Assembly: GCA_022827945.1 (NCBI GenBank)
Contig: JAJEIT010000026.1
Span: 1 to 64,000 of the forward strand
Direction of reading: 5' to 3'
Length of the DNA stretch: 64,000 nucleotides
Source: Dehalococcoidia bacterium
Lineage (GTDB): Bacteria; Chloroflexota; Dehalococcoidia; Tepidiformales; Tepidiformaceae
This document shows positions 1 through 64,000 of this stretch, piece by piece; position 1 is the stretch's first letter, and each line of letters begins with the position of its first letter. A program made the translations under genes and the position numbers. The notes below the pieces were generated by a model. The model did no database searches and was not told the DNA's origin. It saw nothing but the letters and a program-made list of their open reading frames with translations.

Positions 1-577
1 CCACCGTCACCCCGCTCGCCGCCCCCAGCGCGACCAGCGTCCAGTAGCACTCCCCCGCCACCGTCCCCGCCGCCGCCGCCAGCAGTCGCACGTCCCGCGT
101 CGCCAGCATCCCCAGCCAACCGACCACCGGCCACCGACCACCACCCACCACCCCCCACACCCCCTCCGCCTCCGCCCGCGCCCGGCTGTAGCTCACCGTC
201 AGCGACCCCGCAAGCGCCAGCGCCCCCACCACCGCCGCGTTCGGCCAGTCCTCGAACCGCGCCGCGTACACCGTCATCCCCCCCAGGATGGCCGCGTCCG
301 CGTACCGGTCCGCGATCGCGTCCAGCGCCGCCCCCAGACGCGACGTCCGCCCCGTCAGCCGCGCCAGGTCCCCGTCCACCCCGTCCACGATGCTCGCCAG
401 CTGGATCCCGATGCCCCCCGCCACGTTCCACCCCAGCGCCACCACCGCCCCCACCCCCAGCGACAGCGCCAGCGTCCCCCACGTCGCCCCGTTCGGCGTC
501 AGCGGCGTATGCGAGAGCGCCGCCGCCAGCGGCCGGCTCACCCGCCGGTTCACGTGTCGCGAGACGATTCCGTCCAT
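1..577 (-). CDS. CDP-alcohol phosphatidyltransferase family protein (partial, runs off window start)
   Basis: Manual minus-strand translation from ATG at 577 gives MDGIVSRHVNRRVSRPL...IVDGVDGDLARLTGRTSRLGAALDAIADRYADAAIL, matching the DGxxAR(x8)GxxxDxxxD motif exactly. Not in the ORF track because it is open at the window edge. Confidence 0.9.
   Translation of the reverse strand, partial: MDGIVSRHVNRRVSRPLAAALSHTPLTPNGATWGTLALSLGVGAVVALGWNVAGGIGIQLASIVDGVDGDLARLTGRTSRLGAALDAIADRYADAAILGGMTVYAARFEDWPNAAVVGALALAGSLTVSYSRARAEAEGVWGVVGGGRWPVVGWLGMLATRDVRLLAAAAGTVAGECYWTLVALGAASGVTV
116..160. repeat. Heptamer-family (CCACCGGCCACCGACCACC) repeat segment inside a CDS
   Basis: Contains the 19-nt string ccaccggccaccgaccacc, also found at about 825-843; encodes WGVVGGGRWPVVG in the phosphatidyltransferase. 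Confidence 0.7.
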
Positions 578-656
578 GGTGAATGGTGACTGGTGGTTAG
601 TGAATGGTGGGGGGCCGGGGCGGACTATCCACTATCCACCATCCACTATTCACTAC
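578..656. repeat. Heptamer palindromic repeat element
   Basis: Left arm gtgaatg/gtgactg/gtggtta/gtgaatg; right arm ctatcca/ctatcca/ccatcca/ctattca; arms are complementary and 7-bp periodic. Confidence 0.85.
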
Positions 657-788
657 CCCGCCGCTTCGCGGCGCTACCCCATCCCCCCCAGGGACAGCCC
701 CACCAGCAGCCCGATGAACCCCAGGCACACGACGCTCAGCAACCCGATCGTTCTCCACATGCGCGCAAGTGTAACTGGTGCCCGGTTT

Positions 789-846
789 TCGGTGATCGGT
801 GGCCGGTGGGGCTGCGGGGACCGGCCACCGGCCACCGACCACCGGT
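789..846. repeat. Heptamer-family repeat, GC-rich variant
   Basis: ggtgatcggtggccggtgg...ccggccaccggccaccgaccacc inverted repeat. Confidence 0.7.
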
Positions 847-864
847 CCTACCCACTACGCTCCC

Positions 865-2061
865 CTACTGCTGCGGTAGCGTCGGGAGGATCACATAGCC
901 CTCGCACACGAGCCCGTCGTTGTCTTCGTCGACCTCCAGCGGTACGCGATAGTCGGGGAAGCCGCGACTGATGCCGACGGCTGCCGACTGCGGACTGAGG
1001 CTCAAGGTCGCCTCCCGGCACGACGAGAACGCCGTCGAGATGAGAATGATCCGCTGGTGGTCCGCCCACTCCTCGAAGTCGCTGTAGAAGTCCGGCAGGG
1101 TCGCGTTGAAGACGCTCTGGAAGGCCGTGTTCGCGTCCAGGCCCGCGAGGACGCTGCTGTAGAAGCGCAACCAGTCCGCGAACTCGCCGTAGTACTCGAG
1201 CGCGTACAGCATCGCCAGCGTCTTCATGTCGTCGCTCGCCTGGTCGCGCCGGATGTTCCGCGAACGCTCGTAGAAGATCACCCGCCGGAAGCGGTCCTCC
1301 GTGATCTCGGGAACGACCCCGGCCGCGTAGTGGTTCGCGAAATAATCGCTGGCGCCGTGCCCCAGCCAGCTCGGGGTCACCTCCCCCGTCCCCACGGCCC
1401 GCGAGAACCACTCCGAGGCGAGCGCCACCTTGTCGGAACGGCACGACGGGCTGAGGAACAGGTGCGCGCCCTCCTGGAACGAGCACTCGTCCGGGAGCTC
1501 CTCGAGCCGCCGCCCGAACACATCCTCGTACCGGCTGAGCAGGCCGTTGGCGGAGTGGGCGATGTTGAGCGTGATGCTCCCCGTGTGCGCGATCCCGTAC
1601 TCCTTCAGGGCGAAGTCGACCACCCCTTGCATCTCCCGCTCCACCTGGCGCTGCAGCGCTGGCCGGTCATCCATGCCCCGCACCTCGCAGCAGGGGCCGG
1701 CCTCGGGCGTGTCGCTGTCGATCGGCAGTGCCGCCGGCGGCGGCACCTTCGTCGGTTCCGCCTCCACCGCGTCCGGCACCTCCACCTCCACCGAGAGGGG
1801 TATGGCCACCGTGATCACGCTGCTCAGCTGGAAGCGCCCCGAGTTGCTGAGCGCGCTCATGTTGAGCGGGGCATCCACGGTGTTCCAGTCCTCGACCCCC
1901 TGCGGACGGGTGCTGATGAACAGCTCTCCGTCCGAGATGCGCTGCCAGACGCGCACCTCCACGTTCGCCGTCGTCTCCACCGTCCGCGTCGCCGCGAACG
2001 CCCCCAGCGCGCTCCCGATCGCGATGGCCGCGATGAGCGCCGCGATGATCGTGGTCTTCAC
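865..2061 (-). CDS. Exported protein with N-terminal VRVWQ..STRPQG domain; possible metallopeptidase-like C-terminal region
   Basis: ORF 865..2256; likely start GTG 2061 (VKTTIIAALIAAIAIGSALG signal anchor, GGAGGGG upstream). Domain VEVRVWQRISDGELFISTRPQG. Confidence 0.75.
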   Translation of the reverse strand: MKTTIIAALIAAIAIGSALGAFAATRTVETTANVEVRVWQRISDGELFISTRPQGVEDWNTVDAPLNMSALSNSGRFQLSSVITVAIPLSVEVEVPDAVEAEPTKVPPPAALPIDSDTPEAGPCCEVRGMDDRPALQRQVEREMQGVVDFALKEYGIAHTGSITLNIAHSANGLLSRYEDVFGRRLEELPDECSFQEGAHLFLSPSCRSDKVALASEWFSRAVGTGEVTPSWLGHGASDYFANHYAAGVVPEITEDRFRRVIFYERSRNIRRDQASDDMKTLAMLYALEYYGEFADWLRFYSSVLAGLDANTAFQSVFNATLPDFYSDFEEWADHQRIILISTAFSSCREATLSLSPQSAAVGISRGFPDYRVPLEVDEDNDGLVCEGYVILPTLPQQ

Positions 2062-2228
2062 GCTCGCCCCTCCAGTGGCCCGAGCAGGATAGCGGACGGG
2101 GGCAAGTGGTGGATGCTGACCGGTGACTGGTCCTCCGGTCCCCCGGCGAGTGCGGCGAGCCCGGAATTCACGAATTTCCGCCACTCCCCCCTTGCGCAAT
2201 AGATCATGCGTGCTAGCGTTTCTGCGAA

Positions 2229-2486
2229 ATGTTGCACGAAAGCACAGACAACCCAACTGATTCGTTCACGACCGACAACCTCGCCACCGTTTACGACGTA
2301 AACGTCATGGGCGAGGCCGTCATGGAAGACGTCATCGAGCGTTACGGGAAGCTCGCCGCCCGGGTCGACCGCCAGGCCGCGACGATCGCCGCCCAGGAAG
2401 CGGCGCTCGCCGGCCTGCGCGAGCTCGTCCGGCAGCTCCTGTCCCTCTTCGCCCCGCCGCCCTGTCCCCACGGGGGTAGTGAATAG
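2229..2486 (+). CDS. Small hypothetical, coiled-coil-like protein
   Basis: 85-aa ORF MLHESTDNPTDS...LARVDRQAATIAAQEAALAGLRELVRQLL; heptad-like C-terminal half. Confidence 0.5.
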   Translation: MLHESTDNPTDSFTTDNLATVYDVNVMGEAVMEDVIERYGKLAARVDRQAATIAAQEAALAGLRELVRQLLSLFAPPPCPHGGSE

Positions 2487-2608
2487 TGGATGGTGAATCG
2501 TGAATAGTGATTGGTCTCCACCCCTGTCCCCCGTCCCCGGCGAGCTCCGCTCGCCCGTCCTCACACAAGACCACTATCCACTAACCACCACCCACTATTC
2601 ACTACCCC
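2476..2608. repeat. Heptamer palindromic repeat element, copy A (left of four-helix-bundle gene)
   Basis: gtgaata gtggatg gtgaatc gtgaata gtgattgg ... ccccggcgagctccgctcgcccgtcctcacacaagaccactatccactaaccaccacccactattcactac. Confidence 0.9.
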
Positions 2609-2699
2609 CGGTGAATCGTGAATAGTGATCCGCCCCGTCCCCCGGCGAGCGCAGCTCGCACACCATCCACTACCCACTATTCACCATCCACTACCCCCA
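2609..2699. repeat. Heptamer palindromic repeat element, copy overlapping the four-helix-bundle ORF 5' end
   Basis: gtgaatcgtgaatagtgatcc ... cccccggcgagcgcagctcgc ... accatccactacccactattcaccatccactac. Confidence 0.85.
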
Positions 2700-3064
2700 T
2701 CCAGGGCTATCGCGACCTCGAGGTGTGGCGGCAGTCGATGGATCTCGCCGCGACGGTGTGGAAGCTATCCGCCGGGTTTCCCGCGGAGGAGCGCTTCGGC
2801 ATGACCAGCCAGCTGCGAAGGGCCGCCTCCTCCGTGCCGGCGAACATCGCCGAAGGCGCCGGGCGGAGCGGAACCGGAGAGTTCCTCCAGTTCCTCGGCA
2901 TCGCCAGCGGCTCCCTTGCCGAGACAGAGACCTTCCTGCTCCTCGCAGAGCGCCTTCAACTGCTCCCCCCCGAACGCTCGAAAGCCGCCCTCGACCAGGC
3001 CGAAGCCGTCGGCCGCATGCTGACTGCGCTCAAGCGCTCCCTCCGCAAGCGGAGGGGCGCTTAG
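2618..3064 (+). CDS. Four-helix-bundle protein (23S rRNA IVP / bAvd-like family)
   Basis: YRDLEVWRQSMDLAATVWKLSAGFPAEERFGMTSQLRRAASSVPANIAEGAGRSGTGEFLQFLGIASGSLAETETFLLLA is diagnostic of the family. First ~30 aa are repeat-encoded; true start uncertain. Confidence 0.92.
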   Translation: MNSDPPRPPASAARTPSTTHYSPSTTPIQGYRDLEVWRQSMDLAATVWKLSAGFPAEERFGMTSQLRRAASSVPANIAEGAGRSGTGEFLQFLGIASGSLAETETFLLLAERLQLLPPERSKAALDQAEAVGRMLTALKRSLRKRRGA

Positions 3065-3215
3065 TGATTAGTGGATGGTGAATAGTGGATAGTGATTAGC
3101 CGCCCCGGCCCCGCCCCGCGCCCCCGGCGAGCTCTGCTCGCCCGTCCTCACACAAAACCACTATTCACTAACCACCATCCACCATTCACTATCCACCATT
3201 CACTACTCACTTTGC
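3062..3215. repeat. Heptamer palindromic repeat element, copy B (right of four-helix-bundle gene)
   Basis: tagtgattagtggatggtgaatagtggatagtgatta ... ccccggcgagctctgctcgcccgtcctcacacaaaaccactattcactaaccaccatcc; nearly identical to copy A right half. Confidence 0.9.
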
Positions 3216-3672
3216 CCCCACTAGTTAACCTTTCGACGCCAATGGCGTTGTAGGCATCAAACCCGAACTGCGCTCAGGCCTCCGTGGGCCCTGCGCGTGG
3301 GCGGAACAGGTTGACCGTCGGGCATGCGAAACGTAGGCTCGCCTCCAACTCTGACCGCTTCTGTACCACGGAGAAAGGAGGCCGCTTTCCCCCGCTGAGC
3401 GAGGCGCGCGCGCCGGTCTAGAGGGCCCGCGCGAGAGACGTGAGACGCGAGGGTTTCACCCATAGACACCACGCACAGGGGAACGGCCCGGACCCGCCTG
3501 GAGGCCTAGCGCCAGGCACTGGCGGCAGAACGAGCGGGCGGCCCCACAGAGGAAGCGGAGCACCCTTCCGCTATCCGCCCGCACGATCCGGGCGAGTCCG
3601 GAACACGAACCAGGCCCACACGGGCCGCCAGAGACACCCAACTCAACACCCAACACAAAAGGGGTACTTGAT

Positions 3673-5565
3673 TTGAAGAAGAACCTCATTAGCGCCATCG
3701 CCGGCTGGAAGTCCGCCGCGCTCCTGGCGCTCATCGCAATGGTGGCGGCCGTCGCCTTCAGCGGCGTCCTCTCCACCACCCAGACCGCATCCGCCGTGCT
3801 CGGGCTGCAAGTGGGCGGGGCCGACAATACCGGTCCTTACTCTCCGGGCACTGTTGTGACGGTCTCGACCAGCACTACAGTTGGTCTTGATACCACCACC
3901 GGCGGCGACTACACGAACTGGACCATCCAGACGACGGGTGGAGCGGAAGCGACTTTCCTGGCCAGTGGCACTACCACGCTGACTTGCCAGGATGCCACTC
4001 CTGCTGCCAGCGCCTGTGACTCGAACACGGCTGCCGGCACGGTGACAGTTGCCGTGAAGATCGCCGACGACTCGGGTGCTGGCGCTATCCTGGTCAGGGC
4101 GACCAAGTTCGGTGGCGCCGCGACCGAGACGGACCTGGCGGTCCTGAGTGTCAACCCTGGCCTCACGCCAACGTCGATCACTCTCCGGGCGGCCTCCTCG
4201 GCCATTTCGGCGACTGATTCCAACAACAACACGACCGCTCTGACGGTAACCGTGAAGAACAGCCTGGGCAGGGGCGTGGTGGTTCCTGTTGATCTGGTTA
4301 CGACCTTCGGGCAGTTCTCCTCGTGCGAAGGCACTGCCGTGACTTCCCAGGCGTGCGCTGCCACGACGACCGCATCGGATACGAATCCGCCCGCTGCCAC
4401 CGATGGCCAGCCGACCTCGGCACCTGTGCTGCAGTCCCTCGGCTCGCCGGGTACGGCGACGGTGACGGCCACCATTCGGGGCACGTCAATGAGCGCCACG
4501 ACGGACGTCACCTTCTATGGCGCTGCCACGGGCATCGAGATCGCGTCCGACCAGGATGCGCTCCAGATCGGTGACAGCACCTTCATCGTGGTGACCATTA
4601 CGGACGCGGCCGGTTCCCCGGTTGCGCGCCACACGCTCCTTGACACGGCCGTGGCGGTCACGGGACCGGCTGTCCCGTCGGTGGCGCTGGCGAAGGCCAT
4701 TAACGTGCCGAAGGAAGTTGGCCCGGCTGACGGCGTCGTCAATGGCGCTATCGGCGAGCTACCGTTCTGCCAGACCGGCACAGCGGTGTACGACACCACG
4801 AACAACGTCAACTACCTGAACCCCACTCCTCCTGGAGGGGATCTCAATGGTGGCACGAACGCCCAGGGTAAGTGCGTTATCCAGGTAACCGCTTCGGGTC
4901 ATGCCACGCCGACTAACCCGGCTGACGACGCGACTCGTGGCGTTCACACCGTGAAGGTGACCCTGAGCGCGACGGCGTCGGCTTCGGTGGAGATCAGCGT
5001 TGGCGGAGCGCCAACCACCATCGAGAGCGACGCTCCCGCGAGGATCGACCCCTCGGCTGAGATTACGGTGAACGTCACCGTGCTCGACGACGAAGGCGAC
5101 CGCGTGGGCGAGGTGAGCATCGAGGTCGACCAGACCGCCGGCGACGGCAAGATCATCACCGATATTGCGGCGATGACCGCGAGTGGTCGCGCGAAGTTCA
5201 CCTACCTCGCGCCCTCCACGCCGGGCAAGGCCGAGTTCCTCGTCCGCACCCGGAACGCGCTCGGCGCTGTGACGGCGTCGCTGCCGATCATCGTCACCAT
5301 CGGCGATGCGCCGGAAGAGGCCCCTGAGGCCCCGCCGGCCACGTGGAACAACGACCTCGTCTCCGGCCAGAACCTCGTGGTCTGGAACGGCGCCGACGGC
5401 GCCGACCCGTCCGAGGGCGCTGCTGACGGCGTGTCGGCCATCTGGTCGTACAACACCGGCAGTGGTAGCTGGGACGGCTACTTCCCGGATGCTGCGGATG
5501 TCCCGGGTGGCAACACCCTGACGTCGCTCAGCAACGGCCAGGCCTACGTGGTCATCGTCGACTAA
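3673..5565 (+). CDS. Large exported surface/S-layer-like protein with Ig-like (invasin/Big-type) repeats
   Basis: TTG start, signal peptide KKNLISAIAGWKSAALLALIAMVAAVAFSG; Thr/Val/Ala-rich beta-domains; C-terminal GQNLVVWNG...SAIWSYNTGSGSWDGYFPDA. Confidence 0.75.
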   Translation: MKKNLISAIAGWKSAALLALIAMVAAVAFSGVLSTTQTASAVLGLQVGGADNTGPYSPGTVVTVSTSTTVGLDTTTGGDYTNWTIQTTGGAEATFLASGTTTLTCQDATPAASACDSNTAAGTVTVAVKIADDSGAGAILVRATKFGGAATETDLAVLSVNPGLTPTSITLRAASSAISATDSNNNTTALTVTVKNSLGRGVVVPVDLVTTFGQFSSCEGTAVTSQACAATTTASDTNPPAATDGQPTSAPVLQSLGSPGTATVTATIRGTSMSATTDVTFYGAATGIEIASDQDALQIGDSTFIVVTITDAAGSPVARHTLLDTAVAVTGPAVPSVALAKAINVPKEVGPADGVVNGAIGELPFCQTGTAVYDTTNNVNYLNPTPPGGDLNGGTNAQGKCVIQVTASGHATPTNPADDATRGVHTVKVTLSATASASVEISVGGAPTTIESDAPARIDPSAEITVNVTVLDDEGDRVGEVSIEVDQTAGDGKIITDIAAMTASGRAKFTYLAPSTPGKAEFLVRTRNALGAVTASLPIIVTIGDAPEEAPEAPPATWNNDLVSGQNLVVWNGADGADPSEGAADGVSAIWSYNTGSGSWDGYFPDAADVPGGNTLTSLSNGQAYVVIVD

Positions 5566-5585
5566 CCTGTCCGCAACCAACCCCA

Positions 5586-5616
5586 CCCCCGGCCCCGCCT
5601 CGCGCGGGGCCGGGGG
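5586..5616 (+). terminator. Strong GC-rich hairpin after the surface-protein gene
   Basis: cccccggccccgc-ctc-gcgcggggccggggg; no clear U-tract. Confidence 0.55.
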
Positions 5617-5669
5617 ACCGGGGAAGGTCCGGGCTTTAGCCATACGGACAGACAAAGGAGCAAAACGGA

Positions 5670-6434
5670 ATGACCAAGACTCTTAAGTGGCTCGGAGGGG
5701 GCGTTGCGGCGGTCATGCTGCTTGGCCTCGCCGGCCTCTTCAGTGGAGAGGTGGCCGAGGCCCAGCCGTCTGGCCCGCCTCACCGCTTCGCCGGCTCCGT
5801 GACCCTCGACGATGAACCCGCGGCCGCTGGCACGTCGGTCACCGCCGTCGTCAACGGCGCCGAGTGTGGCTCCGCCACCGTCATCGAGAGCGCTGCCGGT
5901 TCGACCTACGCGCTCGACGTGCCCGACAGCTGCGCCGATGCCGGCGACACCGTCTCCTTCCATGTCGGGGGCTACGCAGCCGCCGAATCTGGAACCTGGA
6001 GCGGTGGCGGCCGCACCGACCTCGACCTGACGGCCTCCTCGGCCATGGCCGAAGAGCCCATGGATGACATGGGCGACGAGTGCCCGGACGAGATGGCCGA
6101 CGACGGCATGGGTGAGGGCGACGAGCCCGCCGAGCCGTCCGAGCCTGAGGAGCCCGCCGAGCCGTCCGAGCCTGCGGAGCCCATGGATGTCATGGGTGAC
6201 GACATGGCCGACGACTGCCCGACGGACGACATGGACGACATGGATGACATGGATGACATGGATGACATGGACGACATGGACGACATGGACGACATGGACG
6301 ACATGGCTCCGGAAGCCGGCGACACCGGCACCGGCCTCGCGACCAGCACCAGCACCTCGCTGGCTGCCATCCTCGGTGTGACCGCCCTCGCAGTCCTGCT
6401 GGGCAGCTACACCTTCGCCCGCCGCCGCCGCTAG
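5670..6434 (+). CDS. Exported protein with (DDM)9 acidic tract and C-terminal TM plus RRRR sorting-like tail
   Basis: Signal peptide; beta-domain; DDM repeat; C-term [41 protein letters not shown]. Confidence 0.8.
6225..6305 (+). repeat. Nine tandem 9-bp units (GAYGACATG), encoding (Asp-Asp-Met)9
   Basis: Direct reading: gacgacatg/gatgacatg repeated with only C/T wobble changes. Confidence 0.95.
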
Positions 6435-6460
6435 ACCTCTAGCGCCGTAAGGCACAACCC

Positions 6461-6486
6461 GAAAGGGGCCCTCCGGGGCCCCTTTC
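6461..6486 (+). terminator. Rho-independent-like terminator
   Basis: gaaaggggccctccggggcccctttc perfect hairpin. Confidence 0.8.
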
Positions 6487-6496
6487 GTGATCCCGG

Positions 6497-6763
6497 GAGA
6501 GCGCCGCGCTCGCGCGGCTGAGTGGAGCGGCGGACTGCCGTCCGCCTGAGGAGAGCGCCCGGCGCTGCGCGCCATCGCTGAGAAGAGCGCACGGCTTCGC
6601 CGCGCTGAGTAGGGAGACACCCGCCGGCACGGACACACCGCAACGGCCCCACTCAGGCGCGCCCGGCGCGCCGCTCTCCTCAGCAAGCGGCGCAGCCGCG
6701 AGCGCTCTTCTCAGCCGCGCATCGCGCGGCGCTCCCCTCAGCGAGCATCGCGAGCGCTCTCCT
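6497..6763. repeat. Multi-hairpin repeat (CTCAG-[palindromic core]-CGCTC units), two opposed arrays
   Basis: Four units on the minus strand followed by four on the plus, with 2-nt junctions. Confidence 0.85.
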
Positions 6764-6776
6764 TTACACTGCCCCG

Positions 6777-7373
6777 GTGAAGAACTGGATCATCGCCGCG
6801 CTCGTCGCCGCGATTGCGCTCACGCTCGTCGCCGGCGCCGTCGCGCAGTCGCGCACGGCGCAGCCCACGGCGCGGGTCCAGCTGCGCATCTGGGAAGAGT
6901 ACGAGCAGCCCCGGAAGAACTGGGTCAGCATCCGCACCGACGGCGCCCCCTGGGGCGCCGACACCCCCCGCCTCCACTTCGACGACGGCGTCACCCCCGA
7001 CGGCCGCTACCGCTACGCCGAGCTCACCATCGACACCGCCGTCCCCGACCCCGTCCCCACCGGCCTGTACGTCACCGACACGTCCTGCTACCGGGCCCAG
7101 TTCAACGCCTTCCTCACCCTGAACGGCTTCATCCACAACGTCACCGGGGCCACCGTCCGCGACGTGACGGTCACGGCCGCCCTGCGCGAACGCACGGGCG
7201 AGGAGGTCGCGCAGGCGGCGGCCATCGCCCTGCACGGCATCTCGCCCTGGGGCAAGCGTGCGCTGGCCATCAACTTCTTCAGCGCCCTCGGCAGGCAGGG
7301 CACGTGCCACGTCGTCGCCATCGAGTACGACGCCACCATCCGCTACGACGAGCCCCAGGCGGCCCCGGAATGA
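6777..7373 (+). CDS. Exported protein with VRVWQ/SRPEGG-like domain
   Basis: GTG start; MKNWIIAALVAAIALTLVAG; VQLRIWEEYEQPRKNWVSIRTDGAPW. Confidence 0.75.
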   Translation: MKNWIIAALVAAIALTLVAGAVAQSRTAQPTARVQLRIWEEYEQPRKNWVSIRTDGAPWGADTPRLHFDDGVTPDGRYRYAELTIDTAVPDPVPTGLYVTDTSCYRAQFNAFLTLNGFIHNVTGATVRDVTVTAALRERTGEEVAQAAAIALHGISPWGKRALAINFFSALGRQGTCHVVAIEYDATIRYDEPQAAPE

Positions 7374-7954
7374 TCAAGAACGCCGTCATCGCCGCCCTCG
7401 CCGTGGTCCTGGCGCTCTCGATCGCCGGCGTCGTCGCCCAGACGCAGCGCACGGCCACGGTCCAGGTGCGCATCTACGAGGACATCGAGGATCCGGGGTC
7501 GCACTACATCTCCTCCCGCCCCCACGGCGGCGAGTGGACCGAGTCGCGCGAGGTCCCGCCCCTCAACGACGGCTTCGTCCAGGCCGGGAAGTACCGCTTC
7601 GTCAACGTGTGGGTCGGCGCCACCGTCCCCCAGCCCATCCCCCCCGCCGTCGAGCTGTTCGACCTCGAGTGCACCGACCACGTCCACCCGAACGGGTTCC
7701 ACCGCATCCTGCGCGGCTCCCTCCGCAACCTCGCGAACGCGACGCTGACGGACGTCACGATCACGGCCGCCCTCGTCAACGAGGACGGCGTCGAGATGCT
7801 GCAGGTCACGGACGAGATCGGGGGCGCCATCGCGCACGGCGGCGAGCGGCCGTTCCTGGTCAACTTCATCGGCGCCCCCAACGTGGCCGGAACCTGCCCC
7901 GTCGTCAGCATCGACTACACCGCCACCGTCCGCTACGAAGTGCCCATCCCGTAG
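7370..7954 (+). CDS. Exported paralogue of the preceding gene (overlapping ATGA)
   Basis: MIKNAVIAALAVVLALSIAG; VQVRIYEDIEDPGSHYISSRPHGGEW; C-terminal half similar to the 6777 product. Confidence 0.78.
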   Translation: MIKNAVIAALAVVLALSIAGVVAQTQRTATVQVRIYEDIEDPGSHYISSRPHGGEWTESREVPPLNDGFVQAGKYRFVNVWVGATVPQPIPPAVELFDLECTDHVHPNGFHRILRGSLRNLANATLTDVTITAALVNEDGVEMLQVTDEIGGAIAHGGERPFLVNFIGAPNVAGTCPVVSIDYTATVRYEVPIP

Positions 7955-7956
7955 GA

Positions 7957-7987
7957 GTGGATAGCGGGTAGTGAATAGTGAATGGTG
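7957..7987. repeat. Heptamer repeat, half element
   Basis: gtggatagcgggtagtgaatagtgaatggtgg. Confidence 0.7.
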
Positions 7988-8027
7988 GCCTTGCTATCCA
8001 CAACCATCTTGCTAGACTAACGTCGCG

Positions 8028-8318
8028 ATGGCGCTTTCGTTCGACACGCACGAGTCGATCCGCAGGCTCCGCGGCAAGGGGTTCGATGAACCCCAGGCCG
8101 AGGGCGTCGTCGAGTTCGTTCGCGATGCCACTGCGGAGCAAGTCACGCGCGAGCACTTCGACGGGCGCTTCGCCGTCCAAGACGCGTACATCGATGCCCG
8201 CTTCGCCGAGCAGCGCGCCGAGTTCTACCGCGCCCTCTGGGTCTTCGGCGGCGGCATCGTGGCGGCCAATGCCGCTATCGTCACCGCCGTCGTCACCATT
8301 ACCCAGGTGCTCGCCTAG
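8028..8318 (+). CDS. Small coiled-coil plus C-terminal TM protein (paralogous family in this window)
   Basis: FDTHESIRRLRGKGFDEPQAEGVVEFVRDATAEQVTREHFDGRFAVQDAYIDARFAEQRAEFYRALW + TM. Confidence 0.75.
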   Translation: MALSFDTHESIRRLRGKGFDEPQAEGVVEFVRDATAEQVTREHFDGRFAVQDAYIDARFAEQRAEFYRALWVFGGGIVAANAAIVTAVVTITQVLA

Positions 8319-8340
8319 CCGCCGGCCCCGCCAGCCCCGC

Positions 8341-8388
8341 GAGCCACTATTCACGATCCACTAGCCACTATTCCCTATCCACCAGACA
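8341..8388. repeat. Heptamer repeat, half element
   Basis: gccactattcacgatccactagccactattccctatccacc. Confidence 0.7.
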
Positions 8389-8396
8389 CTCTTTCC

Positions 8397-9842
8397 GTGG
8401 ACCTGATACTGGCCAACCGCGCGCTCGTCGACCACCACGCCCCGCCCGGGGGCGCGGGCGGCCCCGCGCCTGCCACCGGCGGCCTCGTCGAGGCCGTGCG
8501 GCCCGTGCTCGTCCCCTGGGACGGCGCCGCCGGAACCACGTGGATCGGCGCCGGCCGCGGCCCCCACGACCGCGCCTGGACCGACGACGCCGGCTTCGAG
8601 CTGCTGGAGACGCCCGCGGGTCCCATCCGCCACCAGCGCCTCTACCTCGCCGAGGACGACTGGCGCGGCCACTACGCGGAGGTCGCCAACGGCTTCTTCT
8701 GGCCCCTCCTCCACCTCGTGCGCGTCGACCTGCCCCTCAAGCTCGCCTACTACCCCACCCCCGAAGCCCCCTCGGATGCGGCCTGGTCCGCCTACGAGCG
8801 CGTTAACCGCGCCTTCGCCGGGGCCGCCCTCGCCGCCAGCGGCGAGGTCTGCTGGGTGCACGACTACCAGCTCGCGCTCGTGCCGGCCATGCTCCGCGAG
8901 GGCGGCTTCCGGGGGCGCACCGGCTTCTTCCTCCACACCCCGTTCCCCTCCCTCGCCGTCGCCGAATCCTCCCTGCCGCCGCCCGCCCGCGCCCGCTTCG
9001 CCGCCTGGCTCGACGGCATCCTCGGGGCGGACCTCGCGGGCGTCCAGACCGAGGCCGACGCCGATCGCCTGCGCGAGGCCGCCGAGCGCCTCTGCGGCGC
9101 TCGCGTCGAGGGCCCCGACCTGCGCCTGAACGGCCGCCTCGTGCGTATCGCCGCCTTTCCCGCCGGCATCGACGCGGACGACCTCGCCCGCCAGGCCCCC
9201 GCCGGCGCCCTCCCCGCCGCCGTCCCCCACGACCCCGCCCTGCCCCTCGTCGTCGGCCTCGAGCGCGCCGATTACACCAAGGGCGTCCCCGAGCGGCTGG
9301 CCGCCGTGTCGGCCGCGATCGCGGGCGGCGCGCGCTTCGCCTATGCCGGCTTCTCCGCACCCACCCGCCCCGGCGTCCCCGCCTACGACGCGCTCCAGGC
9401 CGAGTGCGAACGGCTCGCGTCGGAGGCCTCCGCCCTCGCCGCCGATCGCGGCCTGCCCTTCGTCCAGAGCCGCGAGGCGCTCGCCTGGAGCGAGGTGCTC
9501 GCCCTCCTCCGCGAGGCCGACGTCGTCTTCACCGCCTCCATCGCCGACGGCATGAACCTGGTGCCGCTGCAGGCCGTCATCGCGCAGTCGTCGCGGCCCG
9601 CGGGCGAACGCGGCGTCGTGCTGGCGGGCCGCGATGCCGGCGTCTCGTCCGCCTACGCCGGCTTCGAGGACGACGGCCTCGTCGCCCTCGACCCGCTGAA
9701 GCCGGAGGCCTCGAAGCGCGCCCTCCTCGACGCGCTGGAGGGACGCCCCGGCCGTGTCAGCGACCGGCTCGTGGCCGCCGTCCGCGAGCGCGACGCCCAC
9801 GCCTGGGGACGCACCTTCCTGGGCGCCCTCGACGGGGCATGA
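8397..9842 (+). CDS. otsA: Trehalose-6-phosphate synthase (GT20)
   Basis: CWVHDYQLALVPAMLR, FFLHTPFPS, GLERADYTKGVPERL, ADVVFTASIADGMNLVPLQAV; adjacent otsB. Confidence 0.9.
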   Translation: MDLILANRALVDHHAPPGGAGGPAPATGGLVEAVRPVLVPWDGAAGTTWIGAGRGPHDRAWTDDAGFELLETPAGPIRHQRLYLAEDDWRGHYAEVANGFFWPLLHLVRVDLPLKLAYYPTPEAPSDAAWSAYERVNRAFAGAALAASGEVCWVHDYQLALVPAMLREGGFRGRTGFFLHTPFPSLAVAESSLPPPARARFAAWLDGILGADLAGVQTEADADRLREAAERLCGARVEGPDLRLNGRLVRIAAFPAGIDADDLARQAPAGALPAAVPHDPALPLVVGLERADYTKGVPERLAAVSAAIAGGARFAYAGFSAPTRPGVPAYDALQAECERLASEASALAADRGLPFVQSREALAWSEVLALLREADVVFTASIADGMNLVPLQAVIAQSSRPAGERGVVLAGRDAGVSSAYAGFEDDGLVALDPLKPEASKRALLDALEGRPGRVSDRLVAAVRERDAHAWGRTFLGALDGA

Positions 9843-10630
9843 CGCTGGACGCGGCGCTCGCGCGGCGCCTCCGCGAGCTTGCGCGCGGTCCCGCGCCCCT
9901 GCTCGTCGCCAGCGACCTCGACGGCACCCTCGCCCCCATCGTCCCGCGCCCCGAGGACGCCCGCGTCCCCCCCGCCACCCTCACCGCCCTCGAACGGCTC
10001 GCGATGGTCGCGCACGTCGCCGTCGTCACGGGCCGTGACCTGGCCACGGCCCGCGCCCTCGCGCCCGTGTCCGGCGTCGAGTTCGTGGCCAGCCACGGCC
10101 ACGAAGCGTCCTTCGCCGCCTCGACCCTTCCCGGCTCGGACGCTGCCGTTTCCGGGCGTCTCGAGGAACTCGCCCGCGACATCGAGGCGCGCTTCGCCGG
10201 CACCGCCCTGCGGGTCGAGCGGAAAGCGCGGTCCGTCGCCTTCCACTACCGGGCCGACCCCTCCCTTGCCGCCCCCCTCCGCGAGGCGCTGCGGGAACTG
10301 CCCGAGGGCCTGCGCATCCAGCCCGGACGGCTCGTGCTGGAGGTCCTGCCCGCTGGCGGGGGCAAGGACACCGCCCTCTCCGCCCTCATCGAGCGCTTCC
10401 GCCCCGGGTCGGTCCTCGTCCTCGGCGACGACCTGACCGACGTCGCCATGTTCGAGGCGGCCGCCGCCTTCCGTGCGGAGGGCGGCCACGTGCTCGTGCT
10501 GGCGATAGGGGGCGGCTCGGAGACCCCGACCGGGGTCGTCGCTGCCGCCGACGCGGTGGTGGAACAGGAGCAGGTCGGGGGAGCGCTCGCGCTCCTCGCC
10601 GAAGCGCTCGCAGACGCTCCTCCCGCCTGA
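9839..10630 (+). CDS. otsB: Trehalose-6-phosphate phosphatase
   Basis: SDLDGTLAPI, VVTGRD, GGGKDTAL, VLGDDLTDVAMFEA; overlaps the otsA stop. Confidence 0.9.
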   Translation: MTLDAALARRLRELARGPAPLLVASDLDGTLAPIVPRPEDARVPPATLTALERLAMVAHVAVVTGRDLATARALAPVSGVEFVASHGHEASFAASTLPGSDAAVSGRLEELARDIEARFAGTALRVERKARSVAFHYRADPSLAAPLREALRELPEGLRIQPGRLVLEVLPAGGGKDTALSALIERFRPGSVLVLGDDLTDVAMFEAAAAFRAEGGHVLVLAIGGGSETPTGVVAAADAVVEQEQVGGALALLAEALADAPPA

Positions 10631-10652
10631 CCGCGCGGGTATACTCGAACCG

Positions 10653-10904
10653 ATGGAAGGCCCGCTCGACCCCATGACCGGCCCCGATCGCTCGCAGGAC
10701 GCCTTCGACTTTTCCGAAGGAGCAATGGGCTTGCCACAGGATCTCGCGCGGCAGATCCGGGAAGCCGCCGAGAGCCTCACGGGCATGGGCGCGGAGCAGC
10801 GCCGCCACCTCACGATCGCCATGACCGCCGTCGGCGCGACCTGGATCGCGCCCGTGCTGGCTGCCCGTCGCCGCCGTAAGCGCCGCCGCCGCAAGCCGGC
10901 CTAG
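10653..10904 (+). CDS. Small hypothetical protein with basic C-terminus
   Basis: 83-aa ORF; TATACT-N7-ATG. Confidence 0.5.
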   Translation: MEGPLDPMTGPDRSQDAFDFSEGAMGLPQDLARQIREAAESLTGMGAEQRRHLTIAMTAVGATWIAPVLAARRRRKRRRRKPA

Positions 10905-10933
10905 CATCCCCCGCCTTTCGCTACACTGGCTCC

Positions 10934-11317
10934 ATGGCTCAAGACTGGGGCAACTGGCTCGAACTGGCTGAGCATGAGATGGAGGAGGCTCGTGGCGCTC
11001 TGGCGGCAGGCCTCTACCAGATGGTGGCGTTCTTCTCGCACCAGATCGCCGAGGCTTCCTTCAAAGCCCTGTGGATTCGGGAAGCGGACGGTCTCCCACC
11101 GCGAACGCACAACCTCGTCGACATGGCGGAGCATCTCGACGCCCCGTCGGAGATTCTGGTTGCGGCGCGGGATCTCAATCCCCTCTACAGCGCTACCCGC
11201 TACCCTGATGTCGCCAACGGCAATCCGGCGAAGAACTACGACCAGTCCAACGCAAGCCGAGCCCTCTCCGGGGCGGAGGAGGTGTTCCAGTGGTGCTCAC
11301 GCCGCCTGCGGAGCTGA
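10934..11317 (+). CDS. HEPN-domain protein
   Basis: WLELAEHEMEEARGALAAGLYQMVAFFSHQIAEASFKALWIREADGLPPRTHNLVDMAEHL. Confidence 0.85.
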   Translation: MAQDWGNWLELAEHEMEEARGALAAGLYQMVAFFSHQIAEASFKALWIREADGLPPRTHNLVDMAEHLDAPSEILVAARDLNPLYSATRYPDVANGNPAKNYDQSNASRALSGAEEVFQWCSRRLRS

Positions 11318-11652
11318 AGCGAGCCGCCCTCGCCGAGCATGAGGCCACGCTGGAGGCCGCGCGCCGCCTTGCCGCCCGGGCCGCAAGCGAACTCGGCGCG
11401 TCGCGGGTGCTGCTCTTCGGTTCCCGTGCCCGGGACGACTGGCGCCGGGGCAGCGACTGCGACGTCATCGCCGTCTCTACCCGCTTCGAGACCATGGACC
11501 GCATCGACCGCTACAACGCCGTCTATGACCTATGGGACGGCCCGGTCGACATCGAGCCCGTTGCGCTCACGCCTGCCGAGTTCGACCGCAGCGCCGCGGG
11601 AACCGGCATTGTCGCCATGGCGCTCGATGGCGGCGTCATCGACCTCGCCTGA
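11290..11652 (+). CDS. Minimal nucleotidyltransferase (MNT) domain protein
   Basis: RVLLFGSRARDDWRRGSDCDVIAVS (GSxRxRxxxxxxSDxD); overlaps the HEPN gene. Confidence 0.88.
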   Translation: MVLTPPAELKRAALAEHEATLEAARRLAARAASELGASRVLLFGSRARDDWRRGSDCDVIAVSTRFETMDRIDRYNAVYDLWDGPVDIEPVALTPAEFDRSAAGTGIVAMALDGGVIDLA

Positions 11653-11658
11653 CCCGCG

Positions 11659-12333
11659 GTGTCCGCTGAAGCCCTCCAGTCCCTGAACGGCGAGATCGCC
11701 GGCTGTCGCGCCTGTCCGCGGCTCGTCGAGTGGCGCGAGCAGGTTGCCCGCGAGAAGCGTGCCGCCTACCGCGACTGGACCTACTGGGGCCGTCCCGTGC
11801 CCGGCTTCGGCGACCCCGATGCCGGGCTTTACGTCGTGGGCCTGGCGCCCGCGGCCCACGGCGGGAATCGCACCGGCCGCGTCTTCACCGGCGACCGTTC
11901 CGGCGACTGGGTCTATGGCGCGCTCCACCGCGCCGGCTACGCGAACCAGGGTACGAGCGTCAGCCTCGACGACGGCCTGGAGCTGTCGGGCGCCTACATC
12001 GGCGCCATCGTGCGCTGCGCACCGCCCGACAACCGCCCGTCCCGCGAGGAGCGCGCCGCCTGCATGCCCTACGCCCGGCGCGAGCTCGACCTGCTACCGG
12101 GCGCGCGGGTCGTGGTGGCGCTCGGCGCCTACGCCCACGATGCCGTCTGCGACCTGGTCGGGCTGCGACCCCGTCCGAAGTTTGGGCACATGGCCGAGGC
12201 AGCCCTGTCCGATGGACGCACCTTGCTCGACTCCTACCACCCCAGCCAGCGAAACACGTTCACGGGGAAGCTGACGCAGGAGATGTTCGACGCCGTCTTC
12301 GCCCGCGCCCGCGAGATTGCGAACGGCGCCTAA
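11659..12333 (+). CDS. Uracil-DNA glycosylase, family 5 (UdgB-like)
   Basis: CRACPRLVEWRE, GLAPAAHGGNRTGRVFTGDRSGDWVYGALHRAG, SYHPSQRNTFTGKL. Confidence 0.88.
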   Translation: MSAEALQSLNGEIAGCRACPRLVEWREQVAREKRAAYRDWTYWGRPVPGFGDPDAGLYVVGLAPAAHGGNRTGRVFTGDRSGDWVYGALHRAGYANQGTSVSLDDGLELSGAYIGAIVRCAPPDNRPSREERAACMPYARRELDLLPGARVVVALGAYAHDAVCDLVGLRPRPKFGHMAEAALSDGRTLLDSYHPSQRNTFTGKLTQEMFDAVFARAREIANGA

Positions 12334-13040
12334 GCCCGCGCGAGCGCGGCCGCCACCACCGCCGCCGTCTCCGTCCGCAGGGTGTTCGGCCCAAGCGAGG
12401 CGACGATCGCGCCTGCTTCGACGGCGCTCGTGACTTCGTCCCCGCTGAAGCCTCCCTCCGGGCCCACGGCGATGACGACTGGCCCCTGCTCTGGTAGCTC
12501 GCCTGCCACTTCACTCCACGGCCTGCCGTCGCGGTTCGCGACCACCAGCACCCCGTCATGCTCCTCCAGCGCCTCGCGGAACGCGACGACCGGTGCGATG
12601 ACGGGAAGATAGAGGCGTCCGCACTGCTCCGTGGCCTCGACCGCGATCCGCCGCCAGCGCTCCCGCCTGCTCTCCGAGAGCTCCTGCCCTCGCGCCGAGC
12701 GCTCGGTCGTAATGGGCCGGAAGACATCGACGCCCGCCTCGACGCACTTCTCGATAGCCCACTCCATCCGGTTCGCGCGCACGTTCGCGCACCACACCTC
12801 GACCGACCGCGCCGGTGGCGGTTCCCGCCGCGTGAGGTCGCCCACGGTCGCAGTGACCCGCTCGCGCGACGTATCTTCGATGCGCGCCCGGTACTCGAAC
12901 CCGTCGCCGGCGAAGACGAGGAAGTCGTCCCCTTTTCGCAGCCGCCGCGAGCCCGCCAGGTGCCGCGCCTGGTCGCCGCTCAGCTCGAGCGCCCCCGGCC
13001 CGACGCCTTCCGGCACGCAGACCCGTGGCAGGGCCTCCAT
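12330..13040 (-). CDS. rsmE: 16S rRNA m3U1498 methyltransferase
   Basis: ITTERSARG...ERWRRIAVEATEQCGR..., VIAVGPEGGFSGDEV, LGPNTLRTETAAV. Confidence 0.92.
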   Translation of the reverse strand: MEALPRVCVPEGVGPGALELSGDQARHLAGSRRLRKGDDFLVFAGDGFEYRARIEDTSRERVTATVGDLTRREPPPARSVEVWCANVRANRMEWAIEKCVEAGVDVFRPITTERSARGQELSESRRERWRRIAVEATEQCGRLYLPVIAPVVAFREALEEHDGVLVVANRDGRPWSEVAGELPEQGPVVIAVGPEGGFSGDEVTSAVEAGAIVASLGPNTLRTETAAVVAAALARA

Positions 13041-13042
13041 CG

Positions 13043-13930
13043 CTAGTCCCGAGCCAGTTCCAGGAGCGCCCAATCGTGCTCCTCGCGTTCGCCCGTGAGG
13101 GTCAGGCCGTGCTCGCCGAAAGCGGCCAGCACGTCGTCCCGGTCCGTCGTCAGGAAACCGCTCGCGATGAGCTTCCCTGTGCGGTTAAGCGCCCTCGCAA
13201 GCGCCTCCGCCAGCTCGATGTCGGCCCGTGCGCTCACGTTCACGATCGCCAGATCGGCAGGGGGCACGTTCTCACCTGGGAAGCCGCCGTGGATGGCCAC
13301 GCGGTCGCCCGCGCCGTTCGCCTCGCAGTTCGCCCGTGCCACGTCCGCCGCGATGGGGTCGATCTCGAAGGCGTCTACCCGGTTCGCGCCCAGCTTCACC
13401 GCCGCGATCGACAGGATCCCCGAGCCTGCTCCGACATCGAGCACGTGCGCCCCGGGCTGCACGGTCTCGTCGAGCGCGGCCAGGCAGAGCCGCGTCGTCT
13501 CGTGGTGGCCCGTGCCGAACGCCTGGCCGGGATCGAGCCGCACGATGAGCTGCCCCGGCGCCGCCTGGTAGTCGACCCATGAGGGCACGATGGCGATGCG
13601 CCCCGCCTCCACCGGCCCGAAGAACTCGCGCCAGCTCACCGCCCAGTCCTGCTCGTACAGCGGTCGCGCCGTCAGCTCGACCTCCGGGTAGCCCGCAAGC
13701 TCCTCGCGCAGGCGCTGCGTCAGGACCGCCCCCAGCTCACTTGCCGGCAGGTAGACGCGCAGGGCCACAGGCTCGCCATCGCGAACCGTGTAGCCCTCTT
13801 CCGGACCGAGCAGGTCCACCGGCTCCTCGATCGAGAGCCCGCCCGGCGCGGCCTCGCGCATGACCGCCGACACCTCCTCGACGAGCGCCGGGGGCGTCTC
13901 CGCCGTGATCTCGTACCAGAGCCCGGTCAT
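13043..13930 (-). CDS. prmA: Ribosomal protein L11 methyltransferase
   Basis: DPGQAFGTGHHETTRLCL, VLDVGAGSGILSIAAVKLGA; next to rsmE and dnaJ. Confidence 0.92.
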   Translation of the reverse strand: MTGLWYEITAETPPALVEEVSAVMREAAPGGLSIEEPVDLLGPEEGYTVRDGEPVALRVYLPASELGAVLTQRLREELAGYPEVELTARPLYEQDWAVSWREFFGPVEAGRIAIVPSWVDYQAAPGQLIVRLDPGQAFGTGHHETTRLCLAALDETVQPGAHVLDVGAGSGILSIAAVKLGANRVDAFEIDPIAADVARANCEANGAGDRVAIHGGFPGENVPPADLAIVNVSARADIELAEALARALNRTGKLIASGFLTTDRDDVLAAFGEHGLTLTGEREEHDWALLELARD

Positions 13931-13951
13931 GCGGCCGTGCTCGCGGCGGTG

Positions 13952-15082
13952 CTAGCCCGCGACGGCGTCGCGCAGCCGCTCGAGGAAGCTCTTGTGGCCG
14001 TTCGGGAGGGAAGGGGTTCCCAGCGTGTCCGCGAGCTGTTCAAGCAGTTCGCGCTGCTCATCCGTCAGCCGCTCCGGCACCACGACCGTCGCGCGCACGA
14101 TCATGTCGCCCCGGCGGTTGCTGTTCAGGCGGGGAACGCCCTCCCCGCGCACCTTGAACTGGTCCCCGCTCTGCGTTCCCGCGGGAACGTCGAAGTCCAT
14201 GTCCCCTTCGAGCGTCGGCACGGTGATGCTTGTGCCCAGCGCCGCCTGCGCCAGATTCAGGGGCAGGTCGTACAGGATGTCGTCGTCGAGGCGCTCGAAG
14301 AGCTCGTGCGGTTCCACGTCCAGCAGCACGTACAGGTTCCCGGGCTGGCCGCCCCGCTCCCCCACCTCGCCCTCGCCCGTCAGCCGCACCTGCTGGCCGT
14401 CGTCGACGCCCGCCGGAATCTTCACGCTGATCTCCCGTGTCCGCCGTACGCCACCGCCCCCCCGGCAGTTGTCGCAGGGGTTCGTGACAACGCGGCCCTC
14501 GCCCCGGCAGCGCCCGCAGGTGGACACGTTCACGAACTGCCCGAACACGCTCTGCTGCGCCCTCCGGATCTCGCCCGCGCCCTTGCACTCGGGGCACACC
14601 TCGGGCGAGCTGCCCGGCGCCGCGCCCGAGCCGCTGCACTCCTCGCAGTGCTCCAGACGTGTGTACTCCAGCTCCTTCTCGGTGCCGAACGCCGCTTCCT
14701 CGAAGGTCAGCCTGATGCGTGCGCGCAGGTCGGCGCCCCGCGCCGGACCCCGCCGCCGTCCGCCCCTCCCGGCGCCGCTGAAGAACGCATCGAAGATGTC
14801 GCCGAAGCCGTCGAACGTCTGGAACCCGTCGAACCCCGCCGGCCCGCCCGCCCCGTCGACGCCGGCGTGGCCGAAGCGGTCGTAGGCGCTGCGCTTGTCG
14901 GTGTCCGAGAGCACCTCGTAGGCGCGGTTGATCTCCTTGAAGCGCTCGGGTGCGTCGCTGCTCGAATTCCGGTCCGGGTGGTACTCCATGGCCAGCTTCC
15001 GGTACGCCCGCTTGATGTCGTCCGCGGACGCATTTCGGGCTATCCCGAGCACCTCGTACAGGTCGCGTTGAGCCGGAGGCAT
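13952..15082 (-). CDS. dnaJ: Chaperone DnaJ
   Basis: J domain with HPD, four CxxCxGxG-type zinc motifs, DnaJ C-terminal domain. Confidence 0.95.
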   Translation of the reverse strand: MPPAQRDLYEVLGIARNASADDIKRAYRKLAMEYHPDRNSSSDAPERFKEINRAYEVLSDTDKRSAYDRFGHAGVDGAGGPAGFDGFQTFDGFGDIFDAFFSGAGRGGRRRGPARGADLRARIRLTFEEAAFGTEKELEYTRLEHCEECSGSGAAPGSSPEVCPECKGAGEIRRAQQSVFGQFVNVSTCGRCRGEGRVVTNPCDNCRGGGGVRRTREISVKIPAGVDDGQQVRLTGEGEVGERGGQPGNLYVLLDVEPHELFERLDDDILYDLPLNLAQAALGTSITVPTLEGDMDFDVPAGTQSGDQFKVRGEGVPRLNSNRRGDMIVRATVVVPERLTDEQRELLEQLADTLGTPSLPNGHKSFLERLRDAVAG

Positions 15083-15204
15083 AGGTCATGGCAGTGTAGC
15101 ACCGGCCCCGTGTAGGAGAGCGCCGGGGCTACATTCGTGCCCTTCGCAGTCTTTCTGAAAAAGCCAAGCTTCGTAGAAGTTGTACCGACCCATCGTATGG
15201 TACG

Positions 15205-15498
15205 ATGCACGGCGGAGGCGTCAGGGTGGCATTCGACACGCTCAAGGCCGCGCAGCGACTCCGCGACGGCGGCGCCGACGAGCCCCTCGCGGAAGCGGTT
15301 GTCGATGTCGTCGTCGATGCGAGCGACGCACACGTAACTGGCGAGCATTTCGACCAACGAATGGCCCTCCAGGATCAGAGGATCGATGCGCGCTTCGAAG
15401 CCCTCCGCGCCGAGATGTACCGGATGTTCGCTATCCAGGGAGGCGTGATCCTCGGCGGCGTCGGCGTCATCGTGGCGCTTGTGGAAACCCTCAACTAG
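15205..15498 (+). CDS. Small coiled-coil plus TM protein, paralogue of the 8028 product
   Basis: FDTLKAAQRLRDGGADEPLAEAVVDVVVDASDAHVTGEHFDQRMALQDQRIDARFEALRAEMYR. Confidence 0.78.
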   Translation: MHGGGVRVAFDTLKAAQRLRDGGADEPLAEAVVDVVVDASDAHVTGEHFDQRMALQDQRIDARFEALRAEMYRMFAIQGGVILGGVGVIVALVETLN

Positions 15499-15565
15499 CG
15501 GCTGATGTCCGGTAGAGCCCTCCTCTCTTGACGAAGCTCGTCACCCGTGTGAGAAGGGGTCGCCG

Positions 15566-15772
15566 GTGAACGGCGAAGAGTTCATCCGGAGGGCGAGGCG
15601 CTACGCGAGGAGAAACGGCCTTCGGTTCGAGGTGGACTATCGACAAGGGAAGGGCAGTCACGCCACCCTGTACCTGGGTGAGCGGCGAACCACCGTCAAG
15701 CAGTCCGAGATAGGCCGGGGGCTGCTAGCATCAATGTTGCGGGATCTGGGAATCGATCGGGAGGACTGGTAG
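15566..15772 (+). CDS. HicA-family toxin
   Basis: RFEVDYRQGKGSHATLYLGERRTTV...GLLASMLRDLGI; paired with HicB. Confidence 0.88.
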   Translation: MNGEEFIRRARRYARRNGLRFEVDYRQGKGSHATLYLGERRTTVKQSEIGRGLLASMLRDLGIDREDW

Positions 15773-15774
15773 CG

Positions 15775-16206
15775 ATGCGATACGTCTACCCTTGTGACCT
15801 GCATTCGGAAGACCCTGCCGGCCACTACGTGACGTTCCCCGATGTTCCCGGCGCTCTGACAAGTGGCGAGGACGAAGTGGAAGCACTGGAGATGGCCGGG
15901 GACGCCCTTGTCGCCATCCTCGCAGCCCATGTTCGGCACGGAGAAGCGATTCCGACGCCGAGCGCGGCCCAGTCCGGCCAGCACCTTGTCCCCGTTCCTC
16001 CCCTGGTTGCGGCCAAGTTGGCCCTGTATACCGCCATGCGCGAACAGGACGTCACGTATGCCGATCTCGGCCGGCGCCTCGGCGTTGGCGAAGGAGCCGT
16101 CCGCAAGCTCGTTGATCCCGATTACGGCTCGCATCTGACAACCGTGATGAAGGCTCTTCACGCGGTGGGCCGCTCCCTCGTCGTCGAAGACGCCGCACCC
16201 GCTTGA
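15775..16206 (+). CDS. HicB-family antitoxin with HTH
   Basis: YVTFPDVPGALTSGEDEVEALEMAGDALVAIL + DNA-binding C-terminus. Confidence 0.88.
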   Translation: MRYVYPCDLHSEDPAGHYVTFPDVPGALTSGEDEVEALEMAGDALVAILAAHVRHGEAIPTPSAAQSGQHLVPVPPLVAAKLALYTAMREQDVTYADLGRRLGVGEGAVRKLVDPDYGSHLTTVMKALHAVGRSLVVEDAAPA

Positions 16207-16952
16207 GACACAAGGCTGATTGGCCTTCCTCGCCTGTGTACCATCCCACCCGCCTCGACAGCGATTGGCTCGACCTGCACCTCAACGCCCTGTTCGTCCA
16301 CGATGGACAGGGTCGCCTCGTGACCCGCAACGACCTCGATCGCGGCCCCACCCCCCGCTTCTTCCTCGGCCGCACGCGCGACGGCAATCGCTGGCGCTTC
16401 CGTGAGGACATCTCTGACGCCCTTGTGGCCCGGCTCGACGCGCTGTGCGCGGAGGAACCGTTCGTCCCGGATCTGCGCGAGCCGCCCCGGTACGAGGCGC
16501 GCTACCGCGAGGTGCTCGCCCGCCACGCTCCCGTCAGGGACACGTGGTCCGGCCCCGCCTACCGCTTCCCCGACACCCTCCCGCTCACCGACGCCAACGT
16601 CGTCCCGCTGACTCGCGACAACGCGACCCTCCTGCACGGCGGCGACCTTGAACCCTGGATCGAGGACATCGGCCAGAGCGAGCCGCTGCTGGCCTTCGTT
16701 CGCGACGGTCGCGCCGTCTCCGTGTGCGGCAGCGTGCGTATCACGACCGAGGCGCACGAAGCAGGCGTCGAGACCAGCGCCGGCGTCCGCGGGCGCGGCT
16801 TCGCCGTTGCCGTCGTCGCCGCCTGGGCCCGCGCCGTCCGTGAACTCGGCGCCGAACCCCTCTACAGCACCTCCTGGGACAACGCTTCCTCGCAGGCTGT
16901 CGCCCGCAAGCTCGGCCTCATCCCCTACGCCTCCGACTACTGGCTCATGTAG
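16203..16952 (+). CDS. GNAT-family N-acetyltransferase
   Basis: VETSAGVRGRGFAVAVVAAWARAVRELGAEPLYSTSWDNASSQAVARKLGL; start uncertain. Confidence 0.8.
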   Translation: MRHKADWPSSPVYHPTRLDSDWLDLHLNALFVHDGQGRLVTRNDLDRGPTPRFFLGRTRDGNRWRFREDISDALVARLDALCAEEPFVPDLREPPRYEARYREVLARHAPVRDTWSGPAYRFPDTLPLTDANVVPLTRDNATLLHGGDLEPWIEDIGQSEPLLAFVRDGRAVSVCGSVRITTEAHEAGVETSAGVRGRGFAVAVVAAWARAVRELGAEPLYSTSWDNASSQAVARKLGLIPYASDYWLM

Positions 16953-16966
16953 TCGCCCCCGGCCCA

Positions 16967-17075
16967 CTCAGGCGGGCGCGGCCCGCCGCTCTTCTCAGCG
17001 ATGGGCCGCAGGCCCGAGCGCTCTCCTCAGCCGCGCATCGCGCGGCGCTCCACTCAGCGAGCGAAGCGAGCGCTC
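16967..17075. repeat. Multi-hairpin repeat, 4-unit array
   Basis: Four CTCAG-core-CGCTC units in the same order as at 6.6 kb. Confidence 0.88.
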
Positions 17076-17090
17076 TTCTACACTGTGCCG

Positions 17091-17570
17091 GTGCCGCGCA
17101 TCCCCGATGCCCACGCCGATGTCTTCGACCGCTTCGTCCGCGGCCCCGCGCTCGTGCGCGAGGCGCTCGCCGGGACCGACCCCGCCACCCTCAACCGCCG
17201 CCCGCCCGGCGAGGACTGGTCGATGCGTGATGTCGTCATCCACCTCGCCGACGCCGAGCTCATGGCCGCGGTGCGGATCCGCCTCGCGCTCGCAGGCGAT
17301 GAACCGCAACTCCCGATCTACGACGCCGACATCTGGAAGCGGAAGCTTCTCTACATCTTCCGTGACCCCGAGGCCGCACTGAGCGCCTTCCAGCAGGTCC
17401 GCTACGGCGCCGCCGAGCTCCTGCGGGAGTGCGCCCCCGACGCCTGGGAGCGCACCGGCAACCACCCCCAGATCGGGATCGTCACCGTCGCCGACCTCGT
17501 CCTGTTCGGTGCGGATCACGTCGACGAGCACGTGGCCCAGCTGCGAGCGATGCGGGGCCAATCGGCGTGA
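17091..17570 (+). CDS. DinB-family protein
   Basis: DWSMRDVVIHLADAELMAAVRIRLALAG...FGADHVDEHVAQLRAM; TACACT-N6-GTG. Confidence 0.82.
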   Translation: MPRIPDAHADVFDRFVRGPALVREALAGTDPATLNRRPPGEDWSMRDVVIHLADAELMAAVRIRLALAGDEPQLPIYDADIWKRKLLYIFRDPEAALSAFQQVRYGAAELLRECAPDAWERTGNHPQIGIVTVADLVLFGADHVDEHVAQLRAMRGQSA

Positions 17571-17645
17571 CAAGCGCAGCGTCAGTCGCGGGCGCTTGGC
17601 GGCGAGGGGGTAGCCCGACCTATGGTTGCTGCTTATACTAATGGC

Positions 17646-17876
17646 GTGGCGACACTTGATACGCATTGCGCCGTGACCAAGCTCCAGGACGCAGGCGCTC
17701 CCGAGCCCCTGGCCGTCGCAACGGTCGATGTGGTGGAGGAGGCGGCCAGCCGCCTGGTTGGCAGGGAGTACCTGCGGGCAGAGCTGCAAAAGGCCCTCGG
17801 AATCCAGTCGGGCATCATGCTGGGCCTGATGGTGGCTATCGCCGGGGTAGCGATCACCATCGCGGAGTTGATCTGA
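17646..17876 (+). CDS. Small TM protein, shorter paralogue of the 8028/15205 family
   Basis: MATLDTHCAVTKLQDAGAPEPLAVATVDVVEEAASRLVGREYLRAELQKALGIQSGIMLGLMVAIAGVAITIAELI. Confidence 0.72.
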   Translation: MATLDTHCAVTKLQDAGAPEPLAVATVDVVEEAASRLVGREYLRAELQKALGIQSGIMLGLMVAIAGVAITIAELI

Positions 17877-17882
17877 GGCCTC

Positions 17883-18038
17883 TTGGCCGTCCCACCAGTC
17901 AACGTCATCGAGGAGGGCGCCGCCCGGTTGGCCGGCAGGGACTACTTGCGGACCGAACTACGGCGGATGGAATTGACACTCGGTGGAGCCATGGTCGCTG
18001 TCGCCGGGGTCGCGATCGCAATCGCGGAACTCTTCTAG
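17883..18038 (+). pseudogene. Truncated tandem duplicate of the preceding small TM gene
   Basis: LAVPPVNVIEEGAARLAGRDYLRTELRRMELTLGGAMVAVAGVAIAIAELF, aligning with the C-terminal two-thirds of the 17646 product. Confidence 0.65.
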
Positions 18039-18045
18039 TGAAGAA

Positions 18046-19737
18046 CTAGGCCCAGACCTCGTCGATCAGCGCGTCCTCGATGTCGAAGGTCGAGGGGCCG
18101 TCGGGCATGGGCAGGGGCTCGTCCCGGAGCCACTGGGGCAGGCGGTCGTCCTCGCGGTCGAAGCCGGCGCGCCGGTTGAACTCGCGCTCTGTCTCGATCG
18201 CGTCGCGCGAGAGCGCCAGCAGCTCGTCCTCGGACAGCGGCTCGCCGAAGCGCTCGCTGATGAACGCCGCCATGTCGCCCGGAAGCGCGTTCGTGAACTG
18301 GCACACCCCCACCGAGTCGACCGCCATCATCGTGAGCTGCTCCTGGCGGCTCTGCTTCACGAGCGTGTCCGGCGTCGCTCCCCGCGCCGTCACCATCCCG
18401 GCCGTGTGGTCGGCGCCCTGCGGACTGCTGCTGTAGGTGATGCCCATCCCTTTCAGCGTGCGCGGCTCCCAGGCCGGGAGCCCCTGGCCCTTCACGACCG
18501 GTACCCGGTCGATGCCGTAGGTCGCGGCAACGTGCGCCGTGCCGCCCCCGATGATGCGTCCCAGCGGCGTGCCCCCGCGGACGTCCTCGTCCAGCAGCCG
18601 CTTCGTCCCCTCCCAGTCGCCCCACGCCAGCACGCCCGCCTCCATCGCCACGCCAATCGCGTTCCCCACCTCGATCGTGTCCAGCCCGATGTCGTCGCAG
18701 AGCCGGTCCAGCTCGGCCACCGCGTCGGCGGGACCGATCTCCAGGTTCGAGCCGAGCAGCGCGATCGTCTCGAATTCCAGCGCCGTGGTGACGTGCTCGC
18801 CGTGCTCGTCGTTGTAGAGGATGGCGCACTTGATGATGCAGCCCGCCATGCAGGGAAGCATCTTGCCGCCGCGCTCCTTGCCAAGCTCCTCGATTACCTG
18901 GCCGCTGATCGAATCCGCGTGCTCCCAGCTTCCCTCCCGGTGGTTGCGGGTCGGCATCGAGAGCACGTTGTCGCGATTCACGAACTTGATGACGCCCGCC
19001 GTGCCGTAGCGGCTCGTGTTGTGGACGCGCGGGTCGTCCAGCACCATCTTGCTGAACTTCACCACTTCGCCCTTGAACTCCTTCGCGTTCTCCCCGGGAA
19101 CCGTGCGAACGCCCTCGGCGTCGTCCACGACGATCGCCTTCAGGCCCTTCGCCCCCATCACGGCCCCCGGTCCGCCCCGCGCCGCGTGACGCGTCGGGCG
19201 GCCCTCCGGGTCCGTCACCGCCACCGAGGCGGAGGCCATGCGGTGCTCGCCCGCCGGCCCGATGGTCGCGGCGGCGCGTGTCCGCAGCGCCTCGCCCACG
19301 AGCTCGCGGTGAAGGTCGTAGTTGCTGCGCCCCGCGAGGTCGTCCGCCCCCGAGAGACGCGCGCCCTTGCCGTCGATGTCGAGCCGCTTCCAGCCGTCGG
19401 CGGAAGCGCCCGAAACGACGATCGCCTTGATCCCGAGCCGCGCCAGCCGGTGCCCCAGCTGCCCGCCGACGTTCGCTTCCTTCGTGCCGCCCGTGAGGGG
19501 GCTCTTGAAGCCGAAACTCGTGCGCCCGCTCGTGGTGACGGCCGTACCCGCCAGTAGCCCCGGCGCGATGAACAGCTTCGCCGCCTCACTCAGGGGGTGG
19601 ATGCGGGCGTCCGTCTCCTCAAGGAGCATCCGCGAGGTCAGGGAGCGCCCGCCGAGGAGCGCGTACGCCTCGGGCGCGCGCTCTTCGGTCACGTGGCCCG
19701 TGGTCATGTCCACGCGGATGATGCGATCGATGGCCAT
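18046..19737 (-). CDS. Aldehyde ferredoxin oxidoreductase family protein
   Basis: IDRIIRVDMTTGHVTEE, GGRSLTSRMLLEE, CMAGCIIKC, DSVGVCQFTN. Confidence 0.9.
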   Translation of the reverse strand: MAIDRIIRVDMTTGHVTEERAPEAYALLGGRSLTSRMLLEETDARIHPLSEAAKLFIAPGLLAGTAVTTSGRTSFGFKSPLTGGTKEANVGGQLGHRLARLGIKAIVVSGASADGWKRLDIDGKGARLSGADDLAGRSNYDLHRELVGEALRTRAAATIGPAGEHRMASASVAVTDPEGRPTRHAARGGPGAVMGAKGLKAIVVDDAEGVRTVPGENAKEFKGEVVKFSKMVLDDPRVHNTSRYGTAGVIKFVNRDNVLSMPTRNHREGSWEHADSISGQVIEELGKERGGKMLPCMAGCIIKCAILYNDEHGEHVTTALEFETIALLGSNLEIGPADAVAELDRLCDDIGLDTIEVGNAIGVAMEAGVLAWGDWEGTKRLLDEDVRGGTPLGRIIGGGTAHVAATYGIDRVPVVKGQGLPAWEPRTLKGMGITYSSSPQGADHTAGMVTARGATPDTLVKQSRQEQLTMMAVDSVGVCQFTNALPGDMAAFISERFGEPLSEDELLALSRDAIETEREFNRRAGFDREDDRLPQWLRDEPLPMPDGPSTFDIEDALIDEVWA

Positions 19738-19873
19738 GCGGATGGCTGCTCCCGGTCTGACTGTTAAGGGACGGAGGGACGGTTATCGTACAGTAGCGCC
19801 CGCTGAAGGCGAGCGCGGCGCCTTCCTTCAACGTGTTACACAAATCGCGTCTTTCGAACATGTCGCCGGGGAT

Positions 19874-19902
19874 GTGTTACAGAAATCCGATTTCTGTAAC
19901 AC
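19874..19902. promoter_or_regulatory. 29-bp perfect palindrome (operator or terminator)
   Basis: gtgttacagaaatc-c-gatttctgtaacac; related half-site acgtgttacacaaatc at 19831. Confidence 0.6.
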
Positions 19903-19911
19903 GTGGCCCGT

Positions 19912-20793
19912 CTAGAAGAGCGGGTCGAGCCATCGTGGCGCGACCACCGCCAGCGTCAGCCAGACCGTGCCCGCCCCCAGCGCCGCCACCGCCAGTTCCG
20001 GCAGCACGCGCAACGGCGCCGCGACCGCTGCCGAACGCGCGTAGGCGGGCCATCGGCGAAAGCCCCACAGCACCCCTGCCGCCAGCGCTCCCAGCAGCAA
20101 CCCGCCCACGTGCCCGCCCAGTGAGATCCCGGGAATCGTCAACGAGATGACGATGTTGATCAGGAGGAAGCCCAGCACCCCCGAGTCCTGCCGGTTGAAG
20201 CGCGACGCCCGCTCCGCCACCGCGATCGCCCCGCCCAGCCCGAACACCGCCCCCGAGGCCCCGGCCGTGAACGCGTTCGGGTCGAGCACGAGCGCTCCCA
20301 GCGAGCCCCCCAGCATCGACACCCCGTAGATCAGCAGCAGCCGCGCCCCGCCGATGCCGGGCTCGAGCATTCGCCCCAGCCACCACAGCACCAGCATGTT
20401 CATCCCCAGGTGCAGCAGGCCGTAGTGCAGGAACCCCGAGGTCACCAGCCGCCAGTACTCGCCGCTGTCGACCAGGCGCCCCTGCAGGGCGTAGTCGAAG
20501 TGCACCGACGTGACCGTGCCGCCCCAGAGCGACACGTCCCCGGTCGCGGCGGCCACCACGAACCAGACGAGCACGTTGACCCCGATGAGCGCCGTGGTCA
20601 CCACCGGGCGCTGCCGCGCCGCCAGCGAGAACTGCCGCGTCCGCCGCAGCCCCGCCCGCACGCAGTCCGGGCACTGGAACCCGACCGCCGCCGAAACCAT
20701 GCACTCGGTGCAGATCGGCCGTTCGCAGCGCTGGCAGCGGACCGCAGCCGCGCGCCGCTCGTGCCGGTAGCAGGGGGCTGTGCGAGTGGTCAC
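19912..20793 (-). CDS. Rhomboid-family intramembrane serine protease with N-terminal zinc-binding (B-box-like) motif
   Basis: CYRHERRAAAVRCQRCERPICTECM...CPDC; GASGAVFGLGG; TATACT-N6-GTG start. Confidence 0.9.
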   Translation of the reverse strand: MTTRTAPCYRHERRAAAVRCQRCERPICTECMVSAAVGFQCPDCVRAGLRRTRQFSLAARQRPVVTTALIGVNVLVWFVVAAATGDVSLWGGTVTSVHFDYALQGRLVDSGEYWRLVTSGFLHYGLLHLGMNMLVLWWLGRMLEPGIGGARLLLIYGVSMLGGSLGALVLDPNAFTAGASGAVFGLGGAIAVAERASRFNRQDSGVLGFLLINIVISLTIPGISLGGHVGGLLLGALAAGVLWGFRRWPAYARSAAVAAPLRVLPELAVAALGAGTVWLTLAVVAPRWLDPLF

Positions 20794-20895
20794 ACCGTGA
20801 GTATAGGGAGGCCGCCCCCTCGTCTTGGAGTGGAGCGTGTCTTCCCCGTACCCTCCGTGGCGACCGGCGGTCAGTCGCCGGCGGAGGACGCGTCG

Positions 20896-21858
20896 ATGGA
20901 AGCCCCGGCCCCGGAGCCTGCCGCCTTCCAGTTGTGGCTCCGAACCCTCGACGGTTACGGCGATGCCGAAGTGCTCGCCCTCCACCCGGTCGAAGGCGGC
21001 GCCTCCAACGTGATCCTGCGGGCGAACCTCGCGAACGCGCCCCTCCCCGCCGTCCTCCTCCGCCTGCAACGCGAGCGCGGCATCTTCGAGCCCTACGACG
21101 TCGCCCGCGAGGCGGCCGTGCTCCGCCGCCTCGCCCCCTCCCCCGTCCCCGTCCCCGCCGTCGTCGGCGAGGAACCCGATGCGGCTGCCCTCGGAGCGCC
21201 ATTTGTCGTGCTGGAGTGGGTCGACGCGCCGCACATGGGCGTCGCCGGTCCGGAGGCGAGCTTCAGCGCCTACGCCGCCATGGTCGTCCGCATCCACGCC
21301 CTCGACTGGCGCGCGCTCGGCCTCGACGAGGTGCTCGCCGTCCCCGCCTCTGCCGCGGCCGCCACCCGCGCCGAGATCGAGGTCATAGGCGAGCGCATGG
21401 AGCGCTTCCCCGGCGCCGATGCCCCCATCCTCCGCCGCGCCCTGGACGCCCTCCGCGAGCGCGTCCCCGAAGGAGCGCCCGTCGGCTTCTGCCAGGGCGA
21501 CATCAACGTCTTCAACTACCTCTTCCGCCGGGGCGAGGTGGCCGCCGTCGTCGACTGGGAGCAGGCTCGGCTCGGCGATGTCCGCAACGACGTCGGCCAG
21601 GTGCTCGCCCTCGGCCACCTGAAGGGCGCCCCCTTCGGGCCCGCCCGCGAGCAGTTCTTCCAGCAAGCCTACGAAGGCGCCCGCGCCGCCGGTGCGCTCA
21701 CCGACATGGAGTTCTTCCGCGCCCGCTGGCTCTTCGAGCTGGGCGTCATCTACCACGGCTGGCGCGCCTTCAACGATGACCTCCCCTGGTACACCTGGAA
21801 CCACCTGGAAGAGCTGCTGGAGCTGGCCCTCGCCGAGCTCAACCGCCCCGGCCGCTGA
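20896..21858 (+). CDS. Aminoglycoside phosphotransferase (APH) family kinase
   Basis: GFCQGDINVFNYLFRRGEVAAVVDWEQARLGDVRNDVGQ. Confidence 0.85.
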   Translation: MEAPAPEPAAFQLWLRTLDGYGDAEVLALHPVEGGASNVILRANLANAPLPAVLLRLQRERGIFEPYDVAREAAVLRRLAPSPVPVPAVVGEEPDAAALGAPFVVLEWVDAPHMGVAGPEASFSAYAAMVVRIHALDWRALGLDEVLAVPASAAAATRAEIEVIGERMERFPGADAPILRRALDALRERVPEGAPVGFCQGDINVFNYLFRRGEVAAVVDWEQARLGDVRNDVGQVLALGHLKGAPFGPAREQFFQQAYEGARAAGALTDMEFFRARWLFELGVIYHGWRAFNDDLPWYTWNHLEELLELALAELNRPGR

Positions 21859-21860
21859 AC

Positions 21861-21904
21861 CCTTCACGCCGCGTTAACGGACCATTAATCGCCCGTTCAT
21901 ACGG
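21861..21904 (+). promoter_or_regulatory. Pho box: four 11-bp direct repeats
   Basis: TTCA(21863)/TTAA(21874)/TTAA(21885)/TTCA(21896) at exact 11-bp spacing upstream of pstC. Confidence 0.75.
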
Positions 21905-22008
21905 TCCGCAGGAGTGGCGCGAACGGAGATCTTCCCCGGTCTGTTAACAGCCCTGCTGGATGCTCCCCCGGTGAGTGGACTCGGTCCCCCGCAGGCAGGA
22001 GGCGGCGC

Positions 22009-22956
22009 GTGGCGCTAGCCGGCCCCCCCGACGGCTCCGACCTCGCCGACGCCCTGCGCAAGCGGCCCCTCCGCCGCCCCGGCGAGAACCTCATCGTCGT
22101 CGCCCTCGTGCTCTGCGCGGCCGTCTCCATCGCGACCACCTTCGCCATCATCTATGTGCTCTTCTCCGATGCCATCGGCTTCTTCCGGGAGATCTCCTTC
22201 TGGCACTTCTTCAACCCCGGAAACGAGTGGCAGACGCTCTTCGATCCGCGCAGCTTCGGCGTCTGGGAGCTCGTCCTCGGAACGGTCAATGTCACCCTCT
22301 GGTCGATGGTCATCGCCCTCCCCCTCGGCCTCGCCGCCGCCGTCTACCTGAGCGAGTACGCCCACGTCCAGACGCGGCGCTTCCTCAAGCCCCTCCTCGA
22401 GCTGCTCGCCGGCGTTCCCACCGTCGTCTACGCCTACTTCGCCCTCACTTTCATCTCCGACGATGTCCTCCTGCCCCTCCTCGGCGGGAACGTCTCGTTC
22501 TTCAACTCGCTCTCCGCCAGCATCATGCTCGGCGTCATGATCCTGCCGATCATCGCGTCCGTCTCCGAGGACGCGATGGCGAGCGTCCCCCGCGACCTGC
22601 GCGAAGCCGCCTACGGCCTCGGCGCCACCCGCCTCGAGGTCGCCTTCCGCGTCGTCTTCCCCGCCGCCATCTCCGGCATCATGGCCGCCATCCTCCTGGC
22701 CATCGCCCGCGTCATCGGCGAGACGATGATCGTGGCCGTCGCGGCCGGCTCGACCCCCAACCTCAGCCTCTCGCCCCTCGAGAGCATCCAGACCATGACG
22801 GGCTACATGCTCCAGGTCGCCCTGGGTGATGCCGCCCGCGGCACCACCGACTACACCTCGCTCTTCGCGGTGGGCGCGCTCCTCTTCCTCATGACCTTCG
22901 TCCTCAACGTGGCGGCCCAGATCATCGTCCGCCGCTTCCGGGAGGCGTACGAGTAA
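22009..22956 (+). CDS. pstC: Phosphate ABC transporter permease
   Basis: ABC permease signature EDAMASVPRDLREAAYGLGATRLEV; precedes pstA. Confidence 0.92.
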   Translation: MALAGPPDGSDLADALRKRPLRRPGENLIVVALVLCAAVSIATTFAIIYVLFSDAIGFFREISFWHFFNPGNEWQTLFDPRSFGVWELVLGTVNVTLWSMVIALPLGLAAAVYLSEYAHVQTRRFLKPLLELLAGVPTVVYAYFALTFISDDVLLPLLGGNVSFFNSLSASIMLGVMILPIIASVSEDAMASVPRDLREAAYGLGATRLEVAFRVVFPAAISGIMAAILLAIARVIGETMIVAVAAGSTPNLSLSPLESIQTMTGYMLQVALGDAARGTTDYTSLFAVGALLFLMTFVLNVAAQIIVRRFREAYE

Positions 22957-23864
22957 TGAGCGCCGCCGAGACCACCACGCAAGCCGCCGTCACCCTCCAG
23001 GCCGAGGGAAGCGTCGCCCGGCGCCAGACCTGGTCACGGGCTTCGCGCTGGATCCTCCTCGTCGCCACCCTCCTCGGCCTCGTCGTCCTCGTCATCCTCG
23101 GCATCGACAACGCCATCGTCGGCATCCCCTCGCTCGACTGGGACTTCCTCTCGAACTACCCGTCGCGCTTCGCAGAGCGGGCGGGTATCCGCTCCAGCAT
23201 CCTCGGCTCGGTCTGGGTGCTCGTCTTCACGGTCATCCTCGCCATCCCCGTCGCCGTGGGCGCCGCCGTCTGGATGGAGGAGTTCGCCCCCCAGAACGCC
23301 ATCCTCACCACCGTCCGCCTCAATATCGCCAACCTCGCGGGCGTGCCCAGCATCATCTACGGCATCCTCGGCCTGGCCGTCTTCGTGCGGCTCATGGAGC
23401 TGGGCCCGAGCATCCTCGCCGGCGCTCTCACCCTCGCCCTCATGATCCTGCCGATGACCGTCATCACCTCCGTCGAAGCCATCAGTCAGGTGCCGCCGAG
23501 CATCCGTGAGGGCTCCCTCGCCCTGGGCGCCACGCGCTGGCAGACCGTCTGGAACCACGTGCTCCCCGGCGCCATGCCGGGCATCCTCACGGGCACCATC
23601 CTCGCCGTTGCCCGCGCCGCCGGCGAGACCGCCGCCCTCATCATGATCGGCGCCTTCACCTTCATCGCCTTCGACCCCTCCCTCAGCTTCGGCGGCCTGT
23701 TCGACTCGTTCACCACGCTGCCGATCCAGGTCTACAACTGGACGATCCGCCCGCAGCCGGAGTTCCGCGCGAACGCCGCCGCCGGAATCATCGTCCTCAT
23801 GGTCGCCGTCATCGGCCTCAACGCCCTCGCGCTCGTTGTCCGCGACCGCCTGAGGCGCAACTGA
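22956..23864 (+). CDS. pstA: Phosphate ABC transporter permease
   Basis: VPPSIREGSLALGATRWQTVWNHVLPGAMPGILTG. Confidence 0.93.
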   Translation: MSAAETTTQAAVTLQAEGSVARRQTWSRASRWILLVATLLGLVVLVILGIDNAIVGIPSLDWDFLSNYPSRFAERAGIRSSILGSVWVLVFTVILAIPVAVGAAVWMEEFAPQNAILTTVRLNIANLAGVPSIIYGILGLAVFVRLMELGPSILAGALTLALMILPMTVITSVEAISQVPPSIREGSLALGATRWQTVWNHVLPGAMPGILTGTILAVARAAGETAALIMIGAFTFIAFDPSLSFGGLFDSFTTLPIQVYNWTIRPQPEFRANAAAGIIVLMVAVIGLNALALVVRDRLRRN

Positions 23865-23888
23865 CAGTAGTAGGATTGTGAGACCCAG

Positions 23889-24764
23889 ATGTCGATACGC
23901 GTTCGCGCAACCACCCCCACCGACGACCAGGCCCGGGAGGCCCTGCGCGGCAAGCCCGCGGCCGAGCACAAACCCTCGCAGAACGTCGCGAAGCCCGAGG
24001 GTGAGCTCGCCTTCTCCATCTCCGACCTGAGCCTCTGGTACAGCGGCAAGCAGGCCCTCACCAGGGTCGGCCTCGACATCCCCCGCAAGAAGGTCACGGC
24101 CCTCATCGGCCCCTCCGGCTGCGGCAAGAGCACCCTCATCCGCTGCCTCAACCGCATGAACGACCTCATCCCCGGCGTCACCATTGAGGGCAACGTCACC
24201 TACCGCAACGCCGACATCTACGGCTCCGACGTCGACCCCGTCGAGGTCCGCCGCCGCATCGGCATGGTCTTCCAGAAGCCCAACCCGTTCCCCAAGTCGA
24301 TCTACGACAACGTCGCCTTCGGCGCCCGCGTGAACGGCTTCCGCGGCAACCTCGACGACCTCGTCGAGAGCTCCCTGAAGCGCGCCGCCCTCTGGGACGA
24401 GGTGAAGGACGACCTGAAGAAGTCCGGGCTCGCCCTCTCCGGTGGTCAGCAGCAGCGCCTCTGCATCGCCCGCGCGCTCGCCAACAACCCCGACGTCATC
24501 CTCATGGACGAGCCCTGCTCCGCCCTCGATCCCATCGCCACCCTCAAGATCGAGGACCTGATGCGGGAACTGGCGACCGACTACACGATCGTCGTCGTGA
24601 CCCACAACATGCAGCAGGCCGCCCGTGTCTCCGACTACACCGCCTTCATGCTCACGGACGAGGAAATCACGGGGCAGCTTATCGAGTATGCTCCGACCGA
24701 AACGATGTTCACGCAGCCGGCGGATCAGCGCACGGAGGACTACATAAGCGGGCGTTTCGGTTAG
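23889..24764 (+). CDS. pstB: Phosphate ABC transporter ATP-binding protein
   Basis: Walker [35 protein letters not shown]. Confidence 0.95.
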
Positions 24765-24778
24765 AAGGGCGGTGCCCC

Positions 24779-25447
24779 ATGTCCCGAGAGCTCTTCCACC
24801 AGGAGCTCACCGACCTCCAGGATGACGTGCTCATCCTCGGCTCCATGGCCGAGAAAGCAGTCGTCGACAGCGTCGAGTCGCTTCGCTCCGCCGACCTCGA
24901 GTGGTCCCAGCGCATCATCAACGAAGATGCCGCCATCAATAAGAAGCGCTTCGACATCGAGGAGCGCGCCATCTTCGTCATTGCCTCCCAGCAGCCCATG
25001 GCTACCGACCTGCGCGCCGTCATGAGCGCCTTCATGATCACCACCGACATCGAGCGCATCGGGGACCACGCCGAGGGTATCGCCCGCATCAACCTGCTCC
25101 TCGGCGCGTCCGAGGACGTCCCCCGCCGCATGGGCTACATCCCCGCCATGGCCGACCGCTCCATCGCCATGCTGAGGGACAGCCTCCAGGCCTATGTCGA
25201 ACGCAACGTCGACGAAGCCCGCCGCGTCTGCGACGCCGACGACGAGGTCGACCGCCTCCAGGACGCCGTCTACGAAGAGACCTTCCGCGGCATGATCGAG
25301 GACCCCTCCACGATCGAGCGCAACACCTACTACCTCTGGACCGCCCACAACCTCGAGCGCATCGCCGACCGCTGCACCAACATCTGCGAGCGTGTCATCT
25401 ACCTGGTCACCGGGCGCATGGAGGAGATCAACGTCTCCAAGTACTAG
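24779..25447 (+). CDS. phoU: Phosphate signalling complex protein
   Basis: LTDLQDDVLILGSMAEKAV..., ERIGDHAEGIARI, ERIADRCTNICERVIYLVTG. Confidence 0.94.
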   Translation: MSRELFHQELTDLQDDVLILGSMAEKAVVDSVESLRSADLEWSQRIINEDAAINKKRFDIEERAIFVIASQQPMATDLRAVMSAFMITTDIERIGDHAEGIARINLLLGASEDVPRRMGYIPAMADRSIAMLRDSLQAYVERNVDEARRVCDADDEVDRLQDAVYEETFRGMIEDPSTIERNTYYLWTAHNLERIADRCTNICERVIYLVTGRMEEINVSKY

Positions 25448-25514
25448 CCCGCGCCGGGCCACGCTGCGCCCGTTGCCTGGGCTGGCAGCGTAGGGTTCCC
25501 GGCATGAGGGCCGA

Positions 25515-26849
25515 GTGAACGGAGCGACGGCACTGCTGACACGCATCACCGAGCGGCATCCGTCCCTGCTGTATGCCGACTTCCGGCGCGTCTTCTGGAA
25601 CGCCTTCTTCGCGTCGGCAGCGTTCTGGACCTTGCTGCTCGCCCGCGGCTGGCTCGTGCATGAGCTCACCGGGAAGGGCTTCTGGGTCGGGGCGGTCACA
25701 TTCGCCGGCATGATCCCGCTGGCCCTCTCGGGTCCGATCGGCGGCGCCCTCGCCGACCGCGTCGACCGGCGGCTGATGGCCATCGGGGCCGACGCCGTCG
25801 GCATCCTCGCGGCCGGCGGCCTCGCCGCACTCACCCTCGCCGGGGCCATCGAGGCATGGCACGTGCTGCTGTTCGCGAGCATCGACGGCGTAGGGCGATC
25901 CTTCGGCATGCCCGCCGAGCAGGCGATCGTCCCGAACGTCGTCCGCGAGGAGCACCTGCTCAACGCCGTCGCCCTCTCCGGCATCACCCGCCACGGTTCT
26001 CGCATCGCCGGGCCGCTTCTCGGGGGCGCGCTGCTCACGACGCTCGGCGCGGGATCGGTCTTCGTGCTGTCCGGAGTATTCCTCGCGCTCGCGCTCCAGC
26101 AGCTCGTGCTGCTCGAATACCGCAGCGCGTCGCTTCCGGGCGGTGTCCGCAATGCCATTGCCATCGGCCCCGTGCTCCGCGATGTGCGCGAGGGCGTCTT
26201 CTACGTTGCGAGCGAGCCGCGTCTGATCGTCGTGCTCGTGCTCGTTGGCCTCCACTGCGGGGCGACGATGGCGTTCGACTCGATGATGCCTTCGCTCGCG
26301 ACGTCCGTTGGCGGGGGCGACGTCACCTACAGCAGCATCATCGTGGGCATCGGAGCGGGCGCGATCGTCGGGACGCTCATCATCTCGATGATCCAGAGCG
26401 AACCGGCGCTGGGACGGGTGTTCTTCCTTGTTGGCATCGGGAGCGGTGTCTCGCTGTTCGTGATCGGCATTGCCGCCACGCCGCACATCGCCGTCACCGG
26501 CGGTGTGCTCGCCGGTGCCACCCAGGCGAGCTTCATGGCGGTATCGGTGGTGTTCGTGCAGCGCGTCACCCCCGACGAGTTCCGCGCACGGGTGATGTCC
26601 CTCTACATCATGCTCGCCGCCGGACTGATGGCTTCTGTGAACTATGGATTCGGGTGGCTCTCGGATGACGTCGGCGTACGCCCGTTGCTGATCGTGGCGG
26701 GCACGCTCTGGTGCGCCGGCTTCGCCGCCGCCTCGATGTTCTTGCCCGAGGTTCGCTCGCTCGTGCGCAGCGGAAACTTCCGCGTGGTCCTGCCCCCCGT
26801 GGACGTGTCCGATGCCGCCATGCGTCCCGCGCCCGCCCGCGAGGAATAG
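25515..26849 (+). CDS. MFS transporter
   Basis: 12-TM-like pattern, GPIGGALADRVDRR. Confidence 0.85.
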   Translation: MNGATALLTRITERHPSLLYADFRRVFWNAFFASAAFWTLLLARGWLVHELTGKGFWVGAVTFAGMIPLALSGPIGGALADRVDRRLMAIGADAVGILAAGGLAALTLAGAIEAWHVLLFASIDGVGRSFGMPAEQAIVPNVVREEHLLNAVALSGITRHGSRIAGPLLGGALLTTLGAGSVFVLSGVFLALALQQLVLLEYRSASLPGGVRNAIAIGPVLRDVREGVFYVASEPRLIVVLVLVGLHCGATMAFDSMMPSLATSVGGGDVTYSSIIVGIGAGAIVGTLIISMIQSEPALGRVFFLVGIGSGVSLFVIGIAATPHIAVTGGVLAGATQASFMAVSVVFVQRVTPDEFRARVMSLYIMLAAGLMASVNYGFGWLSDDVGVRPLLIVAGTLWCAGFAAASMFLPEVRSLVRSGNFRVVLPPVDVSDAAMRPAPAREE

Positions 26850-26987
26850 TCGCTCGAAGAGCCCGACCGGACTCCGCGTTGCCCGTGTGGGCGCGCTGGC
26901 CGATACTGAACGGGCCCGCCGTATGGCGGGCTATCCGTCTGCGAGCCAGGGCGCTCCGCGGGCAGGGACTAGAGAGAACCGACAGGC

Positions 26988-27413
26988 ATGGCGAAGAAGG
27001 TCCGCGCAACGCTCACGCTCCAGATCGAGGCCGGGAAGGCGAATCCCGCGCCTCCCATCGGCCCCGCGCTCGGCCAGCACGGCGCCAACATCATGGAGTT
27101 CTGCAAGGAGTACAACTCCCGCACGCAGTCCCAGGCCGGGAACATCATCCCCGCCCAGCTCACCATCTACGAGGACCGCTCCTTCAGCTTCGTCCTCAAG
27201 ACGCCTCCCGCCGCCGACCTCCTGCGCAAGGCCGCGGGCGTCGAGAAGGGCGCCGGCGCCTCCAAGATCGAGAAAGCCGGAACCGTCACCTCCGCCGACA
27301 TCCGCCGCATCGCCGAAACCAAGATGCCCGACCTCAACGCCAACGACATCGAAGGCGCCATGAACATCATCGCCGGTACCGCCCGCAGCATGGGCATCGA
27401 CGTCGAGAACTAG
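26988..27413 (+). CDS. rplK: 50S ribosomal protein L11
   Basis: [33 protein letters not shown]. Confidence 0.97.
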
Positions 27414-27434
27414 CCCGGAGCCTGGAGAACCCTC

Positions 27435-28142
27435 ATGAAGCGTGGCAAGCGGTTCACCACCGCCACCGAGAAGATCAAGAGCGACCAGAAGTACTCCCCC
27501 GAGGAGGCCATCGGCCTCGTCAGGGAGACGGCCACCGCCAGGTTCGACGAGACCATCGAGATGCACATCCTGACGGGCCTCGACCCCCGTCACGCCGAGC
27601 AGCAGATCCGCGGCAGCACCGTGCTCCCCCACGGCCTCGGCAAAGAGGTCCGCATCGCCGTCTTCACCGAGGGCGAGCCCGCCCGCGAGGCCCAGGAAGC
27701 CGGCGCCGACATCGTCGGCGGCGACGACCTCATCCAGCAGGTCCAGGACGGCTTCACCGACTTCGACACCGCCATCGCCACCCGCGAGATGATGGGCAAG
27801 GTTGGCCGCCTCGGCCGCATCCTCGGCCCCCGCGGCCTCATGCCCAACCCCCGCGCCGGCACCGTCGTCGCCCCCGAGGACATCGCCCGCACCGTCACCG
27901 AGGCCAAGCGCGGCCGCGTCGAGTTTCGCCTGGACCGGCTCGCCAACATCCACGTGCCCCTCGGCAAGGCCTCCTTCGAGGCGGACAAGCTGCAGGACAA
28001 CATGGCCACCTTCATCGAGGCCATCAACGAGGCCCGCCCCGACGTGAAAGGCGCCTTCATCCGCTCGGTCACCATCACCAGCACCATGGGCCCCGCCATC
28101 GGCGTCGACGTGAACCAGGCGATGGCCCTCAAGCCCGCCTGA
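27435..28142 (+). CDS. rplA: 50S ribosomal protein L1
   Basis: GRILGPRGLMPNPRAGTV; follows rplK. Confidence 0.97.
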   Translation: MKRGKRFTTATEKIKSDQKYSPEEAIGLVRETATARFDETIEMHILTGLDPRHAEQQIRGSTVLPHGLGKEVRIAVFTEGEPAREAQEAGADIVGGDDLIQQVQDGFTDFDTAIATREMMGKVGRLGRILGPRGLMPNPRAGTVVAPEDIARTVTEAKRGRVEFRLDRLANIHVPLGKASFEADKLQDNMATFIEAINEARPDVKGAFIRSVTITSTMGPAIGVDVNQAMALKPA

Positions 28143-28171
28143 GCGAAGCGACCCAGCGCCCCAATCCGCCG

Positions 28172-28195
28172 GTCCGGCTCCTCGAGGAGCCGGAC
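28172..28195 (+). terminator. Hairpin downstream of rplA
   Basis: gtccggctcctcgaggagccggac perfect palindrome. Confidence 0.7.
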
Positions 28196-28253
28196 GTCAG
28201 TTAACGCCCGTGCGGTCACCCGCTACCATTCCCCTACCAGCAGGAGGTGCCTC

Positions 28254-28817
28254 ATGCCCAGACTCGACGATAGCGGCGCCGGGTTCGCCGGCGTCTACAG
28301 CCAGCACCGCGAGCTCTGGGAGGCCTTCCAGGTGCAGTGGGGCACCATCTGGGAGTACGGCTCCCTCGAGCCCCGCATCCGCGACCTCATCCGCATCAAG
28401 TCCGCCACGCTCCACGCCTGCGACTTCTGAGCGCCCGCGCGCACTGCTGCGGCGCAGCAGGACGGCATGGACGAGGAGATGATCGCGGCCATCCACGACC
28501 CCGAAGCCTCCGACCTCGAACCGCGCGTCAAGCTCGCCATGCTGTTCGTCGAACGCTGGGTCCGGGACGACGCCCGCTCTATCGACGACGGCTTCTTCGC
28601 CGAGCTCCGCGAGCACTTCAGCGAGCGTGAGCTGCTCGAGTTGGCCATTACCACGGGCACTGTCGAGCTCTCCCACAAGTTCAACACCGCCTTCGGGGTC
28701 ATCCCCCGCCACGAGGGCGACACCTACCAGGTCGGCACCCCCGGCGCCCCGCAGTACATGCGCGACCATCTCGCTTCGCTCGGCATCGAGTCGCCCCTCG
28801 CGGCGGCGGATCGCTAG
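28254..28817 (+). CDS. CMD/AhpD-like protein, candidate selenoprotein with in-frame UGA at 28428-28430
   Basis: AGGAGG then ATG 28254; MPRLDDSG...LIRIKSATLHACDF[U]APARTAAAQQDGMDEEMIAAIHD...; ORF 28467..28817 is the same frame past the TGA. Confidence 0.75.
28431..28463 (+). promoter_or_regulatory. Putative bacterial SECIS hairpin
   Basis: Directly 3' of TGA; ctgctgc-GGC-gcagcag 7-bp stem, G-containing loop starting 20 nt after UGA. Confidence 0.6.
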
Positions 28818-30321
28818 CGTGCCACCGGCGGCGACGGTCCCCGAGCTGCTCGCCGCCGGCGCCCCCGATGCCGTCGCCGTGCAGGGCGCGGGCGGTCGCG
28901 ATGCCACCTACGCCGGCCTCCGCGCCGCCGTCGACGCCCTCGCCGGACAGCTCCGCGGCGCAGGCATCGCCGCCAACGACCGCGTGGCACTCGTGCTTCC
29001 CAACGGCCCATCCATGGCCGCCGCCTTCCTCGCCGCCGCCACTGCCAGCACCGCCGCCCCTCTCAACCCCCGCTACCGCGAGGAGGAGCTGACCCTCTCG
29101 TTCGAGGAGTTGGGCGTTCGCGTGGCTGTCGCCACGCCCGGCGCGGAGGGGATCCCCGCCCTTCCCGGCATCCGCCGCCTCGACCTCCAGGGCGACGGCC
29201 TCGATCTCACCCTCACCGAGAACGGCGCTCCTGTAGCTGCCGCCCCCGGCCCGCCCCCCTCCCCAGACGACGTCGCGCTCGTCCTGCAGACGTCGGGCAC
29301 CACCGCCCGCCCCAAGACCGTGCCCCTCACCCACGCCAACCTCGGGGTCTCCGCCGCCAACATCGCCGAGTCTCTTGCCCTCACCGCCGCCGACCGCTGC
29401 CTGATGGTGATGCCCCTCTTCCACATCCACGGGCTCATCGCGGGGCTACTCGCTCCCCTCTCGGCGGGCGGCGCCGTCGCCTGCCCCGGCGACTTCAACG
29501 CCTTCCGCTTCTTCGAGTGGCTCGATGCCTTCGAGCCGACCTGGTACACGGCCGTCCCGACCATGCACCAGCTCGTCCTCTCCCGCGCCTCGCGCCACGC
29601 CGACACGCTTGCCCGTGCGAACCTGCGCTTCGTCCGCTCTTCCTCCGCGCCCCTCCCGCCGGTCGTCCTCGAACGCATCGAGGAGACGTTCGGCGCGCCC
29701 ATGATCGAGGCCTACGGCATGACCGAGGCGACCCACCAGATGGCCGCCCAGCCCCTTCCGCCCGGCCTGCGCAAGCCCGGCTCCGTCGGCCGCGCCACGG
29801 GCATCGAGATCGCCATCCTCGACCCCGCCGGCGACCCCCTTCCGCCCGGCGGGCGGGGCGAGGTCTCCATCCGCGGCGCGAGCGTCACCGCCGGCTACGA
29901 GGCCAACCCGGAGGCGAACGCCGACGCCTTCACCGACGCCGGCTGGTTCCGCACCGGCGACGAGGGCGAACTCGACGAGGACGGCTACCTTTTCCTCACA
30001 GGCCGCCTCAAGGAGCTCATCAACCGCGGCGGCGAGAAAGTCGCCCCCCGCGAGGTCGAGGAGGTCATTCTCCGCCATCCCGCCGTCCGCCAGGCCGTCT
30101 GCTTCGCCCTCCCCCACGCCACCCTCGGCGAGGACGTGGCCGCCGCCGTCATCCGCAACGAGGGCGCCGAACTCGGCGAGGCCGCCGTCCGCGACCTCTG
30201 CGGCGAGTACCTCGCGCCCTTCAAGGTCCCCCGCACCGTCGTCTTCGTCGACGAGATCCCCGTCGGCCCGACCGGCAAGCTCCAGCGCATCGGCCTCGCC
30301 GAACGCCTCGGCCTCCCGTAG
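28816..30321 (+). CDS. AMP-dependent acyl-CoA synthetase/ligase
   Basis: LQTSGTTARPKTVPLTHANL, AYGMTEATHQMA, WFRTGDEGELDEDGYLFLTGRLKELINRGGEKV. Confidence 0.92.
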   Translation, partial: SVPPAATVPELLAAGAPDAVAVQGAGGRDATYAGLRAAVDALAGQLRGAGIAANDRVALVLPNGPSMAAAFLAAATASTAAPLNPRYREEELTLSFEELGVRVAVATPGAEGIPALPGIRRLDLQGDGLDLTLTENGAPVAAAPGPPPSPDDVALVLQTSGTTARPKTVPLTHANLGVSAANIAESLALTAADRCLMVMPLFHIHGLIAGLLAPLSAGGAVACPGDFNAFRFFEWLDAFEPTWYTAVPTMHQLVLSRASRHADTLARANLRFVRSSSAPLPPVVLERIEETFGAPMIEAYGMTEATHQMAAQPLPPGLRKPGSVGRATGIEIAILDPAGDPLPPGGRGEVSIRGASVTAGYEANPEANADAFTDAGWFRTGDEGELDEDGYLFLTGRLKELINRGGEKVAPREVEEVILRHPAVRQAVCFALPHATLGEDVAAAVIRNEGAELGEAAVRDLCGEYLAPFKVPRTVVFVDEIPVGPTGKLQRIGLAERLGLP

Positions 30322-30386
30322 CGGCCACCCCCAGTCACGACCCCCTCCTATAATCCCTGCCACCTCAACCCCCGGAGTGCACCCCC

Positions 30387-31283
30387 ATGCCCGACTACGA
30401 AAACCTGATCCTTGACCGCGCCGGCACCGACGGCCGCGTCGGACGCATCACCCTCAACCGCCCGGAGAAGATGAACGCCCTCTCGCAGGAGCTCCTTTTC
30501 GAGTTCAACGAAGCCCTCCACGACTACGAGGCCGACGACAGCATCCGCGTCATCATCATCAAGGGCGCCGGACGCTGCTTTAGCGCCGGCTACGACCTCA
30601 CTCCACCCCAGGGCCGCGGCGCCGATGCCGTCGTCCGCCGCCACCGCGCCGTCGACGACGAGGGCCGCCGCCTGCTCTGGAACATGCGCACCGGCATGCA
30701 GCAGATCACCGACATCCAGATGTACTACTGGAACATGGCCAAGGTCACCATCGCCCAGCTCCACGGCTACGCCCTCGCCGGTGGCTGCGAGATGGCGATG
30801 ATGTCCGACATGGTTACCGCCGCCGAGGACGTCCGCATCGGCCACCCCGGCGTGCGGGGCCTCGGCGTCGCTCGCAACGGCGCCATCTTCCCGCTCGTCC
30901 TCGGCATGCGGAAGGCGAAGGAGCTGTACTACACGGGCGACAACGTCACCGGCAAGGAGGCCGAGGAGATCGGCATGGTCAACTACGCCTGGCCCGCCGA
31001 CGAGCTCGAGGAACGCACCATCGCCTTCGCCGACCGCATCGCCAACCTGAGCGCCGACCACCTCGCCATCGCCAAGACGAGCATGAACCGCTTCTACGAG
31101 AACATGGGCATCTACTCGTCCATCCGCAGCTCCACCGACCTCGACGCCGCCGGGCAGTTCACCGCCCAGGCGTACGAATGGCAGGACCGCACCCGCCAGG
31201 CCATGGAGAGCGGCGGCGGCCTCAAGGAAGCCCTCGACTGGCGCGACGGCCCCTACCGGGACTACCGCGCCAGCGGGCGGTAG
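30387..31283 (+). CDS. Enoyl-CoA hydratase/isomerase family protein
   Basis: ITLNRPEKMNALSQEL, KGAGRCFSAGYDL, LHGYALAGGCEMAMMSDM. Confidence 0.93.
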   Translation: MPDYENLILDRAGTDGRVGRITLNRPEKMNALSQELLFEFNEALHDYEADDSIRVIIIKGAGRCFSAGYDLTPPQGRGADAVVRRHRAVDDEGRRLLWNMRTGMQQITDIQMYYWNMAKVTIAQLHGYALAGGCEMAMMSDMVTAAEDVRIGHPGVRGLGVARNGAIFPLVLGMRKAKELYYTGDNVTGKEAEEIGMVNYAWPADELEERTIAFADRIANLSADHLAIAKTSMNRFYENMGIYSSIRSSTDLDAAGQFTAQAYEWQDRTRQAMESGGGLKEALDWRDGPYRDYRASGR

Positions 31284-31383
31284 TGGGTAGTGGATAGTGA
31301 GTAGTGAATGGTGTTTGGGGTTAATCCCTCACCAGCCACCAGCCACCAGCCACCAGCCACCGGCCACCGGCCACTACTCACTA
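31284..31383. repeat. Heptamer-family repeat element
   Basis: gtgggtagtggatagtgagtagtgaatggtg ... ccagccaccagccaccagccaccagccaccggccaccggccactactcacta. Confidence 0.85.
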
Positions 31384-31941
31384 ATACGGCAGCCCCGGCT
31401 TCCCCAGCAGGGCGCGTGCGAAGGTCGCGCGGCCCAGGTGGCCGTTCGCGTGGCCGATGAGGCCGTGCCCGATCGCCTCCATGCGTGAGATCTCGCCCCA
31501 CGGACGGAACAGCTGGAACGTCGTGATGTACTCGTCGCGCATGTTCGCGATGCGCGGGACCACCGCCTCCTTGAGCGCCTCCGAGTAGCGGTCGAACTCC
31601 TCCGGTGCGGGGAAGCGCAGGTCGTACGCCTCGTCGTCCGTCAGGTTCGTGCCCTGCTCGACGCGCGGCAGGTCCCATGCCTGGTCGAAGCCCTGCACGA
31701 GCCACACTGGCTGCTCCCGGTCGAAGGCGAAGTGGATGATGTTGTCGATCGTGCGCTGCACGTGCCACACGTCGAACCCGATCGAGCTCGTCTTCCGGCC
31801 CTGCGTGTCGCACAGCTCCTCGATGGTCAGGTCCGCTACCGCCAGCTTGCAGTAGTCGAGCACCCGCTCGACCAGCCGCGAGTACTGCGCCTGCACCGTC
31901 GCATCGACCCCCATCCCGGGCAGGTTCCCCGGCCGGGTCAT
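31381..31941 (-). CDS. DinB-family protein
   Basis: DVWHVQRTIDNIIHFAFDREQPVWL...EAIGHGLIGHANGHLGRATFARALLG. Confidence 0.75.
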   Translation of the reverse strand: MTRPGNLPGMGVDATVQAQYSRLVERVLDYCKLAVADLTIEELCDTQGRKTSSIGFDVWHVQRTIDNIIHFAFDREQPVWLVQGFDQAWDLPRVEQGTNLTDDEAYDLRFPAPEEFDRYSEALKEAVVPRIANMRDEYITTFQLFRPWGEISRMEAIGHGLIGHANGHLGRATFARALLGKPGLPY

Positions 31942-32792
31942 GGCGTGTGCTCCTTCAGGAAGCTGCGAACCGTCTCGATCGTGTCCGGCAGCTTCGCCTC
32001 GCTCCGGCAATCAACGTCGAGGCAGCGCGCGTCGGGTGCGTCTCCGCAGATCTGCTCGGCGATGCTCGTCGGGTGGAATACGTCGCTTCCCGGCAGGATC
32101 AGCAGCGGCGTCTCGCACGAGCGCACGAACGCCTCGTCGACGCTGAAGTAGGGTGGCCGGTCCGGCCAGATGGCGTCCGCGTACCGCTCGATCAAGTCGA
32201 CGTACGCATCCGCGCTCATCGCCCCGATCTCCGCCCGGAACGCTTCGTCGTCGTGGATGCGCCGCGCGAACGGCCCCGCCGCGTTGTTCGCCATGAAGAC
32301 GCGGTTCGCCATCGCCGACTCGACCACCGCCCCCACGCCCTCCTCCCGCGCCAGCGCGAGCGTCGGCTTGAACATGTCCATGAAGGTGTCGACCGAGTTC
32401 GTGTGGTTCAGCCCCACCGGGTCCTGCCCCACCCCGGAGGCGATGCGGTCGGGGACCTCCTCCGCGATGCGCAGGATGAACGCCACGCCGATGCACCCCC
32501 CGAACGTGTGCGCCCGCTCGACCCCGAGGTCGTCGAGCACCGCAATCTGGTCGGCGACCATCACGTCATAGGGCGCAGGCGCCGCGGGCGCGGGGCTCTG
32601 CCCCGCGTTCCGCTGGTCCATCCCGATGACCATGAAGTCGGAGGCGAACTCCGTGAGCGGATTGATCGCGCTCACGGACCAGAAGTCGATCTCGCTGTTC
32701 ACGCCACCCGGCGCGAAGCACAGCAGGGGGAACCCCTCCCCGAACGTCTCGTAGTGAATAACCGCCCCATCGGGCCGCTCGATATCCGGCAT
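31938..32792 (-). CDS. Alpha/beta hydrolase
   Basis: PLLCFAPGGVNSEIDFW, VIGMDQRNAGQS, ERAHTFGGCIGVAFILRIAEE. Confidence 0.85.
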   Translation of the reverse strand: MPDIERPDGAVIHYETFGEGFPLLCFAPGGVNSEIDFWSVSAINPLTEFASDFMVIGMDQRNAGQSPAPAAPAPYDVMVADQIAVLDDLGVERAHTFGGCIGVAFILRIAEEVPDRIASGVGQDPVGLNHTNSVDTFMDMFKPTLALAREEGVGAVVESAMANRVFMANNAAGPFARRIHDDEAFRAEIGAMSADAYVDLIERYADAIWPDRPPYFSVDEAFVRSCETPLLILPGSDVFHPTSIAEQICGDAPDARCLDVDCRSEAKLPDTIETVRSFLKEHTP

Positions 32793-32839
32793 GCGCCACC
32801 TCCAGCGCGCCGGATTCTAGCGACTTGGGCCCGACCCCA

Positions 32840-32979
32840 CTCAGGGGCGCCCGCGCGCCGCTCTCCTCAGCGATGGGCCATCGCGAGCGCGCAGCAGTCG
32901 AGCGGAGAAATCCCCGTCGAGCGCTCTCCTCAGCGGGGCGCCGGCCCCGCGCTCCACTCAGCGAGCGAAGCGAGCGCTC
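32840..32979. repeat. Multi-hairpin repeat, 4-unit array with an enlarged second unit
   Basis: CTCAG-core-CGCTC units; last unit (cgagcgaagcgag) identical to the last unit at 17.06 kb. Confidence 0.85.
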
Positions 32980-33371
32980 TACTCGACGTCGACGGTCGCG
33001 CCGGCCTCTTCGAGCTTCGCCTTGATCTCGTCCGCCTCGTCCTTCGCGATGCCTTCCTTGACCTTCGCGGGGGCGCCCTCGACGAGCTCTTTGGCCTCCT
33101 TCAGGCCCAGACCGCTCACGACCTCGCGCACGGCCTTGATCACGTTGATCTTCTTCTCGCCGAAGCTCTTGAGGACGACGTCGAACTCCGTCTGCTCCTC
33201 GGCGGCGGCTGCGGCGCCGTCGCCGGCAGCCGGGGCGGCGCCGGCGGCCATCATCATCGGCGCGGCGGCGGTGATGTCGAACTCCTCTTCGATCGCCTTG
33301 TTCAGGTCGCGGAGCTCGAGCAGCGTCATGCCCTTGATGATGTCCAGGGCTTCTTCGATCTTGGTGGCCAT
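32979..33371 (-). CDS. rplL: 50S ribosomal protein L7/L12
   Basis: [51 protein letters not shown]. Confidence 0.97.
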
Positions 33372-33416
33372 TGCAGTTCCCCTTCGGTGTTGTGTGACGT
33401 TACTGGCGGGCGGCCG

Positions 33417-33950
33417 CTAGGCGGCTTCGCCCTCTTCGAGCTGGTTGGCGCGCGCCTCAACCAGACCGTTGAAGTCGCGCAGCGTGGCCTGCAGGAGGCC
33501 GGCAAGGTTCTGGACGGGCGATCGCAGCTTGCCCGCGATCTGGGCGATGAGCTCCTCGCGCGGAGGCGTCTTCGCGAGCTCCTCGACCTCGGCGGCGCTC
33601 AGGACGCGCCCCTCGAGCCAGCCGCCGTAGATGGGCAGGTCAACTCGCTCCGCGCGCAGGTACTCCATGAGCAGCCGCGCCGGCGCGACCGGGTCGCCGT
33701 AGCCGAGCGTCAGCGTCGTTGGACCCTGCAGCAGCTCCGCCATCTCCGGACGGCCTGCCTCTTCGGCAGCCAGCTTGGTGAGCGAATTCTTGACGACGCG
33801 CACGCGCACGTCGGCCGGACTCAGGGCCCGGCGCAGCGCCTGGAACGCCTGCACGTCGAGCCCGCTGTGGTCGCTGCCGATGGCGACCTCCGCGCGCTCC
33901 AGGTCCTGCTTGATATCGGCGACGAGCGCCACCTTTTTCGCGGCAGGCAC
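33417..33950 (-). CDS. rplJ: 50S ribosomal protein L10
   Basis: RVRVVKNSLTKLAAEEAG...LAKTPPREELIAQIAGKLRSPVQNLAGLLQATLR. Confidence 0.95.
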   Translation of the reverse strand: MPAAKKVALVADIKQDLERAEVAIGSDHSGLDVQAFQALRRALSPADVRVRVVKNSLTKLAAEEAGRPEMAELLQGPTTLTLGYGDPVAPARLLMEYLRAERVDLPIYGGWLEGRVLSAAEVEELAKTPPREELIAQIAGKLRSPVQNLAGLLQATLRDFNGLVEARANQLEEGEAA

Positions 33951-34004
33951 GAACGAAACTCCAGTCCAGCGTTGGGGAGAGAGGAATGCGAGGGGCGCGC
34001 AGGA

Positions 34005-34100
34005 AAGGCGCTCGCCTCGCGCATCGCCTCGGCAGGCGCCGCTTGCGGCTTATCCCCGCTGGGGGGACCTGCGGTCTCCGGCAATCGCTTGCGCAACGAA
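34005..34100 (-). ncRNA. L10 leader (ribosomal protein leader)
   Basis: Minus strand gccggagaccgcaggtcccccc...aagccgcaagcggcgcctgccgaggcgatgcgcg upstream of rplJ. Confidence 0.85.
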
Positions 34101-34133
34101 GCGTACGACGGACCGGGAATACGGGGAAGCGCG

Positions 34134-34724
34134 CTACGGACCGCCCGGCAGCGCCGTCGCCACGCCCGTGACCTGCTCCTCCGGGAGGTGATCGGTCGAG
34201 CCCGCGCCCACCAGTATCAGCTTCTCGCCCACCACATCAATGCTCGTGATCGAGCAGTTCCCGAGCTTCACCGGCACCACCCGGTCGTTTCGGGTCGCCT
34301 CGCCTATGGCCACGCAGATGGCGATGTAGTGGCTCACCACGACCACGTCGCCGGCGCCGTTCTCGAACTCCGCCAGCGTCCCGACTACCCGCTGGCGCCA
34401 CGCCTGCAGCGTCTCGTTCTGCTCGCTCCAGACGCCCTCCATGAACGGCCCGATGATCGCCTTGCGCTCCTCCGGCGGCAGCGAGGGGTCGAAGACCTCC
34501 GCAACCTCCTCGCGGACCTCCGGCTCGAGGCCGAAGGCCGCCGCGATCGGGTCCGCCGTCTCGCGCGTGCGCCGCAGCGGCGAGACGACCAGCCGCGAGG
34601 GCGTCAGCCTGCCCAGGGCCCGCGCCGTGATCGCCGCCTGCTCATGGCCGAGCGGCGCCAGTCCCGGGTCGAGGTCGTCGAGCCCGGCCGCGGCCAGTCC
34701 GTGACGGATCAGGTAGAGCGTCAT
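34134..34724 (-). CDS. Histidine phosphatase family protein
   Basis: LYLIRHGLAAAG, VVSPLRRTRETADPI, VVVVSHYIAI. Confidence 0.9.
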   Translation of the reverse strand: MTLYLIRHGLAAAGLDDLDPGLAPLGHEQAAITARALGRLTPSRLVVSPLRRTRETADPIAAAFGLEPEVREEVAEVFDPSLPPEERKAIIGPFMEGVWSEQNETLQAWRQRVVGTLAEFENGAGDVVVVSHYIAICVAIGEATRNDRVVPVKLGNCSITSIDVVGEKLILVGAGSTDHLPEEQVTGVATALPGGP

Positions 34725-34731
34725 GGCGCGC

Positions 34732-35727
34732 TCAGGATCCGTCGCTGAAGAACAGCTTCTCGACCTCGTCGGAAAGCGTGACGTTCATCAGCCGGGCGCG
34801 CTGCAGCGCCTCCCAGTAGTAGCGGTAGGTGGCGCGGTCGTGCAGGTCGCCCTCATGCTGGATCGGCCCCCAGTCCGCCTCGTACGCCTTCAGCATGATC
34901 GCCTCGCCCAGCGCGACCTCCGGCGCTTCGGGCGCCATCGCCCGCGTGATCGGCTCGATCTGCGCCGGGTAGATGGACCACTGCCGCATGAACCCGAACT
35001 CCTCGCGCGCCCGCCGCGCGTCGCCGTAGATGACGTCCTCGTCGCGCAGCTCCAGCGTGACGTTGTGCGCGGGCACGACCCCGTGCGCCAGCGCGGCCGC
35101 CACGACATCTCCCTTCGCCCGCCGGATGAGCTGGTGGTTGAACTGCCCCGGCGAGCGCATCGCCGAAGCGGGAATCGTGCCGTGGTGCGCCGAGACGAAG
35201 TCCATCAGCCCGAAGTCGAGCACCTGCACGTTCGGCAGCGCCGCCAGCTCCCAGGCGTCGTGCAGCGCGCCGTGCGTCTCGACGAGGATGTGGATGGGAA
35301 TCTCGCGATCCACGCCCGCCTGCTGCGTGCGCTCCCGGATGTAGTCGATCATCTCCGCGCCCTGGCTCGCCTCGGTGCACTTGGGGATCGTGAGGTAGGC
35401 CACGCGCTCGGCCGCCTCGCCGACGACGATGTCGGCGTCCGCCTTCCAGTGGTCGTGTGTGTAGTCGTGGATGCGAACGCCGGCCATGTTGTGGTGGTTG
35501 GACTCGCTGTTCTGCATCCGCGCCGCCATCCGGGCGTGCGCCGTCTCCTCCCCCGTGGGCGCCCCGTCCTCGAGGTCCATGGTGATGTCGAAGACGCCGC
35601 CCATCTCGTTCTGCAGCTCGAAGGCCTTCTGGATGCGCTGCTCCGTTCCCGCGAAGTGCTCGCAGGACGGGATCACGGGCATCGGCGGCTCGCCCTCGAA
35701 GAGCGCCTCGTTCGGGTGTCGGGGCAT
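34732..35727 (-). CDS. HpcH/HpaI aldolase / citrate lyase (CitE)-like family protein
   Basis: DITMDLEDGAPTGEE, IPIHILVETHGALHDAWELAAL, IYPAQIEPI. Confidence 0.85.
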   Translation of the reverse strand: MPRHPNEALFEGEPPMPVIPSCEHFAGTEQRIQKAFELQNEMGGVFDITMDLEDGAPTGEETAHARMAARMQNSESNHHNMAGVRIHDYTHDHWKADADIVVGEAAERVAYLTIPKCTEASQGAEMIDYIRERTQQAGVDREIPIHILVETHGALHDAWELAALPNVQVLDFGLMDFVSAHHGTIPASAMRSPGQFNHQLIRRAKGDVVAAALAHGVVPAHNVTLELRDEDVIYGDARRAREEFGFMRQWSIYPAQIEPITRAMAPEAPEVALGEAIMLKAYEADWGPIQHEGDLHDRATYRYYWEALQRARLMNVTLSDEVEKLFFSDGS

Positions 35728-35816
35728 GAAACGCCTCCCTGACGTATCTGGTGTTGGGGTTCTCGCAGAGTGCGCGAGCCAGTATCGGCCCTCACCGCCC
35801 CACGGTCACGCGCGGG

Positions 35817-36092
35817 CTACGCCCACCCCGTCAGCGCCGCCTCCACCGCCTCGTTGACCGCCTCCGCCGCCTCCCCGGGCACCGCCTCCCCCAGCGCCTC
35901 CAGGCGAGCCTCGATGTACGCCCGCGCCGACTCCACGCTCGACACGTCGTCGCTCGCCGCCGCCTCGGCCACGAGCGCCTGCGCCAGGCGCAATGGGTCG
36001 CCGGCGATGGCCGCGCCCGCCTCGCCGAGATCGGCGAACGGCTCCGCGAGCATCCTCCGGAGCTGGGTCAGGCGTATCTCGTCGGTGGGCAC
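35817..36092 (-). CDS. Small hypothetical protein
   Basis: 91-aa ORF, Ala/Glu-rich helical composition. Confidence 0.5.
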   Translation of the reverse strand: MPTDEIRLTQLRRMLAEPFADLGEAGAAIAGDPLRLAQALVAEAAASDDVSSVESARAYIEARLEALGEAVPGEAAEAVNEAVEAALTGWA

Positions 36093-36116
36093 GGGGCGCC
36101 TCCGCCGCGATGGCGG

Positions 36117-36476
36117 CTAGCGCGGTGGCGCTTCCTGCCGGGGCGGCCGGATCTTGTTGTAGCAGGTGCTGCAGTAGACGGGACGGTCGCCCCGCGGCTG
36201 GAATGGCACTTCCGTCATCTGGCCGCAGTCGGCGCAGGCGGCGGGGTGCATCTGGCGCGGCGTCTTGCCGCCGAAGCTGGCGAAGTTCCCGTAGCGCACG
36301 TACCCGTCCATCTCCTCCAGGGAGCTGCGGTTCGAACGCCGTGCCTGGCGGCAGGAGGGACAGCGCGAGGGCTCGTTCATCAGCCCCTTGTTCGCGTAGA
36401 ACTCCTGCTCGCCGGCGGTGAAGGTGAAGCTGGTGCTGCAATCGCGGCAGACGATCTGCTTGTCGGCGTAGGCCAA
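36117..36476 (-). CDS. Zinc-ribbon domain protein (multi-CxxC)
   Basis: DKQIVCRDCSTSFTFTAGEQEFYANKGL...RCPSCRQAR...CADCGQ...YCSTCYNKIRP. Confidence 0.85.
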   Translation of the reverse strand: MAYADKQIVCRDCSTSFTFTAGEQEFYANKGLMNEPSRCPSCRQARRSNRSSLEEMDGYVRYGNFASFGGKTPRQMHPAACADCGQMTEVPFQPRGDRPVYCSTCYNKIRPPRQEAPPR

Positions 36477-36562
36477 GGAATCAGGGCTCCTTCCCTGCGG
36501 GTCTGCGAACCAGTGTACCAGCCGCCCCGCTACGGCTAACCGGACCGATGCTCAAACTGCTA

Positions 36563-36588
36563 TCCTTACTTGACGACCACAGTAAGGA
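36563..36588. promoter_or_regulatory. Inverted repeat, probable TA operator
   Basis: tccttact-N10-agtaagga just upstream of the AbrB-type gene. Confidence 0.6.
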
Positions 36589-36595
36589 GTCTGGC

Positions 36596-36844
36596 ATGGA
36601 AGTTGCCGCTCGCGTCAGTTCAAAAGGCCAGATCACGATTCCCCGTGCGGTGCGTGAAGCGCTCGGTATCAAGGAGGGCGATGAAGTCCTCTTCCGGCTT
36701 GAGGGGAAGCGCGCGGTCATTGCGCGTACCCCTGACTTTCTGGAGCTCGCTGGATTCGTGGACGTGCCCCTGGAGAAAAGGGGCACTCCGTGGGACGAGA
36801 TTCTGCGTGAGACACGGAAGGCTCGGGCCGCCGCCCGTCGATGA
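36596..36844 (+). CDS. AbrB/SpoVT-type antitoxin (VapB-like)
   Basis: RVSSKGQITIPRAVREALGIKEGDEVLFRLEG. Confidence 0.9.
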   Translation: MEVAARVSSKGQITIPRAVREALGIKEGDEVLFRLEGKRAVIARTPDFLELAGFVDVPLEKRGTPWDEILRETRKARAAARR

Positions 36845-37236
36845 CCGCCTTCCTCGATACGAACATCATCGTCCGGCACTACACCGGAGACCCGCCGGCT
36901 CAGGCCCGGTTGGCAACCCGCTACCTCGAGCAAGCCGACCGGCTCCTCCTCCCCGACCTCATCCTTGCGGAGGTCGCGTACGTGCTGGAGTCGTATTACC
37001 GCATGTCCCGCGACCAGGTTGCTGCCGCGCTGCGCTCGACCCTCGCCATACCTGCCGTTCGGGTGTTCGACAGGGATCTCCTTCAGCGGACGGTCGAACT
37101 GTACGACATCCACCGTTTTGGCTTCGCCGATGCCTACCTCGTGGCGAGCGCCGAGCGCTCGGCCGTAGGGACCATCGCCTCGTTCGACCGGGGAATCGAT
37201 CGCGCAGAAACGGTCCGGCGGGAAGAGCCTGCCTAG
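36841..37236 (+). CDS. PIN-domain toxin (VapC-like)
   Basis: AFLDTNIIVRHYTGD...ILAEVAYVLESYY...FADAYLVASAE...IASFDRGID. Confidence 0.9.
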   Translation: MTAFLDTNIIVRHYTGDPPAQARLATRYLEQADRLLLPDLILAEVAYVLESYYRMSRDQVAAALRSTLAIPAVRVFDRDLLQRTVELYDIHRFGFADAYLVASAERSAVGTIASFDRGIDRAETVRREEPA

Positions 37237-37240
37237 ACCC

Positions 37241-38176
37241 CTACCCCGCCAGCGCCCCCACCTCCGCGACCTCGTCGTCCGTCAGCACCCACTCGACCGC
37301 CGCCGCGTTCGCCTCGAGCTGCTCCGGCTTCGTCGCGCCCGAGATGACGCTCGACACGTGCGACTGCGACGAAAGCCAGGCGATGGCGAGGTCGAGCACC
37401 GTGCGACCGCGCTCCTCCGCCCACGACTCCAGCTTCTCCAGCGTCGCGAAGTTCGCGTCGGTCAGGACGCCCTGGGCTCGTTCGCCCCAGGCCGCCAGCC
37501 GCGTCCCTTCCGCCACCCCCTGCCCCTGCCGGTACTTGCCCGTCAGGAAGCCGCTCGCGAGCGGGAAGTAGGGAAGCATGCCCAGCCCGTGGTGGTTGCA
37601 GGCCGGCACCACCTCCGCCTCCACGCCCCGCTCCATCAGGTTGTAGTGGTTCTGCGCCGAGACCATCTTCGTCAGGTGATGCGTCTCCGCCGTCCAGTGC
37701 GCCTCCGCGATCTGCCAGCCCTTGTAGTTCGAGTTGCCGATGTAGCGAACCTTGCCCGACCGCACCAGGTCGTCGAGCGCCCGCAGCGTCTCCTCGATAG
37801 GCGTGTCCGGGTCGGGCATGTGCATCTGGTAGAGGTCGATGTAGTCGGTCCCGAGCCGCCGCAGGCTCGCCTCGCACGCTTCCGCGATGCGGTGGCGCGA
37901 ACCGCCCCGCTCCATCGGCCCCTCCCCCATCGGCGCCGCGAACTTCGTCGCGATGATCACCTCGTGCCGGCGCGCCCCCAGCGCCCGCCCCAGCATCTCC
38001 TCCGACGCGCCCCGTCCGTACACGTCCGCCGTGTCGAAGAGCGTGATGCCCGCGTCCAGTGCCGCGTTCGTGACCTTCTCCGCGGCCCCGTAGTCGATGC
38101 GCATGCCGAAGTTGTTGCAGCCCAGTCCCGCCAACGAGACATGCAGGCCCGACCGTCCAAGCCGCCGGTACTCCAT
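37241..38176 (-). CDS. Aldo/keto reductase
   Basis: MEYRRLGRSGLHVSLAGLGCNNFG, DTADVYGRGASEEMLGRAL, DYIDLYQMHMPDPDTP. Confidence 0.93.
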   Translation of the reverse strand: MEYRRLGRSGLHVSLAGLGCNNFGMRIDYGAAEKVTNAALDAGITLFDTADVYGRGASEEMLGRALGARRHEVIIATKFAAPMGEGPMERGGSRHRIAEACEASLRRLGTDYIDLYQMHMPDPDTPIEETLRALDDLVRSGKVRYIGNSNYKGWQIAEAHWTAETHHLTKMVSAQNHYNLMERGVEAEVVPACNHHGLGMLPYFPLASGFLTGKYRQGQGVAEGTRLAAWGERAQGVLTDANFATLEKLESWAEERGRTVLDLAIAWLSSQSHVSSVISGATKPEQLEANAAAVEWVLTDDEVAEVGALAG

Positions 38177-38292
38177 CGTTCCCCCTGTCGCCGGTCGCCC
38201 CGGCGCGATGCCGGAGTATACGGGGGAAGGAACCCACGCCTGCCCCGAGGGGGGCTGGGGTAATTCGTCCGCGCTGTTGGTAGGGTCTCACT

Positions 38293-39774
38293 GTGACGTG
38301 CGGAGGAATCAAGCACGGGCTGCGGAGAGCCGCCCGCAATCTCCGGGCAGTGCTCACGGTTCTTCCCTTCGCGGCTCTGTTGCTCGCGCTCGTTGCCTGT
38401 GGTGGTAAAGGGGAGCCAGACCGGGTCACGCCCTCCCCAACGGCTGAAGCGTCGACCACTGGCCCCTCCCCTACCCCGACAGCCACGGCCGCGCCGACCG
38501 CTCCAACCGCGACAGTCTCGCCGGCGGCTCCAACTGCGACTGCCGCCGCCACGGCCACACCAACAGCGTCGCCCGTGCCTCCTGCCCCCACACCCACAGC
38601 GACAACCTCCCCTGCTGCTGCCGTGTCCACAGATGAGTCAACTGAGGCAGCAACTCCCGAGGCCCGTGACGAGCAGCAGGTGTTGAATGTCGAAGGGGTC
38701 GGTGAGGTCGAGGGTCCGGTGGCGGTCTACGCAGAGAGACTGTTCCAGGCGGAAGAGGCTGGACAGCCCCTGAGCCTGTCGAACCAGAAGTTCTTCGCCA
38801 TTGACCTGGGGACAGGCAAGAAGTGGGACATCGTGGATGTCGGGGAGGAATGGCCCCGCGTTCAGGTGGCGGGGGACCGGCTGGTTCTCTGGGACGAGAG
38901 GTTCGACGTCCACCTGGTCTCGCTCGACGGAAAGTCCCAGGTTCTCTCTCAATCCGGCGACGCGCTCCTCCCGGTCGTTTCGCTCGATGGGTCGAAGATA
39001 GCCATTGCCGTCGACGGCACCCCCTCCGGTGAGGCCGATAGCATTGTCGTCCTCGATGTGCAGTCGGGTGACGAGTTGGTCCGCCTTGAGGCTGACGATC
39101 CCCGCATCGACCCCCCACCCTCGGCCGACGACTTCTCACTGGAAGTCTCGCGCTGGGGCATGACTGGAGATGCGCTCCTCGTCAGCGGGCGAGGGACCGG
39201 CAGTTTCGTCGTCACCCTCGATGGCGAAGTCCGTGAGACATCCATCGGAGGCCGGTCTCCAGACCTGCGCTACGGCATTGTCGCAGAGCCGCGCCGCCGT
39301 TCGACGTACGACTCATTGACCGTGATGGAACTCACCACGGGACGTGTGGTGCTCACGCTGACACCGGAGGAGGGCAGCCGCATCTGGGGGTGGTACTGGG
39401 GCGCGCCTCCCTCCCCCGAGTTCATGTACGCGACAGTCCCGGAGAATGCCAGGGACTCCAACGAGCGACGAGCCCAGGCCACCTGGCGCATCGTCGACCT
39501 GGACACCGGCACTACCAGGATTGTGGACATTTTCGACGAGACGCTGCGAGCTGAGTGGCAGTGGATATGGACGATCCAGGACAGTTCCTACACGACGCTC
39601 TGGGGACAGTGCCTGGTTCGCCATCGAAACCTGGATTCCTGCATCGACCTCTTCGAGGGGGCCAACGAGGCGCTCGACGCGCTCTCCGACGACCCCGATC
39701 CCACCGAGGAACCCCGGGATCCATATACCTACTCTCGAAGAACTGAGTTGCTGGGCATCATCTGGCTCGATTAG
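38293..39774 (+). CDS. Lipoprotein with Pro/Thr-rich linker and beta-propeller-like C-terminal region
   Basis: Lipobox LLALVACGGKG; PTPTATAAPTAPTATV linker. Confidence 0.75.
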   Translation: MTCGGIKHGLRRAARNLRAVLTVLPFAALLLALVACGGKGEPDRVTPSPTAEASTTGPSPTPTATAAPTAPTATVSPAAPTATAAATATPTASPVPPAPTPTATTSPAAAVSTDESTEAATPEARDEQQVLNVEGVGEVEGPVAVYAERLFQAEEAGQPLSLSNQKFFAIDLGTGKKWDIVDVGEEWPRVQVAGDRLVLWDERFDVHLVSLDGKSQVLSQSGDALLPVVSLDGSKIAIAVDGTPSGEADSIVVLDVQSGDELVRLEADDPRIDPPPSADDFSLEVSRWGMTGDALLVSGRGTGSFVVTLDGEVRETSIGGRSPDLRYGIVAEPRRRSTYDSLTVMELTTGRVVLTLTPEEGSRIWGWYWGAPPSPEFMYATVPENARDSNERRAQATWRIVDLDTGTTRIVDIFDETLRAEWQWIWTIQDSSYTTLWGQCLVRHRNLDSCIDLFEGANEALDALSDDPDPTEEPRDPYTYSRRTELLGIIWLD

Positions 39775-39785
39775 CCCGCCCGCCC

Positions 39786-40133
39786 CTACCCCGTGAAGCG
39801 CACCACAGGCGTCGTCCGGCCCCAGAGCTCCTCCAGCCGGTAGTACTCCCGCTTCTCCGGTGAGAACACGTGCACGATCACGTCGCCGAAGTCGATCAGC
39901 ACCCAGCCGCTTTCCTTGCGGCCCTCCTGGTGGCGCGGCGGCACGCCGGCCTCCTTGAGTTCGTGCCCCAGCCGTTCCACGATGGCGCTGAACTGCAGCG
40001 GCGAGTGCGCCGTCGCCAGCACGAAGTAGTCGGCGAAGCTCGACGCCTTGCCGATGTCCAGCATTGCGACATCCTCAGCCTGCAGCTCGGAGAGAAGATC
40101 GATGACGCGGTGGGCGAGTGGCTCGGATTCCAG
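39786..40133 (-). CDS. rsfS: Ribosomal silencing factor RsfS (start uncertain)
   Basis: LAHRVIDLLSELQAEDVAMLDIGKASSFADYFVLATAHSPLQFSAIVERL; conserved N-terminus lies upstream of the ORF-track ATG (40064). Confidence 0.85.
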   Translation of the reverse strand: MESEPLAHRVIDLLSELQAEDVAMLDIGKASSFADYFVLATAHSPLQFSAIVERLGHELKEAGVPPRHQEGRKESGWVLIDFGDVIVHVFSPEKREYYRLEELWGRTTPVVRFTG

Positions 40134-40183
40134 AGCGCGCGCTCCATTCCGCCTGGTGCGGACTCTGCGAGAATAGCACAGCC

Positions 40184-41272
40184 GTGAACGCTCCCCGTGT
40201 CGTCTGCGCCATGTCCGGCGGCGTCGATTCCTCCGTCGCCGCCGCCCTCCTCGTCGAGCAGGGCTACGACGTCGTGGGCGTCACCATGCGCCTCTGGACC
40301 GAGGAGCGCCCGGACGAGCTTCGCGGCCACCAGCAGTGCTGCAGCGTCGAGGACATCGACGACGCCCGCCGCGTCGCCGGCCAGCTGGGCATCCGCCACT
40401 ACGTCCTCAACTTCGAGGACGCCTTTCGCGAGCACGTCGTCGACCCCTTCGTCGACGAGTACGCCGCCGGCCGCACCCCCAACCCCTGCGCCCGCTGCAA
40501 CGAGCACATCAAGTACCGCGCCCTCCTCGACCGCCTCCCCGCCTTCGACGCCGGCCTGCTCGCGACCGGCCACTACGCCCGCGTCGCCCGCGGCGAGGAC
40601 GGCGTCCCCCACCGCCTCCTCAGGGGCGTCGACGACTCCAAGGATCAGTCCTACGTCCTCTACATGCTCGGGCAGGAGCAGCTCGCGCGGCTCCTGCTGC
40701 CCGTCGGCGACCTGCGCAAGGACGACGTGCGCGAGGTCGCGCGTCGCACGGGCCTCGATGTTGCGGAGAAGCCCGACAGCGTCGAGATCTGCTTCGTGCC
40801 CGGGAACGACTACCGCGCCTTCGTCACCGAGCGCGTCGAGCCCCGCCCCGGCGAGCTGCGCGACGCCGGCGGCGAGGTGCTCGCCCGCCACGAGGGCGTG
40901 ACCGGCTTCACCGTCGGCCAGCGCAAGGGGCTCGGCGTCGCCCTCGGCGAACCCCGCTACGTGACCGCCATCGACGCCGCCACCAGCGTCGTCACCATCG
41001 GCGAGGAGGACGACCTTTACGCCGACCACGCCGCCGTCGAGGCCGTCACCTGGGTCGCGGGCGCCCCGCCCCCGCTCGGCGAGCCGATAGCGGCAAAGGC
41101 CCGCTACAAGGCCGAGGCCGCCCCCGCCACCCTCGCCGGGGCCGCGGATGGCCTCGCCACCGTGCGCTTCGACCGCCGCCAGCGCGCCCTCACCCCCGGC
41201 CAGGCCGTCGCCTTCTACCGGGGCGACGAGGTGCTCGGCGGCGGCACCATCGTCCGGGCCTGGCGTGACTGA
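40184..41272 (+). CDS. mnmA: tRNA-specific 2-thiouridylase
   Basis: AMSGGVDSSVAAALL, GRTPNPCARCNEHIKY, KDQSYVLYML. Confidence 0.95.
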   Translation: MNAPRVVCAMSGGVDSSVAAALLVEQGYDVVGVTMRLWTEERPDELRGHQQCCSVEDIDDARRVAGQLGIRHYVLNFEDAFREHVVDPFVDEYAAGRTPNPCARCNEHIKYRALLDRLPAFDAGLLATGHYARVARGEDGVPHRLLRGVDDSKDQSYVLYMLGQEQLARLLLPVGDLRKDDVREVARRTGLDVAEKPDSVEICFVPGNDYRAFVTERVEPRPGELRDAGGEVLARHEGVTGFTVGQRKGLGVALGEPRYVTAIDAATSVVTIGEEDDLYADHAAVEAVTWVAGAPPPLGEPIAAKARYKAEAAPATLAGAADGLATVRFDRRQRALTPGQAVAFYRGDEVLGGGTIVRAWRD

Positions 41273-41284
41273 GGCGGCCCGGCG

Positions 41285-43270
41285 GTGAAGCGATGGATGC
41301 TGGCCGTGCTCGTGGCAGCCGTCGCGCTCCCTCTCATGGCGCAGTCCCATTCCGGCGCGCAGTCGAACGGCGCCACTCCCTTCCGGATCGTGCTCTGGCA
41401 AGACGTCGATTCCCCAACCGACCTCTCCCTGAGCGTCCGCCCCGAGGACGGACTCTGGGGTGACCTCGGGACCGTCCCCGTCGAGCTCGCCCGTTTCAAC
41501 GCCTCGCGAAGCTACCGGTACGGCGACCTCGTCGTGGCTGGCGTCGAGATACGTGTCTGGCAGCAGGCCTCCAACGTGCGACGGCACTTCATCAGCGTTC
41601 GCCGCGAGGGCGGTGAGTGGGACGACGTCGGAACCGTCCCCGTCGCCCTGAACTTCCTCAGCGAAAGCGGCCGCTATCGCTTCGGCAGCCTCGCCCTCTC
41701 CCTGCCCGCGCCGGAACCCGACCGCGCCCTGCTGGTCGCCGTGGGAGCCGAGCACTCCTGCGCCCTCCAGGCCTCCGGCGCGATCGTCTGCTGGGGCGAC
41801 AACGCCCGCGGCCAGACTGATGTCCCGCCCGGCCGCTACCGCTCCCTGAGCGCCGGCGAGTGGCACACCTGCGGCCTCACCTACTCCTCCGGGGTGGTCT
41901 GCTGGGGCGACGACTTCAGCGGCCAGACCGACGTTCCGCGGGGCCGCTTCCGGTCCCTGAGCGCCGGCCTCGCCCACACCTGCGCCGTTGCGCGTCTGGG
42001 TGGCGTGGTCTGCTGGGGGGCCAACGGCAACGGCCAGGGCGACCCACCCGCCGGGACCTTCCGCTCCCTGAGCGCCGGCGCCGGCCACACCTGCGGGCTG
42101 CGGAACTCGGGACGCGTCGAGTGCTGGGGCGATAACGCCCGCGGCCAGTCCGACCCGCCCGCCCGCCGCTACCTCTCCATCGCCGCAGGGGCCGACCACA
42201 GCTGCGGCCTGCGCGAGTCCGGCCGGCTCGACTGCTGGGGCGAGGGCCACTGGGGCGGCGCGTCCCGGGGTCCGTACCGCTCCGTGTCCGCGAGCGGCGC
42301 CGCCACCTGTGCGCTCGGCCAGTCCGGCGAGGTCCTGTGCCGCGGCAGCATCCCCGATCCCCCGGCGGGCGCCTACCGCTCCATCAGCGCCGGACCCGCC
42401 CACGCCTGCGCCGTCGACGAGTCCGCCGCTGTCGTCTGCTGGGGGAGCCGCTCCGACTCCGGCGCTGCGGAAGCGCCCGCCGGGACCTACGCCTCGGTCA
42501 GCGCCGGTGATGTGCACACCTGCGCCCGCACAGCGTCGGGAGAGGTGGCCTGCTGGGGCAGCGACGAGAACGGGCGAACCAGCGCCCCCTCGGGGACCTA
42601 CCGCTCGCTCAGCTCGGGCGCGTGGCACAACTGCGCCGTAAACGGTGAAGGCGAAGTCGCGTGCTGGGGCGCCGGCATCGACGGCAGCACCGAAGCGCCA
42701 TCCCGGAGCTACCGGACGGTCAGCGTCGGCTTTGCCCACAGCTGCGGCCTGCGCGACTCGCGGGCGATCGACTGCTGGGGCCTGAACCAGTTCGGCCAGG
42801 CCGATGCGCCGTCGGGACGCTACCGCTTCGTCAGCGCCGGCAACGCCCACACCTGCGCCGTCAGGACCTCGGGCGCGCTCGTCTGCTGGGGAGGCGCCTG
42901 GCACGGCCAGCTCGATGCCCCCTCCGGGAGCTACCGCGCCGTCAGCGCCGGCGGCGACTTCGCCTGCGCCCTGGGCGCAGACCGCGAGCTCGCCTGCTGG
43001 GGCGCCAACGACTACGGCAAGGCTGAGCCGCCCGAGGGGCGCTTCCTCTGGGTGGGGACCGGGCAGCACCACGCCTGCGCCGTCAGCGAAGACGGCGAGA
43101 TGCGCTGCTGGGGCCAGAACAACCACGGCCAGACCGACGCCCCCGAGGGTCGCTTCCGCTCGGTGGACGCGGGCGCCATCCACACCTGCGCCATCCGCGA
43201 CACGGGCGAGGCTGTCTGCTGGGGCCACGAGCTCCACGCCCGCGCCCGCCCCCCCGCCGAACTGCAGTAG
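41285..43270 (+). CDS. Exported RCC1-like repeat protein, two VRVWQ/SRPEGG-like domains plus 14 Cys-pair repeats
   Basis: 14 copies of about 37 aa HTCAxxxSGxVxCWGxNxxGQxDxPxGxYRSVSAG. Confidence 0.85.
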   Translation: MKRWMLAVLVAAVALPLMAQSHSGAQSNGATPFRIVLWQDVDSPTDLSLSVRPEDGLWGDLGTVPVELARFNASRSYRYGDLVVAGVEIRVWQQASNVRRHFISVRREGGEWDDVGTVPVALNFLSESGRYRFGSLALSLPAPEPDRALLVAVGAEHSCALQASGAIVCWGDNARGQTDVPPGRYRSLSAGEWHTCGLTYSSGVVCWGDDFSGQTDVPRGRFRSLSAGLAHTCAVARLGGVVCWGANGNGQGDPPAGTFRSLSAGAGHTCGLRNSGRVECWGDNARGQSDPPARRYLSIAAGADHSCGLRESGRLDCWGEGHWGGASRGPYRSVSASGAATCALGQSGEVLCRGSIPDPPAGAYRSISAGPAHACAVDESAAVVCWGSRSDSGAAEAPAGTYASVSAGDVHTCARTASGEVACWGSDENGRTSAPSGTYRSLSSGAWHNCAVNGEGEVACWGAGIDGSTEAPSRSYRTVSVGFAHSCGLRDSRAIDCWGLNQFGQADAPSGRYRFVSAGNAHTCAVRTSGALVCWGGAWHGQLDAPSGSYRAVSAGGDFACALGADRELACWGANDYGKAEPPEGRFLWVGTGQHHACAVSEDGEMRCWGQNNHGQTDAPEGRFRSVDAGAIHTCAIRDTGEAVCWGHELHARARPPAELQ

Positions 43271-43364
43271 CAGCCCGGGCGTCGGGTAGTCCGGCCGTGT
43301 TCCTGATACCGTGCGGTCCCGTCCCCGAACCGAACCGGCCGGGGCGCTGGGGGAGGAGCAACCG

Positions 43365-45422
43365 GTGAAGAGGTGGGCCCTCGTTCCCCTGCTGCTCGTG
43401 CTTGCCCTCTCCTCCGCGGCGCTTGCGACGGCCGGCGCGCAGTCAGGCCCCACGACCAGGGTCGAGATTCGCGTCTGGCAGCTTGTGGGCAGCGACACCA
43501 CGCTCGCGGTCAGCGTCCGGCCCGAGGGTCGCGCCTGGGCCGACCTGGGCACGATTCCGCTCGACATGAGCGGTCTGACGTCGGATGGCTTCTGGCGCTA
43601 CGGCGATGTCGCGACGGCGGGCGTCGAGGTGCGCGTCTGGCAGCGCTCGACCAGCTACCGGAACCTCTGGATCAGCGCCCGCCCCGAGGGCGGCTCGTGG
43701 GCCGATCTCGGCACGACTGCCCTGCATATGGCGGGACAGACCAGGGATGGGCGCTGGCGCTACGGGGACATCACCCTGGCTGTGTCGGCCCCGACGACGG
43801 CACCAACCCCGACCGAGAGCAGGGACGGCGACAGGGTCGTCACGATCAGCGGAAGCCAGACCCACACCTGTGCGCTGTGGGAATCGGGCCGTCTCGTCTG
43901 CTGGGGACTGGAGGTGGACGCCGCACGGGTGCCGGAGGGGACGTACGTCTCCGTTGGCGTCGCCCACGGCCACACCTGCGCCGTCCGCGCGTCCGGAGAG
44001 CTGACCTGCTGGGGCCTCAATGTGGCGACTGTCACGAGTGTGCCGGCGGGGAACTACCGCTTCGTGAGCGTCGGGTTCTATTCCGCCTGTGCTATTCGCG
44101 ACTCCGGCTCGATCGTCTGCTGGGGGCAGGAGCTTCCCGACGTCGACATGGAGGCGCCGGAAGGGATCTACACCTCGGTCACGGTCGGCTTCGCCCACGC
44201 CTGTGCGCAGCGAGAGTCCGGCGAGATCGTGTGCTGGGGCTGGAATGACTCTGGCCAGACGGATGCCCCCGAAGGCGCGTTCCGCTCCGTCAGCAGTGGC
44301 GAACAGCACACGTGCGCCCTTGGGGACAGGGGCAGGGTGACTTGCTGGGGGAACAACGAGTACGGCCAGGCGGATGTGCCCGCGGGGAGATTCCGTGCGG
44401 TGAGCGCCGGACGCTACCACACCTGCGGGCTCGGAGAGTTGGGCACGGTGGTCTGCTGGGGAGGACCCCAGCGCCGCGCCACCGAAGCCCCCGAGGGGAA
44501 GTTCCGCTTTGTCAGCGCCAGCAACACCTACAGCTTCTCCTGCGGCGAACGCGAACAGGGTGGCCTGCAGTGCTGGGGCGGCGCCCCCACCAACTACGGT
44601 CAGGGCAACGTTCCGGAGGGCGCCTATCAGGATTTCGACACGGGAACATGGTATGTCTGCGCCGTCCGCTCCTCCGGCACGCTTGCCTGCTGGGGATTCG
44701 GCGACTCAAGGGAGACCAGCCCGCCGTCCGGTACCTACACCTCCGTGAGCGCAGGGGGTGACCACGCCTGCGCCGTCCGTCCCTCGGGAGAAGTCGCCTG
44801 CTGGGGGGAGAGCATTTGGGAGTCCGAGAACAGGGGCCAGACCGATGTCCCGGAGGGCCGCTACCGCGCCGTCAGTGCCGGCTACCGTCACACCTGCGGC
44901 CTCCGCACGTCCGGGGAGGTCGTCTGCTGGGGTAGCAACGACCAGGGCCAGCTCGACGCGCCTTCGGGGCAATTCATCTCGGTGAAGGCCGGGCTCCATC
45001 GCTCCTGTGCCGTGCGGGAATCCGGAGAGACCCTCTGCTGGGGTGGTGGAGGAGGGTTCGGGGGTGTCCCCACGATCGCCGGGCGGTACACCAGCGTGGC
45101 TGTTTCCGGGTTCGTCTGCGCCGTCCATCAATCGGGCGAGGTGGACTGCTGGTCAGGACCAGGAGATTCCTTCGCCGATGTGCCGGCCGGCCTCTACCGC
45201 TCGGTGAGCGCCGGCAATAGTCACGCATGTGCGGTCCGGCGATCGGGCGAGGTCGTGTGCTGGGGGAACAACACCTACGGGCAGCTGGATGTCGTGCCCG
45301 GACGCTACACGTCCGTCAGCGCCGGCTGGACGCAGACCTGCGCCCTGCGCGAGTCGGGCGAGCTCGTCTGTTGGGGCACGAAGCCGCACATCGTTGCCAG
45401 GGTCCCGGCCGAACTCCAGTAA
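43365..45422 (+). CDS. Exported RCC1-like repeat protein, tandem paralogue of the preceding gene
   Basis: Signal peptide; two VEVRVWQ...SARPEGGSWADLGT domains; 14 Cys-pair repeats; same PAELQ C-terminus. Confidence 0.87.
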   Translation: MKRWALVPLLLVLALSSAALATAGAQSGPTTRVEIRVWQLVGSDTTLAVSVRPEGRAWADLGTIPLDMSGLTSDGFWRYGDVATAGVEVRVWQRSTSYRNLWISARPEGGSWADLGTTALHMAGQTRDGRWRYGDITLAVSAPTTAPTPTESRDGDRVVTISGSQTHTCALWESGRLVCWGLEVDAARVPEGTYVSVGVAHGHTCAVRASGELTCWGLNVATVTSVPAGNYRFVSVGFYSACAIRDSGSIVCWGQELPDVDMEAPEGIYTSVTVGFAHACAQRESGEIVCWGWNDSGQTDAPEGAFRSVSSGEQHTCALGDRGRVTCWGNNEYGQADVPAGRFRAVSAGRYHTCGLGELGTVVCWGGPQRRATEAPEGKFRFVSASNTYSFSCGEREQGGLQCWGGAPTNYGQGNVPEGAYQDFDTGTWYVCAVRSSGTLACWGFGDSRETSPPSGTYTSVSAGGDHACAVRPSGEVACWGESIWESENRGQTDVPEGRYRAVSAGYRHTCGLRTSGEVVCWGSNDQGQLDAPSGQFISVKAGLHRSCAVRESGETLCWGGGGGFGGVPTIAGRYTSVAVSGFVCAVHQSGEVDCWSGPGDSFADVPAGLYRSVSAGNSHACAVRRSGEVVCWGNNTYGQLDVVPGRYTSVSAGWTQTCALRESGELVCWGTKPHIVARVPAELQ

Positions 45423-45484
45423 TTTCACCGGCGCCCCGCCGTTATTCTTGAGGACGCCTCGGGACGCCTGCTATCCTCACTGGA

Positions 45485-45559
45485 CTCGGGTGACTGGCGA
45501 ATACGCGGAGTACCGCGGGGGAGCTCGAGTAGTTTCAAGCATGGCCGCTCGCCTGGGCC
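45485..45559 (+). ncRNA. ZTP (pfl) riboswitch
   Basis: gggtgactggcgaatacgcggagtaccgcgggggagctcgag...ccgctcgcctgggcc, upstream of purH. Confidence 0.92.
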
Positions 45560-45585
45560 GGTCCGTTCGTTCGGACGGGCCTTTT
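45556..45585 (+). terminator. Attenuator terminator of the ZTP riboswitch
   Basis: ggccggtccgttcgttcggacgggcctttt. Confidence 0.8.
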
Positions 45586-45618
45586 GCTTCTCCGGGAGAG
45601 AAGCAACGGAGGTGAGCC

Positions 45619-47184
45619 GTGCGTGCTCTGCTAGGCGTTTACGACAAGACCGGGATCGAGGATTTCGCCCGCGGGCTCCACGCCCTCGGCTGGGAGCTCG
45701 TCTCGACCGGCGGCACGAAGCGGGCCGTCGAGGCGGCCGGTGTCCCGGTCACCGGCATCGAGCAGGTCACTGGCTTTCCCGAGATGCTCGACGGCCGCGT
45801 CAAGACCCTCCACCCGGCCGTCCACGCCGGCATCCTCGCCCGCCGCGACCTGCCCGAGCACAACGCTGCCCTCGGCGAGCATGGCTTCGGGACCATCGAC
45901 CTCGTCGCCTGCAACCTCTACCCCTTCCGCGCGGTCGTCACCCGGGAGGGTGGCGCTTCTCTCGCCGAGGGCATCGAGAACATCGACATCGGCGGCCCCA
46001 CCATGCTGCGCGCCGCCGCCAAGAACCACGCCGACGTCATCGTCCTCGCCGACCCCGACGACTACGCCGGCACGCTCGAAGCGCTCGCCGCGGGCGGCCT
46101 CGACGCCGATGCCCGCCGCCGGCTCGCCTGGAAGGCGTTCCAGCACGTCGCCAGCTACGACAGCGCCGTCGCTGAGTGGCTCTGGGACGGCGACGAGTCC
46201 CCGCCCGAGCTGAGCGTTCCCCTCGAGCGCGTCGCGGGGCTGCGCTACGGAGAGAACCCGCACCAGGGCGCCGCCTTCTACCGGGACGGCTCGCTCGGCG
46301 AGGACGCCCTCGGCGGCATCGCCACCGCCGTGCAGCACCACGGCAAGGAGCTCTCCTACAACAACTACCTCGACGCCGACGCCGCCTGGAACGCCGTCAA
46401 CGACTTCCCCGAGCCCGCCTGCGTCATCGTGAAGCACACGAACCCCTGCGGGGCCGCCACCCGCGACGACCTTCGCGAGGCCTACCGCCTCGCCGTTGTC
46501 GCCGACCCGGTGAGCGCCTTCGGCGGCATCGTCGCCTTCAACCGCCCCCTCGACGAGGACCTCGCCCGCGAGCTGCGCGAGTACCGCAACCCCACCGACG
46601 GCTCGACGCGCATGTTCTACGAGATCGTCATCGCCCCTGAGTACACGGAGGAGGGTCTGCGCGTGCTCAAGGGCAAGTCGAAGGATCTGCGCATCCTCGA
46701 AGCGGATCCCCGCTCACGCGGCGGCCGTTCGCTGCGGCAGGTGGGCGGCGGCTGGCTCCTCCAGGACGCCGACGAGATCGCCCCCGAGGAGATCGACTAC
46801 CAGGTCGTCTCGAAGACGCAGCCCACGGAGCAGCAGCTCGCCGACCTGCGCTTCGCCTGGCGATGCGTGAAGCACGTCAAGAGCAACGCCATCACGCTCG
46901 CGAAGGACGGCCGGCTGCTCGGCATGGGCAGCGGCCAGCCGAACCGGGTCAAGAGCGTCGAGATCGCGATGGAGAAGGCCGGCGACGAGCTGCGGGGCGC
47001 GGCCCTCGCCAGCGACGCCTTCTTCCCCTTCTCGTGGAACGACGCCGTCGAGCGCGCCTGCCAGGCGGGCGTCGCCGCCATCGCCCACCCCGGCGGCAGC
47101 CTCCGCGACCAGGACTGCATCGACTGCTGCGACAAGTACGGCGTCGCCCTCGTCTTCACGGGCACGCGCCACTTCCGGCACTAG
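45619..47184 (+). CDS. purH: Bifunctional AICAR formyltransferase / IMP cyclohydrolase
   Basis: LVSTGGTKRAVEAAGVPV, VKTLHPAVHAGILARR, KHTNPCGAA; GTG start. Confidence 0.96.
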   Translation: MRALLGVYDKTGIEDFARGLHALGWELVSTGGTKRAVEAAGVPVTGIEQVTGFPEMLDGRVKTLHPAVHAGILARRDLPEHNAALGEHGFGTIDLVACNLYPFRAVVTREGGASLAEGIENIDIGGPTMLRAAAKNHADVIVLADPDDYAGTLEALAAGGLDADARRRLAWKAFQHVASYDSAVAEWLWDGDESPPELSVPLERVAGLRYGENPHQGAAFYRDGSLGEDALGGIATAVQHHGKELSYNNYLDADAAWNAVNDFPEPACVIVKHTNPCGAATRDDLREAYRLAVVADPVSAFGGIVAFNRPLDEDLARELREYRNPTDGSTRMFYEIVIAPEYTEEGLRVLKGKSKDLRILEADPRSRGGRSLRQVGGGWLLQDADEIAPEEIDYQVVSKTQPTEQQLADLRFAWRCVKHVKSNAITLAKDGRLLGMGSGQPNRVKSVEIAMEKAGDELRGAALASDAFFPFSWNDAVERACQAGVAAIAHPGGSLRDQDCIDCCDKYGVALVFTGTRHFRH

Positions 47185-47187
47185 GGT

Positions 47188-47271
47188 TGGTGACCGCCGG
47201 CTGGTGACTGGTCCGCCCCTCCCCTGGGTGGGGTGGACACCAGTCACTATCCACTACTCACTACCCACTAG
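47188..47271. repeat. Heptamer-family repeat element adjacent to tRNA-Ser
   Basis: ggtgaccgccggctggtgactgg ... ccagtcactatccactactcactacccacta. Confidence 0.8.
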
Positions 47272-47274
47272 CAC

Positions 47275-47364
47275 TGGCGGAGAGGGTGGGATTCGAACCC
47301 ACGAGGGGCTTGCACCCCTACACGATTTCCAGTCGTGCCTGTTCAGCCACTCCAGCACCTCTCC
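47275..47364 (-). tRNA. tRNA-Ser(GGA), CCA encoded
   Basis: Minus strand GGAGAGGTGCTGGAGTGGCTGAACAGGCACGACTGGAAATCGTG...GGGTTCGAATCCCACCCTCTCCGCCA; anticodon loop CTGGAAA; long variable arm. Confidence 0.95.
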
Positions 47365-47415
47365 GCGAGGCGTCGGGCTAGCGTAGCAAGGGCGCGGGAC
47401 TCGGGCTTGCCGCGG

Positions 47416-47616
47416 CTAGCGCTTGCGCTGCTCGCGACGTCCCTTCGTCAGCTCGCGATACCGCGCCCACAGTTCCTGTTCTTTCTCCTGGGCGCCCTCG
47501 CGTGCGATCTCGATGGCCTGCTCCGCTGCCTGGCGGAGCTCCTCCACCATCTCCTCGGGATTCGGTACGCCGCCGTCCCCGATGACGGGATCGTCCGACG
47601 ACCCGCCCGCGCTCAC
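47416..47616 (-). CDS. Small helical hypothetical protein
   Basis: 66-aa ORF overlapping the upstream membrane-protein gene. Confidence 0.55.
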   Translation of the reverse strand: MSAGGSSDDPVIGDGGVPNPEEMVEELRQAAEQAIEIAREGAQEKEQELWARYRELTKGRREQRKR

Positions 47617-48077
47617 GACCCGCCCCGGAAGCGTCCGCCCAGCGAGCCGAGCGAGTCCAGCCCGCGCCGGATGCCGCTCACGACCGAGTAGACGCGGATG
47701 ATCGGCGTCACGGCGGATTCGCCCACGAACTCGGCCGTGCCCTTCACCTCGTCCACGAGGTCACGGGCCGAATCGAGCAGGGGAACCACGTTCTGGTTCA
47801 CGGCGCGCCGCACCGAGAGGGCCACGCCGATGAGCACCGCCAGCAGGATGCAGGCGAGAACCCCGGCGATCGCCACGAGGACGCCGAGCGCCACCACGGC
47901 GATGTCGCGCCACTCGCTCCAGCTGTCGGGGGCCGACCACGTGCCCGGCTCGGCCTCGTTCGGGAAGATGTTCCCGCCGAAGTAGCCGTCCACGAGCACG
48001 GCCACCACGATGTAGACGACGACGATCAGCACCGCCGCCAGGACGACCGTCAGGAAGAAGCGCAGGACGCTGTTCAT
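47613..48077 (-). CDS. Membrane protein, two TM segments
   Basis: MNSVLRFFLTVVLAAVLIVVVYIVVAVLVDGYFGG...; TATCAT-N7-ATG. Confidence 0.7.
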   Translation of the reverse strand: MNSVLRFFLTVVLAAVLIVVVYIVVAVLVDGYFGGNIFPNEAEPGTWSAPDSWSEWRDIAVVALGVLVAIAGVLACILLAVLIGVALSVRRAVNQNVVPLLDSARDLVDEVKGTAEFVGESAVTPIIRVYSVVSGIRRGLDSLGSLGGRFRGGS

Positions 48078-48134
48078 GGGGGCAATGATAGAGCCATCCT
48101 TGCCATGGCGCGCCCGCGCTCCTCGCCGCGGGGC

Positions 48135-49487
48135 CTAGCCGGGGGCCAGCTCGAACAGGTCCAGCAGGTTCGAGATTGCCTCGAACGTGGTCGCCTGCCC
48201 CAGCAGCCGGTCCACGTAGTTCAGGTCGATCGCGCTCCCCAGCGGCACTCCCACCGCCTGCGCGAGCGCGTCCAGGTACTGCTGCGCCACCGGCTCCACC
48301 GGAGCCGTCTCGTCCACGTCGTCCGCGTAGGTGGCGGCAATCGCGTCCACGAACGACCCGTACGCCACGCCGGAGTCCGGCAGCACCTCGCGGCCGTGCG
48401 GACTCGGCAGGATGCCGAGCGACTCCGGGATGGCGCGGCCGCTGTTCAGCATGGCCAGCGCCTCGATGTTGAAGTTCCGCGCCAGGGGCGAGGGGTCCCG
48501 CGCCAGCTCCGGCTGCGAGATCAGCAGGTGGACGTACAGGAAGACGTCGATGGCGCTCGCCACGACCTCCTCCGTCAGGCTGTCTTCCCGGTCGCAGTGG
48601 ATCGCTTCGTGCGCGAGCAGGGGCATGAGCAGCTCGAAGGGCGCCGCCTCCAGGTCGGGCCGGATGGAGAGGATGCGCCGCCCCTCGTCGTCGTAGGTCA
48701 CCCGCGCCACCAGGTCGAGGTCGCCCGGCGGCTCCTGGAATCCGATGAACGCCGCCGGGGCGCCCGTGCAGTTGTCCGGCCCGAGCAGGGAGCGCACGGC
48801 CGCGTCCGCGAAGGTTCCGGCAAGCGCCGCCAGGGCCGCGCGCAGCTTCGGCGCGGCCACCACCTCCGCGTCCATGCCGTCGTACAGGAACAGGGCCGTC
48901 TCCCGAACCGCCGCCGACGCCTCGCGCTCGTCCAGGTGCTCCTCCAGGGCGTCGCGCACCGCCAGCGGGTCGCGATCGGCCGCGGTGGGCGACTCCGGAG
49001 GCCGTGGCTCCACCAGCGAGAGGTCGCCGAAGGCGAACACGCCCCCGGCCAGCACCACGCCCAGCTCCGTGAACTCGCTCGTGACCACGACCGAGACCTC
49101 GTCCTCCGGGCCGGAGAGCGCCTCCGTCGAGACGTGCAGGGTCGAACCCGACACGATGAGCGCCCCCACCGTCAGCTCCACGACGCGCGAGCTGACCACC
49201 TCCACGCCCTCGACCGGCATCTCCGTGAGCGGGTGGCCGGTCAGCGGCGAGCCCTCCGGCGCGGTCAGCCGGAAGGCCGCGTTCAGGGCGCGCAGCTTGG
49301 TCGGCTCGACGGCGCGGTTGAAGCGGACCCGCACGACCGACCGGGCCAGCGGCAGGTCGTCCACGTACACGCGTTCCGCGCTTGCTTCGAGCGCGCGGAT
49401 CGGCGCGGGAGGTGGCTCACCGCCTCCACACGACGCAGCCAGCGCCAGCACCAGCGCCGCGACAAGCCCTCCGAGGACGCGATGCAT
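48135..49487 (-). CDS. Lipoprotein with HExxH-type motif (putative metalloprotease-like)
   Basis: Lipobox ALAASCGGG; LLAHEAIHCDRED. Confidence 0.7.
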   Translation of the reverse strand: MHRVLGGLVAALVLALAASCGGGEPPPAPIRALEASAERVYVDDLPLARSVVRVRFNRAVEPTKLRALNAAFRLTAPEGSPLTGHPLTEMPVEGVEVVSSRVVELTVGALIVSGSTLHVSTEALSGPEDEVSVVVTSEFTELGVVLAGGVFAFGDLSLVEPRPPESPTAADRDPLAVRDALEEHLDEREASAAVRETALFLYDGMDAEVVAAPKLRAALAALAGTFADAAVRSLLGPDNCTGAPAAFIGFQEPPGDLDLVARVTYDDEGRRILSIRPDLEAAPFELLMPLLAHEAIHCDREDSLTEEVVASAIDVFLYVHLLISQPELARDPSPLARNFNIEALAMLNSGRAIPESLGILPSPHGREVLPDSGVAYGSFVDAIAATYADDVDETAPVEPVAQQYLDALAQAVGVPLGSAIDLNYVDRLLGQATTFEAISNLLDLFELAPG

Positions 49488-49572
49488 GCCGAGAGCCTAC
49501 CGTGCTCCGCCCTCCGGCGACGCCAGCGTTAACAACTCGCGCGGCGGGCGCCTTCTCCGCGATGATGGGCGC

Positions 49573-50103
49573 GTGACCCTCGACGCACCCCCATCGACCG
49601 CCCCGCGCGGAACCCCCTGGGTCGAGCGCAAACGCAAGCCGGACGGCAGCGAGCGCCGCTACACCTGCGCCCTCGAGCACGCCTCGCCCTCGCTCGTCGT
49701 CGTCAGCTACGTCATGCGCCAGGGTGGGGCCGTCTTCGGCACCCCTATCGACATCCCGCCGGGCTCCGTCTCTTACGGCTACTTCTGGCGCGCCCGTCCC
49801 TACACCGTCTACCGCATGCGCGATGGCGATCGCATCATCGCCCACCGCTTCGACGCGGTCGCCGGCGTGCGCATCCGCGAGGGCGAGGTTGCCTACCGCG
49901 ACCTCGCCCTGGACTGGTGGCTCACTGCCGAGAACGCGCTCATCGAGGAGGACCGCGACGAGTTCCTCGAACTCCGCGCGGATGGCGCCTTCAGCCCCGC
50001 CGACCTCGCCGCCGCAGCCCGCGCCGAGCGCGTCATCGCCCGCGCCGCCGACCGGCTCCTCCCCGAGCTCGCGGCCATCGAACAACGCCTCGGGATCGCC
50101 TAG
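49573..50103 (+). CDS. DUF402-like protein
   Basis: GTG start; GSVSYGYFWRARPYTVYRM...DGDRIIAHRFDAVAG...YRDLALDWWL. Confidence 0.75.
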   Translation: MTLDAPPSTAPRGTPWVERKRKPDGSERRYTCALEHASPSLVVVSYVMRQGGAVFGTPIDIPPGSVSYGYFWRARPYTVYRMRDGDRIIAHRFDAVAGVRIREGEVAYRDLALDWWLTAENALIEEDRDEFLELRADGAFSPADLAAAARAERVIARAADRLLPELAAIEQRLGIA

Positions 50104-50121
50104 CGAGTTGGAGAGCCACGG

Positions 50122-50370
50122 CTAGTCATCCCCTTCACGCCGGTCTTCTGGCCACACGCGGGATTCGCCCCAGTCAAGCTCCTCGTCGGTCTGCGGGAAT
50201 CTGCCGTAGCCTTCCGCATACTGTCGGTCGATCTCCTCAGCGGCCTTCTGGGCAAGGTAGTTCGCAGTCGCTTCGCGCAGCACCGCCGAGCGGCCCCGCT
50301 CACGTACCTCGGCAAGCGCGTCGAGCCTCTCCAGGAGGTCCTCATCGAACGTCACCTGTATGGCTTTCAT
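50122..50370 (-). CDS. Ribbon-helix-helix (CopG-like) protein
   Basis: MKAIQVTFDEDLLERLDALAEVRERGRSAVLREATANYL. Confidence 0.82.
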   Translation of the reverse strand: MKAIQVTFDEDLLERLDALAEVRERGRSAVLREATANYLAQKAAEEIDRQYAEGYGRFPQTDEELDWGESRVWPEDRREGDD

Positions 50371-50456
50371 GTGTATAGAAAACTACATGATGTGGTCTAT
50401 AGGAGGGTGTACCGCCCCTGCATCCGGCCAGCCGCCCAGGAGCCTACGATTGCCGG

Positions 50457-51146
50457 GTGGAAATCCCCGTGCCAGACCTCGCCATCCCCGATGTCGTAGC
50501 CGCCCTTGAGCGGATGCACGGCGCCGAGCGCTGGCACTGGACCCCAGAGAGCGACCCCTTCGAGGTCGCGGTCGGCGCGATACTCGTGCAGCACACGAAC
50601 TGGACCAACGCCGAACGCGCCGTCGACCGCCTCCGCGAGGCTGGCGTCCTCGACCCGGACCGGCTGGCGGATCTGCCGGACGAGGCCATCGAGGAGCTGA
50701 TCCGGCCCAGCGGCCAGTACCGCACGAAGACGCGCAAGCTGCGCGCCTTCCTCGACCTGGTCGCCCGGCACGGCTCACTCGAAGCGCTGCTTGTGCTGCC
50801 TTCGGACGCGCTCCGCGCCGAGCTGCTCGCAACCTGGGGCATCGGCGATGAGACTGCCGACGCCATCGCCCTCTACGCCGCGGGGCAGCCGGCCCTCGTC
50901 GTCGACGCGTACACGCGTCGCCTCTTCTCGCGCCTCGGCCTGGGACCACCCCCCGACGACTCTTACGGCGCCTGGCAGGCGTTCCTCGTCGGGGAGCTGC
51001 CCCCCGACGCCCCGGCGCTCGCGCGCTTCCACGCGCTGGTGGTCCTCCACGCGAAGCACCTTTGCCTCGCGCGCCGCCCCCACTGCGGCGACTGCCACCT
51101 CGCTCCCTGCTGCGCCTTCGCGTCAGACGCGCCCCTACCCCCTTGA
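50457..51146 (+). CDS. Endonuclease III-like HhH-GPD DNA glycosylase with 4Fe-4S cluster
   Basis: VGAILVQHTNWTNAERAV...LATWGIGDETADAIALYA...VDAYTRR; C-terminal CLARRPHCGDCHLAPCC. Confidence 0.88.
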   Translation: MEIPVPDLAIPDVVAALERMHGAERWHWTPESDPFEVAVGAILVQHTNWTNAERAVDRLREAGVLDPDRLADLPDEAIEELIRPSGQYRTKTRKLRAFLDLVARHGSLEALLVLPSDALRAELLATWGIGDETADAIALYAAGQPALVVDAYTRRLFSRLGLGPPPDDSYGAWQAFLVGELPPDAPALARFHALVVLHAKHLCLARRPHCGDCHLAPCCAFASDAPLPP

Positions 51147-51170
51147 GCGGCGCGCGGGTACGTTCCCACG

Positions 51171-52268
51171 ATGCAGGTCGGCATCATCGGGCTGCCGCGG
51201 GCAGGCAAGACGACCGTCTTCAACGCCGTCTCGCGCGGACTCGCCCCCGTCGGGGGCTTCGGCGGCGCGGGCAAGCCCAATATCCGCTCGGTGGCCGTCC
51301 CGGACACGCGCGTTGACCGCCTCTCCGAGATCTACCAGCCCAAGAAGACCACCCATGCCACCGTCGAGTACGTCGACTTCCCCGCCGCCGGCGAGCACTT
51401 CGGCCAGGGACAGGGCCTCGGCGGGCGCTTCCTGAATGAGCTGGCCGCCGTCGATGCCCTCATCCACGTCGTGCGCGCCTTCGAGGACGACTCCGTCCCC
51501 CACCCCGAAGGCTCCGTCGACCCCGGCCGCGACATCGGCATTATGGACCTCGAGCTGGCCTTCGCCGACCTCGCCCTCATCGAACGCCGTATCGAGCGCA
51601 TCGACCCCGAGCTGCGCACCCTCAAGGCCGGCGAACGCGGGCAGCTGCAGGCCCTGCGCGACCTCCTCGACCGGATGCGCGGCGAGCTTGAAGCGGAGAC
51701 GCCCATCCGTGCGATGTCGCTCTCCGCCGACGAGCGCCGCCTCCTGGGCGGGAGCCAGTTCCTCACCGACAAGCCCCTCCTCGACCTCGTGAACGTGGGC
51801 GAGGAGGACCTGCCCCGCAGGCTCGCCATCGAGGAGGAGCTGCGCGCGGCCCACGGCGCCCCGGGCCGCGACCTCGCGGTCATGGGCGGCCGCTTCGAGA
51901 TGGAGCTGAACGAGCTCAGCGACGACGAGGCCGCCGAGTTCCGCCAGGACGTCGGCGTCGAGCACAGCGGCATGGCCGAGGCCGTCCAGCGCAGCTACGC
52001 TCTGCTCGGGCTCATCAGCTTCCTCACCGTCGGGCCGGACGAGTGCCGCGCCTGGACCGTCACCGAGGGCGCGACCGCCCCCGAGGCAGCCGGCAAGATT
52101 CACACCGACCTGCAGCGCGGCTTCATCCGCGCCGAGGTCATCCGCTACGAGGACCTCGTGGAGTGCGGCAGCGAGGCCGAGGCGAAGCGGCGTGGCCTGC
52201 AGCGCACCGAAGGCAAGGAGTACCTGGTGAAGGACGGGGACGTCGTCCACGTCCTCTTCAACGTCTGA
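51171..52268 (+). CDS. ychF: Redox-regulated P-loop ATPase YchF
   Basis: MQVGIIGLPRAGKTTVFNAVSRG; TGS-like C-terminus; IRAEVIRYEDLVECGSEAEAKRRG. Confidence 0.93.
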   Translation: MQVGIIGLPRAGKTTVFNAVSRGLAPVGGFGGAGKPNIRSVAVPDTRVDRLSEIYQPKKTTHATVEYVDFPAAGEHFGQGQGLGGRFLNELAAVDALIHVVRAFEDDSVPHPEGSVDPGRDIGIMDLELAFADLALIERRIERIDPELRTLKAGERGQLQALRDLLDRMRGELEAETPIRAMSLSADERRLLGGSQFLTDKPLLDLVNVGEEDLPRRLAIEEELRAAHGAPGRDLAVMGGRFEMELNELSDDEAAEFRQDVGVEHSGMAEAVQRSYALLGLISFLTVGPDECRAWTVTEGATAPEAAGKIHTDLQRGFIRAEVIRYEDLVECGSEAEAKRRGLQRTEGKEYLVKDGDVVHVLFNV

Positions 52269-54632
52269 TCAGGCCTCGTTCTCGCCCGGCGCTTCGTCCT
52301 CGAGCTCGCCTTCCAGCGTGTCGTCATCCACGACCTCCGCCTCCTCCTCGTCCCTGCTCGCCGACCGGCGACCGAAGATGCGCGCCGCCAGCGCGTTCCG
52401 CAGGATGCGGTAGGCCTCGCCGGCCTCGTCGGGGTCCGTGCGCTCAAGGTCGGGTGGGCCGTAGCGCGCCTCCTCGTACGCCGTGCTCAGGGTCGCGGCT
52501 TCGGCGGGCCGTTCGAGGGCGTCGCCGAGGCGCGTGCCCCACTGCCGCACCGTCTCCGACTCGGCCGCCTGCAGCCCGGCCCAGCCCGCGAGCCGCTCGA
52601 TGCCGCCCCACTGCCGCGGCATTCCGCTCAGGCCCCGCAGACCCCACACCCAGAACACGCGCGCCCCCATCGACACCACCACCAGCGCCACCAGCGCGCC
52701 CCCGACGCTCCAGATGATCGTCCAGGGCGGCCCCGCCTCGCGCTCCAGCTCCACGGGCGTCAGCAGGTCGGCCAGGAGGTCGATCGCGTCGTCGTCGATG
52801 GCCTCGATCGGCAGCGGAATGGTGGGCGCCTCCTCGAACGGCAGGTTCGTCACCTCTCCGATGATGGACCCGAGGTCTGCCCCCACGAGCGTCAGCTCGT
52901 CCGACGGATTGAAGTCGACCCAGCCGTACGTGGGGAAGTACACCTCCACCCACGAGTAGGCGTCGTTCTTGCGCACGGAGAAGACGCCCGTGCTGATGTT
53001 CAGGTCCTCCGGGTCCAGCACGTACCCCACCGCCACCCTCGCGGGCACGCCCTGCGTCCGCAGCATCACCGTCATCGCCGTCGAGAAGTAGTCGAAGTAG
53101 CCGCGCTGCAGGTCGAACAGGAAGAAGTCGACCACGTCGCGGCGCGAGGGCGCGGAACGCACGCTCATGTCCAGCTCGAACTCGCGGATGTACGCCTCGA
53201 TCGCCTTGGCCAGGTCGTACGGGTTCGTCACGCCCTCGGTCACCCGCGCCGCCTCGTCGTGGACGCGGTCGGGCAGGTCGTCGGGCAGCTGCAGGTAGCG
53301 CTCGCGCACCCAGCTCGGGTAGTTCACCCCGTCCCCGCGCAGCTGGTCCGGCGTGGCGATGCTGAGCGTTCCCGCCACGCGGTAGCGGTCGCCCTCCTGC
53401 AGGTCCTCCTGGCTGCGGATGCGCTCGATGTCGCCCGGGAACGACTCCGGCAGGTCCGCGATCGAGTCGATGTTGGTCCCCAGCGGCGTCCCCACCGAGA
53501 ACAGCGTCTCCTCGTCGTCGAACACCTCGATGTCGAGCGTCGTGATGACGCGCTCCCGGTAGGCGCGCGCCTGGATCTCGGCCGAGGTCGGGTCACCCGC
53601 GTTGACCTCTTCCTCCTGGCGGTCTGAGGAGCGCCAGCCGGAGCCCGTGTACTCGTCGTAGCTCGTGCCGCGAACCAGCCCGAGGCTCTCGCCCCGGACC
53701 TCGAACAGCACCTTCTTGCCCAGGCTCACGTCGCCCCGGATGGGCAGCGTGCGGCCGAACTTGTGGAAGTTGCCGCCGCTGCCCGCGAGGTTGTTGAACA
53801 ACTGGCTGACGGGTTCGAGCGCGTCCTCGATCGGGTTCGTCACGTAGTCGATGGTCGTGTCGATGGCGTCGGCCTGCTTGCCCAGGGGCACCTGCCAGGC
53901 GATCACGACCATCGCGACCGTGAGCACCAGGGTGAGCTGCACGGACTGCAGGCTGAGCCACTCGGGGTACTCGACCCGCGCGCGGTCCCACTGCACGAAC
54001 GCGCGCTGCAGGTGCAGCCGCGAGATCAGCAGCAGCGCCCCGAAGGAGAACATGAGGAAGGCCCCGCTGGGCCGCCCGCTGGTTGTGGCGATGATGACGA
54101 GCAGCCCCGCGCACGCCGGCGCCACCGCGATCCACGCGTTCCGCCAGCGGAACACCGCCCAGGCCGCCAGGTAGGAGACGAACACCCCCAGTGTGTGCAC
54201 CAGCAGCACGAACGGCAGGTTGTCGTTGCTGACGTCGTCCTCGCGTACGACGAGCACCCACTCGTTCATGCGCGCCACCACGTCCTCGACGCGCGCCACG
54301 ATCGAGCCGCCGTCGCCGTAGGGCGTGGCCGTCAGCGTGAGCACCATCAGGCCGAGCAGCAGCGCCACCGGATGCACGAGGAAGTGGCTGGCGCGCGTGC
54401 GCGCCGCCAGCAGCCCGATGATGAGCCCGCCGATCACCGCGGGCACGAGCGAGGGGAAGTCCCGCACCCACTCCGCCTGCTGGATCGCGATCGCAATGGC
54501 GATGTACACGACGAGGGCGGGCACGAACGTGAGCCAGTCTTCCCAGCTCATCAGCAGGCGCGGCGTGTCGATGAAGAAGCGGCGCAGCCGCCCGCTCACC
54601 GTCGCCTCCCGGACCGCCTCTAGGTTTGCCAT
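52269..54632 (-). CDS. Membrane protein with transglutaminase-like domain
   Basis: N-terminal TM segments; GVPARVAVGYVLDPEDLNISTGVFSVRKNDAYSWVEVYFPTYGWVDFNPS. Confidence 0.9.
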   Translation of the reverse strand: MANLEAVREATVSGRLRRFFIDTPRLLMSWEDWLTFVPALVVYIAIAIAIQQAEWVRDFPSLVPAVIGGLIIGLLAARTRASHFLVHPVALLLGLMVLTLTATPYGDGGSIVARVEDVVARMNEWVLVVREDDVSNDNLPFVLLVHTLGVFVSYLAAWAVFRWRNAWIAVAPACAGLLVIIATTSGRPSGAFLMFSFGALLLISRLHLQRAFVQWDRARVEYPEWLSLQSVQLTLVLTVAMVVIAWQVPLGKQADAIDTTIDYVTNPIEDALEPVSQLFNNLAGSGGNFHKFGRTLPIRGDVSLGKKVLFEVRGESLGLVRGTSYDEYTGSGWRSSDRQEEEVNAGDPTSAEIQARAYRERVITTLDIEVFDDEETLFSVGTPLGTNIDSIADLPESFPGDIERIRSQEDLQEGDRYRVAGTLSIATPDQLRGDGVNYPSWVRERYLQLPDDLPDRVHDEAARVTEGVTNPYDLAKAIEAYIREFELDMSVRSAPSRRDVVDFFLFDLQRGYFDYFSTAMTVMLRTQGVPARVAVGYVLDPEDLNISTGVFSVRKNDAYSWVEVYFPTYGWVDFNPSDELTLVGADLGSIIGEVTNLPFEEAPTIPLPIEAIDDDAIDLLADLLTPVELEREAGPPWTIIWSVGGALVALVVVSMGARVFWVWGLRGLSGMPRQWGGIERLAGWAGLQAAESETVRQWGTRLGDALERPAEAATLSTAYEEARYGPPDLERTDPDEAGEAYRILRNALAARIFGRRSASRDEEEAEVVDDDTLEGELEDEAPGENEA

Positions 54633-55873
54633 GCTTCCGCCCCCACGGCGGTGCTGCTCAGGGCGTACGAGAGGTCATCCCCCTGGGCCACGACGTACGT
54701 CAGGATGTCGCTCGCCGTCAGCTCCCCGTACAGCACCAGCGGCGACCCCTCGCCCCCGAACGTGCTCGGGTCGATCAGGACCACCGAGGCGCGAACGCCT
54801 CGCTGCACGAGCGACTGCAGCGGCGAGAGCCAGCTGCTGTCGGTGGACGCGGTCACCAGCACGAGCGTCGTGTGGCGCCCGAAACGCCGCTGCTCCTCGA
54901 TGAGCAGGTTTCCCAGGGGCGCCTCCCCCGACGCCTTCGCCACGGCCAGCGACTCGAGGATGCGCGAGAGCTGCTGCTGCCCCCGCTCTGCCTCCACCAC
55001 CGTGTAGTCCTCGCCGAAGGAGATGAGCCCCACCGAGCGGTTCGCGGCGATGTAGCGCTGGGCCACGCTCGCCGCCACCGTGACGGTGTACTCCTCCGTG
55101 CTCTCGTCGCCCTCACCCGCCTGGATGTCGCCCTCCATGTCGGCGATCACCCAGATGTCGCTCGTCGGGTCGAGCTCGAACGTCTTCACCATCAGCTCGC
55201 CCGTGTGGGCGGTCGAGCGCCAGTGGATGCGGCTCAGGGGATCGCCCGGCGCCCAGTCGCGGATGCCGCTCGCGTTCGGCGTGATGTAGTGTGTCCGGCG
55301 GCGGAAGCGGCCCTCGCCCGGCAGGCTCGCCGGGGGCGTCTGGAAGCGGGGCAGGTCCACCACCCGCGGGTAGACCAGGATCTGCTGGCGCACCCCGTAG
55401 TTCCGCTCCGTGTAGAAGATGCCGAAGGGGTCGCCCCCGCGCACGCGCAGCGGCCCCCAGTCGAACAGGCCACGGCGCTGCAGGGTCGTGCTCACCACCC
55501 AGCTCCGCAGCCCCCGGCTCGGGATGACGACCGCCCGCCGCGAATGGTGTTCGGGAAGGTCGCTCGGGTCCTCAAGCTCCACCCACATCTTGGGGATGTA
55601 GCTCAGGTTGCGGACCTCGATCAGCTCCTCCGCCTCCTGCCCCACCTGGCCCCGCAGCGTCCGCCGCTCCACCTGCACCTCGAGGGCGCGCGTGTTCAGC
55701 CAGGCGAGGAGGAGCGCGACGGGGATGCCCATCGCCACGATGTAGGCGATGCGATAGAGCAGCCAGAAGCCCGTGCCCGTGGCGATGAACACCGCCGCCA
55801 CGAGGATGACGAGCAGCACCGTGAGCGTGCGCCGCTGCGGCGCAAAGGGCCACGCCAGCACTCGCCGCAGCAC
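54620..55873 (-). CDS. DUF58 domain protein
   Basis: WAPGDPLSRIHWRSTAHTGELMVKTFELD; between transglutaminase and MoxR genes. Confidence 0.92.
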   Translation of the reverse strand: MLRRVLAWPFAPQRRTLTVLLVILVAAVFIATGTGFWLLYRIAYIVAMGIPVALLLAWLNTRALEVQVERRTLRGQVGQEAEELIEVRNLSYIPKMWVELEDPSDLPEHHSRRAVVIPSRGLRSWVVSTTLQRRGLFDWGPLRVRGGDPFGIFYTERNYGVRQQILVYPRVVDLPRFQTPPASLPGEGRFRRRTHYITPNASGIRDWAPGDPLSRIHWRSTAHTGELMVKTFELDPTSDIWVIADMEGDIQAGEGDESTEEYTVTVAASVAQRYIAANRSVGLISFGEDYTVVEAERGQQQLSRILESLAVAKASGEAPLGNLLIEEQRRFGRHTTLVLVTASTDSSWLSPLQSLVQRGVRASVVLIDPSTFGGEGSPLVLYGELTASDILTYVVAQGDDLSYALSSTAVGAEAWQT

Positions 55874-55880
55874 CGGAACC

Positions 55881-56831
55881 TCAGGCGCGGGCGCGGGCGC
55901 CCGGCACGGGCACGCGGGCCAGGCAGTCGGCCACCACGTCGGCGGCCGTCGCCCCCTTCACGCGAGCCCCCGGGCTCACGATCACGCGGTGCCCCAGCGT
56001 CACGAACGCCAGCTCCTTCACGTCGTCCGGCGTCACGTAATCACGGCCCTCGAGCAGGGCCCGCGCCTGCGACGTGCGGAACAGCGCGATCGACCCGCGC
56101 GGGCTGGCGCCCAGGTAGACGTTCTCGTGCGTCCGCGTCGCTCCGGAGAGGCCCACGATGTACTGCTTGATCAGCGGGTCGATGTAGACCTCGCGCACGG
56201 CCCGCTGCAGCTGCCGGATCTCGGTGGCGTCCGTCACCGCCTCCAGCGCGTCGATGGGGTGGGCCACCTGCTGCTCGTCGAGCACCGTCACCTCGTCCTG
56301 CGCGCTCGGATAGCCCAGGTTCACGCGGATGAGGAAGCGGTCGAGCTGGGCCTCCGGCAGGGGGAAGGTGCCCTCGTACTCGATCGGGTTTTGCGTCGCC
56401 ATCACCATGAAGGGCGACGGCATCACGTGCGTCACGCCGTCCACCGACATCTGCCGCTCCTCCATCGCTTCGAGGAGCGAGGACTGCGTCTTCGGCGTGG
56501 CCCGGTTGATCTCGTCGGCGAGCACGATCTGGGCCATGATCGGCCCCGCGCGGAACTCGAAGTCCATCGACTTCTGGTTGTAGATGGAGACGCCCGTCAC
56601 GTCGCTGGGCAGCAGGTCCGGCGTGAACTGGATGCGCTTGAAGCTGCACCCCGTCGATAGCGCCAGGGCCCGCGCGAGCATGGTCTTGCCCACGCCGGGG
56701 ACATCCTCCACGAGCATGTGGCCACCACAGAGCAGGGCCGTGATCGCGAGCCGCAGCTCCCGGTCCTTGCCGATGATGACCTTCTCGACGTTCTCGATAA
56801 TTCGTTGGGAAACGAGCTTCGGCTCTTCCAA
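55881..56831 (-). CDS. MoxR-family AAA+ ATPase
   Basis: [49 protein letters not shown] start. Confidence 0.95.
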
Positions 56832-56949
56832 GTCTTCGCTCCGTGCCAGGTCAGGCGGCGAACGGTGAGTATAGCAACGGATCGCTCGCCTCCGCCGGGC
56901 AAGCCGCCAGACCGAGGGTCAAGGCCAGGAACAGGCGGGTGGGCCGGCC

Positions 56950-57360
56950 TCACTCCCCTTCGCAGGGCTCCTTCCGTGGGTCGCAGTCATCGAACGGCCC
57001 CCGGGCGCTCTCCGCAATCTGCCGCAGAACCTGCTCGTGTGTGGGGTTGTCTCCAACCAGGTAGGAGAGGGGGCTTCTCTCGCAGCTGAATTGCTCACAG
57101 ATCAGGAGCCCGACAACGTCGCCCGTGCCGGTCCTCACGACTTCGACCCAGGTAAAGAGAGGGCCTTCCGCGTGCTGGCCGTCCTCAAGGCTCCTCTGCC
57201 TTCCGGACCCAGTTTCGCCCAGTTCGTACCCTGGCGGGATGTAGATGTCCTTGCCCGCCCAGCTCACCCGTTCACCCGAGTTGTCGGCACAGGCCGCGAG
57301 GAGCCCCGGCGCGAGCGCGAACGCGAGAAGAACGCATCCGAAGGCAATCGGCCGGGTCAT
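56950..57360 (-). CDS. Small lipoprotein
   Basis: MTRPIAFGCVLLAFALAPGLLAACADNSG lipobox. Confidence 0.7.
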   Translation of the reverse strand: MTRPIAFGCVLLAFALAPGLLAACADNSGERVSWAGKDIYIPPGYELGETGSGRQRSLEDGQHAEGPLFTWVEVVRTGTGDVVGLLICEQFSCERSPLSYLVGDNPTHEQVLRQIAESARGPFDDCDPRKEPCEGE

Positions 57361-57444
57361 CTCGGTCCTCCGGCCGCAGGCCGGCATCCCCAGCATAGCT
57401 CCGCGTCACTAGTCTCCGCCGGGCGAGCCGCTAGACTGCGGGCC

Positions 57445-58599
57445 ATGTCCGAGCCCGACTGGGTCGCCCTCGCCGCCTCCCTGGCCGAGCGCTTCGCCGA
57501 GCGCGCCCCCCGCCACGACCGCGAAGGTTCCTTCCCCCACGAGAACTTCGCCGAGTTGCGTGAGGCCGGCTTCATGAAGCTCACCGTGCCACGCTCGCAC
57601 GGCGGCTTCGAGCTGCCCCTCTCACAATTCGTGCGCGTGCAGGAGGCGCTGGCAGCAGGCGACGGCTCCACTGCGCTCGCCCTCAACATGCACCTCATCC
57701 GCTTCGGCGCCGAGCGCGAGGCGCAGATGTACCCGGAACCCTGGTTCGACGAGCTCTGCCGGGGCGCCGTCGAGGACGGCCGCCTCGTGAACACCGCCGC
57801 CACGGAGGAGGGGCTCGGCAGCCCCGCCGGCGGCGGCATCCCAGAGACCACGGCCACGCCCGTCGAGGGCGGCTGGGTGCTGGAGGGCCGCAAGACGTTC
57901 GTCACCCTCGCCCCCGAGCTCTGGTACATGCCCGTCCTCGCCCGCCTCGACTCCCCCGACGGCGGCGCTCCCGACATCGCCGACTTCATGGTCCTGCGTG
58001 ACGACCCCGGCGTCCGCATCGACGAGACCTGGGACGCCCTCGGCATGCGGGCCAGCGGCAGCCACGACCTCGTGCTGGAGGGCGTGCGCCTCGGCGAGGA
58101 ACGCTTCCTCGGCTACCGCAACCGCGCGAAACCGAGCCCCCGCGGACGCGCGAGCGGCGTCTGGTTCGCCCTCGGCGTGGCCGCCACCACCACCGGCGTT
58201 GCCCGCGCTGCCCGCGACTACGCCGTCGGATTCGCCCGCGAACGCACCCCCACCGGCCTCCGCACCATCTCCGAGTTCCCCGGCGTCCGCCGCCGCGTCG
58301 CCCGCATCGACCTGCTCCTGCAGCGCAACCGTGCCCTCATCGCCGACGCAGCCGCCGCCTGGGAATCGGGCGAGGACGGCGGCATGCCCGCCGCCGACCG
58401 CGTCGCCATCGCCAAGGTCGACGCGCTCAACAACGCTATCGAGGCAGTCGACGAGGCCATGCGCGTCGTTGGCGGTGTGGGCCTCCAGAAGAGCCGCCCC
58501 ATCGAGCGCTACTACCGCGACGTTCGCGCCGGCCTCCACAACCCCCCGCTCGAGGACCGCGCCCTCGAGCAGATCGCCCGCCGCGCCCTGGACGAGTAG
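57445..58599 (+). CDS. Acyl-CoA dehydrogenase family protein
   Basis: ENFAELREAGFMKLTVPRSHGGFELPLS..., IDETWDALGMRASGSHDLVLEGV; TAGACT-N7-ATG. Confidence 0.9.
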   Translation: MSEPDWVALAASLAERFAERAPRHDREGSFPHENFAELREAGFMKLTVPRSHGGFELPLSQFVRVQEALAAGDGSTALALNMHLIRFGAEREAQMYPEPWFDELCRGAVEDGRLVNTAATEEGLGSPAGGGIPETTATPVEGGWVLEGRKTFVTLAPELWYMPVLARLDSPDGGAPDIADFMVLRDDPGVRIDETWDALGMRASGSHDLVLEGVRLGEERFLGYRNRAKPSPRGRASGVWFALGVAATTTGVARAARDYAVGFARERTPTGLRTISEFPGVRRRVARIDLLLQRNRALIADAAAAWESGEDGGMPAADRVAIAKVDALNNAIEAVDEAMRVVGGVGLQKSRPIERYYRDVRAGLHNPPLEDRALEQIARRALDE

Positions 58600-58621
58600 C
58601 GGCCGGTGGCCGGTGCCGCCC

Positions 58622-58722
58622 ACTCACCCCTCAACCGAGCGCCAGCTCGGCGCTCTCCTCTCCCCTCAGCCGCGCCTCGCGAGCGCGCAGCAGTCGAGCG
58701 GGAGAATCCGCGAGCGGCGCTC
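58622..58722. repeat. Multi-hairpin repeat, degenerate copy
   Basis: Shares tcgcgagcgcgcagcagtcgagcgg (25 nt) with the 32.9-kb copy; CTCAG/CGCTC flanks. Confidence 0.75.
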
Positions 58723-58729
58723 TTCTCGC

Positions 58730-59101
58730 CTATCCCATCCCCAGCTCGTGCAGGCGGTCGTCGTCGATGCCGAAGTAGTGCCCGATCTCGTGCAGGACCG
58801 TCGTCCGCACCTGCTCCCGCACCTCGTCGTCCGTCCGGCAGATCGACTCGATGGGCCCCTGGTAGATGCTGATCTTGTCCGGCAGGACGAGGTTGTAGCC
58901 CTCGTGGCCGCGGTCCGGTAGCGGGACGCCGTGGTAGAGCCCCAGCAGGGTGCTCCCCGGCCCGATTCCCGCCTGGTGCCGGTCCTGCGCGGTCGGCCGC
59001 CACTCGATCACGATCTCGACGTTCTGGACGCGCGTCATCAGCTCTCGCGGCAGCGACTCCAGCGCCTCGCGCACCAGCTCGCGGAAGTGCTCGCGCTCCA
59101 T
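58730..59101 (-). CDS. Zincin-like metallopeptidase family protein
   Basis: VLHEIGHYFGIDDDRLHELG; TAGACT-N7-ATG. Confidence 0.88.
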   Translation of the reverse strand: MEREHFRELVREALESLPRELMTRVQNVEIVIEWRPTAQDRHQAGIGPGSTLLGLYHGVPLPDRGHEGYNLVLPDKISIYQGPIESICRTDDEVREQVRTTVLHEIGHYFGIDDDRLHELGMG

Positions 59102-59218
59102 CCCCGCGAGTCTACGGACTTCGCTTCGGCGCCACCGCGAGGGCGCGTCGCAGGCCCCGCCCTTTCCCCACACCCCGATCGGATGTACCGTTTCCGTCAA
59201 GTAGTGCCTGCGTGCCGC

Positions 59219-59325
59219 CCTTATCCAGACGGGTGGAGGGAACCGGCCCCGTGAAGCCCGGGCAACCTGTCTCCCAGGAGACAAGGTGCCAAAGCCGGAA
59301 TCCCCGAAGGGGAAACGATGAGAGC
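59219..59325 (+). ncRNA. SAM-I (S-box) riboswitch
   Basis: cttatccagacgggtggagggaaccggccccgtgaagcccgggcaacctg...aggtgccaaagccggaatccccgaaggggaaacgatgagag. Confidence 0.95.
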
Positions 59326-59501
59326 GTCAGTGCTCAAGGACCCGGCCCGCGCACGAGGAGAGAAGATGTCAGCACCTCTGGGCCGAATGTTCATGTCCCT
59401 GGTCCCGTAGGGGACCACCCTCGCGACCCCTCCGCCTCGCGACGGCGGGCGCCTCTCCGGGCGCCTCGCCCACCGCGACACCCGATGCACGAGAGAAAGG
59501 C

Positions 59502-60743
59502 ATGACCTACGCACAAAACCTGCGCTGCCGCGAATGCAGCCGCGACTACCCCCTCGCAGCGCTCCACGTCTGCGAGTTCTGTTTCGGACCGCTTGAGGTC
59601 GTCTACGACGACGACGGCATCAAGGCCGCCGTCTCCCGCGAGGCCATCGCCTCGCGCCCGGCCAACCTCTGGCGCTACCGCGAGTTTCTGCCCTGCGACG
59701 CAGACACCGCGATCAACATCGGGGCGGGCTTCACCCCCCTCATCCACGCGAAGAACCTTGGCAAGGCGCTGGGGCTCCCCAACCTCTACATCAAGAACGA
59801 CACCGCCAACCCGACGTGGTCGTTCAAGGACCGCGTTGTGGCCATCGCCAGCTCCCGTGCGCGGGAGCTCGGCTACGAGAAGCTCGCCTGCGCCAGCACC
59901 GGCAACCTCGCCAACAGCGTCAGCGCCCACGCCGCCGCCGCCGGCATGGAAGCGGTCGTCGTCATCCCCAACGACCTGGAGGCGGGCAAGGTGCTCGGTT
60001 CGAGCATCTACAGTCCCACCCTGGTGAAGGTCGCCGGGAACTACGACGCCGTGAACCGTCTCTGCGCCGAGCTCGCCGGCACGCGCAACTGGGCCTTCGT
60101 CAACGTCAACGTGCGCCCCTACTACGCCGAGGGCTCGAAGACCCTCGGCTACGAGGTCGCGGAGCAGCTCGGCTGGCGCGCCCCCGATCACTGCGTCGTG
60201 CCCATCGCCAGCGGCTCGCTCTTCGTCAAGATACGCAAGGGCCTGAACGAATTCGCGAAGGCGGGTCTCATCGATGAGCCCCAGACCCGAATGAGCGGCG
60301 CGCAGGCGACCGGCTGCTCCCCCGTCGCCACCGCCTGGGCCGAGGGCAGCATGAACTTCCGCCCCCAGCGGCCCGACACCATCGCCAAGTCGCTCGCCAT
60401 CGGCAACCCCGCCGACGGCTACTACAGCCTCGTCCAGCTGAAGGACACGAACGGCGCCTGCGCCTCAGTCAACGACGACGAGATCGTCGCCGGCATGAAG
60501 CTGCTCGCCGAGACCGAGGGCATCTTCGCCGAGACCGCCGGCGGCGTGACCGTCGCCAGCGTCAAGCAGCTTGCCGCCGCCGGTAGAATCGACCCCGACG
60601 AGCTGGTGGTGGCCTTCATCACGGGCGCGGGGTTTAAGACCGCCGAGGCCGTCGCCGACAGCCTCGGCCCCGCCCTCGAAATCGACGCGACCGTCGAGAG
60701 CTTCGAGGCCGCCTACGAGGATCGTGAGGGGGTTCCCGCCTGA
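59502..60743 (+). CDS. thrC: Threonine synthase / threonine synthase-like PLP enzyme
   Basis: N-terminal CRECSRDYPL...CEFCFGPLE zinc ribbon; NPTWSFKDRVV (PLP Lys); ACASTGNLANSV. Confidence 0.88.
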   Translation: MTYAQNLRCRECSRDYPLAALHVCEFCFGPLEVVYDDDGIKAAVSREAIASRPANLWRYREFLPCDADTAINIGAGFTPLIHAKNLGKALGLPNLYIKNDTANPTWSFKDRVVAIASSRARELGYEKLACASTGNLANSVSAHAAAAGMEAVVVIPNDLEAGKVLGSSIYSPTLVKVAGNYDAVNRLCAELAGTRNWAFVNVNVRPYYAEGSKTLGYEVAEQLGWRAPDHCVVPIASGSLFVKIRKGLNEFAKAGLIDEPQTRMSGAQATGCSPVATAWAEGSMNFRPQRPDTIAKSLAIGNPADGYYSLVQLKDTNGACASVNDDEIVAGMKLLAETEGIFAETAGGVTVASVKQLAAAGRIDPDELVVAFITGAGFKTAEAVADSLGPALEIDATVESFEAAYEDREGVPA

Positions 60744-60985
60744 TGGCTGTCCAGCGTTTGCGCTTCACCTTCCCGACCGACCTGATCAAGGAGCCCGTGA
60801 TCTACCTCATCGGGCAGCAGTTCGAGGTCATCACCAACATCCGCATGGCCGACGTCGACGAGAGCACCGGCTGGGTCATCCTCGAGCTCGAGGGAGACAC
60901 TGACGAGATCGCACGCAGCGTCGCCTGGGCCGAGAGCCGCGGTGTCCGCGTGGACCCCATCACCGGCGACGTCATCGAAGGCTAG
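60743..60985 (+). CDS. NIL-domain protein
   Basis: QRLRFTFPTDLIKEPVIYLIGQQFEVITNIRMADVDESTGWVILELEGD. Confidence 0.88.
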   Translation: MAVQRLRFTFPTDLIKEPVIYLIGQQFEVITNIRMADVDESTGWVILELEGDTDEIARSVAWAESRGVRVDPITGDVIEG

Positions 60986-61010
60986 TTACACAACGAACGG
61001 AGACCACCAC

Positions 61011-61292
61011 GTGGCAGCAACAGTCCTCATCCCCCAGCCCCTCCGCCCCCTCACCGGCGATCAGCCCACCGTCGACGGTGTCACCGGCTCGCTGTCGGAC
61101 TGCATCGCGGACCTCGAGGCGCGCTTCCCGGGCGTGGCCGAGCGCATGCTCGACGAGGAAGGGGAGCTGCGGCGCTTCGTGAACGTCTACATCAACGGCG
61201 AGGACGTCCGCTTCGAGGACGGTCTCGCCACCACCATCAGCGACGGCGACGAGGTCAGCATCGTCCCCGCCGTCGCCGGCGGTTCATTCTGA
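61011..61292 (+). CDS. MoaD/ThiS-like sulfur-carrier protein with C-terminal GG-SF
   Basis: LSDCIADLEARFPGVAERMLDEEGELRRFVNVYINGEDVRFEDGLATTISDGDEVSIVPAVAGGSF. Confidence 0.9.
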   Translation: MAATVLIPQPLRPLTGDQPTVDGVTGSLSDCIADLEARFPGVAERMLDEEGELRRFVNVYINGEDVRFEDGLATTISDGDEVSIVPAVAGGSF

Positions 61293-61383
61293 ACCCGGCT
61301 CCCGACGTTGCCTCCGCGCGGTCCTCGCCGCGAGGGGGATAGCCGGGCGCTCGCCAGACTTCAGGAGCGACGACAGAAAGCAG

Positions 61384-61407
61384 GAAGCCCCCGGAAACGG
61401 GGGCTTC
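61384..61407. terminator. Bidirectional terminator hairpin between convergent genes
   Basis: gaagcccccggaaacgggggcttc. Confidence 0.8.
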
Positions 61408-61431
61408 GGTGTGTTCGCCTGTTGCGGAGCG

Positions 61432-61764
61432 CTAGAAGACGTTCCGGGTGCCGCTGTCGCTGCGAGGCGCCTCGGCGGGAGGGGCTGCGGCCGGCGGCGG
61501 AGCCGCCTGCTGGGGCGGAGGCGCGGCCTGCTGGACAGGCTGCTGGGGCGCCTCTTCCTGGACCTGCGCCTGAACCTGTGTCTCCTCGGTGGCGCCTTCC
61601 TCTTCGTCGTCTTCCCGAACGGCGCGCCGGAACTCCTTGATCGAGGAGCCCAGATCCCCGCCGATGCGGCTGATGCGCCCGACGCCAAAGAGCAGAACGA
61701 TGACGCCGACGATGATGGCGAGCTCCAGCGGCCCAAGCGGACCGATAAGCAGCGGACCAGGCAT
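61432..61764 (-). CDS. tatA: Sec-independent translocase TatA/E-like protein
   Basis: GPLELAIIVGVIVLLFGVGRISRIGGDLGSSIKEFRRAV; Gln/Pro/Ala-rich tail. Confidence 0.9.
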   Translation of the reverse strand: MPGPLLIGPLGPLELAIIVGVIVLLFGVGRISRIGGDLGSSIKEFRRAVREDDEEEGATEETQVQAQVQEEAPQQPVQQAAPPPQQAAPPPAAAPPAEAPRSDSGTRNVF

Positions 61765-61918
61765 AACGCCCTCCTCGTCCCCCGGCTCACGCCGGAGAAT
61801 CAGTCCAATCATGGTACATGATGCTGCAATGGGGGAAAGCGCAAACCCGGTCGGGCTCGCCGCCAGCCTTCACCCCTCGCGGCGCAGATCGTTCAGGAGG
61901 AGTCCATCTGGGTCGGGC

Positions 61919-62230
61919 TCAAGACAAACGTTCGACGAAGACGTCCATGACGCCCCCGCAGATCTTGTCCTCGCCGTCCGTCGGCTCCGTCAGGTCGACC
62001 GTGACGATGCGCGGGGAGCCGTCCTCCAGCACCTCCATCGCCTCCTGCCACACCTCAGCCTCGCCGCAGCCCCCGCCGATGGTGCCGAAGAACGAGCCGT
62101 CACTGCGAACCACCATCTTCGCGCCCGTCTTGCGGGGCGTGGACCCGCGTGTCCGCGCGACCGTCGCCAGCACGACCGGCTCTTCGCGGTCGAGCGCCGT
62201 CTGGATCTCGCGGAATATCTCTTCGTTCAT
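61919..62230 (-). CDS. XdhC/CoxI-family protein (N-terminal domain only)
   Basis: VLATVARTRGSTPRKTGAKMVVRSDGSFFGTIGGGCGEAEV. Confidence 0.88.
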   Translation of the reverse strand: MNEEIFREIQTALDREEPVVLATVARTRGSTPRKTGAKMVVRSDGSFFGTIGGGCGEAEVWQEAMEVLEDGSPRIVTVDLTEPTDGEDKICGGVMDVFVERLS

Positions 62231-62307
62231 ACCCTGATCCTGACGCCCCCGGCCCGACGCCGCAAGCGCGACCCCCGGACGCGCCCGAATTCTCTACCAT
62301 CGCACGC

Positions 62308-62949
62308 ATGACGCCCCTCGCAATCGACCACGTCATCCTCGCCACCGCCGACATCTACGCCACCTCCGCGCGGCTCGAACGCGACCACGGGCTCGTGTCG
62401 CTGCCCGGCGGAAGGCACGCCGGCCACGGAACCGGCAACCGCATCGTCCCCCTGGGGGACGCCTACATCGAGATCATGGGCATCGTCGACGAGGATGAGG
62501 CCGCCGCCAGCCCCATGGGTGCATGGATCGCTGAGCAGACCGCCGGCGGCGACCGCGTCGCCGCCCTTTGCCTCCGTACCGACGCATCCGGCCTCGACGC
62601 CACCGCCGAGCGGCTTGGCCTCCGTCCCCTCCCCATGTCCCGTGACGCGCCCGGTGGCGTCACGCTCACCTGGCGCCTCGCCGGCCTGGCCGAGGCCATG
62701 GCCGACCCCTCCCGCACCTTCTTCATCGATTGGCAGGTTCCCCCCGACCTGCACCCCGCCCGCGGAGATGCCCGGCACCGCGTGCGACCAACCGGCTTCG
62801 CCTGGGTCGAGCTCGCCGGCGATCCCGACGCCATCCGGACGTGGCTGGGCGAGGACACGCCCGGCGTGCGCGTCGCCGCCGCCCCGGAACCGCGCGTACG
62901 CGCTGCCGTCGCCTTAGCTACCAGCGGTGAGATTCCGCTGGGACCATGA
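62308..62949 (+). CDS. VOC/glyoxalase-like protein
   Basis: AIDHVILATADIYATSARLERDHGLVSLPGGRHAGHGTGNRIVPLGDAYIEIMGI. Confidence 0.85.
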   Translation: MTPLAIDHVILATADIYATSARLERDHGLVSLPGGRHAGHGTGNRIVPLGDAYIEIMGIVDEDEAAASPMGAWIAEQTAGGDRVAALCLRTDASGLDATAERLGLRPLPMSRDAPGGVTLTWRLAGLAEAMADPSRTFFIDWQVPPDLHPARGDARHRVRPTGFAWVELAGDPDAIRTWLGEDTPGVRVAAAPEPRVRAAVALATSGEIPLGP

Positions 62950-62990
62950 GAGGTTGTAGTGGGCAAATGCCCGTGTAAGATGGAAGCACG

Positions 62991-63308
62991 ATGACCCAGG
63001 TGAAGAAGCGAAAGAGCCCCACGAAGGTCGAAGAGATCCCGGTTATTCCCGCGGGACGCCTCCGGGGCCAATTGCGACGGCGCATCAGGCGTTACGAGCA
63101 GCGCTATGAGATGTCTACGGATCGTATGCGTGAGGTTGTACGAAAGGATCCGACCCGAGAGACATTGGAGATTTGCGATTGGCTGATGGACGACAACCTC
63201 CTCAGGTACCTCATCGGGGAGGAAGGCATGGATGGGTTGCCATCGACCGATACGTCTCAGCCCACGAGCGCTCCCTCGAACGGCATGCCTTCGTCCTCGA
63301 AGACCTGA
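62991..63308 (+). CDS. Hypothetical protein, putative TumE partner
   Basis: VTQVKKRKSP...RGQLRRRIRRYEQRYEMSTDRMREVVRKDPTRETLEICDWLMDD; overlaps the TumE-like ORF. Confidence 0.6.
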   Translation: MTQVKKRKSPTKVEEIPVIPAGRLRGQLRRRIRRYEQRYEMSTDRMREVVRKDPTRETLEICDWLMDDNLLRYLIGEEGMDGLPSTDTSQPTSAPSNGMPSSSKT

Positions 63309-63667
63309 CGGTCTTTCAGCGCGCTACTGGACGACCAGGCCCCATTCTCAGGCTCCACGGACGGCTCCTCTGCTCCGCAGGGGTGGTGGTTGAAGTTGCG
63401 AAGGAGCTCGCGATCCAGCTCGGTCCGCGCAATCAGGAAGGGGTCTGGGGCCTGAGCTATTCCTACCACGCCCATGTTCCGGGGCGTGGCAATCTCCTGC
63501 GCTACGACAACTCGCACGGCTTCGGCGAATACCACCGCCACGAGTACGACTTCGCAACCCAGGAAGAGAAGCCCGTCGAGATGCTTACCCGCGAAGAGTT
63601 CCCCACCCTGATCGAGGTTCTCGACGAGGTCCAGGCCATGGCGCGGCGGCTCGGACTCGTCCGCTAG
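63173..63667 (+). CDS. TumE/DUF6516-like putative toxin (start uncertain)
   Basis: GVWGLSYSYHAHVPGRGNLLRYDNSHGFGEYHRHEYDFATQEEKPVEMLTREEFPTLIEVL. Confidence 0.65.
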   Translation: MRLADGRQPPQVPHRGGRHGWVAIDRYVSAHERSLERHAFVLEDLTVFQRATGRPGPILRLHGRLLCSAGVVVEVAKELAIQLGPRNQEGVWGLSYSYHAHVPGRGNLLRYDNSHGFGEYHRHEYDFATQEEKPVEMLTREEFPTLIEVLDEVQAMARRLGLVR

Positions 63668-64000
63668 CTGGCCGCGAGCCTCGCCCCGATGAACGCCGTC
63701 ACACGCTGCCGCGCCTGCTCCCCGATCGGGATCGGCGCCGCGTCGAAGCCGTGCGGGCCGCCGGGGTAGACCGCCAACTCGGACTCGTTGCCCGCCGCCA
63801 GCCAGCGTGCGTGCATGAACAATGAGTCGTCCAGCAGCGGGTCGTACGATCCCACCGTGAACAGCGCCGGCGGCATTTCGTGCAGGTGTGCGTTCAGCGG
63901 CGACACGTCGGGGTCGGTCGTATCCACGCCGGGGATGAACATCTCGTAGAAGCGGTCGATCGCAGCCCGGTCGAGACCCCCCTCGGGCCCCACGCCCAGC
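63664..64000 (-). CDS. Alpha/beta hydrolase fold-3 family, C-terminal part (partial, off window end)
   Basis: SPLNAHLHEMPPALFTVGSYDPLLDDSLFMHARWLAAGNESELAVYPGGPHGFD. Confidence 0.85.
   Translation of the reverse strand, partial: LGVGPEGGLDRAAIDRFYEMFIPGVDTTDPDVSPLNAHLHEMPPALFTVGSYDPLLDDSLFMHARWLAAGNESELAVYPGGPHGFDAAPIPIGEQARQRVTAFIGARLAAS

Follow-up and report, generated by a model that had tools for sequence, protein, structure and literature searches.

An IVP gene, encoding a four-helix-bundle protein of the PF05635/TIGR02436 kind, and the inverted arrays of 7-nt repeats that frame it probably constitute one compact mobile element, in which the IVP protein would recognise the arrays and promote their spread. 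We base this reading on sequence comparison of the window (the whole 64,000-nt stretch of DNA analysed), its own genome, its relatives and IVP loci from 18 phyla. The first-pass annotation had suggested that the protein and the repeat might work together as a propagation or RNA-binding unit with a logic like that of REP/RAYT, and this proposal gains support from the enrichment of arrays beside IVP genes and from polymorphic insertions; the co-variation of repeat and protein, together with the cognate copies that have no IVP, exceeds what had been proposed there.

The window locus and its arrays

Structurally, the locus comprises the following features:

2476-2608, no strand: palindrome A; left arm 2479-2509 (31 nt, five GTG cores spaced by 7), right arm about 2572-2604, inner hairpin GC-rich
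2609-2699, no strand: inner palindrome; arms 2611-2627 and 2661-2698; overlaps the annotated ORF start
2618-3064, + strand: IVP gene, PF05635/TIGR02436 four-helix-bundle protein; domain 2711-3025; start uncertain, with no ATG and a GTG at 2618 inside the repeat
3062-3215, no strand: palindrome B; left arm 3064-3094 (31 nt, five GTG cores), right arm 3159-3211
3216-3670, no strand: flank on the right side of the insertion site (TTAACCTTT...), being the leader of the following gene; congeners conserve it at filled and empty sites alike

The IVP ORF is enclosed by complementary ends that can pair into a stem, and the three palindromes lie far beyond chance. The palindromic copies described in the first-pass annotation were borne out by repeat blocks (2522-2607 repeated at 3109-3194, 88%, and 2477-2538 repeated at 3062-3123, 76%), by arm complementarity (87% for 2471-2509/2572-2610 of palindrome A and 83% for 3062-3097/3156-3191 of palindrome B), and by folding against shuffles, with z scores of −10.7 for 2472-2610, −5.1 for 2609-2700 and −10.1 for 3062-3211. 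Three nested palindromes are special to this locus, the common layout being arm, gene, arm. Of the earlier label for the gene, 23S-IVP/bAvd-type, the first half held and the second did not: the protein matched the PF05635 Pfam profile with E 3e-36 (124.3 bits, cut-off 33.8) and the TIGR02436 profile with 118.3 bits (cut-off 24), and its match to bAvd was weak and sub-threshold (E 0.0045, 17.9 bits against a cut-off of 40), as was that to DivGenRetAVD (18.7 bits against a cut-off of 80). In the sister genome G007, the orthologue has an ATG directly behind the array (ATG ACC ATC CAG GGC TAT) that is missing from the window copy; the array is therefore non-coding in G007, and the N-terminus THYSPSTTPIQ, read earlier as repeat-encoded in the window protein, is doubtful. 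The suggested hallmark of orthologues with HYS/THYS N-termini likewise went unsupported.

Several further observations concern the surroundings of the gene. A small ORF annotated without a function (2229-2486) ends inside the first array, and a coiled-coil/TM ORF occupies the same place in G007. A GC-rich hairpin, GGCGAGC..GCTCGCC, lies in the palindrome loops at 2537-2558, 2640-2660 and 3122-3143 and likewise in several congeners (L156, L157, L160), and is missing from other heptamer palindromes, such as 576-655. The right flank at 3216-3670 (GTTAACC..GCGTTAC/GCGTTAT) recurs to the right of elements L058 and L061 in another genus (genomes G020 and G034), which may make the leader of the next gene a hot spot for insertion.

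Heptamer arrays elsewhere in the window are as follows:

576-655, no strand: heptamer palindrome without IVP, GTGRATR class; left arm 579-609, five GTG cores
783-844, no strand: heptamer palindrome without IVP, GTGRYCG class; its unit is that of the genome's other IVP element, L003
7971-8382, no strand: heptamer arrays (7971-7987 and about 8345-8382) around a small CCDC90-like ORF in place of IVP
31279-31374, no strand: heptamer palindrome without IVP, arms of mixed classes
47238-47261, − strand: lone heptamer array, GTGRATR class

The window contains six inverted pairs of tandem arrays at lag 7 and none at the other lags from 5 to 11. Period-7 inverted pairs number 0 in 400 kb of genome G004 and 2 in 370 kb of G003, and the density in the window is therefore unusual rather than genome-wide. 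The own genome holds 63 pattern matches to GTGRATRGTGRATRGTG (at most one mismatch), copy counts here being such matches, and 0 to the reversed pattern. It encodes three PF05635 genes, two of which have heptamer frames that differ in sequence, GTGRATR for the window gene and GTGRTCG for L003; the third, L002, adjoins tRNA-Sec and by eye shows degenerate inverted repeats only. As a separate observation, arrays of the GTGRATR class frame the CCDC90-like coiled-coil/TM ORF (about 8028-8318) in the fashion of an IVP gene, and similar ORFs adjoin arrays in sister genomes (L156, L157); this ORF is possibly a second passenger or a partner gene.

Heptamer arrays and IVP genes across relatives and phyla

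The array-framed IVP layout is widespread across bacteria, 99 of 144 testable IVP loci from relatives and 18 phyla having a strong period-7 array on one side or both (54/71 in the relatives and 45/73 in the other phyla, among loci with enough flank). Enrichment of the element beside PF05635-type genes, which the first-pass annotation had offered as a check, was pronounced in both sets: period-7 arrays occupied 83 of 142 flank windows in relatives, against 15 of 2,194 random windows (odds ratio 204, p 3e-97), and 64 of 146 in the 18 phyla, against 34 of 861 (odds ratio 19, p 1e-35). Across 80 named loci from 18 phyla, a strong period-7 array was found in 70 of 160 flank windows, and periods of 4, 5, 6, 10 and 11 gave zero arrays in the same windows. 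Homologous Avd genes of DGRs served as a control, with a period-7 array in 6 of 59 flanks, three of these six coming from L318 and L323, whose proteins look IVP-like by sequence. About 30% of IVP loci have no strong period-7 array, and in several of the non-period-7 loci both sides have period 8 or 9. A period common to both arms was 7 at 42 loci, 8 at four and 9 at two. The inverted layout is kept in the period-9 elements L083 and L110 and in the period-8 elements L084, L117, L126, L131 and L142. Period as a trait determined by the protein was rejected, the labels 7, 8 and 9 being unclustered on the IVP tree (14 changes, against a mean of 14.4 for shuffled labels).

Anatomically, the element measures about 475 nt and consists of an arm, a median of 412 nt with the IVP gene, and a second arm, arm lengths being commonest at 30-33 nt (59 of 163 arms). 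Read on the coding strand, 60 of 66 upstream arms are rich in G and 58 of 63 downstream arms rich in C. Pairing of an arm with its true partner has a median of −39 kcal/mol, as opposed to −14.7 kcal/mol for swapped arms (p 4e-22); the unit thus differs from locus to locus, but the two arms of one locus evolve in concert. Five GTG cores are the mode in the genus of the window (29 of 59 arrays), and arrays of Xanthomonas and Rhodanobacter peak at four GGG cores (14 of 22); a strict five-core count was consequently rejected as a general rule, the general property being an arm length of about 31 nt. Element sites include pheS-pheT, hspR-clpB, a metallophosphoesterase operon and tRNA neighbours, the protein gene names being assigned by eye from translations. 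The units in relatives are diverse (TCAGGGC, GTTGGCT, TAGGCGT, AGTGCTG, AGGTGAC, AGAGGAA, CGGACAA, AGGACTG, CGGGGAG and others) and the layout recurs, with the 7-nt period, the inversion and the arm-to-arm match as the conserved feature and the heptamer sequence as the variable one. Upstream of the IVP genes at L037, L061, L132 and L136, heptamer arrays extend to between 20 and over 40 units.

Evolutionarily, the heptamer tracks the IVP clade and not the host. Heptamer similarity rises with IVP identity among 113 period-7 loci (Mantel r 0.241, 0 of 2,000 permutations), and also with one locus per orthologous site (r 0.157, 15 of 2,000). Units of close IVPs in different genera are more similar (0.636) than those of distant IVPs in one genome (0.473; p 2.5e-8). 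The cross-phylum effect by itself is weak (p 0.014), although the unit is retained in some pairs from different phyla; a betaproteobacterial and a Chitinophaga MAG, for example, have AGGATTG in common, with IVPs 68% identical. Copies that have no IVP, in turn, bear the heptamer of the genome's IVP type. AGTGCTG arrays of this sort occur in 7 of 15 genomes with an R-type IVP and 0 of 45 others (p 1.7e-5), and GGCTRTY arrays in 10 of 18 genomes with an H-type IVP and 3 of 42 others (p 1e-4), both p values ignoring genome relatedness. The reversed-pattern control is uninformative for GTGRNYR and GGCTRTY, since the reversals match similar arrays, and specificity for these two therefore rests on absence from other genera. 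Some congeners carry arrays with no matching IVP; these exceptions look like leftovers. Copies can be numerous, with 175 pattern matches in Xanthomonas vasicola, whose one IVP gene is framed by the unit GGGAATC, and 42 in a Rhodanobacter genome with a single IVP gene.

Variation among sister genomes and the IVP protein

Empty sites and polymorphic insertions in sister strains, which the first-pass annotation had proposed to look for, were found among congeners, where a given site has the unit in some genomes and lacks it in others, or has it inverted or replaced. A site at an acyl-CoA dehydrogenase gene is filled in G000, G005 and G006 and empty in G001, G002, G003 and G007, the G000 element being inverted relative to those of G005 and G006, and the empty allele of G007 reads TACCAG-CCACCAGCCACTAG-AACAG. 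This best empty site retains about two heptamers, so that excision down to a remnant, instead of insertion, may account for it. No target-site duplication was evident by eye at this sole site with clear empty alleles, which keep those two or so heptamers. The window site contains IVP in G000 and G007, no heptamer array in G002 and G008, and heptamer arrays without IVP, partly of another class, in G001, G003, G005 and G006. The congeners G034 and G020 share flanks of about 90% identity, yet the IVPs between them have only 38% identity, are oppositely oriented and differ in their units; each element begins where the upstream gene has its stop codon. IVP distribution is sporadic, with 0 to 3 copies per genome in the genus and presence in 37 of 60 relatives. 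Genomes G001-G003 have many arrays and no detected IVP, which implies that arrays can persist in its absence, provided that the assemblies have not missed the gene.

Functionally, the IVP protein is under purifying selection (dN/dS 0.07-0.13), and a role for it is therefore likely. The window protein is related to XCC0516 of X. campestris (PDB 2gsc, E 5e-26), whose PDB entry has five chains; a homopentamer of four-helix bundles is described for this relative (Lin et al. 2006, as cited in PMC4990558). No catalytic domain was found in IVP by the profiles searched, and Pfam gave no transposase in it, the sole gene between the window arrays. Dependence on a reverse transcriptase was rejected, as RVT_1 was not detected in most IVP-bearing relatives, including the single-contig genomes G004, G020 and G034; the own genome has one RVT_1 match (contig C97), away from the element. 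A ring-and-repeat model, setting five chains against five cores per arm, is attractive and only a suggestion, because Xanthomonas arrays favour four cores.

Mechanism, alternatives and comparison with known systems

We posit that the IVP protein recognises the arrays of its own element, as their association suggests, and that this recognition would promote copying or insertion of that element. The protein could also act in trans on palindromes without IVP, which would then be MITE-like satellites. Because it has no known catalytic domain, it would be a recognition or architectural factor that borrows host replication, recombination or repair enzymes. In transcripts, the arms might pair into a long stem excisable by RNase III, and such removal is proposed to make insertions in operons or beside tRNA genes nearly harmless. 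Slippage could homogenise the units within an arm and palindrome correction the two arms, which would presumably explain the fast drift of the unit sequence.

A regulatory explanation is unlikely, though several findings speak for it. In this explanation, IVP would be an RNA-binding ring acting with TRAP-like logic on transcript arrays, which would give a regulon as well as autoregulation of IVP, the spread of arrays being secondary or otherwise caused. The left edges of arrays do abut upstream stop codons (69 of 86, 44 of these within 10 nt, against 222 of 1,004 random edges), arrays lie within operons with the coding strand as their G-rich strand, many arrays accompany one IVP gene, and five chains in crystals stand beside about 4.4 units per arm. 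Earlier authors also interpreted such arrays in this way, as binding sites of unknown regulators in Geobacter metallireducens (PMC2700814) and as regulatory for the heptamer/octamer arrays noted in Beggiatoaceae (PMC4679880). However, the presence of sites varies among congeners, unrelated IVPs swap at one site, many array-holding genomes have no IVP, and Rehm et al. detected no part for the Xanthomonas repeats in gene regulation (PMC4692102).

The absence of a catalytic domain in IVP would equally fit palindromes that are MITE-like ends moved by some other transposase, with IVP as a passenger, as would the common palindromes without IVP and the small CCDC90-like gene of the window that is likewise framed by arrays. 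Yet the unit sequence tracks IVP and not the host, the space between the arms (median 412 nt) just fits IVP, and selection maintains the protein, which together make the passenger account very improbable. We give the least credence, next to none, to passive microsatellites, that is, slippage-born 7-nt repeats in fragile intergenic places where IVP genes land or spread by homologous exchange. Heptameric repeats are over-represented in many bacteria (PMC4692102) and some arrays have dozens of units, as slippage might produce, but the IVP arrays are two-sided and inverted with matching sequence, they track IVP phylogeny, and Avd genes do not have them.

If the IVP gene and its arrays are one mobile element, the IVSs of 23S rRNA and the heptameric repeats of Xanthomonas, perhaps also of Geobacter, would belong to it. 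A broader proposal, to which we lean less than halfway, is a separate pan-bacterial mobile class in which a pentameric, non-enzymatic IVP recognises a code of 7 nt, with about five cores per arm and one for each subunit, and moves its own gene and, in trans, hundreds of gene-less arrays, with IVSs and the heptamers of Xanthomonas, Geobacter, Beggiatoaceae and perhaps heterocystous cyanobacteria as branches; there is a substantial chance that the element deserves a class of its own. The link joins two old puzzles, the role and origin of the 23S rRNA IVS protein and its inserts, and the excess of intergenic 7-nt repeats in many bacteria. If it is true, one binding assay tests both, each IVP being expected to prefer the heptamer of its own clade; there would be a mobile element that lacks a transposase, has a recognition code under fast drift and is widespread enough to alter the annotation of operon insertions, intergenic repeats and genes labelled 'four helix bundle protein'. 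We found no open-access paper tying heptamer arrays to IVP genes outside rRNA.

Compared with known systems, the element resembles the Avd (bAvd) of DGRs in having a related four-helix-bundle protein of like size, but the window protein falls under the bAvd/Avd cut-offs, and Avd genes lack heptamer frames. With REP/RAYT (TnpA-REP) it shares, by analogy, one protein gene between palindromic repeats and many gene-less copies of its own class; it differs in having variable 7-nt tandem units and no transposase domain (Y1/HUH), is non-homologous, and because of the missing transposase is not a REP/RAYT member. Terminal inverted repeats and polymorphic insertion between close relatives are shared with MITE-like elements. 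The G-rich heptamers of Xanthomonas have the same unit, GGGAATC, as that around the X. vasicola IVP gene (PMC4692102); they form 70-75 inverted pairs per genome, GGGAATC is quadruplex-forming, a function was not found, and that paper is silent on IVP/S23 (PMC4692102). The 'global regulator sites' of G. metallireducens are alike in their five tandem heptamers or four octamers in opposite-strand pairs (PMC2700814).

With the IVSs of 23S rRNA in Coxiella and others, the element shares a homologous ORF, stem-forming complementary ends and a sporadic distribution. The Coxiella IVS, at 428-444 nt, is similar in size to the IVP-heptamer element; tandem heptamers precede its S23p ORF, and RNase III excises it, as it does other IVSs (PMC4990558). 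That IVSs might be of mobile origin was already proposed decades ago (Burgin 1990; Ralph and McClelland 1993, cited in PMC4990558). An IVS inside 23S rRNA was nevertheless rejected for the window element, with no rRNA match in positions 1-9000 of the window, no 23S motifs near any of 112 IVP loci checked and no rRNA in an Rfam search of 16 IVP loci. Unlike those IVSs, the present elements lie outside rRNA at polymorphic chromosomal sites, generally have two-sided arrays and are accompanied by many cognate copies without IVP elsewhere in the genome. By protein, size and stem, the element is of the 23S rRNA IVS kind, found outside the 23S location by which that kind is defined.
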